From Marinicella marina (GTDB lineage: Bacteria > Pseudomonadota > Gammaproteobacteria > Xanthomonadales > Marinicellaceae): a DNA stretch of 64,000 bases. Below the pieces are notes generated by a model that ran no database searches, was not told the origin of the DNA, and saw only the letters and a program-made list of their open reading frames with translations. Each line of letters starts with the position of its first letter. Position 1 is the stretch's first letter. The stretch is taken from NCBI RefSeq assembly GCF_030065545.1, contig NZ_JASJNC010000004.1, positions 1 through 64,000 on the forward strand. The letters run 5' to 3'. Shown one piece after another: positions 1-64,000 of the stretch. The position numbers and the translations under genes were made by a program.

Positions 1-66
1 AACACCTGACTCATGCTGTTTGATGGCGCCAATGATTTGTTCTTCTGTATAACGTTTCTTTTTCAT
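1..66 (-). CDS. IS3-family transposase OrfA, N-terminal fragment cut by window edge
   Basis: The minus strand from 66 encodes a start reading MKKKRYTEEQIIGAIKQHES, the usual opening of IS3-family OrfA proteins (HTH_Tnp_1 helix-turn-helix that binds the element ends). An AGAGGA ribosome binding site sits about 10 nt upstream of the ATG. Only 22 codons are visible and the rest lies left of the window. OrfA is normally fused to the OrfB integrase by programmed frameshifting; that part cannot be seen here. Confidence 0.75.
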   Translation of the reverse strand, partial: MKKKRYTEEQIIGAIKQHESGV

Positions 67-140
67 AATGAGATATCCTCTTTCTTAGTTTAATTGGAAA
101 TCTCATCCTTGTCATGGGTCTGTTTTTGGGGGAAAGGTCA
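1..140 (-). mobile_element. Partial IS3-family insertion sequence, one end only
   Basis: The left window edge lies inside the element. The minus strand carries the first codons of an OrfA-type transposase. Upstream of it, the minus strand reads TGACCTTTCCCCC from position 140, which resembles the terminal inverted repeat of the IS407-like branch of IS3 elements, so the element probably ends at about 140. The other end, orfB and the target-site duplication are outside the window. The family comes from OrfA and the repeat; the exact end is inference. Confidence 0.7.
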
Positions 141-301
141 GGGCGTTTATCATTTATTTAGGAATTCCAAATGGAGCTGATGCTGGATTGATGTTAAAAT
201 GCTCAATATTACTTGACTACTACATTTACTTTGAATATTTATTATCTCTAAAATAATCCAAGAGAGTATCAAGGGAATTTAGGCTACAAAGGAAATTGCT
301 A

Positions 302-2695
302 ATGAAATGTAAATTAATATGTGTGTTGCTAATTGCACATATCTCTTTTATGGGATTATGTAAAAACTCTAGTTATCAAGAAATTCAATCAAATGGAACC
401 TCTTCCAAGCAATATCTATCAATTGATCAAAAGTTAACAGCTTTCGATCAATTTGGGATCGGTGGAGATCAAAGTTATTTTGGTCATAGTATCGATGTGG
501 AGATGGGTATGGCCGTCGTTGGGGCGCCAGAAGCGATGGGGCATGGGTTGGCGTTTGTTTACCAGTTTGATGGTGATAATTGGCAGCTGTCTGAAACATT
601 GATACCTGATGATGGACAACAAGGTGATGAATTTGGTTATTCCGTAAGCATAAATCAAGGGCGAATAGTTGTAGGAGCTAGAGAGTCTTCTAGTGGTGGA
701 AATCGATTTGGTGCTGCATATGTTTTTGATTATGATGATGTAAATGACGAATGGGCACAGGTGCAAATACTGCTGGCCTCAGATGGCGATCGCGTTGATG
801 AATTTGGTGCTGCAATATCTCAATATGAAGATACAATAATCATAGGGGCTCCCAACTATAGATTGAATGGTTATCGGGGGCAAGTTTATGTTTTCAAACT
901 TTTAGATCATGAATGGATTGAACAATCTAAAATTCCAGGATATGGAAATTTTGGCAGTCAGCTTGTAATCAATGAGGCACAGATGGTTGTGAGTGCGTAT
1001 AGTGATTCTTTTGAGGGAGTTTATCGAGTAGGTTCTGTTTATATATTTGAACCCAATGGGTTAGATTGGGTGTTTGAGCAAAAAATAAATGCTTCTGATC
1101 GAGAAGAAAACAATTACTTTGGTGCATCGATTGATATATATAATGAAATACTAGTTATTGGTGCAGATAAGGATGGAAAATATTTCGACGCTGATGGACC
1201 TGGCGCTGTTTATCTGTTCAAGAAAGAGGAAGACGTTTGGGAAGAGAAACAAAAGTTAGTGGCACCCAATGAACAACATTTCAATAAATTTGGATCGAAC
1301 GTTCAAATTAATTCTAATAAAATATTTATCAGCTCTGTTTCAGATGAATCATTAGAACAATTTGAAGGCCATGTTCATGTCTTTGAACAGGCTGGCTTGA
1401 ACTGGGTTCAAACTACTGACTTAGGCCCAATTATAGGTTCAGATGATAATGAATTTGATTTTTCTCTTGCGTCAGATAACAACCAGTTACTGATTGGTGC
1501 CAGCGGCGATGATTCTATTGACAATGAGGCAGGATCATTTTTTAGTTTTTCATTTAATAATTTCCAGTGGAATGAAAATGATAAAGTTGATATGCTCCTT
1601 GGTTCAGCAAGAAATTTCTTTGGTAGCACCACAAAAATTGATGGAAATCATATGATGATTGGTTCTTATGGGGATGATGAGATTGGTCGCGAGTCAGGTG
1701 CTGTATATGGGTATAAGCTTTTAAATGAAGAATGGATTCTAAACTCTAAGATTTTTGCAGAAAGCCCACAACCATTTCAAAATTTTGGATATGCAATAGA
1801 TATAGATGGCTTAAAGGCTATTATAGGAGCCCCATCATTTGGTGATATGACAAATGATCCCGGGTCAGCATACATTTTTAATTATATCGGCGGCGATTGG
1901 GTTTATGAAACCAAGTTAACAGCAAGTGATGGAGTTGATGACGATTATTTTGGTGGTTCTGTAACTATTAACGGTGATTATGCATTAATAGGTGGAACAG
2001 GTTCTGATACTTTTGGTGATCGCAGTGGTGCAGCTTATATATTCAAAAAGGAAAATGGTATCTGGAGTGAAGTAAATAAATTGGTTATTCCTAATCCAGA
2101 TGAAGATGATTACTTGGGCCTTGATGTTGGTTTAAATAATCAATGGGCAATTGTGGGACAGTCCGATGCAGTACATTTTTTTGATGCAAAATCAAATTGG
2201 ATGCATTACCAAACAATCAATGGTTTTGGTCGATTTGGAAGTTCATTAGACTTAGATGGGGACACATTATTAGTTGGATCATATTTAGCTGATTCAGGGA
2301 ATGGCAGAGGCAACGCAAGTCTTTTAAATTATGACGGAAAACTCTGGCAAATTGATCAATGGTTACGTCCCAAAGTTGGTGGATTCGACTTTTTTGGAAT
2401 TGATGTATCACTCTCGAGTGACAACCTGATTATTGGTTCTAGTTGGGCACGAGTTAGTGGTACAAGCTACTCTGGTGCTGCCTATTGGTTTGCAAAGGTA
2501 AATGGTATTTGGGAAGAAAGGCAGACTTTGATTAATAATGAAGCCAGGTTATGGGATGTTTTGGGTGATTCTGTGAGCATTGATGGAGACAATGCCATTA
2601 TTGGCGCAGTTGGATTAGATGATTTTGGGACAAATTCCGGTGCCGCTTTCTTGTTTAAAGCGACAGATGTAATCTTTAAAAATGGATTTGACTAA
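302..2695 (+). CDS. Exported FG-GAP repeat (beta-propeller) protein with C-terminal IFxxGFD signature
   Basis: This is a predicted secreted protein of 797 residues. I chose the ATG at 302 over the in-frame TTG at 296 because an AAAGGA site precedes it at suitable spacing and it opens directly with a signal peptide (hydrophobic stretch ICVLLIAHISFMGL). The remainder is about 14 repeats of FG-GAP type, each with FG.(S/A)..., a VVGA/IIGA strand, then G(A/S)(A/V)Y.F and a W, consistent with one or two beta propellers as in integrin alpha-like bacterial surface proteins. Asp/Gly-rich loops may bind calcium (inference). The last residues are IFKNGFD, a C-terminal signature shared with two other exported proteins here. 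It stands alone between an IS element and a recombinase gene. The ligand and function are unknown. Confidence 0.85.
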   Translation: MKCKLICVLLIAHISFMGLCKNSSYQEIQSNGTSSKQYLSIDQKLTAFDQFGIGGDQSYFGHSIDVEMGMAVVGAPEAMGHGLAFVYQFDGDNWQLSETLIPDDGQQGDEFGYSVSINQGRIVVGARESSSGGNRFGAAYVFDYDDVNDEWAQVQILLASDGDRVDEFGAAISQYEDTIIIGAPNYRLNGYRGQVYVFKLLDHEWIEQSKIPGYGNFGSQLVINEAQMVVSAYSDSFEGVYRVGSVYIFEPNGLDWVFEQKINASDREENNYFGASIDIYNEILVIGADKDGKYFDADGPGAVYLFKKEEDVWEEKQKLVAPNEQHFNKFGSNVQINSNKIFISSVSDESLEQFEGHVHVFEQAGLNWVQTTDLGPIIGSDDNEFDFSLASDNNQLLIGASGDDSIDNEAGSFFSFSFNNFQWNENDKVDMLLGSARNFFGSTTKIDGNHMMIGSYGDDEIGRESGAVYGYKLLNEEWILNSKIFAESPQPFQNFGYAIDIDGLKAIIGAPSFGDMTNDPGSAYIFNYIGGDWVYETKLTASDGVDDDYFGGSVTINGDYALIGGTGSDTFGDRSGAAYIFKKENGIWSEVNKLVIPNPDEDDYLGLDVGLNNQWAIVGQSDAVHFFDAKSNWMHYQTINGFGRFGSSLDLDGDTLLVGSYLADSGNGRGNASLLNYDGKLWQIDQWLRPKVGGFDFFGIDVSLSSDNLIIGSSWARVSGTSYSGAAYWFAKVNGIWEERQTLINNEARLWDVLGDSVSIDGDNAIIGAVGLDDFGTNSGAAFLFKATDVIFKNGFD
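2669..2692 (+). other. C-terminal VIFKNGFD signature codons
   Basis: These are the last eight codons of the FG-GAP protein. The pattern hydrophobic-I-F-x-x-(G/S)-F-(D/E)-stop recurs at the very end of the DUF5666 protein (17189 end) and the LVIVD protein (60895 end), all of which have signal peptides. A role in sorting or processing is inference. Confidence 0.5.
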
Positions 2696-2907
2696 ATCAG
2701 TAAGTTTATCTCTTAATAATCACCCTTAAAAAACCAAATCTTTAGATCTTATATCTCAAGCTATTTAAATATATTTTACACTGGACAAAATATTCATGGG
2801 GTTAGTTGGAAACTAGGGCTCATCAGAGGCAAATATTCAAATGTTTAGTTGGACGTCCAAGTTATTCAATAGGTGATAAATGTGTTGATATAGATCTCTC
2901 GCTAAAT

Positions 2908-2927
2908 CCGATACTGTTTAGTATTGG
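2908..2927. promoter_or_regulatory. Inverted repeat overlapping the recombinase -35 box (candidate operator)
   Basis: CCGATACT, a 4-nt spacer GTTT, then AGTATTGG: 7 of 8 positions are complementary. Its right arm overlaps the -35 hexamer of the promoter for the tyrosine recombinase, so a bound repressor, or the recombinase itself, could block transcription (inference). Confidence 0.4.
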
Positions 2928-2953
2928 ACATAGTGTAAATATCGATATATAAT
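2925..2953 (+). promoter_or_regulatory. Sigma70-type promoter of the tyrosine recombinase gene
   Basis: The -35 is TGGACA (2925-2930), the spacer is 17 nt and the -10 is a perfect TATAAT (2948-2953). Transcription would start near 2960, giving a leader of about 30 nt before the ATG at 2989. No convincing Shine-Dalgarno sequence is seen in that leader. Confidence 0.6.
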
Positions 2954-2988
2954 GGCTTTTGTGTTAATGATTCATTCTATTATATTTT

Positions 2989-4227
2989 ATGGCTCTTCCT
3001 CAACCAGTACCTTTGTATCCCACATATCAGGAATTAAAACACCTGTCCTTAAATGATTATCCACAGATGTGTGCAGAGATTGAAGGATTTGATGAATGGC
3101 AGCGCGTGCATTGGAATTGGGGAAAAGATTATTTGTTGTATATAGGCCGAAACAAATCTGAACACACCTATACACGTTTCAGAAATGAAATTGAACGTTT
3201 TCTGTTGTGGGCCATATTGATTAAAAACCAAGCCATTGATATTTACCGCAAATCAGATATTTTAGATTACGCTGATTTTTGTTGGCATCCGCCGGTTCAA
3301 TGGATTGCTACACAAAACCACGATCGCTTTATTTTTGAGAATGGTTATTTTAAATCCAACGAGGCTTGGCGTCCGTTCAAGCTGCAAGCTGCTAAAAGCG
3401 CTGTAGATAAAAAAGTCGATAAAAAACGTTACCGACCATCGCAACAAACCTTGACTTCGACCTTCACAGCAATCATTTCATTCTTTAATTATTTGATGGG
3501 TGAAGAATTGGTTCTGGGTAATCCAGCGCAAATAGCTAAAAAAGACTGTAAACACTTCATCACTGAATCTCAAATCAAGGAACCTAAAAGGTTAACTGAA
3601 GATCAATGGCAATATGTTCTGGATACGGCCACAACCATGGCTGATGAAAACCCTTTGTTTGAGCGTAACTTGTTTATTATTGCCGCGACAAAAGTGCTTT
3701 TTTTGAGGATTTCGGAGCTGTCTGAAAGGCCAAATTGGAGCCCTGAAATGGGTCATTTTTGGCAAGATTCCGATCACAATTGGTGGCTCAGGATATTTGG
3801 TAAAGGTCGTAAAATAAGGGATGTAACGGTACCTTTGGCCTTTTTACATTATTTAAAGCGTTACAGAACTTCTCGGGGTTTAACGGCTTTACCTGACAGT
3901 GGTGAAAACACAGTTTTGGTTGAAAAAATCAGGGGCCAAGGTGGCATGACGGCCAGGCATTTAAGGCGCTTGGTTCAACAAGTTTTTGATCAAGCCTTTG
4001 AGCGCATGAGTCAATCGGTAAGTCCGGCCCAAGCCAGAAAACTCAAAGAAGCCACCACCCACTGGCTGAGACACACTGGGGCCAGTATGGAAGTTGAAAG
4101 AGGCAGGGCGCTTAAAGATTTATCCGAAGATTTAGGCCATGCCAGTATGGCCACAACAGATACCGTTTATGTACAAACAGAAAATAAGAAACGTGCAGAA
4201 AGTGGTAAAACAAGACGGGTTGATTGA
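2989..4227 (+). CDS. Tyrosine recombinase / phage-integrase family protein
   Basis: This 412-residue protein has an N-terminal SAM-like core-binding region (about residues 45-180) and a C-terminal catalytic domain. The full catalytic set is visible: Arg240 in LRISEL, Lys272 in FGKGRK, His358-x-x-Arg361 in HWLRHTG, His384 in LGHAS, and nucleophile Tyr394 in DTVYVQ. It should break and rejoin DNA through a 3'-phosphotyrosine intermediate. No phage, transposon passenger or integron attC array is next to it, so it is a solitary recombinase. It does not look like XerC/XerD, which are shorter (about 300 residues). A strong promoter with an overlapping inverted repeat lies upstream. Target site and role are unknown. 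Confidence 0.85.
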   Translation: MALPQPVPLYPTYQELKHLSLNDYPQMCAEIEGFDEWQRVHWNWGKDYLLYIGRNKSEHTYTRFRNEIERFLLWAILIKNQAIDIYRKSDILDYADFCWHPPVQWIATQNHDRFIFENGYFKSNEAWRPFKLQAAKSAVDKKVDKKRYRPSQQTLTSTFTAIISFFNYLMGEELVLGNPAQIAKKDCKHFITESQIKEPKRLTEDQWQYVLDTATTMADENPLFERNLFIIAATKVLFLRISELSERPNWSPEMGHFWQDSDHNWWLRIFGKGRKIRDVTVPLAFLHYLKRYRTSRGLTALPDSGENTVLVEKIRGQGGMTARHLRRLVQQVFDQAFERMSQSVSPAQARKLKEATTHWLRHTGASMEVERGRALKDLSEDLGHASMATTDTVYVQTENKKRAESGKTRRVD

Positions 4228-4291
4228 GTTTATAATTATGTTTAGATAAATCATCTATCTTATTGATAAATAAAATCTATATTAATTTAGA

Positions 4292-4326
4292 TAATAAAAA
4301 AGCAGGGAGGTTTAACCGCCCTGCTT
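4292..4326 (-). terminator. Intrinsic terminator of the FHA gene
   Basis: AAGCAGGG (4300-4307) pairs perfectly with CCCTGCTT (4319-4326), with further GG/CC pairing inside. On the minus strand the stem is followed by a T-run (complement of 4295-4299). It fits termination of the minus-strand gene ending at 4375 and also separates it from the convergent recombinase gene. Confidence 0.8.
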
Positions 4327-4374
4327 AAGAACCCAGTTTTTTTGTGTCATAAGCACTGACGAGATGAGTCGTAT

Positions 4375-5304
4375 TTATATTAACTGTTGCCCACCCTGGA
4401 TGACTATTTCATCGCAATCCAAACGCAACTGCCCTCTTCTGCGTTGAATGAGAGAGAGTAATGCATTGGTATCAGAGCTATTGGTGTCAAGCAGTTGTTT
4501 TCTGAAACGGTAGATTTGGATGTTGATGTGTTTTTCATCCATGCCGGTCATTCTGACCAATAATTCCTTTTCTAACCAGCCTTGTTCTTCTGTTTTTAAA
4601 CCATCAATTTGATCAGACAGCCGTTTACGTGCCAGACATAACAACAAATAATGGTGAACACGTTCACCCAGGGCAATGTGTTGTTGGTTCCACTGAATAT
4701 CCAAATCAATGTGTTCTTCATCTCGACTCACAGCAAATTTCAATTGCGGCGTTTCATTGCTTAGTTGGACTATTGGGTTGGTTTCATCGATGTCATCAGG
4801 AGTGATAAAAACCCAAGTTTCATTACCAACACTAACTTGGTCACCTGAATTCAACACCCGCTGTTCATGTTGGTTCTCAAGAACCCACAGTGATTGGTTG
4901 TTGCGGTAGATGGTGATTTCTGGCTTTTGAGCATCTGGTAGCACAATTAAATCATCCAGCTCAATGGTCTGTTTGTGATTGCCAATGAGTAACAACATGC
5001 TTTTAGGGGCATTTAAATCAGTGATTTGCCATTTATCTGAATCAGGGCTGCCGAAATGCAGGGTATCAGCTGTCCTCAGCGTGTATTTTTCACCCGGTTC
5101 AAGTTTCTTTTTATTGAGGTAGGTGCCATTGGAGCTGCTGTCTTTTATCTGCCAATCGTTACCGTCCCAAAATACGTTGGCATGGATGCGTGAAGCAGCA
5201 TGATCTCCCAATAAAGTATGTGCTGTGGCTGGGTGCCTTCCAAAGACATGCTGAGACCTCAGTATAACTGTTTCCCCAGTTGTTGGATTTTTGAATTTTG
5301 CCAT
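4375..5304 (-). CDS. FHA domain protein with C-terminal winged-helix-like domain
   Basis: This 309-residue soluble protein has an N-terminal forkhead-associated (FHA) domain at about residues 18-85 with the key phosphothreonine-binding residues: Gly-Arg23, Ser38-Arg39-x-His41 and Asn59-Gly60-Thr61. A second beta-rich segment (about 100-185) may be a degenerate FHA. The C-terminal 110 residues contain charged helices ending in RFRKQLL and RRRGQLRLD, similar to the winged-helix output domain of OmpR/SARP-type regulators. That would make it a phospho-dependent DNA-binding protein (inference). It lies near a Ser/Thr kinase and an FHA-GGDEF protein on the same strand, so it is a plausible reader of kinase output. 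It is transcribed away from the small protein at 5528. Confidence 0.8.
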   Translation of the reverse strand: MAKFKNPTTGETVILRSQHVFGRHPATAHTLLGDHAASRIHANVFWDGNDWQIKDSSSNGTYLNKKKLEPGEKYTLRTADTLHFGSPDSDKWQITDLNAPKSMLLLIGNHKQTIELDDLIVLPDAQKPEITIYRNNQSLWVLENQHEQRVLNSGDQVSVGNETWVFITPDDIDETNPIVQLSNETPQLKFAVSRDEEHIDLDIQWNQQHIALGERVHHYLLLCLARKRLSDQIDGLKTEEQGWLEKELLVRMTGMDEKHINIQIYRFRKQLLDTNSSDTNALLSLIQRRRGQLRLDCDEIVIQGGQQLI

Positions 5305-5393
5305 GTTTGAAATTTGATGCCAGCTAAATTATTGTGGTTTATTGTAATAAGATGTAATATCTTTTTACAAATTAATCAGTTAAACTTTTAATC

Positions 5394-5485
5394 AAGACCT
5401 TATTAAAAAGGATTGATATATAAGCATTTATTAATGTGAACAGTCAGCAAAGGGGAATCCACAAAGGGGTTTTTAGTAAGGTCTT
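5394..5485. promoter_or_regulatory. Divergent regulatory region with a 15-bp inverted repeat and a direct repeat
   Basis: 5394-5408 (AAGACCTTATTAAAA) and 5471-5485 (TTTTAGTAAGGTCTT) are complementary at 14 of 15 positions, separated by 62 nt. Between them CAAAGGGG occurs twice, at 5448-5455 and 5462-5469. The region lies between the minus-strand FHA gene and the plus-strand small gene. It could be a looped operator for a regulator of both; that is inference from position. Confidence 0.35.
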
Positions 5486-5527
5486 AATTAACTGCTCCTA
5501 TCATTAACTACAACCAAGAGGAAATAT

Positions 5528-5893
5528 ATGTCAAACCCGACAATTGAAGTCAAATTAGACTCTTTACAACCAGGCACATTACCATCAGTTACCCAAGAAG
5601 TTTCAGTGGCCGAAGGCGGCCAGTTGGATGTCAACGTTACATGGCCATCTGATGCCCCCAACACCATCACAGTTGATTTACAGTTTACCGGTGGTGACCA
5701 AGACCCATTCAACGATGAAGCCAATGGTGACACCAATTTTGATTTAACTCGTGATGCGGGCAGTGCTTCAGCCACAGAGACATTGCAAATCATGAATGAT
5801 GCTTCTTTAACGACTGATACTTATTGTTTGACCTTAACCATTAATGGACAGAATTATTCGACTGATCCACAAATTATTGTTGATCCTGATTGA
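5528..5893 (+). CDS. Small acidic beta-rich hypothetical protein
   Basis: I do not recognise this 121-residue protein. The start is supported by an AAGAGGA ribosome binding site 6-9 nt upstream. It has no signal peptide or membrane segment. It is very acidic (many Asp/Glu, few Lys/Arg) and Thr/Val-rich with alternating hydrophobic residues, which suggests an immunoglobulin-like beta sandwich; it ends in IIVDPD. It is divergent from the FHA gene and convergent with the kinase gene, so it may belong to the same signalling locus, perhaps as a substrate or ligand (inference only). Confidence 0.65.
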   Translation: MSNPTIEVKLDSLQPGTLPSVTQEVSVAEGGQLDVNVTWPSDAPNTITVDLQFTGGDQDPFNDEANGDTNFDLTRDAGSASATETLQIMNDASLTTDTYCLTLTINGQNYSTDPQIIVDPD

Positions 5894-5910
5894 TTTTCAT
5901 AAATGAGAAT

Positions 5911-5944
5911 GTGGCACATATATTGGAACAGTATGTGTGCCATA
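5911..5944. terminator. Hairpin between convergent small gene and kinase gene
   Basis: TGGCACATA (from 5912) and TATGTGTGCCA (to 5942) form an imperfect stem of about 9 pairs. T/A-rich sequence follows on both strands, but no long U-run is present. It lies between two convergent 3' ends and could serve both. Confidence 0.45.
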
Positions 5945-5946
5945 AT

Positions 5947-8772
5947 TTAATATGAAGAAATCAATTCCCTGAAATTATTATTTAATTTCGAATTCTTCAA
6001 AAGTGGAGATTTGACTATTTCTTCTAATGGATAATTCTTTTTTAACGCCCATTCCAAATGTAATAAAGCCTGATCAATCATTCCTAACTCATCAAAGGCT
6101 GTTGCTACTATAAAATTTTCTAAGCCAGTACTGTTTTCATTAATCTCAGATGCGAAATCTAATGCTTCTTGAGTAAAATTGAGGTTTGATAAATAATAAG
6201 AGAGGTCAGCTTTAACTTTTACATCGTTAGGGTTTATATTAAGCATATCATGAGCTAGTTCCGAGGCTTTTTGAAAACTATTAATTGCAGACTTTTGATT
6301 CCCATTAAATTTATATGCATCTGCTAAATTTCCCCAATATATATAGTGTTTATCATTGGTCTCTATTGCTTTTAGATAGTTGTGAATAGCTTCTTCATAT
6401 TGCTCAATTGAAAAAAGCATAGTTCCTAAATTTGAGTAAGATCTATCCGATGGTTTTATTGCAATGGCCTTTTCACTGAAGGTGATCGCATTGGTGATAT
6501 CATTCATAATGTAATAGAGAGCAGCAACATTGCGGTAACCAATGTGATTATTGGGACTAATCTCAGTTAATTTCAAAAATTGTTTTAAAGCATTGGAGTA
6601 TTTACCAATTTGCGTATAAAAAACACCTAGATTAACAATCACATTCCAATTGTTAGGTGCCTGCTTGATTGCGTTAAGGTAAGTGTTTTCGGCCTCATCT
6701 ACACGTTGTAGTTTGTTGAACGCATTGGCAAGACCTATTTGAGCATCAAAATTATTGGGGTTTTGTTTGATACTGGTGGTGTACATATCAATGGCTTGTT
6801 CATAATTACCCAGGTTTGATTCGGCTTCAGCCGATAAATAACTGACTTGTGGATTTTCAACATTGACTTTTTTGAGCGCTGTGATGGTTTCAACCATTTG
6901 ATCTAGCCAAGTGCTGGCTTTTGTTTTTGAAAATTGATTCAAGTATGTTTCGGCCAATCCTACATAAGCAGCTTCATAACTTGGGTCATTTTTAATGGCC
7001 TGTTTAAATGAGTTTATTGCATCTGTTAAATTACCATCTTGGTCATATCGATACAAATACCCCCTGCCCTCAACATAATGTTTATAGGCACCATCTAATT
7101 GTGGTCTTTCAGCATTAAAGCTTGTGGCTAACGCCTCGGGCAAAGGCCAATCAAGCAGTGCCATGGCTTTTTCACGGATTAAGGCGTGTCCGCCAAATAA
7201 ATCATCGGCGTTGATGTTTAATTCGGTGGTTTTTAATTGTTGGCCACTTTGTGCATCCAACAAGTTCAGCACCACCAGGCGGGTGGAGCCCATGTGTTGC
7301 ATGCTGCCGGTAAGGATCAGTTCAACACCGTATTTATCCGCCACGGCTTTCGGTGCCACTTCTTTCATGCGACTGATCTCGGTGGCTGGAACTATCCAGG
7401 TATCCCCGATTTCACTGGCCACGGTGGCCAGATCAGTACTGAGGTTCACCGCCAAACCGTCACCGAATAATTGTAGGGTTGGGTCACCACTGATGTTATC
7501 AAAGGGCAAGATAGCGACTTTGGTGGCTTCGGCCAGTTGTTGTTCAATCAGTTGTTGGGTGGATGCGGGAAATAAGATGTCTTTGGTGGTCCAACCCAGC
7601 GCCACTATAAAGGGCAGTAGCATCGCAGCTTTGGTCAACCAGTGGCGTTTTTGCCACCAGTTTTTGCTGTAGGTTAATTCATTGTAAACCTCATCCAAAG
7701 CTGTGGCCAGTTCAGCACTGCTCTGCCAGCGTTGGTCTTTGGCTGTGGCCAGCATTTTATTCACCGTTTCGACTACCACTGCGGGTAATTCCGGTTTGAT
7801 TTTTTCAATCGGTGTGAAGCGACCGTTAATGATGGCTTGTTTCACTACGCTGCTGTTCTTACCAGTGAAGGGGCGTTGGCCGGTGAGCATTTGGTACAAC
7901 ACAATGCCGAGGGAGTAAATGTCAGAACGAGGATCCAGATTAAGGCCTTGGGCCTGTTCGGGTGACATGTAGCTGGGGGTGCCAGCAGCTGGGGTGGTTA
8001 AGTGAGCCGCTTTGGACGCAGCCTCATCCTGTTCAACCATGTGTTCAACCAAGCCAGCGATACCAAAATCCAAAATCTTCAACGTGTTTTGTTCACTGAG
8101 CATGATGTTTTGCGGCTTGATGTCGCGGTGGATGATGTATTTTTGGTGTGCTGAGGATAAGCCGTGGGCTATTTGTCTGGCGTAATCAATGGCGGTGACC
8201 AGCGGTAGGCCCTCTTCTGGAATGAGCTCATCCAGTGGTTTGCCATCGACCCATTCCATGACGATGTAATTGCTGTTATCTGCCCGTGCCACATCATAGA
8301 TGGTAACGATGTTGGGATGGTTCAGTTGGCTGGCCATGCGCGCCTCATCCAATAAGGCTTCGGTACTGAGCTGGTTGGTGCCGGAGAGTGGTCGCAACAT
8401 CTTCAGCGCCACATCGCGCTGCAAAGTGCGGTCTTTGGCATGGTAGACCATGCCCATACCTCCCTGCCCCAACACTTTTAATACCTCAAAATGTGATAAG
8501 TCTCCTGCCAGATGAAAAGTTTTTTCATCGCTGGCTTGTTGTTTCTTTGCCGCCAAGACTGCTGGCGCCACAGTCACCTGTGGGTCATGGTTTTCTTGGG
8601 TAATGGCATTGGGATCAATGGTCTGATTCAGGTCAACGCTCGATGGTGCCTGGGTCTTCAGGGTCTCATCATCCGCTGCGACCAATTTCCATTCGCACAG
8701 CTCGCATGCTTTGGTATCTATTGGGTTGTGGTGGTGGCATTGTGGACAGGATAAAAACGGTGCTTGATCCAT
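5947..8772 (-). CDS. Membrane Ser/Thr protein kinase with zinc ribbon, TolB-like region and TPR repeats
   Basis: This 941-residue protein has a clear domain order. A zinc ribbon has Cys9/Cys12 and Cys23/Cys26. A Thr/Gln-rich linker follows. The Hanks-type kinase domain spans about 95-365, with glycine loop GQGGMG, Lys124 in VALK, HRD at 215-217 and DFG at 235-237. A single membrane span lies at about 380-398, followed by a FlgO/TolB-like segment beginning VAILPFDNISGDP (about 417-530) and at least eight TPR units (about 560-920). This PknB-like layout with cyclase-type VAILPF and TPR regions is common in Xanthomonadales-type bacteria. It should phosphorylate Ser/Thr in the cytoplasm while the C-terminal half scaffolds partners, perhaps in the periplasm. 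It lies 86 nt downstream of the FHA-GGDEF gene, so the two are probably co-transcribed. The FHA proteins on either side are likely phospho-readers (inference). Confidence 0.9.
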   Translation of the reverse strand: MDQAPFLSCPQCHHHNPIDTKACELCEWKLVAADDETLKTQAPSSVDLNQTIDPNAITQENHDPQVTVAPAVLAAKKQQASDEKTFHLAGDLSHFEVLKVLGQGGMGMVYHAKDRTLQRDVALKMLRPLSGTNQLSTEALLDEARMASQLNHPNIVTIYDVARADNSNYIVMEWVDGKPLDELIPEEGLPLVTAIDYARQIAHGLSSAHQKYIIHRDIKPQNIMLSEQNTLKILDFGIAGLVEHMVEQDEAASKAAHLTTPAAGTPSYMSPEQAQGLNLDPRSDIYSLGIVLYQMLTGQRPFTGKNSSVVKQAIINGRFTPIEKIKPELPAVVVETVNKMLATAKDQRWQSSAELATALDEVYNELTYSKNWWQKRHWLTKAAMLLPFIVALGWTTKDILFPASTQQLIEQQLAEATKVAILPFDNISGDPTLQLFGDGLAVNLSTDLATVASEIGDTWIVPATEISRMKEVAPKAVADKYGVELILTGSMQHMGSTRLVVLNLLDAQSGQQLKTTELNINADDLFGGHALIREKAMALLDWPLPEALATSFNAERPQLDGAYKHYVEGRGYLYRYDQDGNLTDAINSFKQAIKNDPSYEAAYVGLAETYLNQFSKTKASTWLDQMVETITALKKVNVENPQVSYLSAEAESNLGNYEQAIDMYTTSIKQNPNNFDAQIGLANAFNKLQRVDEAENTYLNAIKQAPNNWNVIVNLGVFYTQIGKYSNALKQFLKLTEISPNNHIGYRNVAALYYIMNDITNAITFSEKAIAIKPSDRSYSNLGTMLFSIEQYEEAIHNYLKAIETNDKHYIYWGNLADAYKFNGNQKSAINSFQKASELAHDMLNINPNDVKVKADLSYYLSNLNFTQEALDFASEINENSTGLENFIVATAFDELGMIDQALLHLEWALKKNYPLEEIVKSPLLKNSKLNNNFRELISSY

Positions 8773-8858
8773 TAATTAATTATATCGGTGTTTGGGTACA
8801 GTGATTATATGAATGGATTGATACCGAAGTCAATTCGCCGGTTGAAACAGCAGCAGGT

Positions 8859-10382
8859 CTATGGCGCCACAACAGTTCGGTTGCGACCGTCATTTTTCGC
8901 TTGGTACATGGCATTATCAGCATCATCGAGAAACAACAGGTTATTACTGCCGTACTTGTCATGGTAATTGGCTATGCCAATACTGACTGTGACTTTGACA
9001 CTGTGTTCATCTTGGGTGATGGTGGTGGCCGCCAAATCTTGGCGAATGGCCTCGGCCAATTGTAGGGCTTGTTGTGGCTCAACATCTGGCAATATAACAA
9101 TAAACTCCTCACCACCAAAACGACCGGCATGGGCATCATCATTGATGTGTTTGCGGATGATGTCAGCAAAAGTTTTCAACACTTCATCACCGGTAATATG
9201 GCCGTAATTATCGTTGATGTTTTTGAAGTGATCCAGATCCATCACCAGTAAAGCCAATTGTTGGCCACTATTGTCGGCTTGCTTAATGGCCTCTGACAAC
9301 GATTCATCAATGTGTTGGCGGGTGTATAGTTGGGTTAAATCATCGGTGATGGCCCGCTTGTAGAGCAATGTGTTATGCAGTGCAATGCTGGTATGTGCCG
9401 CAAAAGTGGTCAGAAATGGAATTTGCGTTTGACTGAAGTTGTGTGACTTGTTTTGGTTATCCAGGTACATCACACCCACCACTTGAGTATCCTGGACCAG
9501 TGGAATAACCACAATACTGCGACCACCGCCGTCACTGACTGGATTCAGATCAGATAAGGTTTCGTTGAGTTGGGAGTCGCCAATGATGATGATTTGGTTC
9601 TGCTCAAAACAGCGCGCCACCAGTTTCTGACTGAAAGTCTGCTTGCTTGGTTCATCAGACCAACGCAGTGCATTGAAATGGCGCATGGCCAAAAACTCAA
9701 AGCCCTCAGCCTGACAATCTTTCAAAACCACAAAGCCTCGATCGGCATTCAATACTTTACTGACCAGGTTCAAAGAGGTTTTTAATAGTTCGGATGAGCT
9801 TAAACTGCGGTTCAAGATGTGACTGATTGAATTGAGTATTCTTTGTTCTTTTAAACGCAGTTCTTGGGCACTGATTAAGTCATGTAATTCAGAATCAATG
9901 TTTTTAATCAGCTGAACATTCAGCGTGTCATCACCGTAATTGTCTTGCAGCATGCCTAGCAGTTTAATCCTGAAGTCATTGATTTCGCCTGAAAGTTCGG
10001 TTTCATCAGCAACATCTGGGGGATGAAAACAGGTTTGGAATAACTCTTGCGACTCATCACTCCTACGCAATTCGTACCACATGCTCAAGTTCCCCAACTT
10101 AATTTCGGTATCAACCACCAAGGATTCAGCCACATGCGGCGCCAATTGGTCACCATTAACCCAGGTGCCAAAGCTGGAGCCGGTGTCTTTGACCTGTAAT
10201 TTACCTTGGTTCCAAGAGAGTTCTAAGTGTTGACGAGAGACACTGGTATTGAACACCTCCACGTCGGCTTGATCAGAACGTCCAATGGTGATCACTTTTT
10301 TAGCCGGCGACAACTGCTCACAGTGTAATTCGTTGTCTACGTCTATCCATGACAGATAGTGATTGGTATCCTTTGGTTGCAT
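8859..10382 (-). CDS. FHA-GAF-GGDEF diguanylate cyclase
   Basis: This 507-residue soluble protein has an FHA domain at about 10-105 (Gly-Arg35, Ser49-Arg50-x-His52, GSSFGTWVNG), a GAF sensor domain at about 185-340 and a GGDEF domain at about 343-505. The active site reads GGEEF (423-427) and the metal site MDLDHFK includes Asp382, so it should convert two GTP to cyclic di-GMP. The RxxD product-inhibition site expected just before GGEEF is not present, so it may lack feedback inhibition. FHA would let kinase phosphorylation recruit or activate it (inference). It is upstream of the Ser/Thr kinase gene on the same strand, probably one transcription unit. Confidence 0.9.
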   Translation of the reverse strand: MQPKDTNHYLSWIDVDNELHCEQLSPAKKVITIGRSDQADVEVFNTSVSRQHLELSWNQGKLQVKDTGSSFGTWVNGDQLAPHVAESLVVDTEIKLGNLSMWYELRRSDESQELFQTCFHPPDVADETELSGEINDFRIKLLGMLQDNYGDDTLNVQLIKNIDSELHDLISAQELRLKEQRILNSISHILNRSLSSSELLKTSLNLVSKVLNADRGFVVLKDCQAEGFEFLAMRHFNALRWSDEPSKQTFSQKLVARCFEQNQIIIIGDSQLNETLSDLNPVSDGGGRSIVVIPLVQDTQVVGVMYLDNQNKSHNFSQTQIPFLTTFAAHTSIALHNTLLYKRAITDDLTQLYTRQHIDESLSEAIKQADNSGQQLALLVMDLDHFKNINDNYGHITGDEVLKTFADIIRKHINDDAHAGRFGGEEFIVILPDVEPQQALQLAEAIRQDLAATTITQDEHSVKVTVSIGIANYHDKYGSNNLLFLDDADNAMYQAKNDGRNRTVVAP

Positions 10383-10613
10383 AGAAAATGGTAGATGGAA
10401 TTAGGTTATTATGCTGTGGTCATAGAATGAATGTCAACTGCAACTTTTTTGGCATACATTTCAATGAATTATTCCAATCATTTAATGTACATAATCACAC
10501 ATTATTAAGCGGTTATTGTTTGGTTTCTGCTTTCGTTTTAGTCTGTCGTGGCGGTGTTTGACAAGTGACTCATCAGCAGGCAAGATAAATTGTCCCAGTT
10601 TTTACAACATCAT

Positions 10614-12083
10614 ATGACCACTAATTCATTGCTACATCATGAAACCATCATCATTGGCGCTGGTTTCAGTGGTGTTGGTTTAGCCATGCGGCTGCAGCAA
10701 CAAAACCACAGTGATTACCTGATATTAGAACGGGGTGATGACATCGGCGGGGTATGGCGTGATAACACCTACCCGGCTGCGGCTTGTGATGTGCCCTCAA
10801 GCTTGTATTCTTTCTCTTTCGCGCAAAACACCCATTGGTCACGCAGCTTTTCAGGTCAAAGTGAAATAATGAATTACCTGAAAGACTGTGTCGATGCACA
10901 CATCCCCAGTCATAAAATTCAATTGAATCAATGCGTAGAAGCCGCTGAGTTCAATCAGGTCACAGGCTTATGGCATGTCACCACTGCGAACAAAGCGATT
11001 TATTCTTGTCGCTTTTTAATCTCTGCCTGTGGCCAACTGTGCCAGCCAGCTTGGCCAAACCTCACGGGTAGCGAAAGGTTCAAAGGCACGCAGTTTCATT
11101 CAGCCCAATGGCAGCATGAACACGACTTCCAAGGTAAACACGTGGCGGTGGTTGGCACCGGTGCCAGTGCCATTCAGTTCATCCCTGAAATTGCCAAGCT
11201 AGCTGCCACGGTCACCATATTTCAACGCACAGCACCTTATGTACTGCCTAAACGCGACCGTGTCATCAGTCAGGTTGAACAAAAACTGATGTCGCGCTTG
11301 CCAAAGTTACAAGACCTGATCAGAAAGGCCATTTATACCAAAAACGAATTCAGGTCACTTTATATGGGCCCATTAAAAGCGGTGTTAAAACTATACACTT
11401 TGCGTTGGCAATGGTTCATGCATTCTCAAATCAAAGACCAAGAAAAAAGGCACTTGCTGACGCCTGATTATGTGATTGGTTGTAAACGCATATTAATCGC
11501 CAATAATTACTACAGCACACTCAACTTACCGCACATTAAACTGGTGGCTGAACCGATCAAAAAGGTCACTCAAGATGGGGTGATGACTGAATCTGGTAAG
11601 CACCACACGGCCGACACCCTGATTTATGCCACTGGTTTCAAGGCCGCCGATTTTCTTCAAGGCATCCACATCAAAGGCACCTCAGATGAATCCCTGCAGC
11701 AACAATGGCACCAAGGTGCGTATGCCTACCACGGCATCACGGTCTCTGGTTTTCCTAATTTCATGCTGTGTTATGATCCCAACACCAACATAGGTCACAA
11801 CTCCATGATTCATGTGCTAGAAAGTCAGTTCAATTACATTTGTGATTATATTGACCAAATTAAAAATAGAAATATCAATTACATGGATTTAAAAGCTGAT
11901 GTCGAAAGTAAATACAGAGTCCAGTTACAAAAACGCTTGGCCAATACCGTTTGGCAACAAGGTGGTTGTCACAGCTGGTACCAAAACGCTGCCGGCACCA
12001 ACACCAACAACTGGCCTGGGATGACGCTGAGTTATCGCTTGAAAACCAAACAAATTGATATTGATGATTACCATCATTATTGA
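10614..12083 (+). CDS. Flavin-dependent monooxygenase, Baeyer-Villiger type
   Basis: This protein of about 489 residues has two dinucleotide folds: GAGFSG for FAD near the N-terminus and GTGASA for NADPH about 165 residues later. Between them lies FKGTQFHSAQW, an exact match to the Baeyer-Villiger monooxygenase fingerprint FxGxxxHxxxW. It should use NADPH and O2 to insert oxygen into a ketone or oxidise a soft nucleophile; the substrate is unknown. The start is uncertain. The ATG at 10614 has no good ribosome binding site, while an in-frame TTG at 10590 (8 residues longer) has AGCAGG about 10 nt upstream. It precedes the radical SAM gene by about 55 nt but has no obvious functional link to it. 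Confidence 0.88.
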   Translation: MTTNSLLHHETIIIGAGFSGVGLAMRLQQQNHSDYLILERGDDIGGVWRDNTYPAAACDVPSSLYSFSFAQNTHWSRSFSGQSEIMNYLKDCVDAHIPSHKIQLNQCVEAAEFNQVTGLWHVTTANKAIYSCRFLISACGQLCQPAWPNLTGSERFKGTQFHSAQWQHEHDFQGKHVAVVGTGASAIQFIPEIAKLAATVTIFQRTAPYVLPKRDRVISQVEQKLMSRLPKLQDLIRKAIYTKNEFRSLYMGPLKAVLKLYTLRWQWFMHSQIKDQEKRHLLTPDYVIGCKRILIANNYYSTLNLPHIKLVAEPIKKVTQDGVMTESGKHHTADTLIYATGFKAADFLQGIHIKGTSDESLQQQWHQGAYAYHGITVSGFPNFMLCYDPNTNIGHNSMIHVLESQFNYICDYIDQIKNRNINYMDLKADVESKYRVQLQKRLANTVWQQGGCHSWYQNAAGTNTNNWPGMTLSYRLKTKQIDIDDYHHY

Positions 12084-12138
12084 GTGAGTTAAGTGATTGT
12101 CAGTTGTATGTTCCCTTTATGTTCCCTATAATGACAAC

Positions 12139-13398
12139 ATGCAACTCATAGATAAATTGGCGATCTTAGCTGATGCCGCTAAATACGACGCTTCATGTGC
12201 CTCCAGTGGTACCGATCAACGCGACTCAAAGAATGGCAAAGGCATTGGCTCATCCGGTGGCATGGGCATCTGTCACAGCTACACCCCGGATGGACGTTGT
12301 GTGTCCTTGTTGAAGATTCTGCTGACTAATTTTTGTATTTATGAATGCAGCTACTGTGTCAACCGGGCATCCAGCCAAGTCAAAAGAGCCCGTTTTACCG
12401 TGGATGAGGTGGTGAAACTGACCATTGAATTTTACAAGCGCAATTACATTGAAGGACTGTTCCTGAGCTCCGGCATCATCAAGAACGAAGACTACACCAT
12501 GGAACAAATCAGCCTGATTGCTAAGAAACTGCGCACCGAGCATGATTTCAGGGGCTATATTCATTTAAAAACCATCCCAGATGCCTCACCAGAACTTTTG
12601 GCAGAGGCTGGTAAATATGCAGATCGCCTGAGCATCAATGTCGAAATGCCAACAGCTCAATCACTGCAACAGTTTGCACCCGAAAAAAGCCCGCTCGGTA
12701 TCAAAAAAAGCATGGCGCGCTTGAAATCGGGAATTGCTGAGGCAAAAGCCCATAAGCGCCAAAAGAAAACCATCAGCAACCAACGCATCAAAAGCCACAT
12801 CAAATTTGCGCCAGCCGGACAAAGCACGCAGATGATTGTGGGTGCAGATCAGTCCAATGACCGCATCATATTGATCCAGTCAAATCAACTTTACAACAAT
12901 TTCAAAATGCGTCGGGTCTACTACTCGGCTTTCAGCCCGATTCCAGATGCATCACAGGCACTGCCTTTGATTGCACCGCCATTGATGCGCGAACACCGGC
13001 TTTATCAAGCCGATTGGTTGTTGCGGTTTTATGGTTTTGAGGTGGATGAAATCACCCCTTTAAACTCAACATCTGATGGCATGTTGGACTTGCATATTGA
13101 TCCCAAATTATCATGGGCCATCAATCACCGTGAATTTTTCCCCATCAACCTGAACAAAGCCAGCTTGGAACACATATTAAGAATACCTGGAATTGGTGCC
13201 ATGAGTGCCCGCCGCATCATCAACATGCGTCGATACAGCCGAATCAGACTGATTGATCTACAGAAAATGCGTGTGGCAATCAAAAAAGTCAAACCTTTTA
13301 TAGAGACTTCAGATTATCACCCACAGGCTCGCTTGTTAGAAAAGGACAACCTGCGTGGCTATTTTATTCCGCCAGAACAACAACAATTGGCCTTCTGA
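12139..13398 (+). CDS. Radical SAM protein, putative DNA modification/repair (TIGR03916-like)
   Basis: The start at ATG 12139 (419 residues) is preferred to the upstream in-frame codon at 12097 because family members open with the conserved KLAILADAAKYDASC segment directly after the start. The radical SAM cluster motif is Cys66-x3-Cys70-x2-Cys73 (CIYECSYC). A helix-hairpin-helix DNA-binding motif lies near the C-terminus (LEHILRIPGIGAMSARRI). The family is known only by association: it sits beside a DUF4130/uracil-DNA-glycosylase-linked partner and is predicted to act on DNA through a 5'-deoxyadenosyl radical, distantly like spore photoproduct lyase. The partner gene starts 3 nt after this stop, so they are one operon. 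Confidence 0.88.
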   Translation: MQLIDKLAILADAAKYDASCASSGTDQRDSKNGKGIGSSGGMGICHSYTPDGRCVSLLKILLTNFCIYECSYCVNRASSQVKRARFTVDEVVKLTIEFYKRNYIEGLFLSSGIIKNEDYTMEQISLIAKKLRTEHDFRGYIHLKTIPDASPELLAEAGKYADRLSINVEMPTAQSLQQFAPEKSPLGIKKSMARLKSGIAEAKAHKRQKKTISNQRIKSHIKFAPAGQSTQMIVGADQSNDRIILIQSNQLYNNFKMRRVYYSAFSPIPDASQALPLIAPPLMREHRLYQADWLLRFYGFEVDEITPLNSTSDGMLDLHIDPKLSWAINHREFFPINLNKASLEHILRIPGIGAMSARRIINMRRYSRIRLIDLQKMRVAIKKVKPFIETSDYHPQARLLEKDNLRGYFIPPEQQQLAF

Positions 13399-13401
13399 TA
13401 C

Positions 13402-14286
13402 ATGACTGGTATGGCAGAAAAACAACTCACTGTGCAACAGGATTTCAAACGCTGGCGCGAGATGGCTCGAACTTACCTACAAAATGCAGTGATTCCAGCA
13501 GATGCCAGGTGGGACTTGGGTGATCAATTGGCCCTGCCCTTCAGCTTTGAGCAGCCGAAAAGCGCAGCAAAAACCAACAAACACCAAGTACCTGCCGCTT
13601 TCATTCAAGTGGCTCAGTTTCTGTCACAACATCGCGACCACAGCAAATGGACCTTGTTGTATCAAATGCTGTGGCGCCTGACTCATGGAGAGCCTTATCT
13701 TTTGCGCCTGTCATCTGACCCAGCTGTGCGACAATTACACCGGATGAACAAAGCAGTCAGTCGTGACATTCACAAGATGAAAGCTTTTGTTCGGTTCAAT
13801 TCATCCAGCCATTCAGGTGAAGAACATTTTCATGCCTGGTTTGAACCGGAACATTTGGTCCTTGAGGCTGTGGCTGAATTCTTTGTTAAAAGATTCACCG
13901 CCATGAATTGGACCGTCTGTACGCCAGGCGGTTGTGCGCACTGGAATCAAAAGCAATTGCGCTTGAGTGAGGGTATCACTTATGCTGTGTACCAGCAAAT
14001 GACAGAAGATGATGAAATGAATGAATACTGGCGCCAGTATTACCGCCACATTTTTAACCCGGCCCGATTAAAAGAGGCGGCGATGAAAAGCGAAATGCCT
14101 AAGAAATACTGGAAGTACTTACCTGAATCTGTCTTGATCCCTAAACTGACCCAAAAGGCCACGCTTAACATGACTCACATGCTGAGCCAACCAGCCACAG
14201 ACCCTGAGCGACTCAGGGCTAAATCAAAAAAACTCAAACAACAACAAAACGCAATCCGAAGTAAAAATCAAAAACAAGCTCAATAA
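13402..14286 (+). CDS. DUF4130 / TIGR03915-like DNA metabolism protein, radical SAM partner
   Basis: This 294-residue protein begins 3 nt after the radical SAM gene; an alternative ATG is at 13411. The central part matches the DUF4130 pattern: FVRFN..., then FHAWFEPEHLVLEAVAEFF, then VCTPGGCAHW. In other bacteria this domain is often followed by a uracil-DNA-glycosylase domain. Here the protein ends with a Lys/Gln-rich tail instead, so no glycosylase domain is fused. Biochemical function is unknown; co-occurrence with the radical SAM gene supports a joint role in DNA repair or base modification. Its 3' end overlaps the convergent nuclease gene by 7 nt. Confidence 0.85.
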   Translation: MTGMAEKQLTVQQDFKRWREMARTYLQNAVIPADARWDLGDQLALPFSFEQPKSAAKTNKHQVPAAFIQVAQFLSQHRDHSKWTLLYQMLWRLTHGEPYLLRLSSDPAVRQLHRMNKAVSRDIHKMKAFVRFNSSSHSGEEHFHAWFEPEHLVLEAVAEFFVKRFTAMNWTVCTPGGCAHWNQKQLRLSEGITYAVYQQMTEDDEMNEYWRQYYRHIFNPARLKEAAMKSEMPKKYWKYLPESVLIPKLTQKATLNMTHMLSQPATDPERLRAKSKKLKQQQNAIRSKNQKQAQ

Positions 14287-15827
14287 GTAGATTCAGCGGC
14301 TTGTAAATGATGTATTTTGATGTTGTTAACCGACAATTTTTCTGCATCCAATAAAAACCTCACCAAAATAAAATAAATATCCAAATCAAAATCACCGGTG
14401 ATTTCTTTGGCCATCGTTTGTTCATGGCTGATTTCTACAGGATTTGGATTGATGGTGAAACCACGGTCATACAGTTCTTCTTCAGACTCGATAGTACCTT
14501 GATACAACCATTGGTCAACCCAATGGAAGGTCTGCAGATTATCATCTTCTGCTTGCCGCTCCTCCACTAATACGGGTCCAGGATAAGGCCACACTTTCTG
14601 GTGGTACTTCTGTAGTGCTTTAAGTAACCTTTCATCGTGAGTGGCTATGGTTTCCTTGCCACAGCAAACACCTAAACATTTGTTTAATTGGTGTCTAAAG
14701 CAAGGCTGACCTTGTTTGATGGTGCCAGATTCAATTCTCAGTAGTTTATGGCATAAAAAATATTTGTCGGCCAAGTTTTGGAGTTTGATTTGGGCTTTTC
14801 GCTTGCTGCGGAATAAACCATAAAAATCCTGCACAATGTGGTCTGAATCATCAACTTCGATCATATTGATTTGTGGGTAGATGTAGCCCTCTTGATGCAG
14901 TTGGGTTTTGATTCGATACAGCTTACGCACCCGTTTGAGTCTTGAGTTAAACAATGGTTTCAGGCTTTTAACTTGTTGACTCTCGAGTATCTGCGCGCCA
15001 AAATCACTGGCAGTTTGGGTGTAATCTATTTGTGCGATCAATGGACTCATCTTCAGGTCTTTGTGGTTCTTAAAGTCTTGTGAAAAATGACTCAGTACCC
15101 GCTGTCTGATGTTGACGCTCTTGCCGACATACAACAATTTGCCTTGTTCATCATAAAAGTAATACACCCCTGATGTTTTTGGCAGCGCGTCGATGTGTTG
15201 CTGGTTGATTTTTATCGGCAAGGTGTGTTCTTTGAGCAAGCGATCACAGGCAGCTTTGATTTCTTCCACCGTGTGAATCTGACTGGTTTTGATGAAAAAA
15301 GCTTGGATGGCAATGGCATCATCCAAAGCCCGGTGGCGGTTGGTGATGTTGATATTGAAACGCTTGATGATGTAATCCAATCCATGCCTTTTATAATTAG
15401 GGTAAAGCATGCGACTGAGTTTCACTGAACACAGGGGCTTGGTGTTGAACTTGATACCTGCACGTTCGAATTCCATTTTCAGGAATCCATAATCAAAGCG
15501 CGCATGGTGAGCGACCAACACCCGATCATCGAGTATTTCAAGTAACTTATCAATAACTTCGGCAAAGACAGGTGCCTCTTTGACCATGGTGCTGGTGATG
15601 CCTGTGAGTCTGGTGATGCCTGCTGGTACAGCGCGTTCAGGGTTGATGAAAGTTTGCCAGCGATCAACTTGTTGGCCATTTTCAATCACAACCAAGCCAA
15701 TTTCTATGATGCGGTGGTAACTGGAACGCCCGCCTGTGGTTTCACAGTCAAGCAGCACCATGCGCGTTGGAAAACCGTCGGATAATTGTGGTGTTTGCTG
15801 CTGTTCTAGCCAGTCAATTTGAGCCAT
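14280..15827 (-). CDS. DnaQ-like 3'-5' exonuclease fused to a GIY-YIG (UvrC/Cho-type) nuclease
   Basis: This 515-residue fusion has an N-terminal DEDD exonuclease domain (about 20-190): Asp27-x-Glu29 in LLDCETTGG, HHARFDYGFL, and HRALDDA. It is followed by a GIY-YIG domain from about 210, with GVYYFYDEQGKLLYVGKS and an Arg seven residues on. A Cys-rich segment (CFRHQLNKCLGVCCGKE) resembles the region after the nuclease domain in UvrC/Cho. It would combine 3'-5' degradation with single-strand incision, as in Cho-like excision repair. It is convergent with the radical SAM/DUF4130 pair and overlaps it by 7 nt, so it is not in that operon, but the three may share a DNA-repair theme (inference). 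Confidence 0.87.
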   Translation of the reverse strand: MAQIDWLEQQQTPQLSDGFPTRMVLLDCETTGGRSSYHRIIEIGLVVIENGQQVDRWQTFINPERAVPAGITRLTGITSTMVKEAPVFAEVIDKLLEILDDRVLVAHHARFDYGFLKMEFERAGIKFNTKPLCSVKLSRMLYPNYKRHGLDYIIKRFNINITNRHRALDDAIAIQAFFIKTSQIHTVEEIKAACDRLLKEHTLPIKINQQHIDALPKTSGVYYFYDEQGKLLYVGKSVNIRQRVLSHFSQDFKNHKDLKMSPLIAQIDYTQTASDFGAQILESQQVKSLKPLFNSRLKRVRKLYRIKTQLHQEGYIYPQINMIEVDDSDHIVQDFYGLFRSKRKAQIKLQNLADKYFLCHKLLRIESGTIKQGQPCFRHQLNKCLGVCCGKETIATHDERLLKALQKYHQKVWPYPGPVLVEERQAEDDNLQTFHWVDQWLYQGTIESEEELYDRGFTINPNPVEISHEQTMAKEITGDFDLDIYFILVRFLLDAEKLSVNNIKIHHLQAAESTY

Positions 15828-15896
15828 GTGAGTGGGTAATTTTGGTCAATAGGTATTGTAAAATTCTACAGATGAATTTGTTGTCGTTAAGTACCC

Positions 15897-16922
15897 CTAT
15901 TCCAACTCAAAACGATCCTGCATGGTCTCAATACTGGCTTCGACTTTTTTCGGTTTGTTAAAAAATGCAATGTGATAAACCGCTTCACCTTCTTGAACCA
16001 GAGGGATATTTTGTTTGCCTATGACGATGCCATCGGCATGACTTTTGACCTCGGATGAAATTTCACCGAGAGGGGTTTTGACCAGCGCCAACACCTCGCC
16101 TTCGGAGACTCGATCACCCAATTCTGCTTTATGTAAAACAAAACCACTGTCAGCCGCCCTCACCCAGCTACTTTTGTATGCCACAAATGGCTCAATGGGC
16201 AACTTTTTACTGCGGGATTTGGGTAACATTTTTAAATGTCTGAGTACATTGATGATGCCTTTGAGTCCGACACTGATGGACAATTCATCAAAGCGCAAAG
16301 CCTGACCTGCTTCATACAACAACATGGGTATGCCTAATTCATCAGCCGCTTCTCGCAATGAGCCATCGCGTAAATTCGAGTTAATGATCACCGGTACACC
16401 AAAGGCTTTGGCCATGGCAAAAGTCGTCTCATCATCAATATTGGCTCTGATTTGTGGCAAATTACTGCGATGAATGGCACCGGTGTGTAAATCAATACCA
16501 AAATCACACAAACTGACAATTTCTTGCATAAACAGGTGCGCCATTCTTCCTGCTAATGAGCCCTTAGCTGAACCAGGAAAGCTGCGGTTTAAATCACGCC
16601 GGTCAGGCAAATAACGGCTCTGATTCAACACCCCAAAACCATTAACCATGGGCACAGCTATTAATGTGCCTTTGAGGGTATTGATGGATTTTGATTTGAT
16701 CAGCCGTGAAATGATTTCAACGCCATTCAATTCATCACCATGAATGGCTGCACTGATAAAGATGGTTGGCCCTGGTTTTTTCCCACGCTTGACATAAATG
16801 GGGATGTTCATGGTGGTGTCGGTATAAAGTTTTAATGTGGGTAGGTGAATTTCTCTGCTTTCACCGGGGTTGATTGCTGTACCACCGATAATAATTGGGT
16901 CTTCTTTTGTCTTTGTCATCAC
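15897..16922 (-). CDS. AstE/aspartoacylase-family zinc deacylase
   Basis: This 341-residue protein belongs to the succinylglutamate desuccinylase/aspartoacylase branch of the M14 zinc carboxypeptidase fold. His61 and Glu64 in AAIHGDELNGVE and the later DLHTGA His supply the zinc ligands. The C-terminal quarter (about 250-335) is a beta-barrel resembling a lipoyl/biotinyl domain. It resembles members found beside rimK (RimK-linked AstE type), but no rimK gene is next to it here. It probably removes an acyl group from an N-acyl amino acid or peptide; the substrate is unknown. It is a single gene. Confidence 0.82.
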   Translation of the reverse strand: MMTKTKEDPIIIGGTAINPGESREIHLPTLKLYTDTTMNIPIYVKRGKKPGPTIFISAAIHGDELNGVEIISRLIKSKSINTLKGTLIAVPMVNGFGVLNQSRYLPDRRDLNRSFPGSAKGSLAGRMAHLFMQEIVSLCDFGIDLHTGAIHRSNLPQIRANIDDETTFAMAKAFGVPVIINSNLRDGSLREAADELGIPMLLYEAGQALRFDELSISVGLKGIINVLRHLKMLPKSRSKKLPIEPFVAYKSSWVRAADSGFVLHKAELGDRVSEGEVLALVKTPLGEISSEVKSHADGIVIGKQNIPLVQEGEAVYHIAFFNKPKKVEASIETMQDRFELE

Positions 16923-17132
16923 AACATAGCGATTGAATAAGACTTGATTATAACCCCAGTTAAATCCTAAAAGATGTGATGATTCAATTCTTTTGAACAG
17001 TGTCTGATTCTTTGTTCATTTCATTGATACTGTGATTTAATATCAGCAAGTATTGATAATTGCAAAGCACAGTTATGCCCACAACTTTGTCATCAAAATA
17101 ACCCAAGAGCAGAAAAATAATTAGAGTGCATA

Positions 17133-17160
17133 TAAAAAAGCCAGACATGATTGCCTGGCT
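17133..17160 (-). terminator. Intrinsic terminator of the DUF5666 gene
   Basis: AGCCAG (17139-17144) pairs with CTGGCT (17155-17160). On the minus strand the stem is followed by TTTTTTA (complement of 17133-17138 and flanking bases). It lies about 30 nt past the stop codon at 17189. Confidence 0.7.
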
Positions 17161-17188
17161 TCTCTATTATTGCTGATAAAAAAAGAGG

Positions 17189-18679
17189 TTATTCGAAAGA
17201 ATCAGCAAATATGACATCTGGTAAGCCGGTTATGGTACCGACCCCCAGCGCTTGTGTTGCTCCGGCTTTGATGCTACTTACCCGAGTGAAATCATCATCC
17301 TCATCTATTCTGATGATACCTCCTGATATCACATTTGTGGTTTCATTGATAAACGCATCTTCCACTTCAACTTCAGTACCAACAGCAATTTGATTAAAGA
17401 AATCAGCTGAACTAATTGGCATACCATTGATATCAAAGAACACAGAAGTTGATGTATCAACAACCACACCAAAGATTTCAATTTGTGGGTTATTAATAGC
17501 TGTTATGAATCCATCGGCATTGGCCTCATTTACATCCGGGTTGCCTCGTTCTCTTACTCGGGTTGCATATAAGTTACCCTCCGAATCGGCATATCCTCTG
17601 ACTTCTACTTGGGTCTCCACCCCTAGACCAGAGCCCATGATGCCATCTTCATCTCGTAATTGTGGAGTTGAGAATATGGTTTTGCCAAACAGTGTTATCG
17701 ATTCACCTGTTGTGACATCTGATGGTAGTACAGGTTCTTCAAATTTAAACCTGACTTCTTTGAATTTAACTTTTAAAGCATCTATCAAAGAGGTGGTTGT
17801 GTTCATTAATCCTTCAACCTCAACTTTAGCACCTATCACAATATCATCAACTTCACCATTGATGTAAACAGTTGCACCACCGACCGTGATTGGTTGTCCT
17901 GCGATAGTAAATAGATTATTTAGTTCAATGTCCTCAAAGTCTACAATGCCTTCTAGTGCTACTGGAATCACATCACCAGGTAGGGTTGTTATTCCCTCAG
18001 GTTTACATTCTATTTTTGTGACTGTATTGAGGGGTGAGCCAGCCATAAACATGGCATCAGGCGTCGCTTCTACTTCTACAAAAAGTCCATCTGCTAAACC
18101 GGTGTCACAATCATTTGGAATCACGCCACCTATTATCACTACTTGATTCTGAATACTGAATTGCGTGGCATTCAATCCAGATACATAACCGGATACTTTC
18201 CATTCATCCAGTGGCTCATCATCGGCTTCAACTCGACTCACTATTAAAGTCGAATTTGAATCAACAAAGCCTGACAGTTTAAGCTCATCACCAACTGAGA
18301 TCTGTTCGAAAGTTAAGTTATCTTCAAAAAATGTATTGGCAGTTAGTAAGGCGTCTACATTGAAGATCCTGAATGGATCTAATGAGGTCACAGGCCCTTT
18401 ATGTGTATTGATTAAATCAATTTCTTCAATTGTTCCAGTGGTCACTTCTGGGTTAACATCGCTGGCAATTCTATACCTGACTTTAAAACCAGTACCACCT
18501 TGGCCTCTGATTTCAGGAATAACTTGGCCATCCTCTTTAATCACTGTATTTTGATCGATTTGAAAGTTTCTGATATCGTTTATTGAAACACCTGTACCTC
18601 CTTGCCCTTTGATGGCCCCTGAGGCAACGGTACTTGCCATAATTAATACCATAATGAGTATTTGACTGTGTTTTTTCAT
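17189..18679 (-). CDS. Exported DUF5666-repeat protein with C-terminal IFADSFE
   Basis: The start at 18679 (496 residues) is preferred to the longer frame from 18733. It has AGGAG 7 nt upstream and opens with a signal peptide (KKHSQILIMVLIMASTVASG). The mature part consists of repeated OB-like beta units of DUF5666 type, each with a V.G.V..... (I/V)EV.G pattern (for example VGAKVEVEGLMN, VETQVEVRGYAD, VGTEVEVEDAFI). Two GQGGTG segments follow the signal peptide. It ends in VIFADSFE, the C-terminal signature shared with two other exported proteins here. It lies just downstream of the DUF6502 gene; such pairs are common. Function is unknown and it is probably extracytoplasmic. Confidence 0.82.
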   Translation of the reverse strand: MKKHSQILIMVLIMASTVASGAIKGQGGTGVSINDIRNFQIDQNTVIKEDGQVIPEIRGQGGTGFKVRYRIASDVNPEVTTGTIEEIDLINTHKGPVTSLDPFRIFNVDALLTANTFFEDNLTFEQISVGDELKLSGFVDSNSTLIVSRVEADDEPLDEWKVSGYVSGLNATQFSIQNQVVIIGGVIPNDCDTGLADGLFVEVEATPDAMFMAGSPLNTVTKIECKPEGITTLPGDVIPVALEGIVDFEDIELNNLFTIAGQPITVGGATVYINGEVDDIVIGAKVEVEGLMNTTTSLIDALKVKFKEVRFKFEEPVLPSDVTTGESITLFGKTIFSTPQLRDEDGIMGSGLGVETQVEVRGYADSEGNLYATRVRERGNPDVNEANADGFITAINNPQIEIFGVVVDTSTSVFFDINGMPISSADFFNQIAVGTEVEVEDAFINETTNVISGGIIRIDEDDDFTRVSSIKAGATQALGVGTITGLPDVIFADSFE

Positions 18680-18729
18680 TTTCTGCTCCTGTTTAAGAGA
18701 TATGTAATTGTTTTTGTTGTTAATTGTTT

Positions 18730-19545
18730 TCATTGTTTGTCACCTTGATAATAGTAAAGACCAAGACCGATATAAGGTAATGTTTCACCATCATCATTGG
18801 CATACTGGATTAAATGTTCTAAGTATTCGTCTACTTCATTAGCCAATTGTTGGCTTTTGTCACGTACGAAGGATTCCGCAATATTGATAAGAGATATTGG
18901 TAATTCCTCATGAAAAACGATGCGTTGGAATCTGGGGTCAGACTTCTCTGGGTTGATGTTGTGTTCAATCGTTTCCAGTAAGTATTGAGTTGAAACACCT
19001 AGGAAATTAAGTTTCTGAACATCATCAGGGTCGTTGACAGTCAAGTAGTAAGGTTTTAAAAGCTCTACATCACCATCTACTACCTTTGCTGAGCCTGAAA
19101 CGACTAAATCATCCAGAATTGAACGGACAGTTGCACCACCTGAATACTTTTCAACCAGTGATTTGAAGTCTGGTTCTTTTTTAGAGTCCAAGGGTAAAAT
19201 TTTAGCCTTGTCATGTTGGTCAAGATAATCTTTATCTTCCGCCCATCCAGTTAAAACCCTTACAGCTCTGTTCCATTTATATTGTTCTGTTTCCTCAGTA
19301 AACAAATCAGATTTCATCTGAATATCCACTTGAGTTCTTGATAGTCCTGTGATCACTGAAATGCGTGATTTTGATGGTGGTTTGCCGTTAATACCAAAAT
19401 GTTCATTGGCCACATCAACATAAGTCCACCTCAAAATATCGCTCACTTCATTGAAAGGAACTTTTAATCTCAACAATATTTTGACCAAAGGCCTGAATAT
19501 TTGTATGAGCATTTGAATGATGACGCTTTTTAATTTATTTTTCAT
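18730..19545 (-). CDS. DUF6502 family protein, putative DNA-binding regulator
   Basis: This protein of about 271 residues could also start at GTG 19554, three residues upstream; neither start has a clear ribosome binding site. An early hydrophobic amphipathic stretch is followed by RISVITGLSRTQVDIQ, which reads like a helix-turn-helix. The rest is helical and acidic. The family is uncharacterised as far as I know. The gene precedes the DUF5666 gene (about 50 nt between them) and is divergent from the secreted three-repeat protein. A perfect 18-bp palindrome lies in the shared upstream region, so a local regulatory role is a reasonable inference. Confidence 0.72.
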   Translation of the reverse strand: MKNKLKSVIIQMLIQIFRPLVKILLRLKVPFNEVSDILRWTYVDVANEHFGINGKPPSKSRISVITGLSRTQVDIQMKSDLFTEETEQYKWNRAVRVLTGWAEDKDYLDQHDKAKILPLDSKKEPDFKSLVEKYSGGATVRSILDDLVVSGSAKVVDGDVELLKPYYLTVNDPDDVQKLNFLGVSTQYLLETIEHNINPEKSDPRFQRIVFHEELPISLINIAESFVRDKSQQLANEVDEYLEHLIQYANDDGETLPYIGLGLYYYQGDKQ

Positions 19546-19595
19546 TGTCCGCACTTTTTCATATTTGTGGCTAATTTACCAATTAAAATTCTAAA

Positions 19596-19613
19596 TTGCA
19601 ATATATATTGCAA
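19596..19613. promoter_or_regulatory. 18-bp perfect palindrome in the DUF6502 divergent promoter region
   Basis: TTGCAATAT followed directly by ATATTGCAA is perfectly self-complementary. It lies 51 nt upstream of the DUF6502 start and 100 nt upstream of the divergent secreted protein start, in very AT-rich DNA. It is a likely dimeric operator. The binding protein, perhaps DUF6502 itself, is inference. Confidence 0.55.
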
Positions 19614-19713
19614 ATAAATTAAATAAATCTTGATTTATACCCTAATATTGACATATAAAATGCATAAAGAGGTTTTAAAAAAATTGATTCTGTACAACAC
19701 AAATGAGGTAAAA

Positions 19714-21339
19714 ATGAATAAAGTACTTAAAACATTAATATGTATATACATTGCAATATTTGCGAGTTTGGCGCATGCCAGTGAGCCGATAATTACCAAA
19801 AGTTTTACTGGTGGGTGGCATGACCCAAGTAAGAATGGCCAAGGATTTCTGTTAGAGATCATCAGAAGCAACAACCAAAAGAAAGCATTAACTACATGGT
19901 TTACATTTGATACCAGCGGCAATCAATATTGGTTGATAGGCGTTGGCGAAATCCAAGGCCAAAGTATCAATTTTGAAATGTTATTACCACAAGGTGGTCA
20001 ATTTGGTGATGCGCATGATCCTTCTAACATGACAAATACCTACTGGGGAGATGTGAAATTCAATTTTACCAGCTGTAACAATGGAACTGTCAATTGGGAA
20101 CCACAGTTACCTGGCTTCGGTTCAGGCTCAATGCAAATAATCAGAACCACAGCAATCAATAATTTGAATTGTACGGGTGGTTTATTTGATGAGTTGGGTG
20201 ACACCTTAGAGGAAACAGAAATAATTACACCACTCACTTCAACCGGTGTCGATTCAGATGCCAATGGTAAAACTAAATATGAGCAAAGAACCGATCGCAT
20301 AGATTACTCAGTTGAGATTGAAGATTTGCCAGTAGGTGTGTATGAATTGTATGTGGGTGATATAAAACAAGGTCTAATAACTGTCGTGTCCCAAAACGAT
20401 GGAAGCACAGAAGGTGAGATTGAATTCAGAGATCCAGTTGAGCCAGGTAAACTGCCCTTAGATTTTGACCCACAAGGCAAGGTCGTCGATATTGTTCAAA
20501 ACAATGTGGTTTATTTAACTACCGATGGTTCAAATGGTGGCAGCAACAATGGAGGTAACACCAGTGAAAATGCGCCACCATTTGGCAACAGCGAATCAGT
20601 AGTTTATATGCTTAACGCTGGTATTACACCTTTAGGAAAAGCAAAAACCAAACTTGAACAGCGGTCAGACCGTGTTGATTTTCAAATTGAGCTTGAAGAT
20701 GTTCCTGTTGGTTTTTATGATTTTAATGTCAACGGATCTGTTGAAGGTGTTATAGAAGTGACTCAAACAGCTGCAGGAATTGAAGGTGAGTTGGAATACC
20801 GTAACCCAGTTGAAGCTGGTAAAGAGTTGCTTGATTTTAACCCGTTGGGCCAATCATTATCAGTCACCCAAGGATCTACTGTTTTCTTTACACTTAATTT
20901 TCCATCAACACCAGGCAATGGTGATGATGATAATGACTGTGAAAATGGTTCAGGAGATGACTGTAATGACAATGATGATTGCGCTGATGGTTCAGGAAAC
21001 GATGATTGCGATGATGATAACAACACTCAGTTAGTTGAGATTGAGTTAGATTTTAACAATTCAGGTCTTGATTCAGATGCCAGTGGTTCGGTTGAATATG
21101 AAGTGCGTAGTGACCGTAAAGATTTTAAAGTAGAAGTTGAGGACCTTAATTTTGGAACTTACCAACTGGTTGTTGGTGGAGCAACAGTGGCATCTTTCAA
21201 TGTTAATGATGATGAGGTTGAACTTGAATTTCGTGATCCTGTTGAACCGGACAAATTGCCGTTAGATTTTGATCCATTGAATCAATTGATTGAAGTTAAA
21301 CAATCTGGCAATGTTTATTTATCAGTGTTGCTACAGTAA
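19714..21339 (+). CDS. Secreted protein with three ~95-residue repeats and acidic Asp-rich linker
   Basis: The start at 19714 (541 residues) is set by GAGG 6 nt upstream and a signal peptide ending SLAHAS; an upstream in-frame start at 19630 adds a poor leader. An N-terminal beta domain (about 24-160) with GGWHDPSKNGQGF is of a type I associate with exported proteins of Xanthomonadales-like bacteria. Three homologous repeats follow (nt about 20240-20525, 20610-20900, 21050-21335). Each contains (E/V).R(S/T)DR.D(F/Y).(V/I)E(V/L)ED, an EGE(I/L)E(F/Y)R(D/N)PVE segment and a (L)LDF(D/N)P segment. An Asp/Asn/Cys-rich linker between repeats 2 and 3 could bind calcium. It is divergent from DUF6502/DUF5666. 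Function is unknown. Confidence 0.8.
   Translation: MNKVLKTLICIYIAIFASLAHASEPIITKSFTGGWHDPSKNGQGFLLEIIRSNNQKKALTTWFTFDTSGNQYWLIGVGEIQGQSINFEMLLPQGGQFGDAHDPSNMTNTYWGDVKFNFTSCNNGTVNWEPQLPGFGSGSMQIIRTTAINNLNCTGGLFDELGDTLEETEIITPLTSTGVDSDANGKTKYEQRTDRIDYSVEIEDLPVGVYELYVGDIKQGLITVVSQNDGSTEGEIEFRDPVEPGKLPLDFDPQGKVVDIVQNNVVYLTTDGSNGGSNNGGNTSENAPPFGNSESVVYMLNAGITPLGKAKTKLEQRSDRVDFQIELEDVPVGFYDFNVNGSVEGVIEVTQTAAGIEGELEYRNPVEAGKELLDFNPLGQSLSVTQGSTVFFTLNFPSTPGNGDDDNDCENGSGDDCNDNDDCADGSGNDDCDDDNNTQLVEIELDFNNSGLDSDASGSVEYEVRSDRKDFKVEVEDLNFGTYQLVVGGATVASFNVNDDEVELEFRDPVEPDKLPLDFDPLNQLIEVKQSGNVYLSVLLQ
20240..21335 (+). repeat. Three tandem-type protein repeats within the secreted protein
   Basis: Three units of about 285 nt at about 20240-20525, 20610-20900 and 21050-21335 encode related beta domains, separated by Ser/Gly and Asp-rich linkers. 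Similarity is clear at protein level but diverged at DNA level, so the duplication is old. Confidence 0.7.
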
Positions 21340-21349
21340 AACAACTTTA

Positions 21350-21381
21350 CATCTGGCTTGGCGCCTAAGCTGGGCCAGATG
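21350..21381 (+). terminator. Terminator-like hairpin after the three-repeat gene
   Basis: CATCTGGC (21350-21357) pairs perfectly with GCCAGATG (21374-21381) with a 16-nt loop. No U-run follows, so it may be a processing or weak termination site rather than a classical terminator. Confidence 0.4.
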
Positions 21382-21403
21382 ATAACTCCTGTTAAATAAT
21401 TAT

Positions 21404-21739
21404 ATGAACCAGCCACATCATGTCATCAATAATTCACTTGAATATAACAGTTCAATTGATCGGTTGTGTTCATCAGTCGTTTTGAACAAAGACCAATGGC
21501 TGGGTGAGTGTTTGGATGATTACTTATTTAAACTGTGTGGAACAGATCAAGTGGTTTGGATACCATGCAAATACATTTGCCACTCTGAAAGGCTTAATCA
21601 TTCTTTTGAGGTTCACATACCACCGGATGAGGCATTCAGTTGTGCCAAGATCGTCATTTCGAATGCCATCAGAATATGTCTGATTAAACAACACTTAGTT
21701 AAGGGCAGTCAGCTTTTGCCTTTTTTAGAAAAGTCTTGA
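21404..21739 (+). CDS. Small hypothetical protein
   Basis: This is an unrecognised 111-residue frame starting at ATG 21404 with no clear ribosome binding site. It has seven Cys residues and a helical C-terminal half (FSCAKIVISNAIRICLIKQHL), no signal peptide and no known motif. It lies between a secreted-protein gene and the convergent copper-efflux locus. The even amino-acid composition suggests coding, but support is weak. Confidence 0.45.
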   Translation: MNQPHHVINNSLEYNSSIDRLCSSVVLNKDQWLGECLDDYLFKLCGTDQVVWIPCKYICHSERLNHSFEVHIPPDEAFSCAKIVISNAIRICLIKQHLVKGSQLLPFLEKS

Positions 21740-21831
21740 ATGATGTGGTTTTCACACATATCAACAACATATATTTGATTGGATGTGGGTGTTTTAATCA
21801 TCAAGTACTTTTCGTGTTGTATCATTCTTTC

Positions 21832-22569
21832 CTATAAAAACTTAATAAGCATGTAACTTGCTGCAAAAATCATCATCAAGTTCTCAGTCAGCGATACAAA
21901 ACCCAATGGCACATTGCTGTCGCCACCAACACAGGCACATTTGAGGTCCCTTTTATCCACATAAACGGCTTTGCATACTGAAATTGCTCCCACTGTACCA
22001 ATAAACAAGGACACAGGCGCGTAAAACATTGGGTTTAATCCAGACAGCATGCCTACTCCCGCATAGGCTTCAGCGAACGCATAGACCTTGGCATATGGGA
22101 TGTATTTCATGGCCAGTAAATCATAGGTAATGAACTGATTGGTAAAAGCTTCCAAGTCCCTTAATTTCTGCACGGCCAAAACGCACATGCTGATGCCAAT
22201 AAACCACATCAAAACTGATGCATAATTGATTGAGTCATAAAAGTTAATGGATAATGCCAATGACATCAAAAACGTCACACTGAAAATAGCAATGATTGGT
22301 TTGTAGGTGGTTTCATCTTTGTCTTGTTGTTGAAGACCTAAATAGGCTACCAAGTCATCATAGCCACCAATTCGCTTACCCTCAATGAACACCTGAGGAG
22401 TGGTTTTCACATCATGCTGTTCTTTGAATGCATCTGTTTGTTCCCTTGATTCAAGGATTTGATCGTCCAGCTCATAGCCATGCTTTTTCAATAAATGTTT
22501 GGCTTTGAGTCCAAATGGACAAATGTGATCAGATGTTTCCATCCGATAGAGCGTTGCTTTTTTTTTCAT
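21832..22569 (-). CDS. Glutaredoxin-MauE/DoxX fusion membrane protein of the copper-efflux locus
   Basis: This 245-residue protein has a glutaredoxin domain (residues 1-80) with a monothiol-type active site CPFG (Cys17; the second Cys of CxxC is absent) and the conserved TTPQVFI cis-Pro and GGYDDL glutathione-binding segments. It is followed by four to five membrane spans (about 90-245) of the MauE/DoxX redox-associated type and a CACVGG motif before the last span. It is last in the cus-type cluster, 40 nt after cusA, and likely co-transcribed. A role in thiol repair or thiol-linked metal handling at the inner membrane is inference. AGGAG precedes the start. Confidence 0.82.
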   Translation of the reverse strand: MKKKATLYRMETSDHICPFGLKAKHLLKKHGYELDDQILESREQTDAFKEQHDVKTTPQVFIEGKRIGGYDDLVAYLGLQQQDKDETTYKPIIAIFSVTFLMSLALSINFYDSINYASVLMWFIGISMCVLAVQKLRDLEAFTNQFITYDLLAMKYIPYAKVYAFAEAYAGVGMLSGLNPMFYAPVSLFIGTVGAISVCKAVYVDKRDLKCACVGGDSNVPLGFVSLTENLMMIFAASYMLIKFL

Positions 22570-22608
22570 CAGAAATTCTCCTAATTATTTTTGGTTTTTC
22601 TGGTTAAT

Positions 22609-25600
22609 CTAATTGATGCTTTTTGAACGCCAAAGGTAGTAAACGACTGGCAATACCAGCAACGTCAAAATGAGCGCGCTGACCATACCACCAACCATTG
22701 GAGCTGCAATTCGACTCATCACCTCAGAGCCGGTGCCGGTACCATAAAGAACCGGAAGCAGCCCAATGATGATTGACAATGATGTCATCATCACTGGTCT
22801 CACCCTCAATCCAGCCCCTTCAGTGATTGCTTGAACAAGGTTTGATCGATCAAGCTTTTTATTTTCATTGAATAGACTGGTTGTTAGATTTTGGTAGGAC
22901 TGGTTTAAATAAACCAACATAATCACGCCGATTTCAACGGCAACGCCAGCCAGGGCAATGAAACCCACACCGACCGCTGTTGAGAAATTAAAGCCTTCCA
23001 GATAAATCAACCAAATGCTACCCACCAAGGCAAAAGGTAAGGTGCCCATGATGATAGCCACTTCAGCAAAATTCCTGAAATTCATGTACAACAACAAAAT
23101 GATGATGCCTAGAGTTAACGGAATGACGTAGGTCAATTTAGCTTTGGCTCGGAGCATGTATTCATACTGTCCAGACCATGTGACCGAATAACCAGCAGGC
23201 AAAACCAGCTGCTCACTGACTATTTCTTGGGCCTTTTGTACATAAGTCCCAATATCAATTCCTTCGATATCAATCAAGGACCAGCCAGTGAGCCTGGCGT
23301 TTTCACTTTTGATGCCAGGCGGGCCATCTTCGATAAACACATCAGCAACATCACCCAGTGCAATGGTTTGCTTGCTGGGGGTAAAGATGGGTAACAGTGC
23401 TATTTTTTCAGGTGAGTTACGGTCTTCTTGGGGGTATCTGACATTGATTGGATAGCGCTCTTGACCTTCTACACTCATGCCGATATTCATGCCACCGATG
23501 GCAGATGAAACCACTTGTTGGATGTCGCTGACCGTCAGGTTGTACCTGGCAGCTTTCTTGCGATTGATATCTACTTTTATGTACCGACCACCAGCAACCC
23601 GTTCTGAATAAACAGAAGCCGTGCCTTCAACATCATCAAGGATATCCTCAAGTTGTTTACCAATTGATTCTATTTCGTTCAAAGAAGGACCTGATATTTT
23701 GATGCCCACAGGCGTTTTTATGCCTGTTGCCAGCATGTCAATGCGTGTTTTGATGGGCATGACCCAAGCATTGGTTAACCCTGGAATCTTAACCAATGCA
23801 TTAAGTTCTTTTTTTAATGATTCAGTATCAACCCCTTCACGCCATTGGTCCTTCGGCTTGAGTTGGATGAATGTTTCAATCATGGTTAATGGCGCAGGAT
23901 CAGTTGCAGTTTCAGCCCTACCCACCTTACCAAAAACAGTTGCCACCTCAGGTACCGTTTTGATTAGTTTGTCGGTTTGCTGTAGCAGTTGACGGGCTTT
24001 ACCAATGGAGATACCTGGGTATGTGGTTGGCATATACATCAAATCACCTTCATCAAGCGGTGGCATGAATTCACTGCCTATTTTATTGACAGGCCAAAAA
24101 CCGATAATGAGTATACCCAATGCCATAAGCAATGTGATTCTGGGAAACTTCAATGCCACTTTAAGCATTGGCATATAAAGTCCTGTTAGCAACCTGTTAA
24201 CTGGGTTTTTCTGCTCAGCAACTACCTTTCCCCTGATAAAATAGCCCATCAATACCGGCACCAAGGTAATGGCCAATGCAGCCGATGCTGCCATGGCATA
24301 AGTTTTGGTGAATGCCAGTGGTGTGAACATCCGTCCTTCTTGCGCCTCTAATGTGAATACGGGAATAAAGCTCACTGTGATGATCAATAGGCTAAAGAAT
24401 AAGGCTGGCCCCACCTCTGATGCGGACTTGATCACTAATTGCCACCTGTTATCTGCTGTGAGTTCAGTTTTTTCCATGTGCTTGTGCATGTTTTCAATCA
24501 TCACAATGGCACCGTCTATCATCGCCCCAATGGCAATGGCGATACCACCAAGGGACATGATGTTGGCATTTAAACCTTGCATGTGCATGATGACGAATGC
24601 GGTCAGAATACCCACTGGCAGTGAGATGATAGCAACCAGTGATGAGCGCACATGAAAGAGGAAAATGATACAAATCAGTCCAACCACGGCAAATTCTTGC
24701 AGCAGCTTGTACCACAAGTTTTCAACAGCCCGCTCAATCAATGCACTCCTGTCGTAAACAGTGACAATCTCGACGCCCTCTGGCAACCCCTTCTTCAGCT
24801 CCTCCAACCGTTGTTTGACACCATTGATTGTTTCTTGCGCATTTTCACCAAAGCGCATGGTAATAATACCGCCAACAGTTTCGCCTTCACCATTGAGTTC
24901 AGCGATGCCTCGTCGCATTTGTGGCCCCACATCAATTTGAGCCACATCTTTGAGCAGCAAAGGCGTGCCATTGTTGCTGGCACCCAAAGGAACCAATTCC
25001 AAATCATCAATGCTTTTGATGTATCCTGTGGCCCTCACCATATACTCCGCCTCTGCCATCTCAACCACTGACGCACCCACTTCTTGGTTACTGCGTTTGA
25101 TTGACATCAATACATGTGAGAGCGGGATATCAAAGGCTTGAAGCTTCTGTGGATCAACTTTGACCTGGTATTGTTTGACCATACCACCGATGGCTGCCAC
25201 CTCTGATACCCCAGGCACAGTTTGTAGCTCATACTTCAAAAACCAGTCTTGAATACTTCGCAACTGGCTTAAATCATGCCTACCGTTTCGGTCTATCAAC
25301 GAATAGATATAAACCCAACCCACTCCGGTGGCATCAGGTCCTAATTGTGGCCTCGCATTTTCAGGTAAAGAGGGTGCAACTTGACTTAAATATTCTAAAA
25401 CACGAGTGCGGGCCCAATATAGGTCGGTATCCTCATCAAAAATCACGTAGACAAATGAGTCACCAAAGAATGAATAGCCCCTGACGGTCAATGCCCCGGG
25501 CACCGAGAGCATGGCTGTGGTCAAGGGATAGGTGACTTGGTCTTGTACCACTTGAGGTGCCTGGCCCGAGTAACTGGTTTTGATGATTACTTGGACATCT

Positions 25601-25728
25601 GATAAGTCAGGAATGGCGTCCACTGGCGTATGCTTAACAGCATAAAGCCCCCATGTAACCAGGACAAATGTAGCGATAAGCACCCAGAGTCTATTATGAA
25701 TAGACCACCTGATGACGCCGCCAATCAT
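22609..25728 (-). CDS. cusA: CusA-type heavy-metal RND efflux pump
   Basis: This 1039-residue inner-membrane RND transporter of the HME family should drive Cu(I)/Ag(I) out of the cell by proton antiport, with the adaptor and outer-membrane channel encoded upstream. Features seen: an N-terminal transmembrane helix, two large periplasmic loops, 12 membrane spans in all, the CusA/CzcA signature TRIDMLATGIKTPVGIKISG in the second loop, and GRAETATDPAPLTMIET. Met residues near these segments fit a methionine relay for monovalent metals. The start overlaps the cusB stop by ATGA, giving translational coupling. The metal assignment (Cu/Ag rather than Zn/Co) rests on the Met/His-rich partners. Confidence 0.92.
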   Translation of the reverse strand: MIGGVIRWSIHNRLWVLIATFVLVTWGLYAVKHTPVDAIPDLSDVQVIIKTSYSGQAPQVVQDQVTYPLTTAMLSVPGALTVRGYSFFGDSFVYVIFDEDTDLYWARTRVLEYLSQVAPSLPENARPQLGPDATGVGWVYIYSLIDRNGRHDLSQLRSIQDWFLKYELQTVPGVSEVAAIGGMVKQYQVKVDPQKLQAFDIPLSHVLMSIKRSNQEVGASVVEMAEAEYMVRATGYIKSIDDLELVPLGASNNGTPLLLKDVAQIDVGPQMRRGIAELNGEGETVGGIITMRFGENAQETINGVKQRLEELKKGLPEGVEIVTVYDRSALIERAVENLWYKLLQEFAVVGLICIIFLFHVRSSLVAIISLPVGILTAFVIMHMQGLNANIMSLGGIAIAIGAMIDGAIVMIENMHKHMEKTELTADNRWQLVIKSASEVGPALFFSLLIITVSFIPVFTLEAQEGRMFTPLAFTKTYAMAASAALAITLVPVLMGYFIRGKVVAEQKNPVNRLLTGLYMPMLKVALKFPRITLLMALGILIIGFWPVNKIGSEFMPPLDEGDLMYMPTTYPGISIGKARQLLQQTDKLIKTVPEVATVFGKVGRAETATDPAPLTMIETFIQLKPKDQWREGVDTESLKKELNALVKIPGLTNAWVMPIKTRIDMLATGIKTPVGIKISGPSLNEIESIGKQLEDILDDVEGTASVYSERVAGGRYIKVDINRKKAARYNLTVSDIQQVVSSAIGGMNIGMSVEGQERYPINVRYPQEDRNSPEKIALLPIFTPSKQTIALGDVADVFIEDGPPGIKSENARLTGWSLIDIEGIDIGTYVQKAQEIVSEQLVLPAGYSVTWSGQYEYMLRAKAKLTYVIPLTLGIIILLLYMNFRNFAEVAIIMGTLPFALVGSIWLIYLEGFNFSTAVGVGFIALAGVAVEIGVIMLVYLNQSYQNLTTSLFNENKKLDRSNLVQAITEGAGLRVRPVMMTSLSIIIGLLPVLYGTGTGSEVMSRIAAPMVGGMVSALILTLLVLPVVYYLWRSKSIN

Positions 25729-27080
25729 CGCTGACCCTCCTCATCTTCTTCATCATTTTTACCCTTCGAATGATCCATCTGAAAATGATCCATCTGAGAA
25801 TGATCCATCTGAGAATGATCCATTTGAGAATGATCCATCTGAGAATGATCCATCTGAGAATGATCCATTCTTTTTAAATCTGATGTTTTGCTCGACTCTG
25901 AATCCAATAAAAACTGAGCAGATGTAACCACCACATCACCCAACACAAGGCCATCTAGAACTTCAATGTAATCATCATAAAGATAGCCTAAAGCGACATC
26001 GACCGATTTGAACATGCCATTTCCCAAGACCAAGACCACTCTATTTGAGTTGCCGGTTCTGATCACCGCTTCAGCAGGTACCACCAGTGTGCTGTTTTCT
26101 GCTACAGCATCAATTGTGATCGATGCGTACATATTGGGCTTCAATGCTTTATCCGAATTCTGAAAACGAAGCCTGACTTTCAATGTCCTGGTCATGGCAT
26201 CAAGTGTGGGGTGAATGAAATCAACAAAACCATCCCAAGTTTTGCCCGGTGCATAATCAAGTTTCATCTTAACTGCCTGATTGAGACTGATCAGCGATGC
26301 TTGTTTTTCTAAAATATCAACTTCAACCCAAACTTCATCAAGCGCCCCAATAGACATCAACGTATCTCCAGGTTTGACATAAAACCCTTCTCTGATTTTT
26401 AGGTTTTCAACCACGCCATGATTGGGCGAGTAAAAAGTGACTTGTTGAAGTGCTTTTTTGGATTTTTTAACAGCAGCGATTTGCTCATTTGAGAACTGTA
26501 ATGATTTGAGCCGTTCTTCAGATGCTTTGATGAATTGACTGTCATTGCGTTTGAGGGCGAGAATTAATTCTTCCTGAGCATTAACCAGCTGCGGAGAATA
26601 CATGTCATAAAGCGGTTGTTTCTTTGACACTTCTACGCCTGATGATTTGATGTGCAGTTTCTCAATCCATCCTTCCACCCTTGGGTGAATATGAAACAAT
26701 TGCTCCTCATTGTATTGAACAACACCAACACCATTAATGACTGAACTGCCTTTTCGTGAGGTGACTTCTTCTGTCCTGACTCCCAGATTATTAACCACAT
26801 CAGGCGATATGTTTATGGTACCGGGGCTGTCATTGCCTTCATCACCATAATACGGAATAAGGTCCATACCCATAGGGGATTGGCCTGGCTGGTCTCTGCG
26901 ATAATTGGGATCCATTGGTGCCACCCAATACAAAGGTTCTTTTTGTTCAGAGTTTTTCTCCGCACCCTTTGCTTCATTCTCAGTGGCATAAATAAAGTAG
27001 GTTAACAAACCACCCAAGATCAATCCCAGCAGCAACCCAAGTATCAAGTTATTTTGTGCTTGTATATTTTTAGTCTTCAT
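25725..27080 (-). CDS. cusB: CusB-type periplasmic adaptor with MDHSQ repeat tail
   Basis: This is a 451-residue membrane-fusion protein. It has an N-terminal membrane anchor (LILGLLLGLILGGLLTYFI). A heavy-metal-binding segment follows (YWVAPMDPNYRRDQPGQSP, then MGMDLIPYY), then barrel-sandwich, alpha-hairpin and beta-barrel domains (about 90-400). The tail is unusual: seven units of MDHSQ (one MDHFQ, the last MDHSK) followed by an acidic Lys/Asp/Glu stretch. Canonical CusB binds Cu(I) through N-terminal methionines; this protein adds a C-terminal Met/His/Asp repeat, probably a metal buffer. Its start overlaps the cusC stop (ATGA) and its stop overlaps the cusA start. Confidence 0.9.
   Translation of the reverse strand: MKTKNIQAQNNLILGLLLGLILGGLLTYFIYATENEAKGAEKNSEQKEPLYWVAPMDPNYRRDQPGQSPMGMDLIPYYGDEGNDSPGTINISPDVVNNLGVRTEEVTSRKGSSVINGVGVVQYNEEQLFHIHPRVEGWIEKLHIKSSGVEVSKKQPLYDMYSPQLVNAQEELILALKRNDSQFIKASEERLKSLQFSNEQIAAVKKSKKALQQVTFYSPNHGVVENLKIREGFYVKPGDTLMSIGALDEVWVEVDILEKQASLISLNQAVKMKLDYAPGKTWDGFVDFIHPTLDAMTRTLKVRLRFQNSDKALKPNMYASITIDAVAENSTLVVPAEAVIRTGNSNRVVLVLGNGMFKSVDVALGYLYDDYIEVLDGLVLGDVVVTSAQFLLDSESSKTSDLKRMDHSQMDHSQMDHSQMDHSQMDHSQMDHFQMDHSKGKNDEEDEEGQR
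25771..25870 (-). repeat. 15-bp tandem repeat, seven units, in the cusB 3' end
   Basis: On the plus strand the unit is TGATCCATCTGAGAA, nearly perfect over units starting at 25771, 25786, 25801, 25816, 25831, 25846 and 25861 (the last partial). It encodes MDHSQ on the minus strand. Near-identity at DNA level, including synonymous positions, indicates recent slippage expansion, so copy number probably varies between strains. Confidence 0.9.
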
Positions 27081-28438
27081 CTCTGCTCTCCACTGCTTAT
27101 GGCTTGGGGGTGTGAATTGTCTCTTCCTGATAGCAGGTAGTTAATCTCAGTATGTGCTTTGGCCACGTTCACCTTGATGCTCAGTGCCTCTATCTGAGCA
27201 TTAAGTTGTGCTATTCTGGCTCTGATCACTTCTGCAAAGTCACCATCATCATGGGTATATGCATTCAAAGATGCCTCTGCTTGTTCCTTCATTTGTGGCA
27301 GTAAAGTTTTTTCATAAAGCTCGCTGCGTTCGTTCAGCCTGAATAGTTGGGCTCTGGTGGCATCAAAAGCCGCAAGCAATTCCCTCAAAAGCAGTGTTTT
27401 TTGCGACTCTTTGCTGTCAACTGAATTGAGTGCCGCTTTGAGTCCTTGGTCCTGTCTGTTCTTGGTGAAAATCGGTAATTCAAAAGTGAGGCCAATTGAA
27501 AAGAGATCCGCACGATTGATGTTGTTTGCTGTATCATCACGATAGCCATAACTGGCATTCAGCCCCCAAGCGGGTTTGTATTTTTGCTTGGCCAATTCAA
27601 CACCTTTGTATTCTGCTTGGATTTGAACATCCATGGCCTTCACTGCTGGGTGTTTGGATAACGCATTCAATAGTTCATCCTTGCCAATAGGCAACACATC
27701 ATGTTCCCTGACAGCAGGGAGCTCACTGCCCAAACTGTAGTAAACCTGATCAGTAACATCAATCACTGTGCCCTGTGAATGATTGATCAGGCCTTTGAGT
27801 CGTTCTAAACCCTCTTCATACCCTTGATTAAGTACATTCAAACGATCATCAAGGCGTGTCAGTTCAAGTTCAGCCCTGATTAAATCTTGTTGTCTGGATT
27901 GTCCAAAGCCGGATGAGTAACTGGCTGTAACCAATTCTATCAGTTGTTCAAACAAAGGGCGGTCTTGCTCAATCAGGGAGATACTAACCTGTGCTTGATA
28001 AGCATCAAGCCAGTAAATACTGACCTGTTTTTTAAGTAAGGCCAACCTGTTTTCCCTGAGTATGGGCTGCTCATGAGCCATTAAGTTGAATCGCTCGGTT
28101 TTGATGCTGCGCGTATTACCCCTAGGAAACATCTGGGTTAGACCAACTTTTAACTGCGTCATAGGCTCTTGATTAAAGTCAAAGCGATCAGCACCGATGT
28201 TGGCCACACCCAGTGAGACTTTAGGGTCATCGAGTTGCCCTGCAGCAACGGCTGTTGCTGCTAATTTATGCTGATTGAATTGACTTGCTTCTAACCAGGG
28301 ATCATTCAATTGAGCCAAATTAATGGCACGGTCAATGGATAGTTTTTCAGGCAACTTTTCGCCCGCAGCTGATGTCAGCTTAAACAGCACAATTGTGATT
28401 ATTAGTGTTTTGTGCCCAATATTAATTATGTTAATCAT
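27077..28438 (-). CDS. cusC: CusC/TolC-family outer-membrane efflux protein
   Basis: This 453-residue protein has a signal peptide (residues 1-25, ending around SAAGE) and two internally repeated outer-membrane-efflux domains of mainly helices. Typical segments are INLAQLNDPWLEA near the start and ARIAQLNAQIEALSIKVNVAKAHTEINYL near the end. It should form the trimeric channel of the CusCBA pump. It is first of three genes joined by ATGA overlaps (cusC-cusB-cusA), so expression is coupled. The Met/His-rich leader gene lies 155 nt upstream on the same strand. Confidence 0.88.
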   Translation of the reverse strand: MINIINIGHKTLIITIVLFKLTSAAGEKLPEKLSIDRAINLAQLNDPWLEASQFNQHKLAATAVAAGQLDDPKVSLGVANIGADRFDFNQEPMTQLKVGLTQMFPRGNTRSIKTERFNLMAHEQPILRENRLALLKKQVSIYWLDAYQAQVSISLIEQDRPLFEQLIELVTASYSSGFGQSRQQDLIRAELELTRLDDRLNVLNQGYEEGLERLKGLINHSQGTVIDVTDQVYYSLGSELPAVREHDVLPIGKDELLNALSKHPAVKAMDVQIQAEYKGVELAKQKYKPAWGLNASYGYRDDTANNINRADLFSIGLTFELPIFTKNRQDQGLKAALNSVDSKESQKTLLLRELLAAFDATRAQLFRLNERSELYEKTLLPQMKEQAEASLNAYTHDDGDFAEVIRARIAQLNAQIEALSIKVNVAKAHTEINYLLSGRDNSHPQAISSGEQR

Positions 28439-28593
28439 ATCAACCTCGCGTGGGTCATCCCCCTGGCGCTTTTTCAGTGGGACTGTTATTGGTCGCGCTT
28501 GAGGCGGACCATATTAATTACGGAAAGAGGTTTTGAATCCTCTGCCAATACATGGGTAGTTGCTACCCAAATTTTGGGCGCACTGATACTGTG

Positions 28594-29082
28594 TCAGCAG
28601 ATAATAGGAGGACGAAACAGTGCTGAAGAGGCCTGCGAGCTGATTGATAAATTAATTTCGTAGCGTGGTGCTTTGGCTTTATGGTAAATTCTGAATACAT
28701 TGCTTGAGAATAACATCGTCACGGACGAAGTACATGTGTTTTGGTTACACTGACAATCACCATCACAACAACTACTGCTACCTGCATGAACAGATGACAA
28801 ATCTGTATGAGACATATCTGTATGAGACATATCTGTATGAGACATATCTGTATGAGACATATCTGTATGAGACATATCTGTATGAGACATATCTGTATGA
28901 GTCATTTCATGTTTGTTGTTTGATTCACCAGTTTTCATGTCATGATTCGCATGATTTTCAATGGTCGAAGGTGGCATGGCACAGGCATTTATTTCTGCCA
29001 AGGACTGCCCTGAAACCATCACCAAAAACAGCAAGATAACCAAACTGTTGACTTGTTTAATTTGTCTGATGAATTTAAACAT
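28594..29082 (-). CDS. Small exported Met/His/Cys-rich protein leading the copper-efflux locus
   Basis: This 162-residue protein has a signal peptide (hydrophobic SLVILLFLVMVSGQSLA). It continues with an N-terminal His/Met stretch and seven tandem units of HTDMS. A Cys-rich segment (SSCCDGDCQCNQNTC) and a C-terminal LFRPPIIC follow. Small His/Cys-rich exported proteins ending in a (Y/F)RPP-like motif often head CusCBA/CzcCBA operons (CzcI- or CopL-like, tentative). No CusF metallochaperone gene is visible in the locus, so this protein may serve as the periplasmic metal carrier or buffer (inference). It is divergent from the esterase gene. Confidence 0.78.
   Translation of the reverse strand: MFKFIRQIKQVNSLVILLFLVMVSGQSLAEINACAMPPSTIENHANHDMKTGESNNKHEMTHTDMSHTDMSHTDMSHTDMSHTDMSHTDMSHTDLSSVHAGSSSCCDGDCQCNQNTCTSSVTMLFSSNVFRIYHKAKAPRYEINLSISSQASSALFRPPIIC
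28801..28905 (-). repeat. 15-bp tandem repeat, seven units, in the Met/His-rich leader gene
   Basis: Plus-strand unit ATCTGTATGAGACAT at 28801, 28816, 28831, 28846, 28861, 28876 and 28891 (last with one change). It encodes a cyclic HTDMS unit on the minus strand. Units are almost identical at DNA level, showing recent expansion. The DNA sequence is unrelated to the cusB repeat, although both have the same period, the same copy number and a Met/Asp/His/Ser content. Confidence 0.92.
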
Positions 29083-29234
29083 ATACCATAATGATACCAG
29101 TTGTTAATGAAAGTTCAATACCTGTTTTAAAGCGTTATTGATTGATTGTCATGATTTTATTAACAATTTTTATTCAAGGGTGAAGTCAGTGAGCCAATTG
29201 TTTAAAATGATTTCAACCCCATAACATCAATCAA

Positions 29235-30134
29235 ATGATCAATTTATCTCAACAAACCATGCGCAAGCTGGTTAAATTCAATTCAAAACTGCTGCTGAAT
29301 CCGCGCTGTCCGATTTGGTTACAAAGGCTGGGTTTGGATACTTTAGGCCGCTTAAGTCGGTTACCGAAGTCAATCAAGATTGAAAAAACCACGTTGGTTG
29401 ATAGAACGGCTTGGTGGTTTGATTATGAAAAACGACGATCTGAATCAATTACCCTGTATTTTCATGGTGGTGGCTATAGCATTGGATCACCACGCTCACA
29501 CCGGGATTTATGTGCCTACCTGGCGAAGTCAGCAAAGCAGTCTGTGGTGTCTTTTTCTTATCGTTTGGCGCCAGAACACCCCTACCCTGCGGCCTTAGAT
29601 GATGCAATGGCTGCCTATCAAGAGTTATTGGCCCAAGGCTATGACCCCGCTCGAATAGCCGTGGCGGGAGATTCAGCCGGTGGTGGGCTGGCATTGAGCC
29701 TGAGTATCAGGTTAAAGGCTTTTGGTGTGCCTCAGCCTGCTTGTTTGTTTTTGATTTCGCCTTTGATCAATAAGAAAAAGAAAACCGCCAGTTATGTGAC
29801 CCAATATGATCTTGATCCGGTGATAAACGTAAAATGGAGTGAACAATTGGCTGAGAATTATTTGCAAAAATCGGCTGAATTATTGGATGAGGCTTGTTTG
29901 TCTGATAAGGATATGGCTGATATTCCACCGCTGTTGATTCATGTTGGTACTGATGAGGTGTTATTGGATGACAGCCTAATGCTTAAACAACGCGCCATGC
30001 AAGCCGGCGTCAAGGTCCAACTGATGACTTATCCTGAATTGTGGCATGTGTTTCATTTCAACCCCAGCTTGTTTGCACAAGCAAGAATGGCTTTAAAACA
30101 AGCCGGCGAATATATCAAAACACACAACCAATGA
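29235..30134 (+). CDS. Alpha/beta hydrolase, hormone-sensitive-lipase-type esterase
   Basis: This 299-residue cytoplasmic esterase has the oxyanion motif HGGG (77-80), nucleophile Ser147 in GDSAGG, an acid in the DEVLLDDS segment and His in WHVFHF. This is the family IV (HSL) layout, acting on short-chain esters. The start ATG 29235 has no strong ribosome binding site. Its stop codon overlaps the start of the metallo-hydrolase gene (ATGA), so the two are translationally coupled and may act on the same compound class. Confidence 0.87.
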   Translation: MINLSQQTMRKLVKFNSKLLLNPRCPIWLQRLGLDTLGRLSRLPKSIKIEKTTLVDRTAWWFDYEKRRSESITLYFHGGGYSIGSPRSHRDLCAYLAKSAKQSVVSFSYRLAPEHPYPAALDDAMAAYQELLAQGYDPARIAVAGDSAGGGLALSLSIRLKAFGVPQPACLFLISPLINKKKKTASYVTQYDLDPVINVKWSEQLAENYLQKSAELLDEACLSDKDMADIPPLLIHVGTDEVLLDDSLMLKQRAMQAGVKVQLMTYPELWHVFHFNPSLFAQARMALKQAGEYIKTHNQ

Positions 30135-30880
30135 TCATTCATCAGTTGAAAGGGTACATCCAGTGTATTTATTTGGTTGAATACCCGCACGGCTTGATGC
30201 TCTTAGATGGGTGTTGTCGCAGTGATGTGAAGGTAGTCAAGGCGTTCATTGAAACCGTGCTGAAACGCCCATTCAATGATCTGAAAGCGGTTTTGGTCAC
30301 ACACATGCACCCTGATCATGCCGGTGGCGCTCATTTATTCCGTCGCTTAACCGGTTGCCAAGTGGTTTCAGCAGATAAGAACAACCACTGGTACCGCGGC
30401 TTCAATGGCATATTGATGCACTGGATTGATGTGGTTTTATCCATTTATGTGGGGCGTCGATTGAAAAAAGGCACGCGCAATGTGCTTTATTCACGCAAAC
30501 TCAAACCAGATATCAAACTCAAGGATGGTGATGATGTGCCAGGCTTTGATGAGTGGCAGGTGCTGGAAACGCCAGGTCATACGGACCGTGATTTGAGTAT
30601 TTTGCACAAAGACAAAAACATGGTTTATGTGGCTGATTTGATCATTAAGTTACGCACCAAGTTCATTGTACCCTTCCCTGTTTTTCACCCGAATAAATAC
30701 CGTGCCTCCCTGCAGCGAATCAAACAAATGAAACCCGAACTGGTGTTACTGGCACACGGTGGACAAATTAAGATGGCGCATGAGGATTTCGATCACATGA
30801 TTGCGCATGCGCCCAAGATACCCCGAACGCCGCTGAGAGCGACCATCAAAAAATTCAAAAAAATCACCCAAAGACATTGA
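30131..30880 (+). CDS. Metallo-beta-lactamase-fold hydrolase
   Basis: This is a 249-residue protein starting at ATG 30131, which overlaps the esterase stop; a longer frame from 30041 is rejected because it lies inside the esterase gene. The zinc motif is His58-x-His60-x-Asp62-His63 (THMHPDHAGG), followed by GHTD and an Asp in VADLI and a late His in LAHGG. This is the glyoxalase II/lactonase-like subfamily with two zinc ions. The substrate is unknown; together with the esterase it may open or cleave an ester, thioester or lactone. Confidence 0.85.
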   Translation: MIIHQLKGYIQCIYLVEYPHGLMLLDGCCRSDVKVVKAFIETVLKRPFNDLKAVLVTHMHPDHAGGAHLFRRLTGCQVVSADKNNHWYRGFNGILMHWIDVVLSIYVGRRLKKGTRNVLYSRKLKPDIKLKDGDDVPGFDEWQVLETPGHTDRDLSILHKDKNMVYVADLIIKLRTKFIVPFPVFHPNKYRASLQRIKQMKPELVLLAHGGQIKMAHEDFDHMIAHAPKIPRTPLRATIKKFKKITQRH

Positions 30881-30915
30881 GCCGAAAGTTGATTCTTTTA
30901 TGTCCTTCATAAGAA

Positions 30916-30945
30916 AAAAGCCCCTGGGTTTCCCCAGAGGCTTTT
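30916..30945. terminator. Bidirectional intrinsic terminator between convergent genes
   Basis: AAAAGCC-C-CTGGG (30916-30928) pairs with CCCAG-A-GGCTTTT (30933-30945) around a 4-nt loop. A-run before and T-run after allow termination of both the metallo-hydrolase gene (plus) and the penicillin acylase gene (minus). Confidence 0.85.
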
Positions 30946-30968
30946 AAGTTTATTGTTTTATTTAACAA

Positions 30969-33830
30969 TTAAGGTTCGAAGTCATAAACCTCATTGGCAA
31001 TCGCCACAATGGTATCCAAATCAGTGATCAACGGTAAGTAGCCGTTGACCAACCAAGCAAACAATTGATTGACGTAGTTGGCCCCAGAGGTAACCACACC
31101 GCTCTGGCCACCTGGAATCACCTGTTCAGCAACGATGCCACGACTGGTGACTTCAGCCACAAAGCGTCTGGCTGGGCCTGATGAGAACATGAACTCGTTG
31201 CTGCTGTCAGCTCGGGTGCTGTGCGATGAGGCATCCAGAACTTGATAACCACCTGATCTGGCAACACCAGGTAGGCCATCAACCGTGGAGAATCCAAATT
31301 GACCATTTGGGACTGACAGTGAATCACCCAGAGGGTGTGCGAATGTGATGCGGTGAAGTTTACCCCAGCGGTAATCATCCAAATCAGACGAATTACCAAA
31401 GGCTTGCGCAAAATCATCACCTGCCATAGCATCTAAGGCTTGTTTCAAAGAAGCTAAAATCACAAAATCACGCGCATCCTCACGGGTGGGTGCTTCAGGG
31501 TTGGTGAAAAAGTTGATGCCTGATGCACCAATGCCTTGATTGCTATCAAAAGTGTCCAACATGTGCTGCAAAGCATTCAAAGAAAAGCGGCTACCTGGAC
31601 GGTTGGCCGTCATGACGTTTTGGCCAATGGCTGCATCAATACCTGCCAAAGTCACATCAATGGTGTTGTTGATGGTTTTCGAACGCCACACCGAATAAAT
31701 ACTGGCAGCAACCGAACTACTGATTTCTTTATCAGTGGGTGGTGATAAGGCAAAAGGATTCTCAAATGGGTCATAACCTTCAGCCAAGCCAGTTGGTGTA
31801 CTGAAGTCCCACTCGGCAAAATAGCCAGCAGCTTCAACCACCCTTGGGTCACCTAAAAATTGTTGGATACCAGGCCAAGCACCATCAGCTGAAGCACGGG
31901 CCACAGCATTCATCACATGCGGCATGATTAATTCAGCATCTAATAACTGGTGATTGGATTGATAGACTTTCATGTCCATCACAGTGAAGTCATTACCCGC
32001 ATCAAGATTGCTTTGAATCAAGCGATCAATGCGGCCTTGGCGATAAGCAGAGAAACCACCTTGGGCGATGTAGTACAAGCCGCCACCTGGTCTGACCTGA
32101 TTGAACACGTTGTTATCCAAAGACACACCAATAGGATCATTGTTGGCATTCGCCACATAACCACTGTCAGGATTAACACTGAAAGGCATCTCATCAAATG
32201 GAATCACTGCTGCATTGGTAGCCTGATTCATGTCAGCCGTCTCAACTGGTAACCAATCATGTTTGAAGGTGCCGGTGCCATCCCTGATGAACATCGGTGG
32301 CGTGCCATCAGGTTGCATCATGTTTTGTAAGTCTTCTCGTAAAGGTACCTCGGCACCGGTGAAATAACCAATGTTTCCAGCGGTATCAACCACACCAAAA
32401 TTTTGTGAGCCCACATCGAATTTGGTTAATGCGGTTTTGAATTCATTGATGTCTTGAGCACGAGCCATATCAAAAAATGCTTCGATTTCTTTGGTGGGGC
32501 CATACATGGTGTATTGCATAGACACGGCCTGAGCATTGGCGGTGTCCACATCTAAGATGGGGCCGAAATTTCTGCGTGGTACCAGAAATGTCAGACCACC
32601 TGAGGTATAACCCACTTCCTGGCGTTCAATGTTGTTCATGATGCCATCGCCTATGACATTGGCGTTGTATGTCTGGAACACCCAAATCAATGGTTCTTCC
32701 TGACCTTGGTAAACGGTGTGTGAAGGCACCCCAAAGGAATTGACTTTAATCGATTCAAAGAAAAAATCAGTCTCATCAACTGGATTCACGGTACTGCCCC
32801 AGCATAAGGCCTCATTACAGCCCTGAGCCATCACAGGTGCACCTGGGAAACCCACACCCGCCACGTTCAAGCCAGTATCTGCAGCCATGTGTGCAGGATA
32901 AAAGGTGGATGGGTAATCCAATGCCAAATGGGGGTCATTGGCGATCAATGGACTGCCACCTACTGATTTATCACCTGCTATGACCCAAACATTAGAACCC
33001 TTGTCTGAGTTACCATCATTTTTCAATGCTTTGGTGACTGCTGAGCTGTCCCAATTGTTTTTGATGCTTTTTAATAAATTCATTTCAACATCAGTCAGAT
33101 TGAGGCTGAAATCGCCTATGGCTTCTTTCAAAGACTTGTTCGGTTGTCCAGCACCACCAATTGAGGCCAAAAATCCCGGTACACTGACGCGATCATCAGG
33201 TGGTGCCGCACGGTATAAATCTTCCATAAACAATGCCGTACCATCAAAGCCAGCTGCGGCACCCACTTGTTGGAAAGTGCCAATGGCGATGGATGCATCA
33301 ATCTCATTCAAATCATTGGAGAGTTGAAAAGCCAATACTTTGGCAATGGCCACTGAATGAATCGGTAACCAAGGATCAATCTCCGTGACTTCAAGGCCAC
33401 TGTATTCAATCGGCAGTGGATTATTCGCTAACCAGGCATTGACCCCATCAGCGTAAGCTTTGAGCATGCCTTGGCTTTGTGCTGACAAAGCCGGTAGAGA
33501 AACCCTGGCTGCCCGTTCAAAACCAATTGTTCTGAACTGAATGTCGTTTGATAATCCAGCTACACCGACCAATTCTGACAACTTGCCTTGCGCAATCTTG
33601 CGGGTGTAATCCATTTGAAAAAGTCGGTCTTTGGCGTGTAAATAACCCATCACAAAAGCAGCATCTTTCTCAGTAGCAGCTGTTATGCTGGGAATTTGTG
33701 ACTCGTTGTAGAACACCTTGGCCGGTGCACTGAGTTGGTTGTTGGTCATGATTGTTTCATTGGCTTGAGCTTGCACGCCCAATGCCATCAACACACACCC
33801 AGTCAACCCTTTGATTGATTTAAATTTCAT
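30969..33830 (-). CDS. Penicillin acylase-family N-terminal nucleophile amidase
   Basis: This is a 953-residue periplasmic precursor. A signal peptide (1-23) is followed by an alpha chain and a linker. The autoproteolytic Gly-Ser junction is at Ser279 (KGSNVWVIAG), whose new N-terminal Ser would be the nucleophile of the beta chain. Family features such as GSPLIANDPHL and a long beta chain are present. Members hydrolyse N-acyl bonds in penicillins, acyl-homoserine lactones or other amides; the substrate cannot be decided here. The length exceeds classical penicillin G acylase (about 850). It is a single gene with a bidirectional terminator downstream. Confidence 0.88.
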   Translation of the reverse strand: MKFKSIKGLTGCVLMALGVQAQANETIMTNNQLSAPAKVFYNESQIPSITAATEKDAAFVMGYLHAKDRLFQMDYTRKIAQGKLSELVGVAGLSNDIQFRTIGFERAARVSLPALSAQSQGMLKAYADGVNAWLANNPLPIEYSGLEVTEIDPWLPIHSVAIAKVLAFQLSNDLNEIDASIAIGTFQQVGAAAGFDGTALFMEDLYRAAPPDDRVSVPGFLASIGGAGQPNKSLKEAIGDFSLNLTDVEMNLLKSIKNNWDSSAVTKALKNDGNSDKGSNVWVIAGDKSVGGSPLIANDPHLALDYPSTFYPAHMAADTGLNVAGVGFPGAPVMAQGCNEALCWGSTVNPVDETDFFFESIKVNSFGVPSHTVYQGQEEPLIWVFQTYNANVIGDGIMNNIERQEVGYTSGGLTFLVPRRNFGPILDVDTANAQAVSMQYTMYGPTKEIEAFFDMARAQDINEFKTALTKFDVGSQNFGVVDTAGNIGYFTGAEVPLREDLQNMMQPDGTPPMFIRDGTGTFKHDWLPVETADMNQATNAAVIPFDEMPFSVNPDSGYVANANNDPIGVSLDNNVFNQVRPGGGLYYIAQGGFSAYRQGRIDRLIQSNLDAGNDFTVMDMKVYQSNHQLLDAELIMPHVMNAVARASADGAWPGIQQFLGDPRVVEAAGYFAEWDFSTPTGLAEGYDPFENPFALSPPTDKEISSSVAASIYSVWRSKTINNTIDVTLAGIDAAIGQNVMTANRPGSRFSLNALQHMLDTFDSNQGIGASGINFFTNPEAPTREDARDFVILASLKQALDAMAGDDFAQAFGNSSDLDDYRWGKLHRITFAHPLGDSLSVPNGQFGFSTVDGLPGVARSGGYQVLDASSHSTRADSSNEFMFSSGPARRFVAEVTSRGIVAEQVIPGGQSGVVTSGANYVNQLFAWLVNGYLPLITDLDTIVAIANEVYDFEP

Positions 33831-34065
33831 TCATCATCTCCAGTATTTAAAATAATACCAATTGCATTGTCCCCCTCAGGAAAATGATTGGCTATAAAAA
33901 GACATGGTGGGCGCTATCCATAACCCACCCATAAAATATGTAACACATGATTCAATACAACCTTCAGTCAGCTTGCGCTTAGCTAACTGTCTGATTGTTA
34001 TAAATATATACTACAAATAGCGGAGTAATAATAGTATTTAATGAGTTAAGTGGGTGTGAAAACGG

Positions 34066-35388
34066 TTAACTGATGCGTTCATACTCGGCAAACTTTTTAA
34101 CAGCCATTTTACCAACGGTTACGGCATTCCACAGCCACACCACACTAAGTATGACGCCAAATACAGTTAAAGCCAGTACATCATTGATATCGAAATTGAA
34201 TTTATTCTCCAACCAATGCAACAATGAACTTTCTGAAATGAATACGTAATTAACCAATATCAGTTGCGCGAATACATCGCCACCTCTGTAGACCACTGTA
34301 TCTAGGAAGTTTTTGAACTTGTATTTGATGTTATCGGGCAAGCCAGTAAATAACCAATCTGTGGGTGGCTTCATGATGCCGTAGGCACCACTGCGCTGAA
34401 AGATAATAGCTCCTAATACCACGTATAACATCGGCATCAGACCAAACAAGGTCAAAGCCAATATCATCATGCATGGGAATATACCCAAAATCTTATGAAT
34501 GGCCACGCGCTGTAATAACCAGGGAATCAAAATCAATTGGAAAAACAAGGTCATGAAGTTGGTGATGGTGTTGATGTTGGCGAACACATAAGTTCTTTGG
34601 TCTCGCTCTGGAAAAAACTGCCTGACATATTCACCTTGTAAGTAGTAAAAGATAGAGCCTATGATTACGGCAATCACAGTCATCAAGGCAATTTGTTGTA
34701 GAAACCTTGAATCAATCAAGAGTTTAATACCCTCAATGGCGCTGCCGCCCAGAGGTGCTTCTTGGTTGATGGTAGAATCAGTGGCAAAGCGCCTGACCCT
34801 AAAAACCGCATAAATACACAACATCAGAAACGAAAAAGACACCAATAATAAGTTAATCGTCCCCAAGTGATGAACCAATTGGCTGGTTATCAAGCCACCT
34901 AAAATGCCGCCGGTACTGCCACCAGCTGCAATCACACCAAACAACCGCTTGCCTTGTTCTTTGTTATAGACATCTGCCATAAAACTCCAAAAAATGGAGA
35001 CAATGAACAAGTTATATACACTCACGAAGACGAAAAACACCCGTGCCAGCAGCACACTTTCCTTACCCACGTAATGAAACAAGGACCACAACAACAGGAT
35101 CATCAAGCCGAAGAAGCCGTATACAATTGGAATGAATTGTTTGCGTGAGTATCTGGAAACAACTTTGCCGTAGAAAGGTTGTATCAGCAGCATCACTATA
35201 AATGTGGTTAAAAACAGCCAGCCGTAATTCTCAGGGCCTGCAGTGACTCCCATCTCTTCCCTGATGGGTCGCAAGATAAAATAACCTGTTAATAAAAATA
35301 CAAAATATAGAAATGACCACAATAAAGCAGGCCATTCATCTGATTTAACTTGTTGTTTAAAATAACTCGATATCTTATTGATTAACAT
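34066..35388 (-). CDS. ATP/ADP antiporter-like (NTP/NDP exchange) MFS-type membrane protein
   Basis: This is a 440-residue protein with about 12 transmembrane helices. The opening FLLTGYFILRPIREEMGV and the later AYGIMKPPTDWLFTGL and FLDTVVYRGGDVFAQ segments are typical of the nucleotide-exchange/ATP-ADP antiporter-like family found in free-living bacteria as well as intracellular ones. The true substrate in free-living bacteria is not established. The start overlaps the 3' end of alr by 14 nt, so it is probably the last gene of the dnaB-alr unit. Confidence 0.75.
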   Translation of the reverse strand: MLINKISSYFKQQVKSDEWPALLWSFLYFVFLLTGYFILRPIREEMGVTAGPENYGWLFLTTFIVMLLIQPFYGKVVSRYSRKQFIPIVYGFFGLMILLLWSLFHYVGKESVLLARVFFVFVSVYNLFIVSIFWSFMADVYNKEQGKRLFGVIAAGGSTGGILGGLITSQLVHHLGTINLLLVSFSFLMLCIYAVFRVRRFATDSTINQEAPLGGSAIEGIKLLIDSRFLQQIALMTVIAVIIGSIFYYLQGEYVRQFFPERDQRTYVFANINTITNFMTLFFQLILIPWLLQRVAIHKILGIFPCMMILALTLFGLMPMLYVVLGAIIFQRSGAYGIMKPPTDWLFTGLPDNIKYKFKNFLDTVVYRGGDVFAQLILVNYVFISESSLLHWLENKFNFDINDVLALTVFGVILSVVWLWNAVTVGKMAVKKFAEYERIS

Positions 35389-36481
35389 AATATTTAACTC
35401 TTTGAGTTACCCCACAAACCAAGGCATAGGGAATCATTTCTAGATCACTTGCCACTTGTTCAACAGGCAAACCTTCACCCCAAATGGTCACCTCTTCACC
35501 TGTGAGTGGTTCATTAAATTTTGAGACATCTATGGCAATCATGTCCATTGATACTCGCCCAAGGACGGCAACCAGCTGGTTTTTAATCAACACTGAACTG
35601 CTCAAATGTGACCAAGGGTAACCGTCGGCATAACCAATACCTACAATGGCAATTCGCATGTCTTCAGGGGCGGTATAGGTGGCACAGTACCCTACTTGAG
35701 CGCCTTTAGGGATGTGTTTAGTGGCAATCACATTGGCAGACAAATGCATGGCAGGTGCTAAGTTAAAAGATGCAGCAAAATGGGGTGCAGGTAATGGCGA
35801 AATACCGAACAAGCCCAAACCCACCCTGACCCACTCATGTGGATCTGAGATCTGGTTCAAAACTGCAGCAGTGTTGCTGAATGAATACTCAAAACCTTTG
35901 GATTTAAGGTGTTGATTCAATGACAACTGCTGTTGAGTCTGTGTACAACTTTTATCATCAGATGAGGCAAAATGCGACATCAACCTGATTTGCTTAACCA
36001 CAGGCATGGCTTGCAGCTCTCTGAGCTTTGTATCCAGTTCAGTGATATCAAAACCGAGCCGATTCATGCCCGTATCTATTTTTAACCAAACATCCAATGA
36101 CGTGTTTGGGTGGGCATCCTTGAGTATATCAAGTTGATAATCTTGGTGAACCACAACATCAAATTGTTGTTGCTGTGCCATGATTAATTCTGCTTGATTA
36201 AAAACACCTTCCAATAAAATGATTCTTTTGTCAGTTGATAGTGAGCGTAATTTTTGTGCCTCAGTGATGGCAGCCACCGCGAAGGCATCGGCTGCAGCCA
36301 GTGCTGGAACAGCCAGATCAACACCGTGCCCATAAGCATTGGCCTTAATCACAGCGATGGTCTTTCCTGGGTGGCTTTGTTTCAGTGTGTTGAGGTTTTT
36401 GGTGATGTTACTTGGGGTGATAACAGCTTGGGTGCCGCGTTCTCGGAAAGTGCTTGTATCAGGCTCAGGCTGTTTTGACAT
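35375..36481 (-). CDS. alr: Alanine racemase
   Basis: This is a 368-residue PLP enzyme making D-alanine for peptidoglycan. The PLP-binding lysine Lys46 lies in AVIKANAYGHG at the start of the TIM barrel, and the C-terminal beta domain supplies the second catalytic Tyr (VGYCATYTAPEDM) and GIGYADGYPW. It starts 2 nt after the dnaB stop codon, the conserved dnaB-alr arrangement of gammaproteobacteria, and overlaps the antiporter-like gene downstream. Confidence 0.95.
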   Translation of the reverse strand: MSKQPEPDTSTFRERGTQAVITPSNITKNLNTLKQSHPGKTIAVIKANAYGHGVDLAVPALAAADAFAVAAITEAQKLRSLSTDKRIILLEGVFNQAELIMAQQQQFDVVVHQDYQLDILKDAHPNTSLDVWLKIDTGMNRLGFDITELDTKLRELQAMPVVKQIRLMSHFASSDDKSCTQTQQQLSLNQHLKSKGFEYSFSNTAAVLNQISDPHEWVRVGLGLFGISPLPAPHFAASFNLAPAMHLSANVIATKHIPKGAQVGYCATYTAPEDMRIAIVGIGYADGYPWSHLSSSVLIKNQLVAVLGRVSMDMIAIDVSKFNEPLTGEEVTIWGEGLPVEQVASDLEMIPYALVCGVTQRVKYYVNQ

Positions 36482-36483
36482 GA

Positions 36484-37884
36484 TCAGTGAAACGCGGGAT
36501 TACTCTCATCCAACATGATGTCGTTTTCATAATTATCAAAACGAGTGAACTGCCCCCTAAAGGTTAAATTAACCGTACCAATTGAGCCATTACGGTGTTT
36601 ACCCAGAATGATTTCAGCCTTGCCTTTGTCGTTGGAGTCCGGGTTATATACCTCATCTCGGTAGATGAAAATGATTAAATCTGCATCTTGTTCAATGGCT
36701 CCTGATTCCCTTAAATCAGACATCACGGGTCTTTTATTGGGTCGTTGTTCCAAAGAGCGATTCAGCTGTGATAAAGCGATGACCGGCACGTCCAATTCTT
36801 TGGCCATGGCTTTGAGGTTCCTTGAAATTTCTGAGATTTCATTGGCTCGGTTTTCAGTTTTACCTTTGACTTGCATCAACTGCAGGTAATCGATGACGAT
36901 TAAATCCAAGCCCTCACGATTCTTCAAGCGGCGACAGCGCGACATGATTTCATTCGGGCTCAAGGCGGGTTGATCATCGATATGTAATTTGGCTTGGTTT
37001 AACAACTGGGTGGTTTGCCCCAGTTTTGGCCAGTCATTGTCTTTCAACTTGCCACGCTTTAAATCACCTTGATTGATTTGTGACAGTGAGGAAAACATCC
37101 TCATAACCAATTGATGGGCTGCCATCTCCATACTGAAAATAGCGACAGATGAACCCGTGATGGCAGCACGTTCGGCGATATTCATTGCAAATGATGTTTT
37201 ACCCATGGCTGGTCTTCCAGCCACAATGACCAAATCTGATCGTTGTAACCCAGCCGTTTTCTTATCTAAATCGGTCCAACCATAAGGCAAACCGGTGATG
37301 TCACCCTCATTTTCAGATAACAGCTCGATGTTTTGGATGGTTTCCTTCAACACGTCTTTGATGTCATGGAAACCAGATTGTGACTTAAGGGTTTGTTCGC
37401 GGATTTGAAAAACCAATTTTTCTGCTTCTTCAATCAATTCATCAGCCGTTTGCGCCTCAGGATTGAATGCGCTTTCTGCCAACTCATTACCAATTTGAAT
37501 CAATTGTCTCAGTACCGATTTTTCGCGTACTATTTTAGCGTATGCCTCGACATTAGATGCCCCTGGCGTGTTGGCTGCTAAATCAGCCAGATAGTCTAGA
37601 CCACCGGATTTATCGGTTAATCCATGAGCCTCTAACCAATCACTGACAGTGACCACGTCACAAGCTTGTTGGTTTTCATTGATATAAGCGATGGCTTTAA
37701 AGATGTGTTGGTGGTTTTTTTGGTAAAAATCTTCTTCACCAATTTTACTTGCTACTCGGTCCCAAGCACTGGCCACAATCAACAAACCACCTAAAACTGC
37801 TTTTTCAGCTTCAATAGCATGTGGTGGGACTTTCAGGTTTTCAACCTGGTCGTTGCTGTTTCTTACGGGACGGATGTCATTCAT
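36484..37884 (-). CDS. dnaB: Replicative DNA helicase DnaB
   Basis: This is a 466-residue hexameric 5'-3' helicase of the replication fork. The N-terminal DnaG-interacting domain begins near KVPPHAIEAEKAVLGGLL, and the RecA-type motor has Walker A GRPAMGKTSF, Walker B LIVIDYLQLM and the late RESGAIEQDADLI motif. No intein is present. It follows rplI after an intrinsic terminator, so it likely has its own promoter, and it is tightly linked to alr downstream. Confidence 0.96.
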   Translation of the reverse strand: MNDIRPVRNSNDQVENLKVPPHAIEAEKAVLGGLLIVASAWDRVASKIGEEDFYQKNHQHIFKAIAYINENQQACDVVTVSDWLEAHGLTDKSGGLDYLADLAANTPGASNVEAYAKIVREKSVLRQLIQIGNELAESAFNPEAQTADELIEEAEKLVFQIREQTLKSQSGFHDIKDVLKETIQNIELLSENEGDITGLPYGWTDLDKKTAGLQRSDLVIVAGRPAMGKTSFAMNIAERAAITGSSVAIFSMEMAAHQLVMRMFSSLSQINQGDLKRGKLKDNDWPKLGQTTQLLNQAKLHIDDQPALSPNEIMSRCRRLKNREGLDLIVIDYLQLMQVKGKTENRANEISEISRNLKAMAKELDVPVIALSQLNRSLEQRPNKRPVMSDLRESGAIEQDADLIIFIYRDEVYNPDSNDKGKAEIILGKHRNGSIGTVNLTFRGQFTRFDNYENDIMLDESNPAFH

Positions 37885-37913
37885 TGTTGTTTAAAGTGAA
37901 TTTAATTATGGCA

Positions 37914-37947
37914 CAAAAAAAGCCGATTATAACAATTAATCGGCTTT
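37914..37947 (-). terminator. Intrinsic terminator after rplI
   Basis: GCCGATTA (37922-37929) pairs with TAATCGGC (37937-37944), extended by AAA/TTT. On the minus strand the stem is followed by a run of seven T (complement of 37915-37921). It closes the rpsF-rpsR-rplI operon upstream of dnaB. Confidence 0.88.
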
Positions 37948-37971
37948 CTTAAGTCTTATTTCTGAGTAGAT

Positions 37972-38430
37972 TTAAGCTTCTTCTTCTTCGGCTTCAACCG
38001 TCAGTGTAAAGTCAGCTTCTACATCAGCGTGAAGAATCAATTTAACTTCATATTCACCCACATCTTTGAAAGCACCTTCAGACTGAATCACTTCAGATGC
38101 ATCTACTGGGTAGCCACTTTCGGTTAATTTCTCAGAAATTTCACGAGGACCCACAGAACCATATAAATGACCTTCTGGGCTGGCATTGGCAGTGATGGTG
38201 ATGCTCAGGCCATTGATTGACTCGGCTCTGGCTTCTGCAGCAGCTCTTGACTCATTGGCTTTGGCAACCAACTCGGCTTTTTGTGCTTCAAATGCTTTGA
38301 TGTTATCTTCAGTTGCACGTGAAGCTAATTTTTGAGGAATCAGGTAGTTTCTGGCATAACCGTTTTTAACGTTAACGATTTCACCTAAGTCACCTAAGTT
38401 TTGAACCCTATTCAATAAAATTACTTGCAT
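37972..38430 (-). CDS. rplI: 50S ribosomal protein L9
   Basis: This is a 152-residue ribosomal protein with the classical N-terminal domain (MQVILLNRVQNLGDLGEIVNV, then NGYARNYLIPQ), a long connecting helix and a C-terminal rRNA-binding domain. It lies 11 nt after rpsR with an AGGAG site. The C-terminal acidic tail EAEEEEA is slightly longer than in E. coli. Confidence 0.97.
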   Translation of the reverse strand: MQVILLNRVQNLGDLGEIVNVKNGYARNYLIPQKLASRATEDNIKAFEAQKAELVAKANESRAAAEARAESINGLSITITANASPEGHLYGSVGPREISEKLTESGYPVDASEVIQSEGAFKDVGEYEVKLILHADVEADFTLTVEAEEEEA

Positions 38431-38441
38431 GATAGTCTCCT

Positions 38442-38696
38442 TTATTTACCGTGTTGGTCACAGTATGGTACCAGTGCCAAGTAACGGGCACGTTTTACCG
38501 CAGTTGATAACTGTCTTTGGTATTTGGCTTTGGTTCCAGTGATGCGACTAGGAATGATTTTACCTGTTTCAGTAATGAACTGTTTCAACATGTCTAAATC
38601 TTTGTAATCAACTTCTTTGATACCGGCAGCGGTGAATTTACAGTTGCGGCTGATGATTCTTTGCGCTGGGCGTCTTCTTCTTTGTGGTTTGGCCAT
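38442..38696 (-). CDS. rpsR: 30S ribosomal protein S18
   Basis: This 84-residue protein has the S18 core ([17 protein letters not shown], then [13 protein letters not shown], and ARYLALVPY). The N-terminus is rich in Arg (RRRRPAQR). It sits between rpsF and rplI, 5 nt after rpsF, and its product binds S6 on the platform of the small subunit. Confidence 0.97.
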
Positions 38697-38701
38697 GTTA
38701 A

Positions 38702-39148
38702 TTACTCCTCAGTTGCTGTTTCTTCAGTTTTTGCTTCAGTTGCCTCTTTTGCAGCTTCTTCCTTTGCTGCTTCTTCTTTGGCTTCTACGGCTTTTACATC
38801 TGCTTCAGTGACTTTCTTAGCTTTTTCATCTTCGGCTTTTTTCAAAGGTGAATCAGCTGTGTCGGCTTCTTTTCTGCCCAACACCATGTGACGCAAGATG
38901 GCATCGTTGAAACGAAATGCATCAACAATTTCATCCAATACTTCTTGTGAACATTCAATGTTCAATAAGTAATAGTGTGCTTTGTGCAGACGTTCAATAG
39001 AATAAGCCAACTGGCGACGACCCCAGTCTTCAGAACGGTGAACGGTACCGCCACCATTAGTTACCATGCCACTGTATCTTTCGATCATGGCTGGCAACTG
39101 CTCAGATTGGTCCGGATGAACCAACATCACAATTTCATAATGTCTCAT
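38702..39148 (-). CDS. rpsF: 30S ribosomal protein S6 with long acidic Ala/Glu/Lys tail
   Basis: The start at 39148 (148 residues) is chosen because [17 protein letters not shown] is the conserved opening and AAGGAG lies 7 nt upstream; a longer frame from 39178 is rejected. Residues 1-95 are the S6 fold. The last 50 residues form a low-complexity tail of Ala/Glu/Lys/Thr, longer than the usual Glu-rich S6 tail. That tail is the region modified by RimK-type glutamate ligases in other bacteria; no rimK gene is in the window. Confidence 0.96.
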
Positions 39149-39220
39149 ATGTAACTCCTTACGGTTAAAATATGCCACCCAATGGACAAAAACACTGGTG
39201 CAGCAAGGAAAAGTTCGCGG

Positions 39221-39249
39221 ATTTTACTTGTTTACTGGTGGTATTGCAA
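39221..39249 (-). promoter_or_regulatory. Promoter of the rpsF-rpsR-rplI operon
   Basis: On the minus strand: -35 TTGCAA (39249-39244), 17-nt spacer and -10 TAAAAT (39226-39221), followed by the GC-rich discriminator CCGCG. A GC-rich discriminator is typical of ribosomal promoters repressed by ppGpp/DksA. The leader is about 65 nt. TTGCAA occurs twice (39244-39249 and 39253-39258). Confidence 0.6.
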
Positions 39250-39338
39250 CGTTTGCAACAAAATATTCGGTATCAGCTTAACGTTCTGATATGAAATCAG
39301 CAAACAATCGATTGTTTAGTTCTAATAACAACTCTTAT

Positions 39339-40100
39339 TCATGACATTTTTCTGATTAATGACCTGGGAAGAATAGGAAAAATATAGCGCAAAAATGCCC
39401 AAGGCCAAATCGGAACGTGGCTGTTCAATTTTTCTTTTTCAATCGCTTTGATCATGGCTTTGACGCCCGTTTCAGTATCAACCATAAAAGGTGCCTTCTT
39501 GACCTTTTCATTGATTTCACTGCGAATGAACCCCGGATGCACACAACTGACTTTTATGTCGGTACCCATTAAATCAATGTACATCCCTTCACACAGGTTG
39601 GTAACCGCAGCTTTGGTGGCTGCATATACATTTAAGGCCCGGCGGTAGCCACGGTAGCCACTGATCGAAGAAATCGCCACCAAATGCCCATGGCCTTGTG
39701 CTCGCATGATTTCCAAAGTCGCTTCTGCTTGTGCCAACAATGCCACAAAGTTGGTTTCAGCGGTTTGTTTATTGGCGTGGAAAAAGCCAGTGCCTATGCT
39801 GGCCCCTTTGCCCATGCCGGCATTTAATATGATTCGATCAATTTGGCCAAAAGCTGTTTTAAACTGCTTAAATACTTCGAATACCTGTTCGTGGTCATTG
39901 ACATCCAGAGCCAAAACCTCAACTTGAATATCAGGATTAATTGTTAACAGCTCGTCTTTCAATGCGCTTAAATTATTAACACGACGTGCACAAATGCCCA
40001 AGTTTTTACCCTGTTTGGCGTATTGTCTGGCCATTTCCATGCCCAAGCCTGAACTGGCCCCAGTGATTACTGTGTTTTTTCTGCTTTTCATAAGCTGCAT
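39339..40100 (-). CDS. Short-chain dehydrogenase/reductase
   Basis: This is an NAD(P)-dependent oxidoreductase of about 253 residues. The start at 40100 (or ATG 40091) puts the cofactor motif TGASSGLG close to the N-terminus; the longer frame from 40178 adds 26 unlikely residues. The catalytic Ser lies in ISSISGYRG and the Tyr-x-x-x-Lys pair in YAATK. A C-terminal basic/hydrophobic segment (WPWAFLRYIFPILPRSLIRK) is seen in membrane-associated SDRs. Substrate is unknown. It is divergent from mfd and not obviously in an operon. Confidence 0.85.
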   Translation of the reverse strand: MQLMKSRKNTVITGASSGLGMEMARQYAKQGKNLGICARRVNNLSALKDELLTINPDIQVEVLALDVNDHEQVFEVFKQFKTAFGQIDRIILNAGMGKGASIGTGFFHANKQTAETNFVALLAQAEATLEIMRAQGHGHLVAISSISGYRGYRRALNVYAATKAAVTNLCEGMYIDLMGTDIKVSCVHPGFIRSEINEKVKKAPFMVDTETGVKAMIKAIEKEKLNSHVPIWPWAFLRYIFPILPRSLIRKMS

Positions 40101-40238
40101 GTTATCACTATCAGAATGAGCTTGGGAATAAATGCCTGTCGAATGTTGTCTTGATAGGTTTATTGTATTTATCACCATCTCACATCAAGCCCAAGCAAAA
40201 ACTGCTACAATGCCGCGCTTTAAGAATCTAACAATTCG

Positions 40239-43200
40239 ATGCTGATACCATCAACAAAAAACCTCAACAACAACCAACACTGGCAAGGCATCAAAGGCTT
40301 GGGTTTGGCCATTGCTATCAATGAATTCCACCAAAATCATTCTGGCTTGATTGTGGTATTGACCGACTCAGTGCACCACAGCCGGTTATTGGAACAGGAA
40401 ATTCAGTTGTGTAGTGAAGACCAGGCAGCCACAGTACTGCATTTTCCAATTTGGGACACCCTGCCCTACGATGTATTTTCACCGAATCCTGAGATTGTCT
40501 CAGAACGGATGAAGTTCTTGGCCGATATTTCAACGGTCAAACAAAATGCTGTGGTCATCATGCCTGCACAAAACCTGATGCAAAAAGTACCAAACAAAGA
40601 TTTCATTGTGGGCCGCAGCCTTAATTTGAAGTTGGGTGATCAGTTTGATTTGCATCGATGGCGTGCCTTGTTTGAGAAAAACGGTTACATCCACGTCAAT
40701 GAAGTGCGTGAAGCTGGTGAATTTGTGGTGCGAGGTGGGGTGCTGGATTTGTATCCTATGGGTGGGCATGAGGCCTTTCGAATCGAGTTGTTCGATGATG
40801 AGATTGAAAGCATTCGCATCTTTGATACCGATACCCAGCTGACCATTAATAAGACCGACAAAATTCAAGTGATGCCAGCCAACGAATTTCCTTTCGATGA
40901 TGCAGCCAGAGAATTGTTTTTGAGTCGCTTTCGTGAGTGGTTTGATGTTGATACCCGCAAAAACACCTTGTACCAAGACATCAGAAAATCAATCAAATTT
41001 TCTGGTATCGAACAATATCTGCCGATGTTTCATCGCGAAATGGCTGATATATTTGATTACTTGCCTGAAGCAACCACGTTCATCCATTGTAACCAAACCA
41101 CGCCGGTTTTGAATACTTGGGAAAAACAGATTCATGCACGCTATGAAGAACGGCGGCATGATTTACAACGTCCCATCCTGGCACCTACTAAAATTTACCT
41201 CTCAGCTGATGACACATTGGCTCAAATAAACCAAAAACAGAACATATGGGTTAATCAAACTGCCAATGCTGAACATGATATCCATGCCATTGACACCCAA
41301 CTGCCCCATCGTTTTAATCAAGAATTACATCAATCACTGCCTGCTTTTACCGATTCACAACCTGGCCGATTATTGATTGCAGCGGATTCCCTGGGCAGGC
41401 AAGAACTGATTGCTGATAAATTAAAAGGGGCCAATAAAAAATTCACAACAGTCAGCAGCATCAATGAATTTTTAGACAGCGACTTGAACCGTGCCATCAC
41501 CATTGCACCCATTGAGAACGGTGTTTACCTGAAAAAACTGGACATACAAGTTTTGGATGAAGGCTGTCTGTTTGGTAAACGAGTCACCCGCAACCAAAAA
41601 GTAAAAAAATACAAAGCCAACCCAGAAGACATCATAAACAACTTGACTGACCTTCACCTGGATTCGCCGATTGTACACATTGATCATGGTGTGGGCCGCT
41701 ACCGTGGTTTAAAGACCATGGATTATGAGGGCGAAGCAGAATATTTAGAAGTTGAGTATTTTGGGGGTGATAAGTTGTTTGTACCGGTGTCATCATTACA
41801 TTTAGTCTCTCGCTACTCAGGGGCCAGTGAAGAGAATGCACCATGGCACAAGTTAGGTTCTGAAGTTTGGGAAAAAGCCAAACAAAAAGCCGCTAAGAAA
41901 GTCAAAGACGTGGCGGCAGAATTGTTGTCTCTTTACGCCAAACGTGAAGCAGCCGGTGGTCAAGCAATGCAAGTTAGTGCCGATGACTTTCAACAATTCT
42001 GTGATGGCTTTCCTTTTGATGAGACCGAAGACCAACAAAATGCCATCAATGCCGTCATCAAGGACATGCAAGCCAAAACCCACATGGATCGAGTGGTTTG
42101 TGGTGATGTGGGATTTGGTAAAACCGAAATTGCCTTGCGTGCGGCCTTCATTGCCGCCAATGAAGGCAAACAGGTGGTTTTGTTGGTTCCAACCACGCTC
42201 TTGGCTCAGCAGCACTATGATAATTTTGTTGATCGTTTTGCGCCCTTTCCAGTTAAAGTTGAGTTGTTGTCGCGTTTTGTCAGCAGCAAAAACACCAAAA
42301 ACATATTAGCTGCATGTGAAAGTGGCCAAGCCGATGTAGTCATTGGTACCCATAAACTGATTCAAAAAGGCATTAAGTTTAAAAATCTGGGATTGGTTAT
42401 CATTGATGAAGAGCATCGTTTTGGAGTCAAACAGAAAGACCAATTGAAAAAGCTGAAAGCCGACGCCGATTTCTTAACGCTCACGGCCACCCCTATTCCA
42501 AGGACACTGAACAGCGCTTTATCTGGTCTGCGTGATTTATCAATCATTGCCACCCCACCCAAGGCCAGACTGGCGATTAAAACCCAGGTCGTTGAGTGGC
42601 AAAACAGCATCATCAATGAGGCTTGTACCCGAGAAATTCAACGTGGCGGACAAGTCTATTTCCTTCACAACGAAGTTCAAACCATTGAACAAATGGCTGA
42701 AAGCATTCAAAAAATAAACCCCAGCGCCCGAGTGCGGGTGGCGCACGGCCAAATGAATGAAAAAGAACTGCAGGAAGTGATGGTTGATTTCTACAAACAG
42801 CGCTTTAACATTTTGGTATGTACCACCATTATTGAATCGGGTATTGATATTCCAAGTGCCAATACCATCATCATCAACCGAGCTGATAAATTGGGCTTGG
42901 CACAATTGCATCAATTGCGCGGTCGGGTGGGACGTTCTCACCACAAAGCTTTTGCTTACATGATCATACCCAGTTGGAAAGCCATATCAAAAGACGCTAA
43001 GAAAAGACTGGAAGCCATTGAATCTCTTGAAGATTTAGGGGCTGGATTTACTCTGGCCACACATGACATGGAAATCAGGGGCAGTGGCGAATTACTGGGT
43101 GAAGAACAAAGCGGTCAAATACAAAGTATTGGTTTCAGCCTTTATTGTGACATGCTGGATCGGGCAGTAACGGCTTTGAAAAATGGTGAAGACATAGATG

Positions 43201-43655
43201 TTTTAGATGATCCCTATGATCACATAGAAATTGAATTGAATATCCCAAGCTTGATTCCTGATGATTACATGTTCGATGTGTATACTCGCCTGACCTTTTA
43301 TAAGAGAATGAACAATTTCAAAGACCCATCGGAATTGGATGACCTGAAGGTTGAGCTGGTTGATCGCTTTGGCCCGTTACCTGAACAAACTGAAAACCTG
43401 TTTCATGTATTGAGAATCAAACACAAAGCCAAATCACACAACATCAAATCCATCGTCATGAATGAGGACTATGCAGATATTAAGTTCAACCAACACAGTC
43501 CAGAGTTTTATGCCCGTTTGATTCAACTGGTGCAGAAAAAACCTGATACGTTCAGGCCTTTACCTAATGATGGCTTACGCTACAGTGGTGAATTCATGCA
43601 AGCATCAGAGCGTATAGATGCAATTCATCATTTATTTGATATACTGCAAGCATGA
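40239..43655 (+). CDS. mfd: Transcription-repair coupling factor Mfd
   Basis: This 1138-residue translocase removes stalled RNA polymerase at lesions and recruits UvrA. Domains in order: a UvrB-like N-terminal region (1-400), the RNA-polymerase-interacting domain with IVHIDHGVGRYRGL (about 480), then a RecG-type SF2 motor with Walker A GDVGFGKTEIALRA, DEEH in IIDEEHRFGVKQ, TATPIPRTL and the QLRGRVGRS motif VI. The C-terminal regulatory domain begins near IEIELNIPSLIPDDY. Its stop overlaps the csiV start (ATGA). Confidence 0.96.
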   Translation: MLIPSTKNLNNNQHWQGIKGLGLAIAINEFHQNHSGLIVVLTDSVHHSRLLEQEIQLCSEDQAATVLHFPIWDTLPYDVFSPNPEIVSERMKFLADISTVKQNAVVIMPAQNLMQKVPNKDFIVGRSLNLKLGDQFDLHRWRALFEKNGYIHVNEVREAGEFVVRGGVLDLYPMGGHEAFRIELFDDEIESIRIFDTDTQLTINKTDKIQVMPANEFPFDDAARELFLSRFREWFDVDTRKNTLYQDIRKSIKFSGIEQYLPMFHREMADIFDYLPEATTFIHCNQTTPVLNTWEKQIHARYEERRHDLQRPILAPTKIYLSADDTLAQINQKQNIWVNQTANAEHDIHAIDTQLPHRFNQELHQSLPAFTDSQPGRLLIAADSLGRQELIADKLKGANKKFTTVSSINEFLDSDLNRAITIAPIENGVYLKKLDIQVLDEGCLFGKRVTRNQKVKKYKANPEDIINNLTDLHLDSPIVHIDHGVGRYRGLKTMDYEGEAEYLEVEYFGGDKLFVPVSSLHLVSRYSGASEENAPWHKLGSEVWEKAKQKAAKKVKDVAAELLSLYAKREAAGGQAMQVSADDFQQFCDGFPFDETEDQQNAINAVIKDMQAKTHMDRVVCGDVGFGKTEIALRAAFIAANEGKQVVLLVPTTLLAQQHYDNFVDRFAPFPVKVELLSRFVSSKNTKNILAACESGQADVVIGTHKLIQKGIKFKNLGLVIIDEEHRFGVKQKDQLKKLKADADFLTLTATPIPRTLNSALSGLRDLSIIATPPKARLAIKTQVVEWQNSIINEACTREIQRGGQVYFLHNEVQTIEQMAESIQKINPSARVRVAHGQMNEKELQEVMVDFYKQRFNILVCTTIIESGIDIPSANTIIINRADKLGLAQLHQLRGRVGRSHHKAFAYMIIPSWKAISKDAKKRLEAIESLEDLGAGFTLATHDMEIRGSGELLGEEQSGQIQSIGFSLYCDMLDRAVTALKNGEDIDVLDDPYDHIEIELNIPSLIPDDYMFDVYTRLTFYKRMNNFKDPSELDDLKVELVDRFGPLPEQTENLFHVLRIKHKAKSHNIKSIVMNEDYADIKFNQHSPEFYARLIQLVQKKPDTFRPLPNDGLRYSGEFMQASERIDAIHHLFDILQA

Positions 43656-44476
43656 AAACATACACAACACTATTCAGCTTTTTATTAATGAATCTGACGC
43701 ATTCTGTGGCAGCACAAGGTTACTTGGAACTCACGCAGGATGATGCCATTTATGATGTCGAATTAATTGTCTTTGCTCGCCAATTATCACAACCAGCCGC
43801 TGAACAGTTTAAGCAGGCTCCATCATTGAAAACAGCTGATGCTTTGCAACTGCCTGTATGGGATGAAGAGACTGATTTGATTCAATACCCAGAACCCGAA
43901 GAACCGGCTGTTGATAAACAAGATGAAAATTGGCAGGTACCGATTGAAGAGCAAAGCCAAGCAGTTAATGTATTAAGCTGGTTGGTGTTGGATAACAGCC
44001 TCAACCATCCAATCATTGATCAACTCATGGTTAACCCAAGCAATCAAGTGCTACTGAGACAAAAGTGGCGACAACCCGCTTCATCATTCACCGCACCTAC
44101 TTATGTTGAAGTGAGTACAATCCCCCTTGAACAAACGGCAGATGAGGCAGCCAATGAACAGCTTTCCTTTGGTGATGATTTAACTCCAAATGATGCGGTT
44201 CAATCCACATTATTTGAGCAAAATGCCAGTGTTCCTGACGACTTCACAATCGATGGTCAAGTGGCTTTTTCTGAACAAAGATTCACTCACCTGCATGTAA
44301 AATTAAATTTGTATAGGATCAATGCCATGGGCGAATCATTGGTTTATGAAATATCCCAACAAAGGCGCATCAACCTCGAGGAGTGGCACTATTTTGACCA
44401 CCAACAGTTTGGTGTACTGGCAAAGGTAACCCAAGTTAACTTAACAGCGGAGCAAGAAGATGAAGCAAATAACTGA
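43652..44476 (+). CDS. csiV: CsiV family peptidoglycan-associated protein
   Basis: This 274-residue exported protein has a signal peptide (1-21, ending SVAAQG). It continues with YDVELIVFARQ, the hallmark start of the CsiV family, and a C-terminal beta segment (FTHLHVKLNLYRI, then HYFDHQQFGVLAKV). CsiV in Shewanella links D-amino-acid and lytic transglycosylase control; the role here is by family only. The csiV gene is often directly downstream of mfd in gammaproteobacteria, as here (4-nt overlap). Confidence 0.85.
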   Translation: MKTYTTLFSFLLMNLTHSVAAQGYLELTQDDAIYDVELIVFARQLSQPAAEQFKQAPSLKTADALQLPVWDEETDLIQYPEPEEPAVDKQDENWQVPIEEQSQAVNVLSWLVLDNSLNHPIIDQLMVNPSNQVLLRQKWRQPASSFTAPTYVEVSTIPLEQTADEAANEQLSFGDDLTPNDAVQSTLFEQNASVPDDFTIDGQVAFSEQRFTHLHVKLNLYRINAMGESLVYEISQQRRINLEEWHYFDHQQFGVLAKVTQVNLTAEQEDEANN

Positions 44477-45071
44477 ATCAATCAAAAATTTGACCTTAAT
44501 ATTGTCTTTATTTGCTGTGGTGGCTTGTCAAAAACAAAGCAACAAAACGGCAGTTGATAAAGCCTTTATGGGTCATCAATGGCAACTGGTAACAGACTCA
44601 AGCACCTTAACTTTCATCAGCACCAAAAACAAAACCATCACTGAAGAACACAAACTGCAATTCGGCCAAGGCAGCATCGATTCAAACAGCGACATGGTTT
44701 TGGCAGTGGATTTGGAGTCAGTCGATACCATGATACCGATTCGTGATGAGCGCATGCGCAATATTTTATTTAAAACAGATCAATACCCCAGCGCAACAGT
44801 CAGTGCTTCGATACCGACTGGTATTGAACTGAACCAAAAGGTTGAACTGCCTTTCACCCTTAATTTACATGGCCAAACGAGAACCATGAAAGCTCAGGTC
44901 ATGGCGCAAATGGTCGAGGGTCGTTTGGTGGTGGTGAATTACGAGCCGATTGCCATTAACACCAAAGACTTTGGCATGGATGATGGTATCAATAAGTTAA
45001 CCCAGATTGCGGGCCTCTTGAGCATTGATTATGCTTCACTGGTGGATTTCAAACTAACGTTTGAAAAATAA
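44460..45071 (+). CDS. YceI-family lipoprotein
   Basis: This 203-residue protein has a lipobox ending in Cys23 (LFAVVAC), so it is probably lipid-anchored in the periplasm. The rest is the YceI/lipocalin-like barrel: STLTFISTKN early, then VDTMIPIRDERMRNILFKTD, a typical YceI segment. YceI proteins bind isoprenoid-type lipids such as polyprenyl chains. It overlaps the end of csiV by 17 nt and probably belongs to the mfd-csiV unit. Confidence 0.87.
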   Translation: MKQITESIKNLTLILSLFAVVACQKQSNKTAVDKAFMGHQWQLVTDSSTLTFISTKNKTITEEHKLQFGQGSIDSNSDMVLAVDLESVDTMIPIRDERMRNILFKTDQYPSATVSASIPTGIELNQKVELPFTLNLHGQTRTMKAQVMAQMVEGRLVVVNYEPIAINTKDFGMDDGINKLTQIAGLLSIDYASLVDFKLTFEK

Positions 45072-45146
45072 GTGATTTCAATCACATAGCTGGTCAAGTA
45101 CTGGCAAAGAAAGTAAGATAGGTGCTTCATTAATTGAGGAAGTATC

Positions 45147-45935
45147 ATGGGAATTTTAGCTGGTAAAAAGGCACTGATAGTTGGCGTGGCCAGTAATCGT
45201 TCTATTGCTTGGAGTACTGCCGAGTTCATGCATCAACAAGGTGCAGAATTGGCCTTCACTTATCTTGATGACAAACTTAAGAAGCGTGTAGATAAAATCG
45301 CTGCTGCAACCAATTCTGACATCGTACTGCCGTGCGATGTAAATTCTGACCAACAAATTGAAGATGTTTTTACCGAACTGAAAAAAGAATGGGATGGACT
45401 GGACATCATCGTTCATTCGGTGGGTTTTGCACCCAGAGAATTACTGCAAGGCACTTACCTAGATAACTTGACACGCGAAGGCTACCGCATTGCTATGGAT
45501 ACCAGTTCTTATAGCTTTGCAGCTTTGGGTAAAGCTGGACGTGAAATGATGCAAGGGCGAGACGCCTCATTACTTACCCTGACTTACTTAGGCGCAGTAA
45601 GGGCCATGACTAATTACAACGTCATGGGTGTGGCTAAGGCAGCGTTAGAGGCCAATGTGCGCTACATGGCACATGCTTTGGGTGCAGATGGCATCCGAGT
45701 CAATGGTATCTCTGCTGGGCCCATCAAAACATTGGCAGCATCTGGTATTGGTAATTTCAAGTCGATGTTAGACCATGTGGCCAAAGCCGCGCCTTTGAAG
45801 CGCAACGTCACGCAGGAAGATGTGGCCAAAGTAGCCGCATTTTTGAGTTCTGATTGGGCCAATGGCATCACTGGTGAAATCACCTATGTCGATGCAGGTT
45901 ATAACATCATGGCCATGACTGAAGTGGGTGATTGA
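45147..45935 (+). CDS. fabI: Enoyl-[acyl-carrier-protein] reductase (NADH) FabI
   Basis: This is the 262-residue enzyme for the last step of fatty-acid elongation. The FabI-type cofactor site [10 protein letters not shown] replaces the classical SDR glycine motif, and the catalytic residues Tyr147, Tyr157 and Lys164 are present ([18 protein letters not shown]). [13 protein letters not shown] is the substrate-loop region and the triclosan-binding site. The start has GAGGAA 7 nt upstream. It is a single gene with a hairpin downstream. Confidence 0.95.
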
Positions 45936-46030
45936 TTCAACCAGCTATCGCAGCCAGGTAACAAAGCAGTGATCAGAACTCTTTTTATTGTGTTGACAGG
46001 CCAGCTTGGCTAAATACCGTGAGCGAAAAA

Positions 46031-46071
46031 TCCTGAGGCCTATAGAAACCATTACTGTTATGGCCTCAGGA
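46031..46071. terminator. Strong inverted repeat between fabI and convergent lipoprotein gene
   Basis: TCCTGAGGCC (46031-46040) pairs perfectly with GGCCTCAGGA (46062-46071), with a 21-nt loop. On the minus strand TTTTT follows (complement of 46026-46030), fitting termination of the lipoprotein gene. On the plus strand the T-rich flank is weaker, so use by fabI is possible but uncertain. Confidence 0.65.
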
Positions 46072-46102
46072 CATCTGTTTAAATCACCAAAGATCTTATG
46101 TA

Positions 46103-46495
46103 CTAGTTGTTTGAAACATCAACGATTTCGTTGCATTGTCCTCGAAAATACATGGTTCCTCCTTCTGAGTAGCGATCCACCTCCATAAAGCCTTCGGTAC
46201 AAAAACCATCTTTCTCCATCACCCTCTGGATTATATGCTTCAGATTTTGTTTATTATCCATTCTGCTGCGTCTCTTTTTATCATTGCGAGAAGCAGAGCC
46301 GTCTCGTAAATCAGGACGTTGTTTTGATCTTTTTCTGGCCTCTCCACCTCCGGCTGGCATCATCACTTGAAATTGTTTTAGGCCGCTGGCAGTGATGTTA
46401 GTGGTGATTTTGGGCTCAGGCCGGGATGGTTTTGACTGGCTACAAGCGGTGGTAGAAATCATTAATAAAACGAATAATAAAGGTTGGTATGACAT
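46103..46495 (-). CDS. Small hypothetical lipoprotein
   Basis: This 130-residue protein has a lipobox at Cys18 (LLMISTTAC) and a GGAG site 7 nt upstream. The middle is Arg/Lys-rich and disordered (EARKRSKQRPDLRDGSASRN). The C-terminal 55 residues look folded, with two Cys (GFCTEGFMEVDRYSEGG and GQCNEIVDV). I do not recognise the family. It is convergent with fabI. Confidence 0.7.
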   Translation of the reverse strand: MSYQPLLFVLLMISTTACSQSKPSRPEPKITTNITASGLKQFQVMMPAGGGEARKRSKQRPDLRDGSASRNDKKRRSRMDNKQNLKHIIQRVMEKDGFCTEGFMEVDRYSEGGTMYFRGQCNEIVDVSNN

Positions 46496-46601
46496 GTGTA
46501 AGCTCCAAAAAATTAAAGCTTAGCCGATGATTTTGCAAACAATAAGAAAGTTTTGTTAATTAAACGTTGCTCGAAAGTGGTATTAAATCAAACTAAATAT
46601 A

Positions 46602-46760
46602 TCAGCGCCAAACCAGAATACACTTTTGATTGAAGCGCAGTAATTTCAACAAGCTTTTATACCTTGTTGGGTTATTGTCTTTTATTTGACGCAATTCACG
46701 CTTGATACGCCGCCGTTCTTGGTACAAGTGTTTGATGGTGTTGAGTCTGGTTTCAGTCAA
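46602..46760 (-). CDS. Doubtful small basic reading frame
   Basis: This is a 52-codon frame from a TTG at 46760, with a basic helical product (YQERRRIKRELRQIKD). The frame stays open upstream to 46937, but that part overlaps the basic gene at 46834-47004 in another frame and looks non-coding. No ribosome binding site is seen, and it lies just after a strong terminator. It could be a remnant or chance frame. Confidence 0.22.
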   Translation of the reverse strand: MTETRLNTIKHLYQERRRIKRELRQIKDNNPTRYKSLLKLLRFNQKCILVWR

Positions 46761-46833
46761 GGTTATGGGTAACTTTTGATTGAGAAGAATTCTAGAAAAT
46801 TTCAGATAAAATTTGTGTGAGTAAATGACAGTT

Positions 46834-47004
46834 TCAACACAATAAAAAAGAGCCGAATTGCTCGGCTCTGATTTTACGTTTAAAGGCTTGTTTGTCCTTT
46901 TGTCGTTTGGCTTTATTGGACTTGACGTGGGCGCCACCTTTTTTCATGATAGCCGCTTTAGCAACCCAATTCCGCCGCCCATGACTTTTTAATTTGTCAC
47001 TCAT
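46834..47004 (-). CDS. 56-residue very basic protein whose reading frame contains a terminator; candidate ribosome-rescue factor
   Basis: The minus strand from ATG 47004 encodes 56 residues to a TGA at 46836-46834. The product begins MSDKLKSHGRRNWVAKAA and has about 16 Lys/Arg before a hydrophobic end, FGSFLLC. CCAGGAG lies 7 nt upstream of the ATG, and a perfect TATAAT is seen at 47036-47031. An intrinsic terminator (46869-46844) sits inside the frame and should stop most transcripts before the stop codon. Genes for ArfA and BrfA use this design: non-stop mRNA is tagged by tmRNA normally, and the active truncated protein accumulates only when tmRNA is limiting. The ArfA core (KGKGSY) is not visible, so homology is not claimed. 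The alternative is a small RNA-binding or ribosome-associated protein with an accidental terminator overlap. Confidence 0.65.
   Translation of the reverse strand: MSDKLKSHGRRNWVAKAAIMKKGGAHVKSNKAKRQKDKQAFKRKIRAEQFGSFLLC
46844..46869 (-). terminator. Intrinsic terminator inside the 56-codon gene
   Basis: On the minus strand AGAGCCGA (46869-46862) pairs perfectly with TCGGCTCT (46856-46849) around GCAAT, and the T-run extends to 46844. The stop codon of the gene lies at 46836-46834, beyond the T-run. The opposite strand has only a weak T-run, so the signal is directed against the minus-strand gene. Confidence 0.85.
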
Positions 47005-47036
47005 ACAGCGCTCCTGGTTGAAAGCGCTGTATTATA
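47005..47036 (-). promoter_or_regulatory. Promoter -10 box and perfect 8-bp inverted repeat before the 56-codon gene
   Basis: On the minus strand TATAAT (47036-47031) is followed at once by ACAGCGCT (47030-47023), a 10-nt loop and AGCGCTGT (47012-47005), which abuts the ATG. The Shine-Dalgarno AGGAG lies at 47015-47011, partly in the second arm. The repeat could be an operator at the transcription start, or an RNA hairpin limiting translation in read-through transcripts from the upstream protease gene. The -35 is poor. Confidence 0.5.
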
Positions 47037-47063
47037 ACAAACTATTAATTAATCACAGCTGAA

Positions 47064-50000
47064 TCAAAACTCAGTTGGCGCTGGTGGTGATTTGATCAAT
47101 TTTCTTGGGTTTTCTTGCAAGTCTTTTAACAGTTCCTCAACACCCCTTTCTAGCGATGGATCACGACCTGCTGCGACCAGCTCAGGACGATCGATGACTT
47201 CAATGTCAGGTGTCACACCTTCATTTTCTACTGCCCAGTTACCTTCGGTATCCATAAAGCGGAAAGTAGAGGCCAAAATAGAGCCGCCATCGGCCAAGGA
47301 TGGGTTGCCACTGATACCAATCAGTCCACCCCAGGTGCGGGTGCCGATGATCTTACCCAGACCTGCCTTGCGGAAATAATACGGTAGCGCATCACCACCT
47401 GAACTTGATTGGCCATTGGTTAACATCACTTTAGGACCATCATGGGCGATCAATGGGGTGGCATTGCTGTCTAAGTCCAAACCGCGGCGTTTCCAATAGT
47501 TCATAGTGGTGCGTGATAGGATTTCTATCATGCGATCTGGAATGAAGCCACCACCGTTATAACGGTCATCAATAATCAGCGCGTCTTTGTTGATCTGTGG
47601 CAGCAGTTGTTTGAATAATTCACGGTTACCATCAACTGCAGTATTGGGCAAATGCACATAACCTATTCTGCCGTCAGACAATTTATCCACCATGGCACGT
47701 CTTGATTCAACCCAATTAAAATAACGCAATTGGCTCTCAGATGCGATGGGCTTAACGTGTACTTGTCTTGAGCCTTTGCTTTGGGCTTTGTTGTTGATAT
47801 CTATGCTGACTGTTCTGCCGACGGTGTGTTCTAACAACTGATAAATGTTGGCCACATTTTTAGTGCTTTTACCATTGATGGCGATTATGAAATCCCCTAC
47901 TTCGGCGTTGACGCCAGCTTCGGTCAATGGTGAGCGTCTATTGGGCGTCCAGTTTTCACCTTTGAAAATGTGGGTTATTTCAAAATAACCACTCTTATGC
48001 TTTTTGAATTCAGCCCCCAACAAACCGTTTTGCTGTCTTTTTACAGTCGGTTGATCTCCAGAGTTAACATAGATATGACCTGCATTCATTTCACCTGCAA
48101 TCTCACCAAACACATAATCCAAGTCGGTGCGGTGGGTAGCCGCTTTGGCCAGTGGCAAGTACTTATCGTGTATAGCCTGCCAATCCATGCCATGCATGCC
48201 TGGATCATAGAACCAGTCACGTAATATGCGCCATGCATCAGTATACATTTGACGCCACTCGGTGGTTGGATCAATCTTCAAAGTGAGGTTCTTCAGATCC
48301 AAGTGTCGATCTTTTAGCTTTTGTTCTGCTTTGGCTTCAATTACCGCATATTTGCCTTGTTTCTGCACCAGCATGTGTTTTCCATCGGCACTCAATAGGT
48401 AATTTCCAGAATCCGCCAAGACTGTTTTTGGTGCCTCATCTTTGCTCAGGTCAATCATTTTGATGGCATTCCCGTTGGCACCGTTTTCAACCACAAAAAC
48501 AGCATCACCGTTGGTTTGGATGTTGTTATAATTACTGGCATTGCCCGGCAAAGCCCTGACCCTTTGATTGAAACCTTCTACCTGCAAATTAACCACAACC
48601 GTTTCAGCTGCATCCTCATCTTCTTTTTCGTTGGATGTTGTGATGCCATCATCTTCAAATGGATAAAGCGCTGGTACAGCATCATTCAGAGGCGCGGCAT
48701 ATACGCGAGTGGCCTGATGGTAAAGGTAATTGAACTCATAACTACTGAAGGACAAATTGTAATCACGGTTGGATAAAAAGAACAAATAATGTCCATTGGG
48801 GTCGAATACGGGAGAGAAATCGTTGAATGCCTTACTGGTTAATCGCTTGACTGAACCGTCTTTGAAACCGTAGACAAAAATAGAACTGAAACCACTGACT
48901 TCTGTTTTGGTGTAGACCAGCCACTGACTGTCTGGCGACCATGAAAAATCATCTATGTCATTGCGGGTTGAACGGTCAAGTTTTCGGATTTTTTTACTCT
49001 TAACATCAACACTCCAAAGGGTTTGATTGGTGTCACTGTACGCAATCTTTTTGCTGTCAGGTGACCACACAGGAGGGTAACGCCAAACACCACCATCATC
49101 GGTTATTTGTGTGACATTGCCCGATTTTACATCTTGGACATACACTTCATATTCACCCGTGGCATCGCTCAAATAAGCAATGTGTGAGCCATTTGGTGAC
49201 CAAGCCACATCAATCTCACGGGCACTGGGGGTATTGCTGATGTTTCTTATTTCACCTTTTTGGGCAGGCACAGAGAATACTTCGCCACGGGCCGCAATTG
49301 CTACCCTTTTGCCCTCAGGAGAAATCGCCATAGAGTCGATGTAGTCTTTAACATTTTTACGTTCAGCAAGAAGATTTTCGGCGTTTGCTGTGATTTGTAT
49401 AGATAATTGTTCGGTGGTCGATGAAACAGGATCAAAGCGCCACAAATGACCACCGTTCTCATAAACAATGGCGGCTGGGCCAGCAGAAGGCCACAAGGCA
49501 TCAAATTGGTCATGATGAGTGACTTTTTGCGGTTCGCCATCTGCCACATATTTGTACAGATTCAAGTGATAATCACGGTCACTGATGAAGTAGATGTCAT
49601 CTCCAATCCATACGGGTTGGTGATCTGTCGCTGCATGGGTGGTTATTCGTTGGCTGCTGTTTTCTTGCAAATCATAAATCCAAACATCCTGTGCACGACC
49701 GCCCCGGTAACGTTTCCAAGTTCTGAACTCTCGATCAATGGGGGTATATACATATTTATTGCCATCTGGTGACAGCATGCCACCACCTGTTTCTGGCACA
49801 GCCAAAGGTGCTTCCATGCCGCCATCGGCAGGAACCAAATAAGGTTGTCCGGTTCGTACACCCCATGGCAGGCGGTTGGCTTTGACCAATATGTGCTTGT
49901 TATCAGGTGTCCAATCTAAGATGCGGTAATCAAAACCGCCACGTGGTGGCATCGGTCCGACATCATTATACCAGGTCAGTTGTTGCAGGTTACTGCCGTC

Positions 50001-50309
50001 CATATCCATCACAAAAACCTGTCTTGAGCCGGTGTACTCGGCGGAGAATGCGATGCGCTTACCATCTCTTGAAAACTTTGGAAATGCCTCGAAACCATCG
50101 AATGATGTCAAACGCTTGGCCTCACCGCTTTTGATGTTGGCAGTATAAATGTCACCAGCGTAAACAAAAGTCACGTGATCTTGATGTATGTCTGCGTAAC
50201 GCAACAACTTGGTGGCATCATTGGCACTGACCGATAAAGCAATAACGCTGAAAAAAGTAAGCAACAGCCACTGACTGCTGGATTGTTTGAAATTGAACAT
50301 TGATCGCAT
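47064..50309 (-). CDS. Tricorn-like S41 peptidase with TolB-type propeller and PDZ domain
   Basis: This 1081-residue exported protein has a signal peptide (about 1-29, ending SVSAND). A WD40/TolB-like beta-propeller region (about 35-520) has repeated SPDSKKIAYSD- and SRDGKRIAFSA-type motifs. The C-terminal protease part combines a helical core domain, a PDZ domain (about 765-850) and an S41 catalytic domain with the nucleophile Ser in GQSSSGGDA. This is the layout of tricorn protease homologues, which degrade peptides; here it is likely periplasmic. GGAG lies 7 nt before the ATG at 50309. The 56-codon basic gene follows 59 nt downstream. Confidence 0.9.
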   Translation of the reverse strand: MRSMFNFKQSSSQWLLLTFFSVIALSVSANDATKLLRYADIHQDHVTFVYAGDIYTANIKSGEAKRLTSFDGFEAFPKFSRDGKRIAFSAEYTGSRQVFVMDMDGSNLQQLTWYNDVGPMPPRGGFDYRILDWTPDNKHILVKANRLPWGVRTGQPYLVPADGGMEAPLAVPETGGGMLSPDGNKYVYTPIDREFRTWKRYRGGRAQDVWIYDLQENSSQRITTHAATDHQPVWIGDDIYFISDRDYHLNLYKYVADGEPQKVTHHDQFDALWPSAGPAAIVYENGGHLWRFDPVSSTTEQLSIQITANAENLLAERKNVKDYIDSMAISPEGKRVAIAARGEVFSVPAQKGEIRNISNTPSAREIDVAWSPNGSHIAYLSDATGEYEVYVQDVKSGNVTQITDDGGVWRYPPVWSPDSKKIAYSDTNQTLWSVDVKSKKIRKLDRSTRNDIDDFSWSPDSQWLVYTKTEVSGFSSIFVYGFKDGSVKRLTSKAFNDFSPVFDPNGHYLFFLSNRDYNLSFSSYEFNYLYHQATRVYAAPLNDAVPALYPFEDDGITTSNEKEDEDAAETVVVNLQVEGFNQRVRALPGNASNYNNIQTNGDAVFVVENGANGNAIKMIDLSKDEAPKTVLADSGNYLLSADGKHMLVQKQGKYAVIEAKAEQKLKDRHLDLKNLTLKIDPTTEWRQMYTDAWRILRDWFYDPGMHGMDWQAIHDKYLPLAKAATHRTDLDYVFGEIAGEMNAGHIYVNSGDQPTVKRQQNGLLGAEFKKHKSGYFEITHIFKGENWTPNRRSPLTEAGVNAEVGDFIIAINGKSTKNVANIYQLLEHTVGRTVSIDINNKAQSKGSRQVHVKPIASESQLRYFNWVESRRAMVDKLSDGRIGYVHLPNTAVDGNRELFKQLLPQINKDALIIDDRYNGGGFIPDRMIEILSRTTMNYWKRRGLDLDSNATPLIAHDGPKVMLTNGQSSSGGDALPYYFRKAGLGKIIGTRTWGGLIGISGNPSLADGGSILASTFRFMDTEGNWAVENEGVTPDIEVIDRPELVAAGRDPSLERGVEELLKDLQENPRKLIKSPPAPTEF

Positions 50310-50432
50310 TAAAGAACTCCGCTGGTAAATTTAGTAGAGCGATTTTAGCATCAAAATGTCAGTTTATTGTGAATCACATTATTTTCACCAAAGCAGCATA
50401 TAATCCTGCTAATTCAGACAGCGCGTAAATTA

Positions 50433-51554
50433 ATGCTAAAAAAATTAATTGGGCCATTGGCCATCTTGCTAGCCATCATGGTGGTTTTTATCTTGGTCAA
50501 AAACAAACCCAGGCCTGCCACCAATACAGCCACCACAAAAGATGCGATTACTTTACCGGTCACCACAGTCGCTCCCGCAGTCCACCCACTTATTATTTCT
50601 GCTGAAAGTTTTGTTAAATCTCGCTGGCAAACAGTTTTAAGTGCAGAAGTGTCGGGTAAAGTAATTGAGATTAAAGAGGATTTTTTGGTTGGGAACCAAT
50701 TCAAAGCCGGTGATGAACTGGTAATCATTGACCCCATTGATTATGCGGTGCAATTGTCACGAGCCGAAGCCAACATGAAAGCAGCAGAAGCCAACCTGAT
50801 CGAACAACAGATGCAATCTGAACGGGCTAAAAATGATTGGAAAAAACTCAATCCTGAGCGTGAACCCAGTCCGTTTAATCTAAGAATACCTCAATTACGT
50901 AACGCCGAGGCTAACTTGGCAGCTGCCAAAGACGAGCTTAAATTGGCACAAAGAAATTTACAAAGAGCCTCCATTAAGGCACCTTTTGATGGCTTTACCC
51001 TATCACGCAATGTTGATTTGGGTGAAATCATCCAAGCAGGTGGCGTTTTGGGAGAGCTGGTCAATAATGAAAAACTAGAGCTGCGAATCTCATTAGATGT
51101 TAAGCATGTCCAGTTGCTCAAAGCGGCTGACAAAATCAGCTTTTTCATCGAAGACAAAAACACCCATTTGATCTACCAAGAAATCAGGTTTGAACCTTTT
51201 ATTGACAATGAAAACCGTTGGCAATCATTCACTGTGGCGGTCGATGGAAATGAACAAAATCTGGTGATTGGTGAATTTATTCAATTACAAATACAAGCTG
51301 AAAGTGCTCAGCAGTTTTTGGCCTTGCCAGAATCAGCTTTGAGCATCGATGGCCGTATTTGGTTTGTTAACGAAAACCAACAAACCGCTTTTTTCCAACC
51401 AAACATTGCTTACAAATCGAACGGACAAATTTACCTGAGTACGGAACACAATCTCCAATACCCAATGGATGTGGTAGTGGCTCCATCCAGTTCTCTGTTG
51501 GCTGGCATGGAAGTAACTACTGATAATTGGCAATCACCAGCATCTGCACCGTGA
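50433..51554 (+). CDS. RND efflux periplasmic adaptor subunit
   Basis: This 373-residue membrane-fusion protein has an N-terminal membrane anchor (LIGPLAILLAIMVVFILV). A lipoyl/barrel-sandwich domain (VLSAEVSGKVIEIKEDF, then IKAPFDGFTLSRNVDLGEII) is split by a short alpha-hairpin of about 60 residues. It should bridge the pump encoded next to an outer-membrane channel. Its stop overlaps the GTG start of the pump gene. It is divergent from the S41 protease gene. Substrate is unknown. Confidence 0.88.
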   Translation: MLKKLIGPLAILLAIMVVFILVKNKPRPATNTATTKDAITLPVTTVAPAVHPLIISAESFVKSRWQTVLSAEVSGKVIEIKEDFLVGNQFKAGDELVIIDPIDYAVQLSRAEANMKAAEANLIEQQMQSERAKNDWKKLNPEREPSPFNLRIPQLRNAEANLAAAKDELKLAQRNLQRASIKAPFDGFTLSRNVDLGEIIQAGGVLGELVNNEKLELRISLDVKHVQLLKAADKISFFIEDKNTHLIYQEIRFEPFIDNENRWQSFTVAVDGNEQNLVIGEFIQLQIQAESAQQFLALPESALSIDGRIWFVNENQQTAFFQPNIAYKSNGQIYLSTEHNLQYPMDVVVAPSSSLLAGMEVTTDNWQSPASAP

Positions 51555-54500
51555 ATTCAGCCAATCAACAAACAGCTGGCATCATAGCGTGGTTCACGCG
51601 AAACCCAGTCGCCGCGAATCTATTGATGGTTTTTATACTGGTTGCCGGCTTTTTTACCGCCGCCAACATCAGAACCGAAGCTTTTCCAGCTTTTCCACCA
51701 AATTCTGTTTCAGTTGATGTCACTTTTATTGGCGGCACGCCTGAAGAAGTGGAAGAAGGCGTAACGGTTAAAATAGAAGAAGCCATTGAAGGTGTCGAGG
51801 GCATCAAAGAAATCAACAGTTCAGTCACTGGCAGTGGAACCAGTGTCAGAGTCACAGCGGTTGAAGGCTATGAGCTGAAGACACTCAAAGATGACATCAA
51901 ACTTAAAGTAGATGCCATTACCAGTTTTCCTGATTTGGCAGAAAAGCCCATCATCAAAGAGCAGGTGTTCGAACGCAGTGTTTTATCGCTTGAATTATTT
52001 GGCTCCAGCGATCACCGCACCTTGAAACAGACGGCAGAGCGAGTTCGTGACCTGTTGTTGGTCTCAGAGGGAATCAACAAAATTGATATCACCGGTGCCA
52101 AAGACTACGAAATCAATATAGAAGTCAGCGAGCAAAAACTCAGGGAATACGGATTAACTTTACAAGATGTGGCCAGCGCCATTCAGGCCAACTCCATTAA
52201 TTTATCAGGCGGTAGCATCAAAACTTCCAGCCGCAACATCAACATCAAAGCCGATGAACAAGCCTATTTTGGTTTAGATTATGGCAGCTTGGTGCTGCGC
52301 CAAGGCACTGATGGCAAGGTACTGCAAATAAAAGACATCGCCAACATCAAAGACGGCTTTACCGAACGAGAAACATTCTCGAGGTATAACGGCATGCCCT
52401 CAATTCAACTGCAAATCAAATTGCTCAGCAATGACAGCATCACCAAAGCAGCACAAGCAGTTAAAACTAAAATCAACGAAATTCAGCAGCAGGCTTGGTT
52501 CCCAGCAACCATCGAAACTGCTATCTGGAATGATGAGTCAGATGTGATTCGAGACCGTTTGTCTTTGATGTTAGGCAATGCATTAACCGGCATTTTCTTG
52601 GTTTTGATTATGTTGACTTTGTTTTTGCACATCAAAGTGGCCTTTTGGGTGGCTATTGGCATACCCATTGCATTTGCGGGTGCCTTGTTTTTGATGGGCC
52701 CAGCAGTTTCTGATTACTCGCTGAATGTGTTAACCACTTTTGGTTTTATTGTGGTGTTGGGTATAGTCGTTGATGATGCCATAGTGATTGGCGAAAACAT
52801 CTACAGTGCCAAACAAGAACAAGGCGCGGATGACCCCCAACCAATTGAAACCACCATCAAAGCAGCTCAACAAGTTGCTGTCCCGGCCACATTTGGGGTG
52901 TTGACAACGGTCGCAGCCTTTTTCCCGTTGACTTTAATCAGTTCAGAGTTTGGTGAAATCTTAGGCAGTATTGCTGCTGTGGTCATTTTTTGTTTGTTGT
53001 TTTCATTGGTAGAATCAAAATGGATTTTGCCGGCTCATTTAGCACACATAAAAATCAAGAACAGCCAAACAAAAAGCACAAATGCTTGGCAAAGGTTTCA
53101 GAAACGCATAGACAATGGTCTAAAAAGTTTCATTCAAAACCGCTACACACCAATATTAATGAAAGCCGTCAAAAACAAAATCAATACTTTGTTATTGTTT
53201 GTGGCTTTGTTCATTTTGACGGTTGGTTTGATTCCAGCTGGATTGGTGCGCACCAGTTTTTTTCCTGATGTAGAGCAGGAAACCTCAGTGGCTGATTTAG
53301 AAATGCAAACCAGCGTAGGTGCCACAGTCACTAATCTGGCCACGCAGCAAATTGAAGCAGCTGCTCTTAAAGTTAACAGCAACGCCAAAGAACTGTTTGG
53401 AGCTGAGAACCCCCCTATTCGCTCTGTTTACGCCTTCAACACCACTGACCAGAAGAGTAAAACTTATATTCAACTTGAAGTGGATCCAGATCGAGATTAC
53501 ACCAGCCAAGATGTGGTCAATGCCTGGCGAGAATACATTGGCGAAATCATTGGTGTTAAATCTCTTGAAATCTATGCACTGGGTCCAGGCAGTGGGGTCG
53601 ACATTCAAATTGAAATGTCATCTGGTAATTACCAAGAATTGGCATTGGCAGCCAATGAGTTAAAAAACACCATAGCCGAATACCAGGGTGTTTATGACTT
53701 AAAGACCAATTACGATGAAGGCAGCCTGGAATATGTGTTTGAATTAAATTCAGAAGGACAATCACTGGGGCTTAATCAAGCCGACGTTATTCGCCAGATC
53801 AGGTATGCACTATTTGGTTTTGAGGCGCAACGCATTCAGCGTGGACGTGATGAAATACGCGTAAAAGTTAGGTACCCAGAAAATGAACGTAATGAGTTGA
53901 CTGATCTACAGAACATTCGCATTCGATCACCACAAGGTAACAGCATACCCCTGGCGCAAATTGGTACATTCACTCCCCAATTGGCCTTAACAGATATCAG
54001 CCGAATCAATAAAAAACGAGTGGTTTTTGTCAGCGGTCGTGTCGATAAACAAATAACCAGCAGCAATGAGATACTCAATGATTTGCGTCAAACTTCACTT
54101 TCTCAGTTACAACAAAAATACCCTGATATTGAAATTGATTTTGGTGGGCAGGCCAGAGAACAAAGCACTGCTACGGGCTCACTGATTCAAGGCTTTGGCT
54201 TGTCGATGATACTGATTTACACTTTATTGGCTATACCTCTCAAATCATACCTACAGCCTTTGTTGATTATGAGTGTTATTCCATTCGGTATTATTGGCGC
54301 TATTTTGGGCCATATGTTGTTAGGCATCCCATTGGGGCTGTTATCCTTTTTTGGTATTCTGGCGCTCAGTGGAGTTGTAGTTAATGACTCCTTGGTATTA
54401 GTCAATCGCTACAATGATTTCAGAAACAATGGTTTGGATTATTTCTCAGCCATTGAAAAAGCTGGCAAATCTCGCTTCAGAGCCATTATTCTGACTTCAT

Positions 54501-54700
54501 TAACCACCTTTATGGGTCTGTCACCATTGGTGTTTGAAAGTTCATTTCAAGCGCAATTTTTGGTTCCAATGGCGGTTTCATTGGCTTTTGGCATATTATT
54601 TGCTACGCTGATTACGCTGATCATTGTTCCTACCATGCTAGGAATAGCAGAAAAGTTAAGCGGTAGAATGTCTCAAGCGAAAACACCAGCCGTCAACTGA
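51551..54700 (+). CDS. RND efflux pump, AcrB/HAE-like
   Basis: This 1049-residue inner-membrane transporter has 12 spans and two periplasmic porter loops. I use the GTG at 51551, which overlaps the adaptor stop (GTGA); the in-frame TTG at 51527 lies inside the adaptor gene. Typical segments are NPVAANLLMVFILVAGFF at the N-terminus, the TM4 proton-relay region VVLGIVVDDAIVIGENI (Asp-Asp) and GVVVNDSLVLVNRYND in the second half. It probably exports hydrophobic or amphipathic compounds. No outer-membrane channel gene is in this operon, so a shared TolC is likely. Confidence 0.9.
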   Translation: MNSANQQTAGIIAWFTRNPVAANLLMVFILVAGFFTAANIRTEAFPAFPPNSVSVDVTFIGGTPEEVEEGVTVKIEEAIEGVEGIKEINSSVTGSGTSVRVTAVEGYELKTLKDDIKLKVDAITSFPDLAEKPIIKEQVFERSVLSLELFGSSDHRTLKQTAERVRDLLLVSEGINKIDITGAKDYEINIEVSEQKLREYGLTLQDVASAIQANSINLSGGSIKTSSRNINIKADEQAYFGLDYGSLVLRQGTDGKVLQIKDIANIKDGFTERETFSRYNGMPSIQLQIKLLSNDSITKAAQAVKTKINEIQQQAWFPATIETAIWNDESDVIRDRLSLMLGNALTGIFLVLIMLTLFLHIKVAFWVAIGIPIAFAGALFLMGPAVSDYSLNVLTTFGFIVVLGIVVDDAIVIGENIYSAKQEQGADDPQPIETTIKAAQQVAVPATFGVLTTVAAFFPLTLISSEFGEILGSIAAVVIFCLLFSLVESKWILPAHLAHIKIKNSQTKSTNAWQRFQKRIDNGLKSFIQNRYTPILMKAVKNKINTLLLFVALFILTVGLIPAGLVRTSFFPDVEQETSVADLEMQTSVGATVTNLATQQIEAAALKVNSNAKELFGAENPPIRSVYAFNTTDQKSKTYIQLEVDPDRDYTSQDVVNAWREYIGEIIGVKSLEIYALGPGSGVDIQIEMSSGNYQELALAANELKNTIAEYQGVYDLKTNYDEGSLEYVFELNSEGQSLGLNQADVIRQIRYALFGFEAQRIQRGRDEIRVKVRYPENERNELTDLQNIRIRSPQGNSIPLAQIGTFTPQLALTDISRINKKRVVFVSGRVDKQITSSNEILNDLRQTSLSQLQQKYPDIEIDFGGQAREQSTATGSLIQGFGLSMILIYTLLAIPLKSYLQPLLIMSVIPFGIIGAILGHMLLGIPLGLLSFFGILALSGVVVNDSLVLVNRYNDFRNNGLDYFSAIEKAGKSRFRAIILTSLTTFMGLSPLVFESSFQAQFLVPMAVSLAFGILFATLITLIIVPTMLGIAEKLSGRMSQAKTPAVN

Positions 54701-54744
54701 TCAAAATCACAGCCCTGAGATTCACAGGCTATTCACGTTTATAA

Positions 54745-54773
54745 TTGACCGAACGGTCAGTCAGCTATATAAT
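54745..54773 (+). promoter_or_regulatory. Promoter with embedded TetR-type operator
   Basis: The -35 is TTGACC (54745-54750), the spacer 17 nt and the -10 a perfect TATAAT (54768-54773). The palindrome TGACCG-AA-CGGTCA (54746-54759) overlaps the -35 and spacer. The start of transcription, 7 nt after the -10, would be at or next to the ATG at 54781. This fits autorepression by the TetR protein and a leaderless mRNA. Confidence 0.8.
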
Positions 54774-54780
54774 GCCACCC

Positions 54781-55359
54781 ATGAAACAATCAAAAAAAGA
54801 CAACATACTTGAACAAGCCTTGCACTTATTTGCTACCCATGGTTTTGCTCATGTATCAATTTCGATGATCGCCAAACAAGCCGGTGTAACCAAAAGTTTG
54901 ATATTCCATCATTTTGAAAACAAAGAACAACTTTGGGAGACTGTCAAAGAACGTTTTTTTAAACGTTATGCTGAAAACCAAATGAATTTGTTTGAGAGGG
55001 AAAAAGACCCCATAGAGTTAATCAGAAAATCGATGCGCTACTATTTTGAATTTGTTCGTAAGAATCCGATGATACCCAGATTTTTTGCTTATGCACATTT
55101 AGAGAATGATGAGAATTGTGGCAAATTAGATCAGCCTTTGATGGCAAAGGGCAGTGAATTGATACACAAAGCTCAGGCTAAAGGTTTGATGCGCAAAGGA
55201 TTCAATCCAGTGGTTCTGGTAATGAATTTTATCACCGTTATCAACCAATACGTAGTCGCTGAATGTCACTTCAGTCAATGGGACAAAACGCTATACACTG
55301 ATCCTGAATCATTCATTGAAAACTTCATAGAAATTACCATCGAAGGCATTAAACCATGA
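54781..55359 (+). CDS. TetR/AcrR-family regulator of the downstream RND operon
   Basis: This is a 192-residue dimeric repressor. ATG 54781 is preferred to ATG 54772 and to the longer frame from 54745, which would run through the promoter. The N-terminal helix-turn-helix reads ISMIAKQAGVTKSLIFHHF, the TetR hallmark; the rest is a helical ligand-binding domain. It overlaps the next adaptor gene by ATGA, so it heads an adaptor-pump-selO transcription unit and probably controls it through the operator at 54746-54759. The inducer is unknown. Confidence 0.9.
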   Translation: MKQSKKDNILEQALHLFATHGFAHVSISMIAKQAGVTKSLIFHHFENKEQLWETVKERFFKRYAENQMNLFEREKDPIELIRKSMRYYFEFVRKNPMIPRFFAYAHLENDENCGKLDQPLMAKGSELIHKAQAKGLMRKGFNPVVLVMNFITVINQYVVAECHFSQWDKTLYTDPESFIENFIEITIEGIKP

Positions 55360-56408
55360 GAACCACAAAAATTACCCTGCTAATAATCATTGGCTTTTTG
55401 ACCACAGCCTGTCACAACGACAGTAATGTATCAACGGAATTGCAAGACAGCGGTTATGATGCCGCCCTATTCAGCCCCAGTCCGCAATTTAAAAATCATC
55501 TGGTAGCGGCTTTTGTGGTTCCGACTGACCAAGCCAGCATGTCTTTTCAAGTCAGTGGCATCATTGAAGAACAGTTTATCTACATTGGTGATTCAGTGGT
55601 CAAAGGGCAAGAATTATTCAAAGTGTCGAATCCGTCTTTGGCGCCACAAATCAATCAGTTCAAAAGTGAGATTGAAGCCATTGAAGCCACTTTAAAGCAG
55701 AATCAAGTTGAGGTCAGGCGCTTTAAGAACCTCAAACAAACCAATGCCATTAGCCAAAATGAATTGGATCGCTTGACCAACCAAAGGGATAACTTACTGG
55801 CCAGCAAAAAAAGCCTGGAAGCACAGTTAGAACAAGCTGAATCATTGTTTGACGAGTCTTATCTGCGGGCACCATTTGCAGGCAATATAGCTGAAATATA
55901 CAAAGAAGCCGGTGAGGTAATCAGTCCAGGAGAGGTTATTTTGGTGGTGGGTGGCATCACCTCATTAGAAGCCCCAATCTTCCTGCCTGCTTTTCTCCAT
56001 AAAAACCTGCGTCAAGGTGACATCTTGGAGGTTTTGTATGACCAAAATCCCATCCAAGCAACCATCAAAGAAATCAGTCAAACAGCCAATCCCAGCTCAC
56101 AATTATTCAAGGTGATGTTGGATGTGCCTATCATGCATGGGATTAAGTCTGGTGAAAAAATCACCGTACAAATTCCAGAAGAAATTGGTGAATTCTTTCG
56201 CTTACCCATAGAAAGTGTCATAGATGATGGTATCAACCAACCTTTTGTCTTTGTGATTGATAACAACCAAGTCATACAGTCAAAAATTAGTCTAATTGAC
56301 ATCGAAGGTGATGAAGTCATAGTCAAAATGCCACAACAAGGTGAAGTGGAAGTGGTTACTGCGGGTCAATCAAAACTATCTCCACAACAGAAACTGATTC
56401 AACCATGA
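55356..56408 (+). CDS. RND efflux adaptor lipoprotein
   Basis: This 350-residue membrane-fusion protein has a lipobox at Cys19 (IIGFLTTAC), so it is anchored by lipid. A lipoyl domain split by an alpha-hairpin (EAIEATLKQNQVEVRRFKNL) and a beta-barrel are recognisable (YLRAPFAGNIAEIYKEAGEV). It overlaps the TetR gene and the pump gene by 4 nt each, so the unit is tightly coupled. Substrate is unknown. Confidence 0.88.
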   Translation: MRTTKITLLIIIGFLTTACHNDSNVSTELQDSGYDAALFSPSPQFKNHLVAAFVVPTDQASMSFQVSGIIEEQFIYIGDSVVKGQELFKVSNPSLAPQINQFKSEIEAIEATLKQNQVEVRRFKNLKQTNAISQNELDRLTNQRDNLLASKKSLEAQLEQAESLFDESYLRAPFAGNIAEIYKEAGEVISPGEVILVVGGITSLEAPIFLPAFLHKNLRQGDILEVLYDQNPIQATIKEISQTANPSSQLFKVMLDVPIMHGIKSGEKITVQIPEEIGEFFRLPIESVIDDGINQPFVFVIDNNQVIQSKISLIDIEGDEVIVKMPQQGEVEVVTAGQSKLSPQQKLIQP

Positions 56409-59404
56409 GTGTCGTGAGGGTCTTGGTCGGCCAGAAAAGACTGATTTTAACCACTTCGATTCTGTTGGCAGTTTTTGGCATATTTTCCTGGTTGAATATG
56501 AACCGCCAAGAAGACCCATTTTTTCCTTATCGCCAAGGTTTTGTATTGGTACAGTACCCTGGTGCTGATGTCAAAAAGATAGAAAAGCAAGTGCTTAAGC
56601 CATTGGAAGAGGAACTGGCACAAATAGAAGAAATTGATGAAATCAGAGCCACAGTGCGCTCTGGTTTTACTCAGGTGATTGTTAAAATGCTCGACCACAT
56701 CAACGATACCGACACTGTCTGGGACCGAGTGCGTATCGCTGTTGATAAAGCCAAAGTGAAGTTTCCCGATGGGGTTTTAGAGCCCAGTGTAGAAGATCGT
56801 TTATTAGACACAGCAGTTGCGGTCTACAGCTTATCGGGTATCAATGACATCATGCAGCTCAGGGATGCGGCCAAATCAATCAAAAACCGTATGTTTAATT
56901 TACCCGGCATTGGCAAAGTTTCTTTGTATGGCATGCCTGAAGAGCAAGTCACCATAACGCTCAAGGAGTCATTTAATAACAGCGCCATCATCAACCACGA
57001 ATCAGTTGCCAGGCAAATCAATGAACGCACCAATGCGCAACCCATTAATTCCATCCATGTAGGTAACAACAGGGTCAATATAGATGCCCATACTGAATTT
57101 AAATCCATTGATGAAATAAAGAATACCAGTATTGAGCTCAGTAATGGTGAACAACTGCCCCTGTCCGCCATTGCTGAGGTGCGGCTGGAGGCTGAAAACG
57201 TCTCTAACTCGGGTTTTTGGCACCACCGTGAACGCGCTATTGCCCTCTCCTTGTATGTACCGATCAATCAATTGAACGTGGTTGAATTTGGTGAATCCTT
57301 GCGTGATTATATGGAGCAGATGCGCGGCTTGTATCCAGATGTAGTGATTGAAGAAGTTTTTTTCCAGCCCGATCGGGTGCTGAATCGGATTGATGAACTT
57401 GGCGGTTCCTTATTAACTGGTATGGCTTTGGTTACAGTGATATTGGCATTTTTCTTAGGCCTGCGTCCCGGCTTAGTGGTTGCTGTGGTTATTCCGCTGG
57501 TGACCTTTTCTTCCTTAGCCATTTTCAATATGGGGGGTGGTGTACTTCACCAAATGGCAATTGCAGGCATGGTCATTGGCTTAGGGATGCTGGTAGATAA
57601 CGCCATTGTGATGGTGGAAAACATTCAATACCACATTGATGAGGGCATGCGTGGCTCTGATGCATCGGTTACATCGGTCAAAAACTTGGCCATGTCACTA
57701 GGCTCAGCCACGGGCACCACCATCGCTGCATTCATGCCCATGTTACTGTCCCAAGGCAACTCAGCTGATTTCACTCGCGCCATCCCAACCATGATCATCC
57801 TATCGATTTCAGTCAGTTATATTTATGCCATCATGGTTACCCCAGCTTTCAGTCACATTTTCCTCAAACAACATATTGAGAACAAACAATCAGCCTTACA
57901 ACAACTTGGTTACAAACTGGGTAAAATTGCTACCAGTCAATCAGGACTGATATTGGTCTGTGCCTTGGGCTTCTTAATCCTTTCTGGCTTCATGTTTGGC
58001 TTTGTGCAAAAAGAATTTTTCCCCGACACCGACCGCAACCAAGTGATTGTTGACATCACCTATCCAGAAAATTCACACATCATACAAAACACAGAAAATA
58101 CCCAAGCCATCGCCGAACAGCTTTCACAACGGGAACATGTGACAAGAACGGTGACATTTGTGGGAAATTCAGGTCCTGTTTTTTACTACAACTTGGTAGA
58201 AAAACCTCGCGCACCGCACATTGCACGGATTGTGGCTATTGTGGACTCAGTCGATAACAGCAGCAGCATCATTCAATGGGTGACCAATGAAGTATCTCCG
58301 AATTATCCGCAGGCTCAAATCGTCGCACGCCGTCTGGGCCAAGGTCCGCCATCAGATGCACCCATTGAAATCAGAGTGATAGCTGAGGATCGACGTGAAT
58401 TGACTGAATCTGTGCGCAGAATTCAAAACTTATTGGCCCAAACAGAGGGTACCAGAACATTACGCAACACCATCGGACTGGGCATGGCGAAACTGACCCT
58501 GACACCCGATGATGCACTACTCAACCGCAATGACATCACACGAGACGAACTGGCCAGTGGCTTGGCTTTGCGCACCTCTGGTCAAGTAATTGGCCAATAC
58601 CGTGGTGATGAGGACCCGATTAACATCGTGATGCAATCCCCAGAGCATGTTAATTTCAACTTGCAAGCCATCGACGACATATCAATCAACAACGGCGAAT
58701 ATCAGCTTTCACTCAACGCTTTGACTGAAAAAACCATTGAATGGCTACCCGCTTCAATCAATCACATCAATTTACAACGTACGGCATCGGTGTATTCTGA
58801 AACCAAAGCCGGATATACCTATGATGATGTGTTATCCAAGTTTTTACCTGCTGTTGAAGCATTAGAGTTTCCACGGGGTGTGAGTTTCTATGTGGCCGGT
58901 TCTGTACAAGAGTCAGGTAAAGCCAACGAGTCATTAGGCAAAGCCCTACCCATCGGTATCATCATGCTGTTGGTGTTCTTATTGATTGAGTTTAATTCAT
59001 TCAAGAAAATGGCCATTATTTTGGTAACCGTACCTTTGGCATTTGCTGGGGTGCCATTTGGTTTGTTGTTAACGCAGACTCCATTCGGTTTCACTGCGAC
59101 GCTGGGGGTGCTTGCTTTGGTCGGCATTGTTGTCAACAATGCCATTGTGCTACTGGATCTCATTCAACGAAATCAAGATTCTGGTATGGACATGCATGAA
59201 GCCATTCAAAATGCTGTGGCCAGACGAACACGACCCATCATATTAACCACACTGACCACCATTGCTGGCCTGTTACCATTGGTAATGACTGAATCAACTT
59301 TGTGGCCGCCTTTGGCTTGGTCAATCATTTCAGGTTTGTTGGTTTCAACTGCTTTGTCATTGTTGGTGGTACCATCAATGTATCAAAAATTAATAAAAAC
59401 TTAA
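56405..59404 (+). CDS. RND efflux pump
   Basis: This is a 999-residue RND permease with 12 spans. The opening IFSWLNMNRQEDPFFPYRQG is typical of a less-studied RND branch found beside TetR and lipoprotein adaptors. The TM4 region IGLGMLVDNAIVMVENIQ carries a single Asp followed by Asn, rather than the Asp-Asp of AcrB. The second half has LALVGIVVNNAIVLLDLIQ. The start overlaps the adaptor stop (ATGA). selO starts 4 nt after its stop. Confidence 0.9.
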   Translation: MSVVRVLVGQKRLILTTSILLAVFGIFSWLNMNRQEDPFFPYRQGFVLVQYPGADVKKIEKQVLKPLEEELAQIEEIDEIRATVRSGFTQVIVKMLDHINDTDTVWDRVRIAVDKAKVKFPDGVLEPSVEDRLLDTAVAVYSLSGINDIMQLRDAAKSIKNRMFNLPGIGKVSLYGMPEEQVTITLKESFNNSAIINHESVARQINERTNAQPINSIHVGNNRVNIDAHTEFKSIDEIKNTSIELSNGEQLPLSAIAEVRLEAENVSNSGFWHHRERAIALSLYVPINQLNVVEFGESLRDYMEQMRGLYPDVVIEEVFFQPDRVLNRIDELGGSLLTGMALVTVILAFFLGLRPGLVVAVVIPLVTFSSLAIFNMGGGVLHQMAIAGMVIGLGMLVDNAIVMVENIQYHIDEGMRGSDASVTSVKNLAMSLGSATGTTIAAFMPMLLSQGNSADFTRAIPTMIILSISVSYIYAIMVTPAFSHIFLKQHIENKQSALQQLGYKLGKIATSQSGLILVCALGFLILSGFMFGFVQKEFFPDTDRNQVIVDITYPENSHIIQNTENTQAIAEQLSQREHVTRTVTFVGNSGPVFYYNLVEKPRAPHIARIVAIVDSVDNSSSIIQWVTNEVSPNYPQAQIVARRLGQGPPSDAPIEIRVIAEDRRELTESVRRIQNLLAQTEGTRTLRNTIGLGMAKLTLTPDDALLNRNDITRDELASGLALRTSGQVIGQYRGDEDPINIVMQSPEHVNFNLQAIDDISINNGEYQLSLNALTEKTIEWLPASINHINLQRTASVYSETKAGYTYDDVLSKFLPAVEALEFPRGVSFYVAGSVQESGKANESLGKALPIGIIMLLVFLLIEFNSFKKMAIILVTVPLAFAGVPFGLLLTQTPFGFTATLGVLALVGIVVNNAIVLLDLIQRNQDSGMDMHEAIQNAVARRTRPIILTTLTTIAGLLPLVMTESTLWPPLAWSIISGLLVSTALSLLVVPSMYQKLIKT

Positions 59405-59408
59405 TGCA

Positions 59409-60851
59409 ATGAAACTACAGCATCATTATCAATCATTGGGCGAAGCTTTCAGTCAGTCGTCACTGCCAGAACATGTCAGAAATCCTACTGTGGTGCTTTG
59501 GAACCAACAGCTGGCCGACACATTGGGCATTAAGGCCAACAACCATGAAGCCAGCCAGTTTTTTTCCGGTAACGCCTTAATTACCGGCTCAAAACCGGTT
59601 GCAATGGCTTATTCAGGCCATCAATTCGGTCAGTTCAATCCGCATTTGGGAGATGGCCGAGCCCATTTGCTTGGTGAGTTGAGAACAGCCGAAGGTTTGA
59701 TCAAAGAGCTTCAGCTCAAAGGTTCTGGCCGCACCCCTTTTTCAAGAAATGGAGACGGCAAATGTGGCATCAAACCAGCCGTTCGTGAGTACATCATGTC
59801 AGAGGCCATGCATGCATTGGGTGTACCCACCACCCGCTGTTTGGCGGTGGTCAGCACGGGCGAGGATATTCAGCGGCAAACCACCACCCCTGGCGCCGTG
59901 GTGACACGGGTTGCTGATTCACATTTGCGGGTTGGGACTTTTGAATACTTTGCAGCCAGAGGGATGCATGATGAAATAAAAGTGCTGGCTGATATAGCGG
60001 TTGCCAGACACTATCCTGAAATCAATGATAAGGATGACACAAAGTACTTACAGTTAATCTCTCATGTTATTGATAAACAAATACATTTAATTACTGAATG
60101 GATGCGAGTTGGGTTTATACATGGCGTCATGAACACTGACAACACCCTGCTTTCTGGAGACACCATTGACTACGGCCCTTGTGCCATGATGGGGGTATAT
60201 GACCCCAATACCGTTTTCAGCTCAATCGATCACCAAGGCCGGTACGCCTTTGGCAACCAGCCGTGGATTGCTCAATGGAACATGGCCCGGTTTGCCGAGT
60301 CATTGTTGCCAGTGATTGTTGATGGCGGCGAGGACGCGATTGCTTTGGTTACGCCATTGATCGAATCATACCAAGATAAATACCAACAAGCATTCAGTTT
60401 AATGATGGCCAAGAAAATAGGTTTCAGCGAAAACAGCCAGGAAGCCAGCCAGCTGTGTAATGAGCTGCTGGAAATCATGTTCAAAAAACATTTGGACTAC
60501 ACCGAGACATTCACTCAGCTTAAAAACTCACTACAACCTAAGGATGGTACCTCGCCAGTGCTGCACCCAAGCCTAATGGAATGGCAAATAAAATGGCAAG
60601 AAACCCTCAATAAAAAGCAACTAAATCATCAAGCTGTGACCTTGATGGCAGAAAATAATCCATTGGCAATTCCAAGAAATCACCTGATTGAACAGGTGCT
60701 GACAGCCACAGAAGCAAACTCAGCTCACCCAGCTGCTTCAGAAATGCTGAAAGTAGTGCAAAACCCTTATACCCTGACTGAAAACACCCATAAATACCAA
60801 GTGACTGATAAAGATGCTGACCTGAATTACCAAACATACTGCGGTACTTGA
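59409..60851 (+). CDS. selO: SelO family protein adenylyltransferase
   Basis: This 480-residue pseudokinase-fold enzyme (YdiU/SelO) transfers AMP to Ser/Thr/Tyr of target proteins. Family blocks seen: AYSGHQFGQFNPHLGDGRA, LQLKGSGRTPFSRNGDGK (the ATP site in inverted orientation), GVMNTDNTLLSGDTIDYGP and DHQGRYAFGNQP. Cys478 lies third from the C-terminus, the position of selenocysteine in eukaryotic SelO and of the redox-active Cys in E. coli. The gene starts 4 nt after the RND pump stop codon, so it is probably in the TetR-controlled operon. That would tie a redox-stress AMPylator to efflux (inference). Confidence 0.93.
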   Translation: MKLQHHYQSLGEAFSQSSLPEHVRNPTVVLWNQQLADTLGIKANNHEASQFFSGNALITGSKPVAMAYSGHQFGQFNPHLGDGRAHLLGELRTAEGLIKELQLKGSGRTPFSRNGDGKCGIKPAVREYIMSEAMHALGVPTTRCLAVVSTGEDIQRQTTTPGAVVTRVADSHLRVGTFEYFAARGMHDEIKVLADIAVARHYPEINDKDDTKYLQLISHVIDKQIHLITEWMRVGFIHGVMNTDNTLLSGDTIDYGPCAMMGVYDPNTVFSSIDHQGRYAFGNQPWIAQWNMARFAESLLPVIVDGGEDAIALVTPLIESYQDKYQQAFSLMMAKKIGFSENSQEASQLCNELLEIMFKKHLDYTETFTQLKNSLQPKDGTSPVLHPSLMEWQIKWQETLNKKQLNHQAVTLMAENNPLAIPRNHLIEQVLTATEANSAHPAASEMLKVVQNPYTLTENTHKYQVTDKDADLNYQTYCGT

Positions 60852-60894
60852 AAATTCAATTAATTGAGTTTTTATTCAGAGAAACTGCGTTAGA

Positions 60895-62223
60895 TCAGTC
60901 AAATCCATCGATAAAAATGAGATCCACTTCAGGCAAATTAGGCTGCAGGATAAACACCCCGCGATTGATGTCAGATACAATGACTAAACCATTATCAAAG
61001 AAAGGATATACATTCCAAGCACCCGGAAATCCAACGCCATCACCTTCAGGATGGGTATCAAAAAACGCCACTTCTCTCATTTCTGGCTCACTCAAATCAC
61101 CCAGTTCTAGAATGCGCAAACCACGTGAATAATTGGCCTGATAAGTATGCGAGCCGACGATGTATTGGTTGTGATCAATCGATGCACCATCAGATTCGTG
61201 AAAACCTTTATAAACGGGATTATCTAAATCTCTAAAGTCCATAACCAGGGTTCTGGTATTCACTTCATCACGCCACTCATCCAGCTCATCATCAATCACA
61301 AAATAACGTTGATCCTCAGTTAACCAGCCCTGATGGGTGTATTGACTGCCTTTGTAACCGGTTCTCGAAAGTTGCGCTGGATTGTTCTTTACCGTAACAT
61401 CCACCACCGTAACCGTGTCTTCATTACTGGCAAAACATATTTCTCGCCCTTGGTAATCTTGATCGGGCCCAGAGTAAGTCAAACACTGCGCATCATGGGT
61501 ATACCCATCGGCACTGAAGCAACCGGCGAAGGTAGGGTTGATGGGGTTTTGAATGTTAACCATATGCAAACCACCGTTACAGGTGTTACCGCCAACCAAA
61601 TAAGCAAAGCCTGATGTTTGGTTGATTACAATGTTGTGTGCAAACTGAAACGCACCTGCTGTGTATAGCCGATCTGCAACAAAAGTTTCCGGCTTGTTTT
61701 TAACCGACAAAAGTCGGGTTAAATCAAATACCTGCATGCCATGATTATTGATGGCATCAGCCACAATGTAGGCATGATTATTGTATGTTTTGATGTCACG
61801 CCAAGCACTGGAACCCAATGTGGTTGGTAGTTGGCCAATAAATATGGGATTCTCAGGGTCGGTAATTTCTACAAATGATGTGCCATTTGAGCGGCCAACC
61901 AAAGCAAAATAACGGCCACTGGCCTGGTGTTTCCAACCCCATGAATCAGAGCCTTGCCCGCCGCCTAATGCAGCCAATTCCAAGTGTCCTTTGAGATCGA
62001 TATTTAAACAGGAAAACTCATCTGCTGTGCCGTTGGTGCAGTTTTGCGCCCCTTTGAATTGATAGCCTGTGTAAGGTTGACTGTGAGCGGCATGCATCAA
62101 TTTCACAAAATCTGCATCGGGGTATTTTTTCCCAATAATGGCAGATCTGGCAGGCGTATGACAGGCTTCAACCGGTAGCCATACCAGTAATATCAGTGAG
62201 ATGCATAGGTGTTTGATGTTCAT
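60895..62223 (-). CDS. Exported LVIVD-repeat / choice-of-anchor B protein with C-terminal IFIDGFD
   Basis: The start at ATG 62223 (442 residues) gives a signal peptide (IKHLCISLILLVWLPVEAC); the longer frame from 62301 overlaps the upstream gene. The body is a beta propeller of LVIVD type, with repeated units such as SFVEITDPENPIFIGQLP, DLDNPVYKGF and NPINPTFAGCF, matching the choice-of-anchor B domain family. The C-terminus is LIFIDGFD, the same signature as in two other exported proteins here. It starts 22 nt after the amidohydrolase gene and is probably in one operon with it and the M24 peptidase. Function is unknown. Confidence 0.85.
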   Translation of the reverse strand: MNIKHLCISLILLVWLPVEACHTPARSAIIGKKYPDADFVKLMHAAHSQPYTGYQFKGAQNCTNGTADEFSCLNIDLKGHLELAALGGGQGSDSWGWKHQASGRYFALVGRSNGTSFVEITDPENPIFIGQLPTTLGSSAWRDIKTYNNHAYIVADAINNHGMQVFDLTRLLSVKNKPETFVADRLYTAGAFQFAHNIVINQTSGFAYLVGGNTCNGGLHMVNIQNPINPTFAGCFSADGYTHDAQCLTYSGPDQDYQGREICFASNEDTVTVVDVTVKNNPAQLSRTGYKGSQYTHQGWLTEDQRYFVIDDELDEWRDEVNTRTLVMDFRDLDNPVYKGFHESDGASIDHNQYIVGSHTYQANYSRGLRILELGDLSEPEMREVAFFDTHPEGDGVGFPGAWNVYPFFDNGLVIVSDINRGVFILQPNLPEVDLIFIDGFD

Positions 62224-62245
62224 AGGCTTACATTTGACCTGTCTG

Positions 62246-63535
62246 TTATTGTTCGCGGGATTTTGCCACCTTACCACCTTTGATGACCGCCTGTATATCA
62301 TTCATTACTTCAATATTTTCAAGCGGATTCTCAGCAACAACCACCATATCAGCATAGAAGCCAGCCTTGACTTGACCCAATGAGTCAGTCTGTCCCAGTA
62401 GCTTTGCTGCCTCAACTGTAGCAGCCTGTAAGGCTTCAGCTGGACTCATGCCATTGCTGACCATCAGGGCAAATTCTTCGGCATTCCTGCCGTGTTCAGA
62501 AACCCCACTGTCGGTACCGAAAGCGATGTTAACACCGGCTTCATAAGCACGGTTAAAAGAGCCTGCAATCAAAGGTCCTATGGTGGCAGCTTTGTTGGCA
62601 ACCACTTCAGGAAAAAAACCAGCTATTTTTGACTTTTCAGTGACCCAATCACCAGCAATCAGTGTCGGTACCAAGTAAGTGCCATGCTTTTTCATGGCTT
62701 TAATGACTTCTTTATCCAAATAAGTGCCATGTTCAATGCTGGCCACTCCTGCCTCAATGGCCCTAAGCATGCCCGCTTTACCATGTGCATGGGCTGCTAC
62801 TTTGAAACCATAATCATCAGCGGTGGCAATCAATGCCTTCAATTCATCATCACTGAATTGTGCATTATCACCACTGGCTGCTTGACTCAAAACCCCACCA
62901 GTGGCAGTGATTTTAATCAGATCGGCACCATCTTGATAACGTTGTCTGACTGCCCGCCTGGCATCAGCAACGCCATTGAGTACCCCATGTTCAGGTGTGG
63001 TGTGTGGAAACAAACCATGGCGATAACCATTACTGGGATCAGCATGGCCACCGGTGGTAGCCAAGGATTTGGCAGTGGTGAAGATACGGGGACCTTTGAC
63101 TTTACCTTGGTTGATGGCTTTTTTTAGTGCCACTGACACATTGAAAGCATCCCCAACATCTCTGATTGTAGTGAATCCTGCCATCAGGGTTCTCTCAGCA
63201 AAAACCACTGAATTAAACGCCACATCAGCTTCGTTGTGTTGGAACTTCTCAATGTACCTGGTTTTACTGTTTTCATGGGTGATGTGGGTATGCATATCCA
63301 TCAAACCTGGCAAGCAGAATTGATCTGAAAAATCTAAGTCTATTTTGTGATCAGCAAAATCCTCAACTGCTTGGACCTTTTCTCCCTGCATGATCACCAC
63401 TTGATTTTGTTTCATTTCGCCGCTCAACGCATCAAACAAAGCACCACAACGGATGTTCATGGCAGTGGCTTGAAAGCCTATCATGGTAGTTGTCGCTAGC
63501 ATCAAATGAATGCAACTGAATTTCTTATAAGTCAT
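62246..63535 (-). CDS. Exported amidohydrolase (imidazolonepropionase/prolidase-like)
   Basis: This 429-residue metal-dependent hydrolase has a signal peptide (MTYKKFSCIHLMLATTTMIG, ending about residue 25). The TIM-barrel metal site includes HTHITHE, then VAAHAHGKAGM, ASIEHGTYL and GTDSGV. Such exported members often cleave Xaa-Pro or related dipeptides. It starts 4 nt after the stop of the M24 peptidase gene, suggesting joint peptide (perhaps proline-peptide) breakdown. Substrate is inference. Confidence 0.88.
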   Translation of the reverse strand: MTYKKFSCIHLMLATTTMIGFQATAMNIRCGALFDALSGEMKQNQVVIMQGEKVQAVEDFADHKIDLDFSDQFCLPGLMDMHTHITHENSKTRYIEKFQHNEADVAFNSVVFAERTLMAGFTTIRDVGDAFNVSVALKKAINQGKVKGPRIFTTAKSLATTGGHADPSNGYRHGLFPHTTPEHGVLNGVADARRAVRQRYQDGADLIKITATGGVLSQAASGDNAQFSDDELKALIATADDYGFKVAAHAHGKAGMLRAIEAGVASIEHGTYLDKEVIKAMKKHGTYLVPTLIAGDWVTEKSKIAGFFPEVVANKAATIGPLIAGSFNRAYEAGVNIAFGTDSGVSEHGRNAEEFALMVSNGMSPAEALQAATVEAAKLLGQTDSLGQVKAGFYADMVVVAENPLENIEVMNDIQAVIKGGKVAKSREQ

Positions 63536-63539
63536 TTTT

Positions 63540-64000
63540 TTAACCCCTCATGGTATGTTCGATTTCTGCGACCGTCTTCGGTGCACTTTTACTTAATATA
63601 ACTGGACCTTTTTTACTGACTTGAACGTCATCCTCTATCCTGACTCCCATCCCACGCCACTTTTTAGGTGCTTTGGAGTTTTCACTGATGTATAAGCCGG
63701 GTTCTACCGTTAACACCATATTTTCCTCCAATTCGACCCACAGGTCATCAACCCGGTAATCACCCACATCATGCACATCTAATCCTAACCAATGGCCAGT
63801 CATGTGCATATAGTATTGGGTATAAGTCTTCTCCTCTAAAACCTGATCTAAGCTGCCTTTCAATATCTTCAAATCTAATAAGCCTTGACTGATGGTTTTG
63901 GCGGCAGCATCGTGAAAATCAATCCAATGTTTACCCACTTTCACTTGATCTATGGCATCAGACTGGGCCTGTAACACCAACTCATAAAGGTCTTTTTGCC
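63540..64000 (-). CDS. M24-family metallopeptidase (Xaa-Pro aminopeptidase-like), C-terminal part
   Basis: The gene runs off the right window edge; about 153 C-terminal residues are visible. The pita-bread fold metal ligands are seen: His in HMTGHWLGLDVHDVG, Glu in LTVEPGLYI and the late Glu in VRIEDDVQV. These match PepP-type Xaa-Pro aminopeptidases (dinuclear Mn). It is the first visible gene of the peptidase-amidohydrolase-LVIVD unit. A signal peptide cannot be checked because the 5' end is missing. Confidence 0.88.
   Translation of the reverse strand, partial: QKDLYELVLQAQSDAIDQVKVGKHWIDFHDAAAKTISQGLLDLKILKGSLDQVLEEKTYTQYYMHMTGHWLGLDVHDVGDYRVDDLWVELEENMVLTVEPGLYISENSKAPKKWRGMGVRIEDDVQVSKKGPVILSKSAPKTVAEIEHTMRG

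Follow-up and report, generated by a model that had tools for sequence, protein, structure and literature searches.

The minus-strand gene at 47004-46834 of the window (the whole 64-kb stretch of DNA that was analysed) probably specifies a backup factor for ribosome rescue, a small basic protein that belongs to a new family and is made from a non-stop mRNA; we give this reading a probability of about three in four. It is supported by the separate occurrence of ArfA and the new gene across 351 genomes and by a link to the RNA ligase RtcB in relatives; the function itself is inferred. The features of the locus, with the evidence for each in brackets, are as follows.

47031..47036, minus strand: TATAAT, a possible -10 box, no good -35 box seen (sequence)
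47011..47015, minus strand: Shine-Dalgarno sequence AGGAG (sequence)
46834..47004, minus strand: non-stop gene, a 56-codon frame for the basic protein MSDKLKSHGRRNWVAKAAIMKKGGAHVKSNKAKRQKDKQAFKRKIRAEQFGSFLLC (sequence, homologues, dN/dS)
46849..46869, minus strand: intrinsic terminator hairpin inside the frame, 8-bp perfect stem, 5-nt loop (folding, scan, covariation)
46844..46848, minus strand: five T after the stem, predicted 3' end of the mRNA, the end position being deduced (sequence)
46834..46843, minus strand: bases past the terminator including TGA, the tail unconserved among relatives (sequence comparison)

The frame and its internal terminator

Homologues were found in 20 of the 33 genomes of the GTDB family, the own genome included (protein search, E 0.01). 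A broader profile at E 1 added matches in three further genomes (E 0.08-0.25), which cross stop codons and were left out of the count of 20. The core of the 20 family-level homologues has 11 invariant positions; taken by codon position, the differences amount to 0.26, 0.19 and 0.50, and dN/dS is 0.03-0.27 in ten pairs, the eleventh pair being identical. Because of these dN/dS values the 56-codon frame is read as protein coding and under purifying selection, and the outcome named as refuting the original prediction, a frame not conserved in relatives, did not occur in the 20 genomes. One genome (G024) carries a degenerate second copy of the gene (L029), about 3.4 kb from the first, with a stop codon before its hairpin.

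Between the TATAAT and the start codon there are 26 nt, and no -35 box can be recognised; the promoter scan gave no full sigma-70 site around it (47036-47031). An 8-bp perfect inverted repeat, ACAGCGCT/AGCGCTGT at 47005-47030, flanks the Shine-Dalgarno sequence, touches the start codon and could form a fold covering the ribosome binding site; its upstream arm was not seen in two relatives, L012 and L013. The gene upstream on the same strand (47064-50309) resembles a tricorn/S41-type protease, judging from its sequence.

The hairpin reads AGAGCCGA-gcaat-TCGGCTCT at 46869-46849 and is followed by TTTTT (46848-46844), ATTGTGT and TGA, the distance from stem to TGA being 12 nt. The terminator scan counts nine stem pairs, a G-T pair included, as against the eight perfect ones. 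The hairpin alone folds at -12.4 kcal/mol, and with its flanks at -15.7 kcal/mol (z -3.8). Sequence and folding thus agree with the original prediction of an 8-bp perfect terminator stem and a T-run lying wholly inside the frame, and an mRNA ending at the T-run is predicted to give a product of about 53 residues. The frame is open through the hairpin in all 20 GTDB-family genomes that have the gene, the own genome included, and the stop codon follows 10 to 116 nt past the stem (19 members measured); the check for homologues that stop before the hairpin, proposed with the original prediction, turned up none in this family save the broken second copy L029.

Pairing was also examined in 19 aligned hairpins (alignment A3, from which L016 was excluded owing to a loop insert, and in which row L025 sits one column out of register and was scored partly unpaired). 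The hairpin covaries: at six of the eight pairs some sequence has both bases changed. Of the alignment cells, 96.7% are paired, compared with 86.7% in shuffles, and sliding the hairpin partner lowers pairing to 64% or less. One of five measures, that of further pair types, was not above the shuffles. As background, the 213 ORFs of at least 100 aa from the window together with 38 related loci were scanned: a comparable terminator falls entirely inside the final 75 nt before the stop in 1 of them, and 17 terminators are located in the 75 nt following a stop.

Past the hairpin, the 20 family-level genomes encode tails of 3 to 39 residues. Where they have at least eight residues (14 of the 20), tails score 0.17 against one another and likewise 0.17 against shuffled tails; the cores score 0.64. 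The short hydrophobic end finishing in Cys, to which the original prediction had drawn attention, is accordingly not a conserved feature, and since the tail is unconserved here the parallel once drawn with the hydrophobic tail of ArfA finds no support.

A wider family and its hairpins

The core motif of the family is RNxxAxxPLMRKGGVHxKSxKAKR. A scan of named genomes yielded 38 loci, including Reinekea, Saccharophagus, Cellvibrio, Porticoccus, Marinomonas and Thiodiazotropha, and also a Hahella bin, a Neisseriaceae bin and Burkholderia. With a 37-row profile the family was found in 24 of 274 genomes of the class, one of them barely (E 0.01), in 9 of 79 genomes of a second order (E 0.001), and in 4 of 398 genomes sampled across the phylum, the own genome included and one lying outside the class (E 1e-5). 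On these matches the family is spread through the Gammaproteobacteria. A strong member from another class of the phylum (L166, E 1.7e-18), perhaps present there by transfer or contamination, has no significant hairpin and no rtcB in the surrounding sequence examined.

Searches against existing models gave no convincing match: the window protein had no Pfam or NCBIfam match at E 5; eight homologues gave only matches far below the cut-offs of these databases (best Pfam E 0.02); PHROGs returned three chance-level matches (best E 0.13); PADLOC had no match for three proteins; and Rfam at gathering thresholds had none on 46000-48000. Members were likewise not found among phages (window protein as query), plasmids (Reinekea homologue as query) or viruses (alignment A1 as query). 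Tachylectin-2, the sole PDB sequence match (E 0.0012), was rejected, its score being a sum of weak repeats; kinship with KGG-repeat proteins, considered on account of the RKGG motif, was also set aside, the Pfam scans containing no such match. On these comparisons the protein is a member of a new family matched convincingly by none of these models, ArfT having been compared by description only. Among the titles and abstract beginnings listed from the open-licence literature, neither the family nor an rtcB operon containing it is described; a 2024 survey of 15,259 genomes, in the part available, tabulates smpB, ssrA, arfB, arfA, smrB, rqcH and mutS2 (PMC11633108).

Hairpins were assessed across the wider family by folding the stretch from four codons past the conserved His to the stop (minimum 40 nt, maximum 160 nt; all 74 distinct members are long enough), with 100 dinucleotide shuffles of each stretch for comparison. 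In the final set, 52 of the 74 members have a hairpin before the stop with p at or below 0.05, counts that are not independent, the members being mutually related. In an earlier set the same threshold was reached by 16 of the 19 own-family members and by 33 of the other 52, with mean z of -3.2 and -2.9, respectively. Control ORFs (last 100 nt, 50 shuffles) gave a mean z of -0.1, with z below -1.65 in 6 of 75; of 25 true arfA genes put through the same test as the family, 14 reached the threshold of p 0.05, and their mean z was -3.0 over the whole set.

The fold test and a strict terminator scan differ in places. The scan, run on 62 distinct members, placed terminators in frame in 24, weakly so in 6, after the stop in 3 and spanning it in 2, and found none in 27; overlooked were L016 and L023, where the loop is longer or a G-U pair occurs together with a weak U-run. 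L018, L083 and L084 fail the fold test yet have a strict in-frame terminator, the best local fold of L018 differing from its terminator (p 0.109). L016 has by sequence a long-loop hairpin in frame, with p 0.059 in the first fold set and no significance in the final one. L077, another member that fails the fold test, has its terminator located after the stop. L070 passes the fold test and may nevertheless fall outside the non-stop group, because its terminator spans the stop codon.

Terminator-type members include those of Reinekea, Cellvibrio and Marinomonas. Another type, represented by L058-L062 (three of them titled Thiodiazotropha), has long stems of 21-22 pairs without a U-run, which look like RNase III substrates; arfA is described as using both a terminator and an RNase III site (PMC6299226). 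In some of the 22 members that fail the fold test no in-frame hairpin is evident, and non-stop expression is for this reason judged not universal in the family. The in-frame terminator of the original prediction holds for its GTDB family, in 20 of 20 genomes with the gene, and seems not to extend to some members of the wider family.

That the terminator overlaps the end of the gene through mere genome compaction, with no regulatory meaning and with enough readthrough mRNA reaching the stop, would fit the 12 nt between stem and stop in the window and the 22 of 74 members that fail the hairpin test. We consider it highly improbable: the overlap is kept in every one of the 20 family genomes though the stop lies at such varied distances past the stem, the tails are unconserved, only one background ORF in 213 has such an overlap, and other clades have long stems without a U-run at the same place.

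Rescue genes and rtcB in the same genomes

The own genome has tmRNA, an ArfB and two RF1/RF2-like frames. Within the GTDB family ArfA (PF03889) was above its cut-off in 0 of 33 genomes, and matches below the cut-off in three of the 33 (E 0.02-0.04) were taken as chance. ArfB was above its cut-off in 10 of the 33; five genomes have both ArfB and the new gene, 15 the new gene only, five ArfB only and eight neither (four of these eight are less than 90% complete, but G031 is 99% complete). Mutual exclusion of the new gene and ArfB was considered and dropped, for the own family with a Fisher p of 0.13 and for the class sample with both genes in 10 of the 24 new-gene genomes.

Of the 274 genomes in the class sample, 3 have ArfA, 138 have ArfB and 24 have the new gene; of the 79 in the second order, 24 have ArfA and 9 the new gene, never together. 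No genome of the 351 has both, an exclusion that is statistically weak (hypergeometric P 0.031 in the order sample and 0.069 combined, uncorrected for descent). Within one genus ArfA is present in one species (G083) and the new gene in another (G222); the divergent ArfA of G083, a congener of G222, lies inside a long open frame (L095).

The neighbourhood of the gene was inspected at seven loci and then at all systematically. An rtcB gene lies nearby on the same strand in 40 of 74 members (1.5 to 3 kb examined for most). Its end is 17 to 327 nt upstream of the family gene in 27 members, it is about 1.0 to 1.2 kb upstream with a gene for a 311-aa protein between in 12, and it is downstream in a single case (L068), these distance counts using a slightly different grouping of members than the 40 of 74. 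The rtcB product of L052 matches Pfam PF01139 at 4.5e-129. In L098 and L101 the match is to the C-terminal part of rtcB only, despite more sequence being present; at L098:823-1272 an arfB lies directly upstream of the family member, followed by the match to the rtcB C-terminus.

The 311-aa gene, positioned between or beside rtcB and the family gene, is linked in 21 of 74 members (for example at L069:1996-2928 and L055:2032-2964; alignment A4 comprises 21 copies). Its product had no Pfam or PDB match and, for one copy, only a chance NCBIfam match (E 0.061); a structural model (pLDDT 87) has a weak likeness to GNAT acetyltransferases (Foldseek E 0.11 or worse).

Altogether rtcB and/or the 311-aa gene are linked in 44 of 74 members, with link and hairpin together in 31 of 74, and among the linked genes the family gene almost always comes last. 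Of the 19 distinct members in the own GTDB family, 11 have the link. No rtcB occurs within the 64-kb window around the window copy, and the near relatives L010, L012 and L013 have no link in the sequence examined; L011 has it. The family gene and rtcB are likely to form an operon in many relatives. The original prediction was silent on the rtcB neighbourhood of relatives and on the RNase III-like variants.

It could be argued that the gene is regulated by tmRNA through its non-stop mRNA and is not a rescue factor at all, serving for instance as an RNA- or ribosome-binding helper of RtcB repair, with failure of trans-translation as a signal only. The non-stop architecture and the rtcB link show regulation and context alone, and a basic helix would suit RNA binding. 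Still, we hold such a helper to be rather unlikely: to our knowledge ArfA and BrfA, the characterised genes of such architecture, are rescue factors, no genome was seen with both ArfA and the new gene, and the window retains the gene without rtcB nearby.

Proposed mechanism and comparison with known rescue systems

Non-stop arfA mRNAs were reportedly the subject of work by Schaub in 2012. For the preferred reading, a backup rescue factor, the following course of events is proposed. The mRNA would end at the internal terminator, as predicted, so that ribosomes would reach its 3' end without meeting a stop codon. With tmRNA-SmpB working, the product would be tagged and degraded; where trans-translation is overloaded or missing, an untagged product of about 53 residues would build up, both steps being modelled on ArfA and BrfA, the latter through its repression by trans-translation (PMC6881298). 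The basic C-terminal helix would then occupy the empty mRNA channel, and a release factor would free the nascent chain. The GGQ motif of the ArfB hydrolase domain and of PrfH is absent from the 56 residues, a separate ArfB being encoded elsewhere in the genome, and because of this absence RF1, RF2 or another hydrolase would have to be recruited. The AlphaFold model of the window protein (mean pLDDT 71) has a 26-residue C-terminal helix at residues 25-50, better supported and rich in Lys and Arg, which would be suited to the channel, and a short low-confidence helix at 13-21 over the conserved NxxA segment.

In relatives with rtcB, rescue and RNA repair would perhaps be deployed jointly. More tentatively, and as a possibility that we rate below even odds, the 31 members with both link and hairpin may constitute an operon for RNA repair and ribosome rescue that senses trans-translation. 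With the family gene last and a hairpin before its stop, the mRNA of the whole operon would be non-stop; upon failure of trans-translation the rescue peptide would accumulate and the RtcB-encoding mRNA would be spared, RNA repair thereby being linked to the state of tmRNA. Among 34 potential RtcB targets tmRNA is, according to the available part of a review, the one found most often (PMC10630183). If this were true, ribosome rescue would be tied to RNA repair outside the PrfH module, and tmRNA failure would control an RNA ligase.

The family was found through its non-stop architecture and provides candidates in many Gammaproteobacteria; in the class sample the new gene is present in 24 genomes and ArfA in 3. 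According to the available part of one review, more small rescue factors are expected, perhaps not identifiable by sequence similarity, and rescue systems are called promising antibiotic targets (PMC8012679), for which reason an overlooked backup would be relevant to antibiotics.

ArfA (E. coli YhdL, PF03889) resembles the new protein in being small and basic, and its gene in having, in many members, a hairpin inside the frame before the stop, with a similar fold-test signal. It differs in its KGKGS motif, which is missing in the new family, and in showing no profile relation to it; the new family has its own core motif and shares none of the 351 genomes with ArfA. The similar size, charge and non-stop architecture, and the Lys-Gly and His residues in the basic part of both, could suggest that the protein is a very divergent ArfA. 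This we regard as improbable: the window protein has no match to PF03889 at E 5 or less, and hhalign of the family against the ArfA alignment gave a probability of 0.4% and a score of 11.0; column shuffles cover this score (95% of them reach up to 13.3), and the reversed control scored higher (14.1). Search and profile comparison together uphold the earlier statement that the ArfA core motif is not recognisable and, of its two options, a new family or a very divergent one, favour a family of its own. A candidate bridge to ArfA, L091 (ARNLLHDHPLLKKG), which resembles ALLHDPLFRQR of E. coli, was discarded, the profile comparison having given no support.

BrfA (Bacillus subtilis YqkK) is like the new gene in having an intrinsic terminator in its coding region. 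About 62 of its 71 codons are reported to be made into protein, under repression by trans-translation, and it is described as confined to a subset of Bacillaceae (PMC6881298). A search of PDB chains with the profile of alignment A1 gave no BrfA chain at E 10 or less, the inclusion of BrfA among those chains being unconfirmed. ArfT (Francisella tularensis) is also a short rescue factor acting with a release factor; as described in the available part of PMC6299226 it differs from the new gene in having 40 aa and no terminator before its stop. It is elsewhere presented as a broad family (PMC6514570).

The RtcB2-PrfH module is like the rtcB-linked members in placing an RtcB RNA ligase beside a ribosome-rescue protein (PMC9223846; PMC6514570, section 8). 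PrfH is a release-factor homologue; the new protein, in contrast, is a basic peptide of 56 aa that lacks GGQ. A single neighbouring RtcB was scanned, that of L052, and it scored 145 bits against TIGR03073 (release_rtcB), whose cut-off is 271.8 bits. Charged proteins without homologues are themselves described beside PrfH-RtcB in the available text of PMC6514570, section 8.
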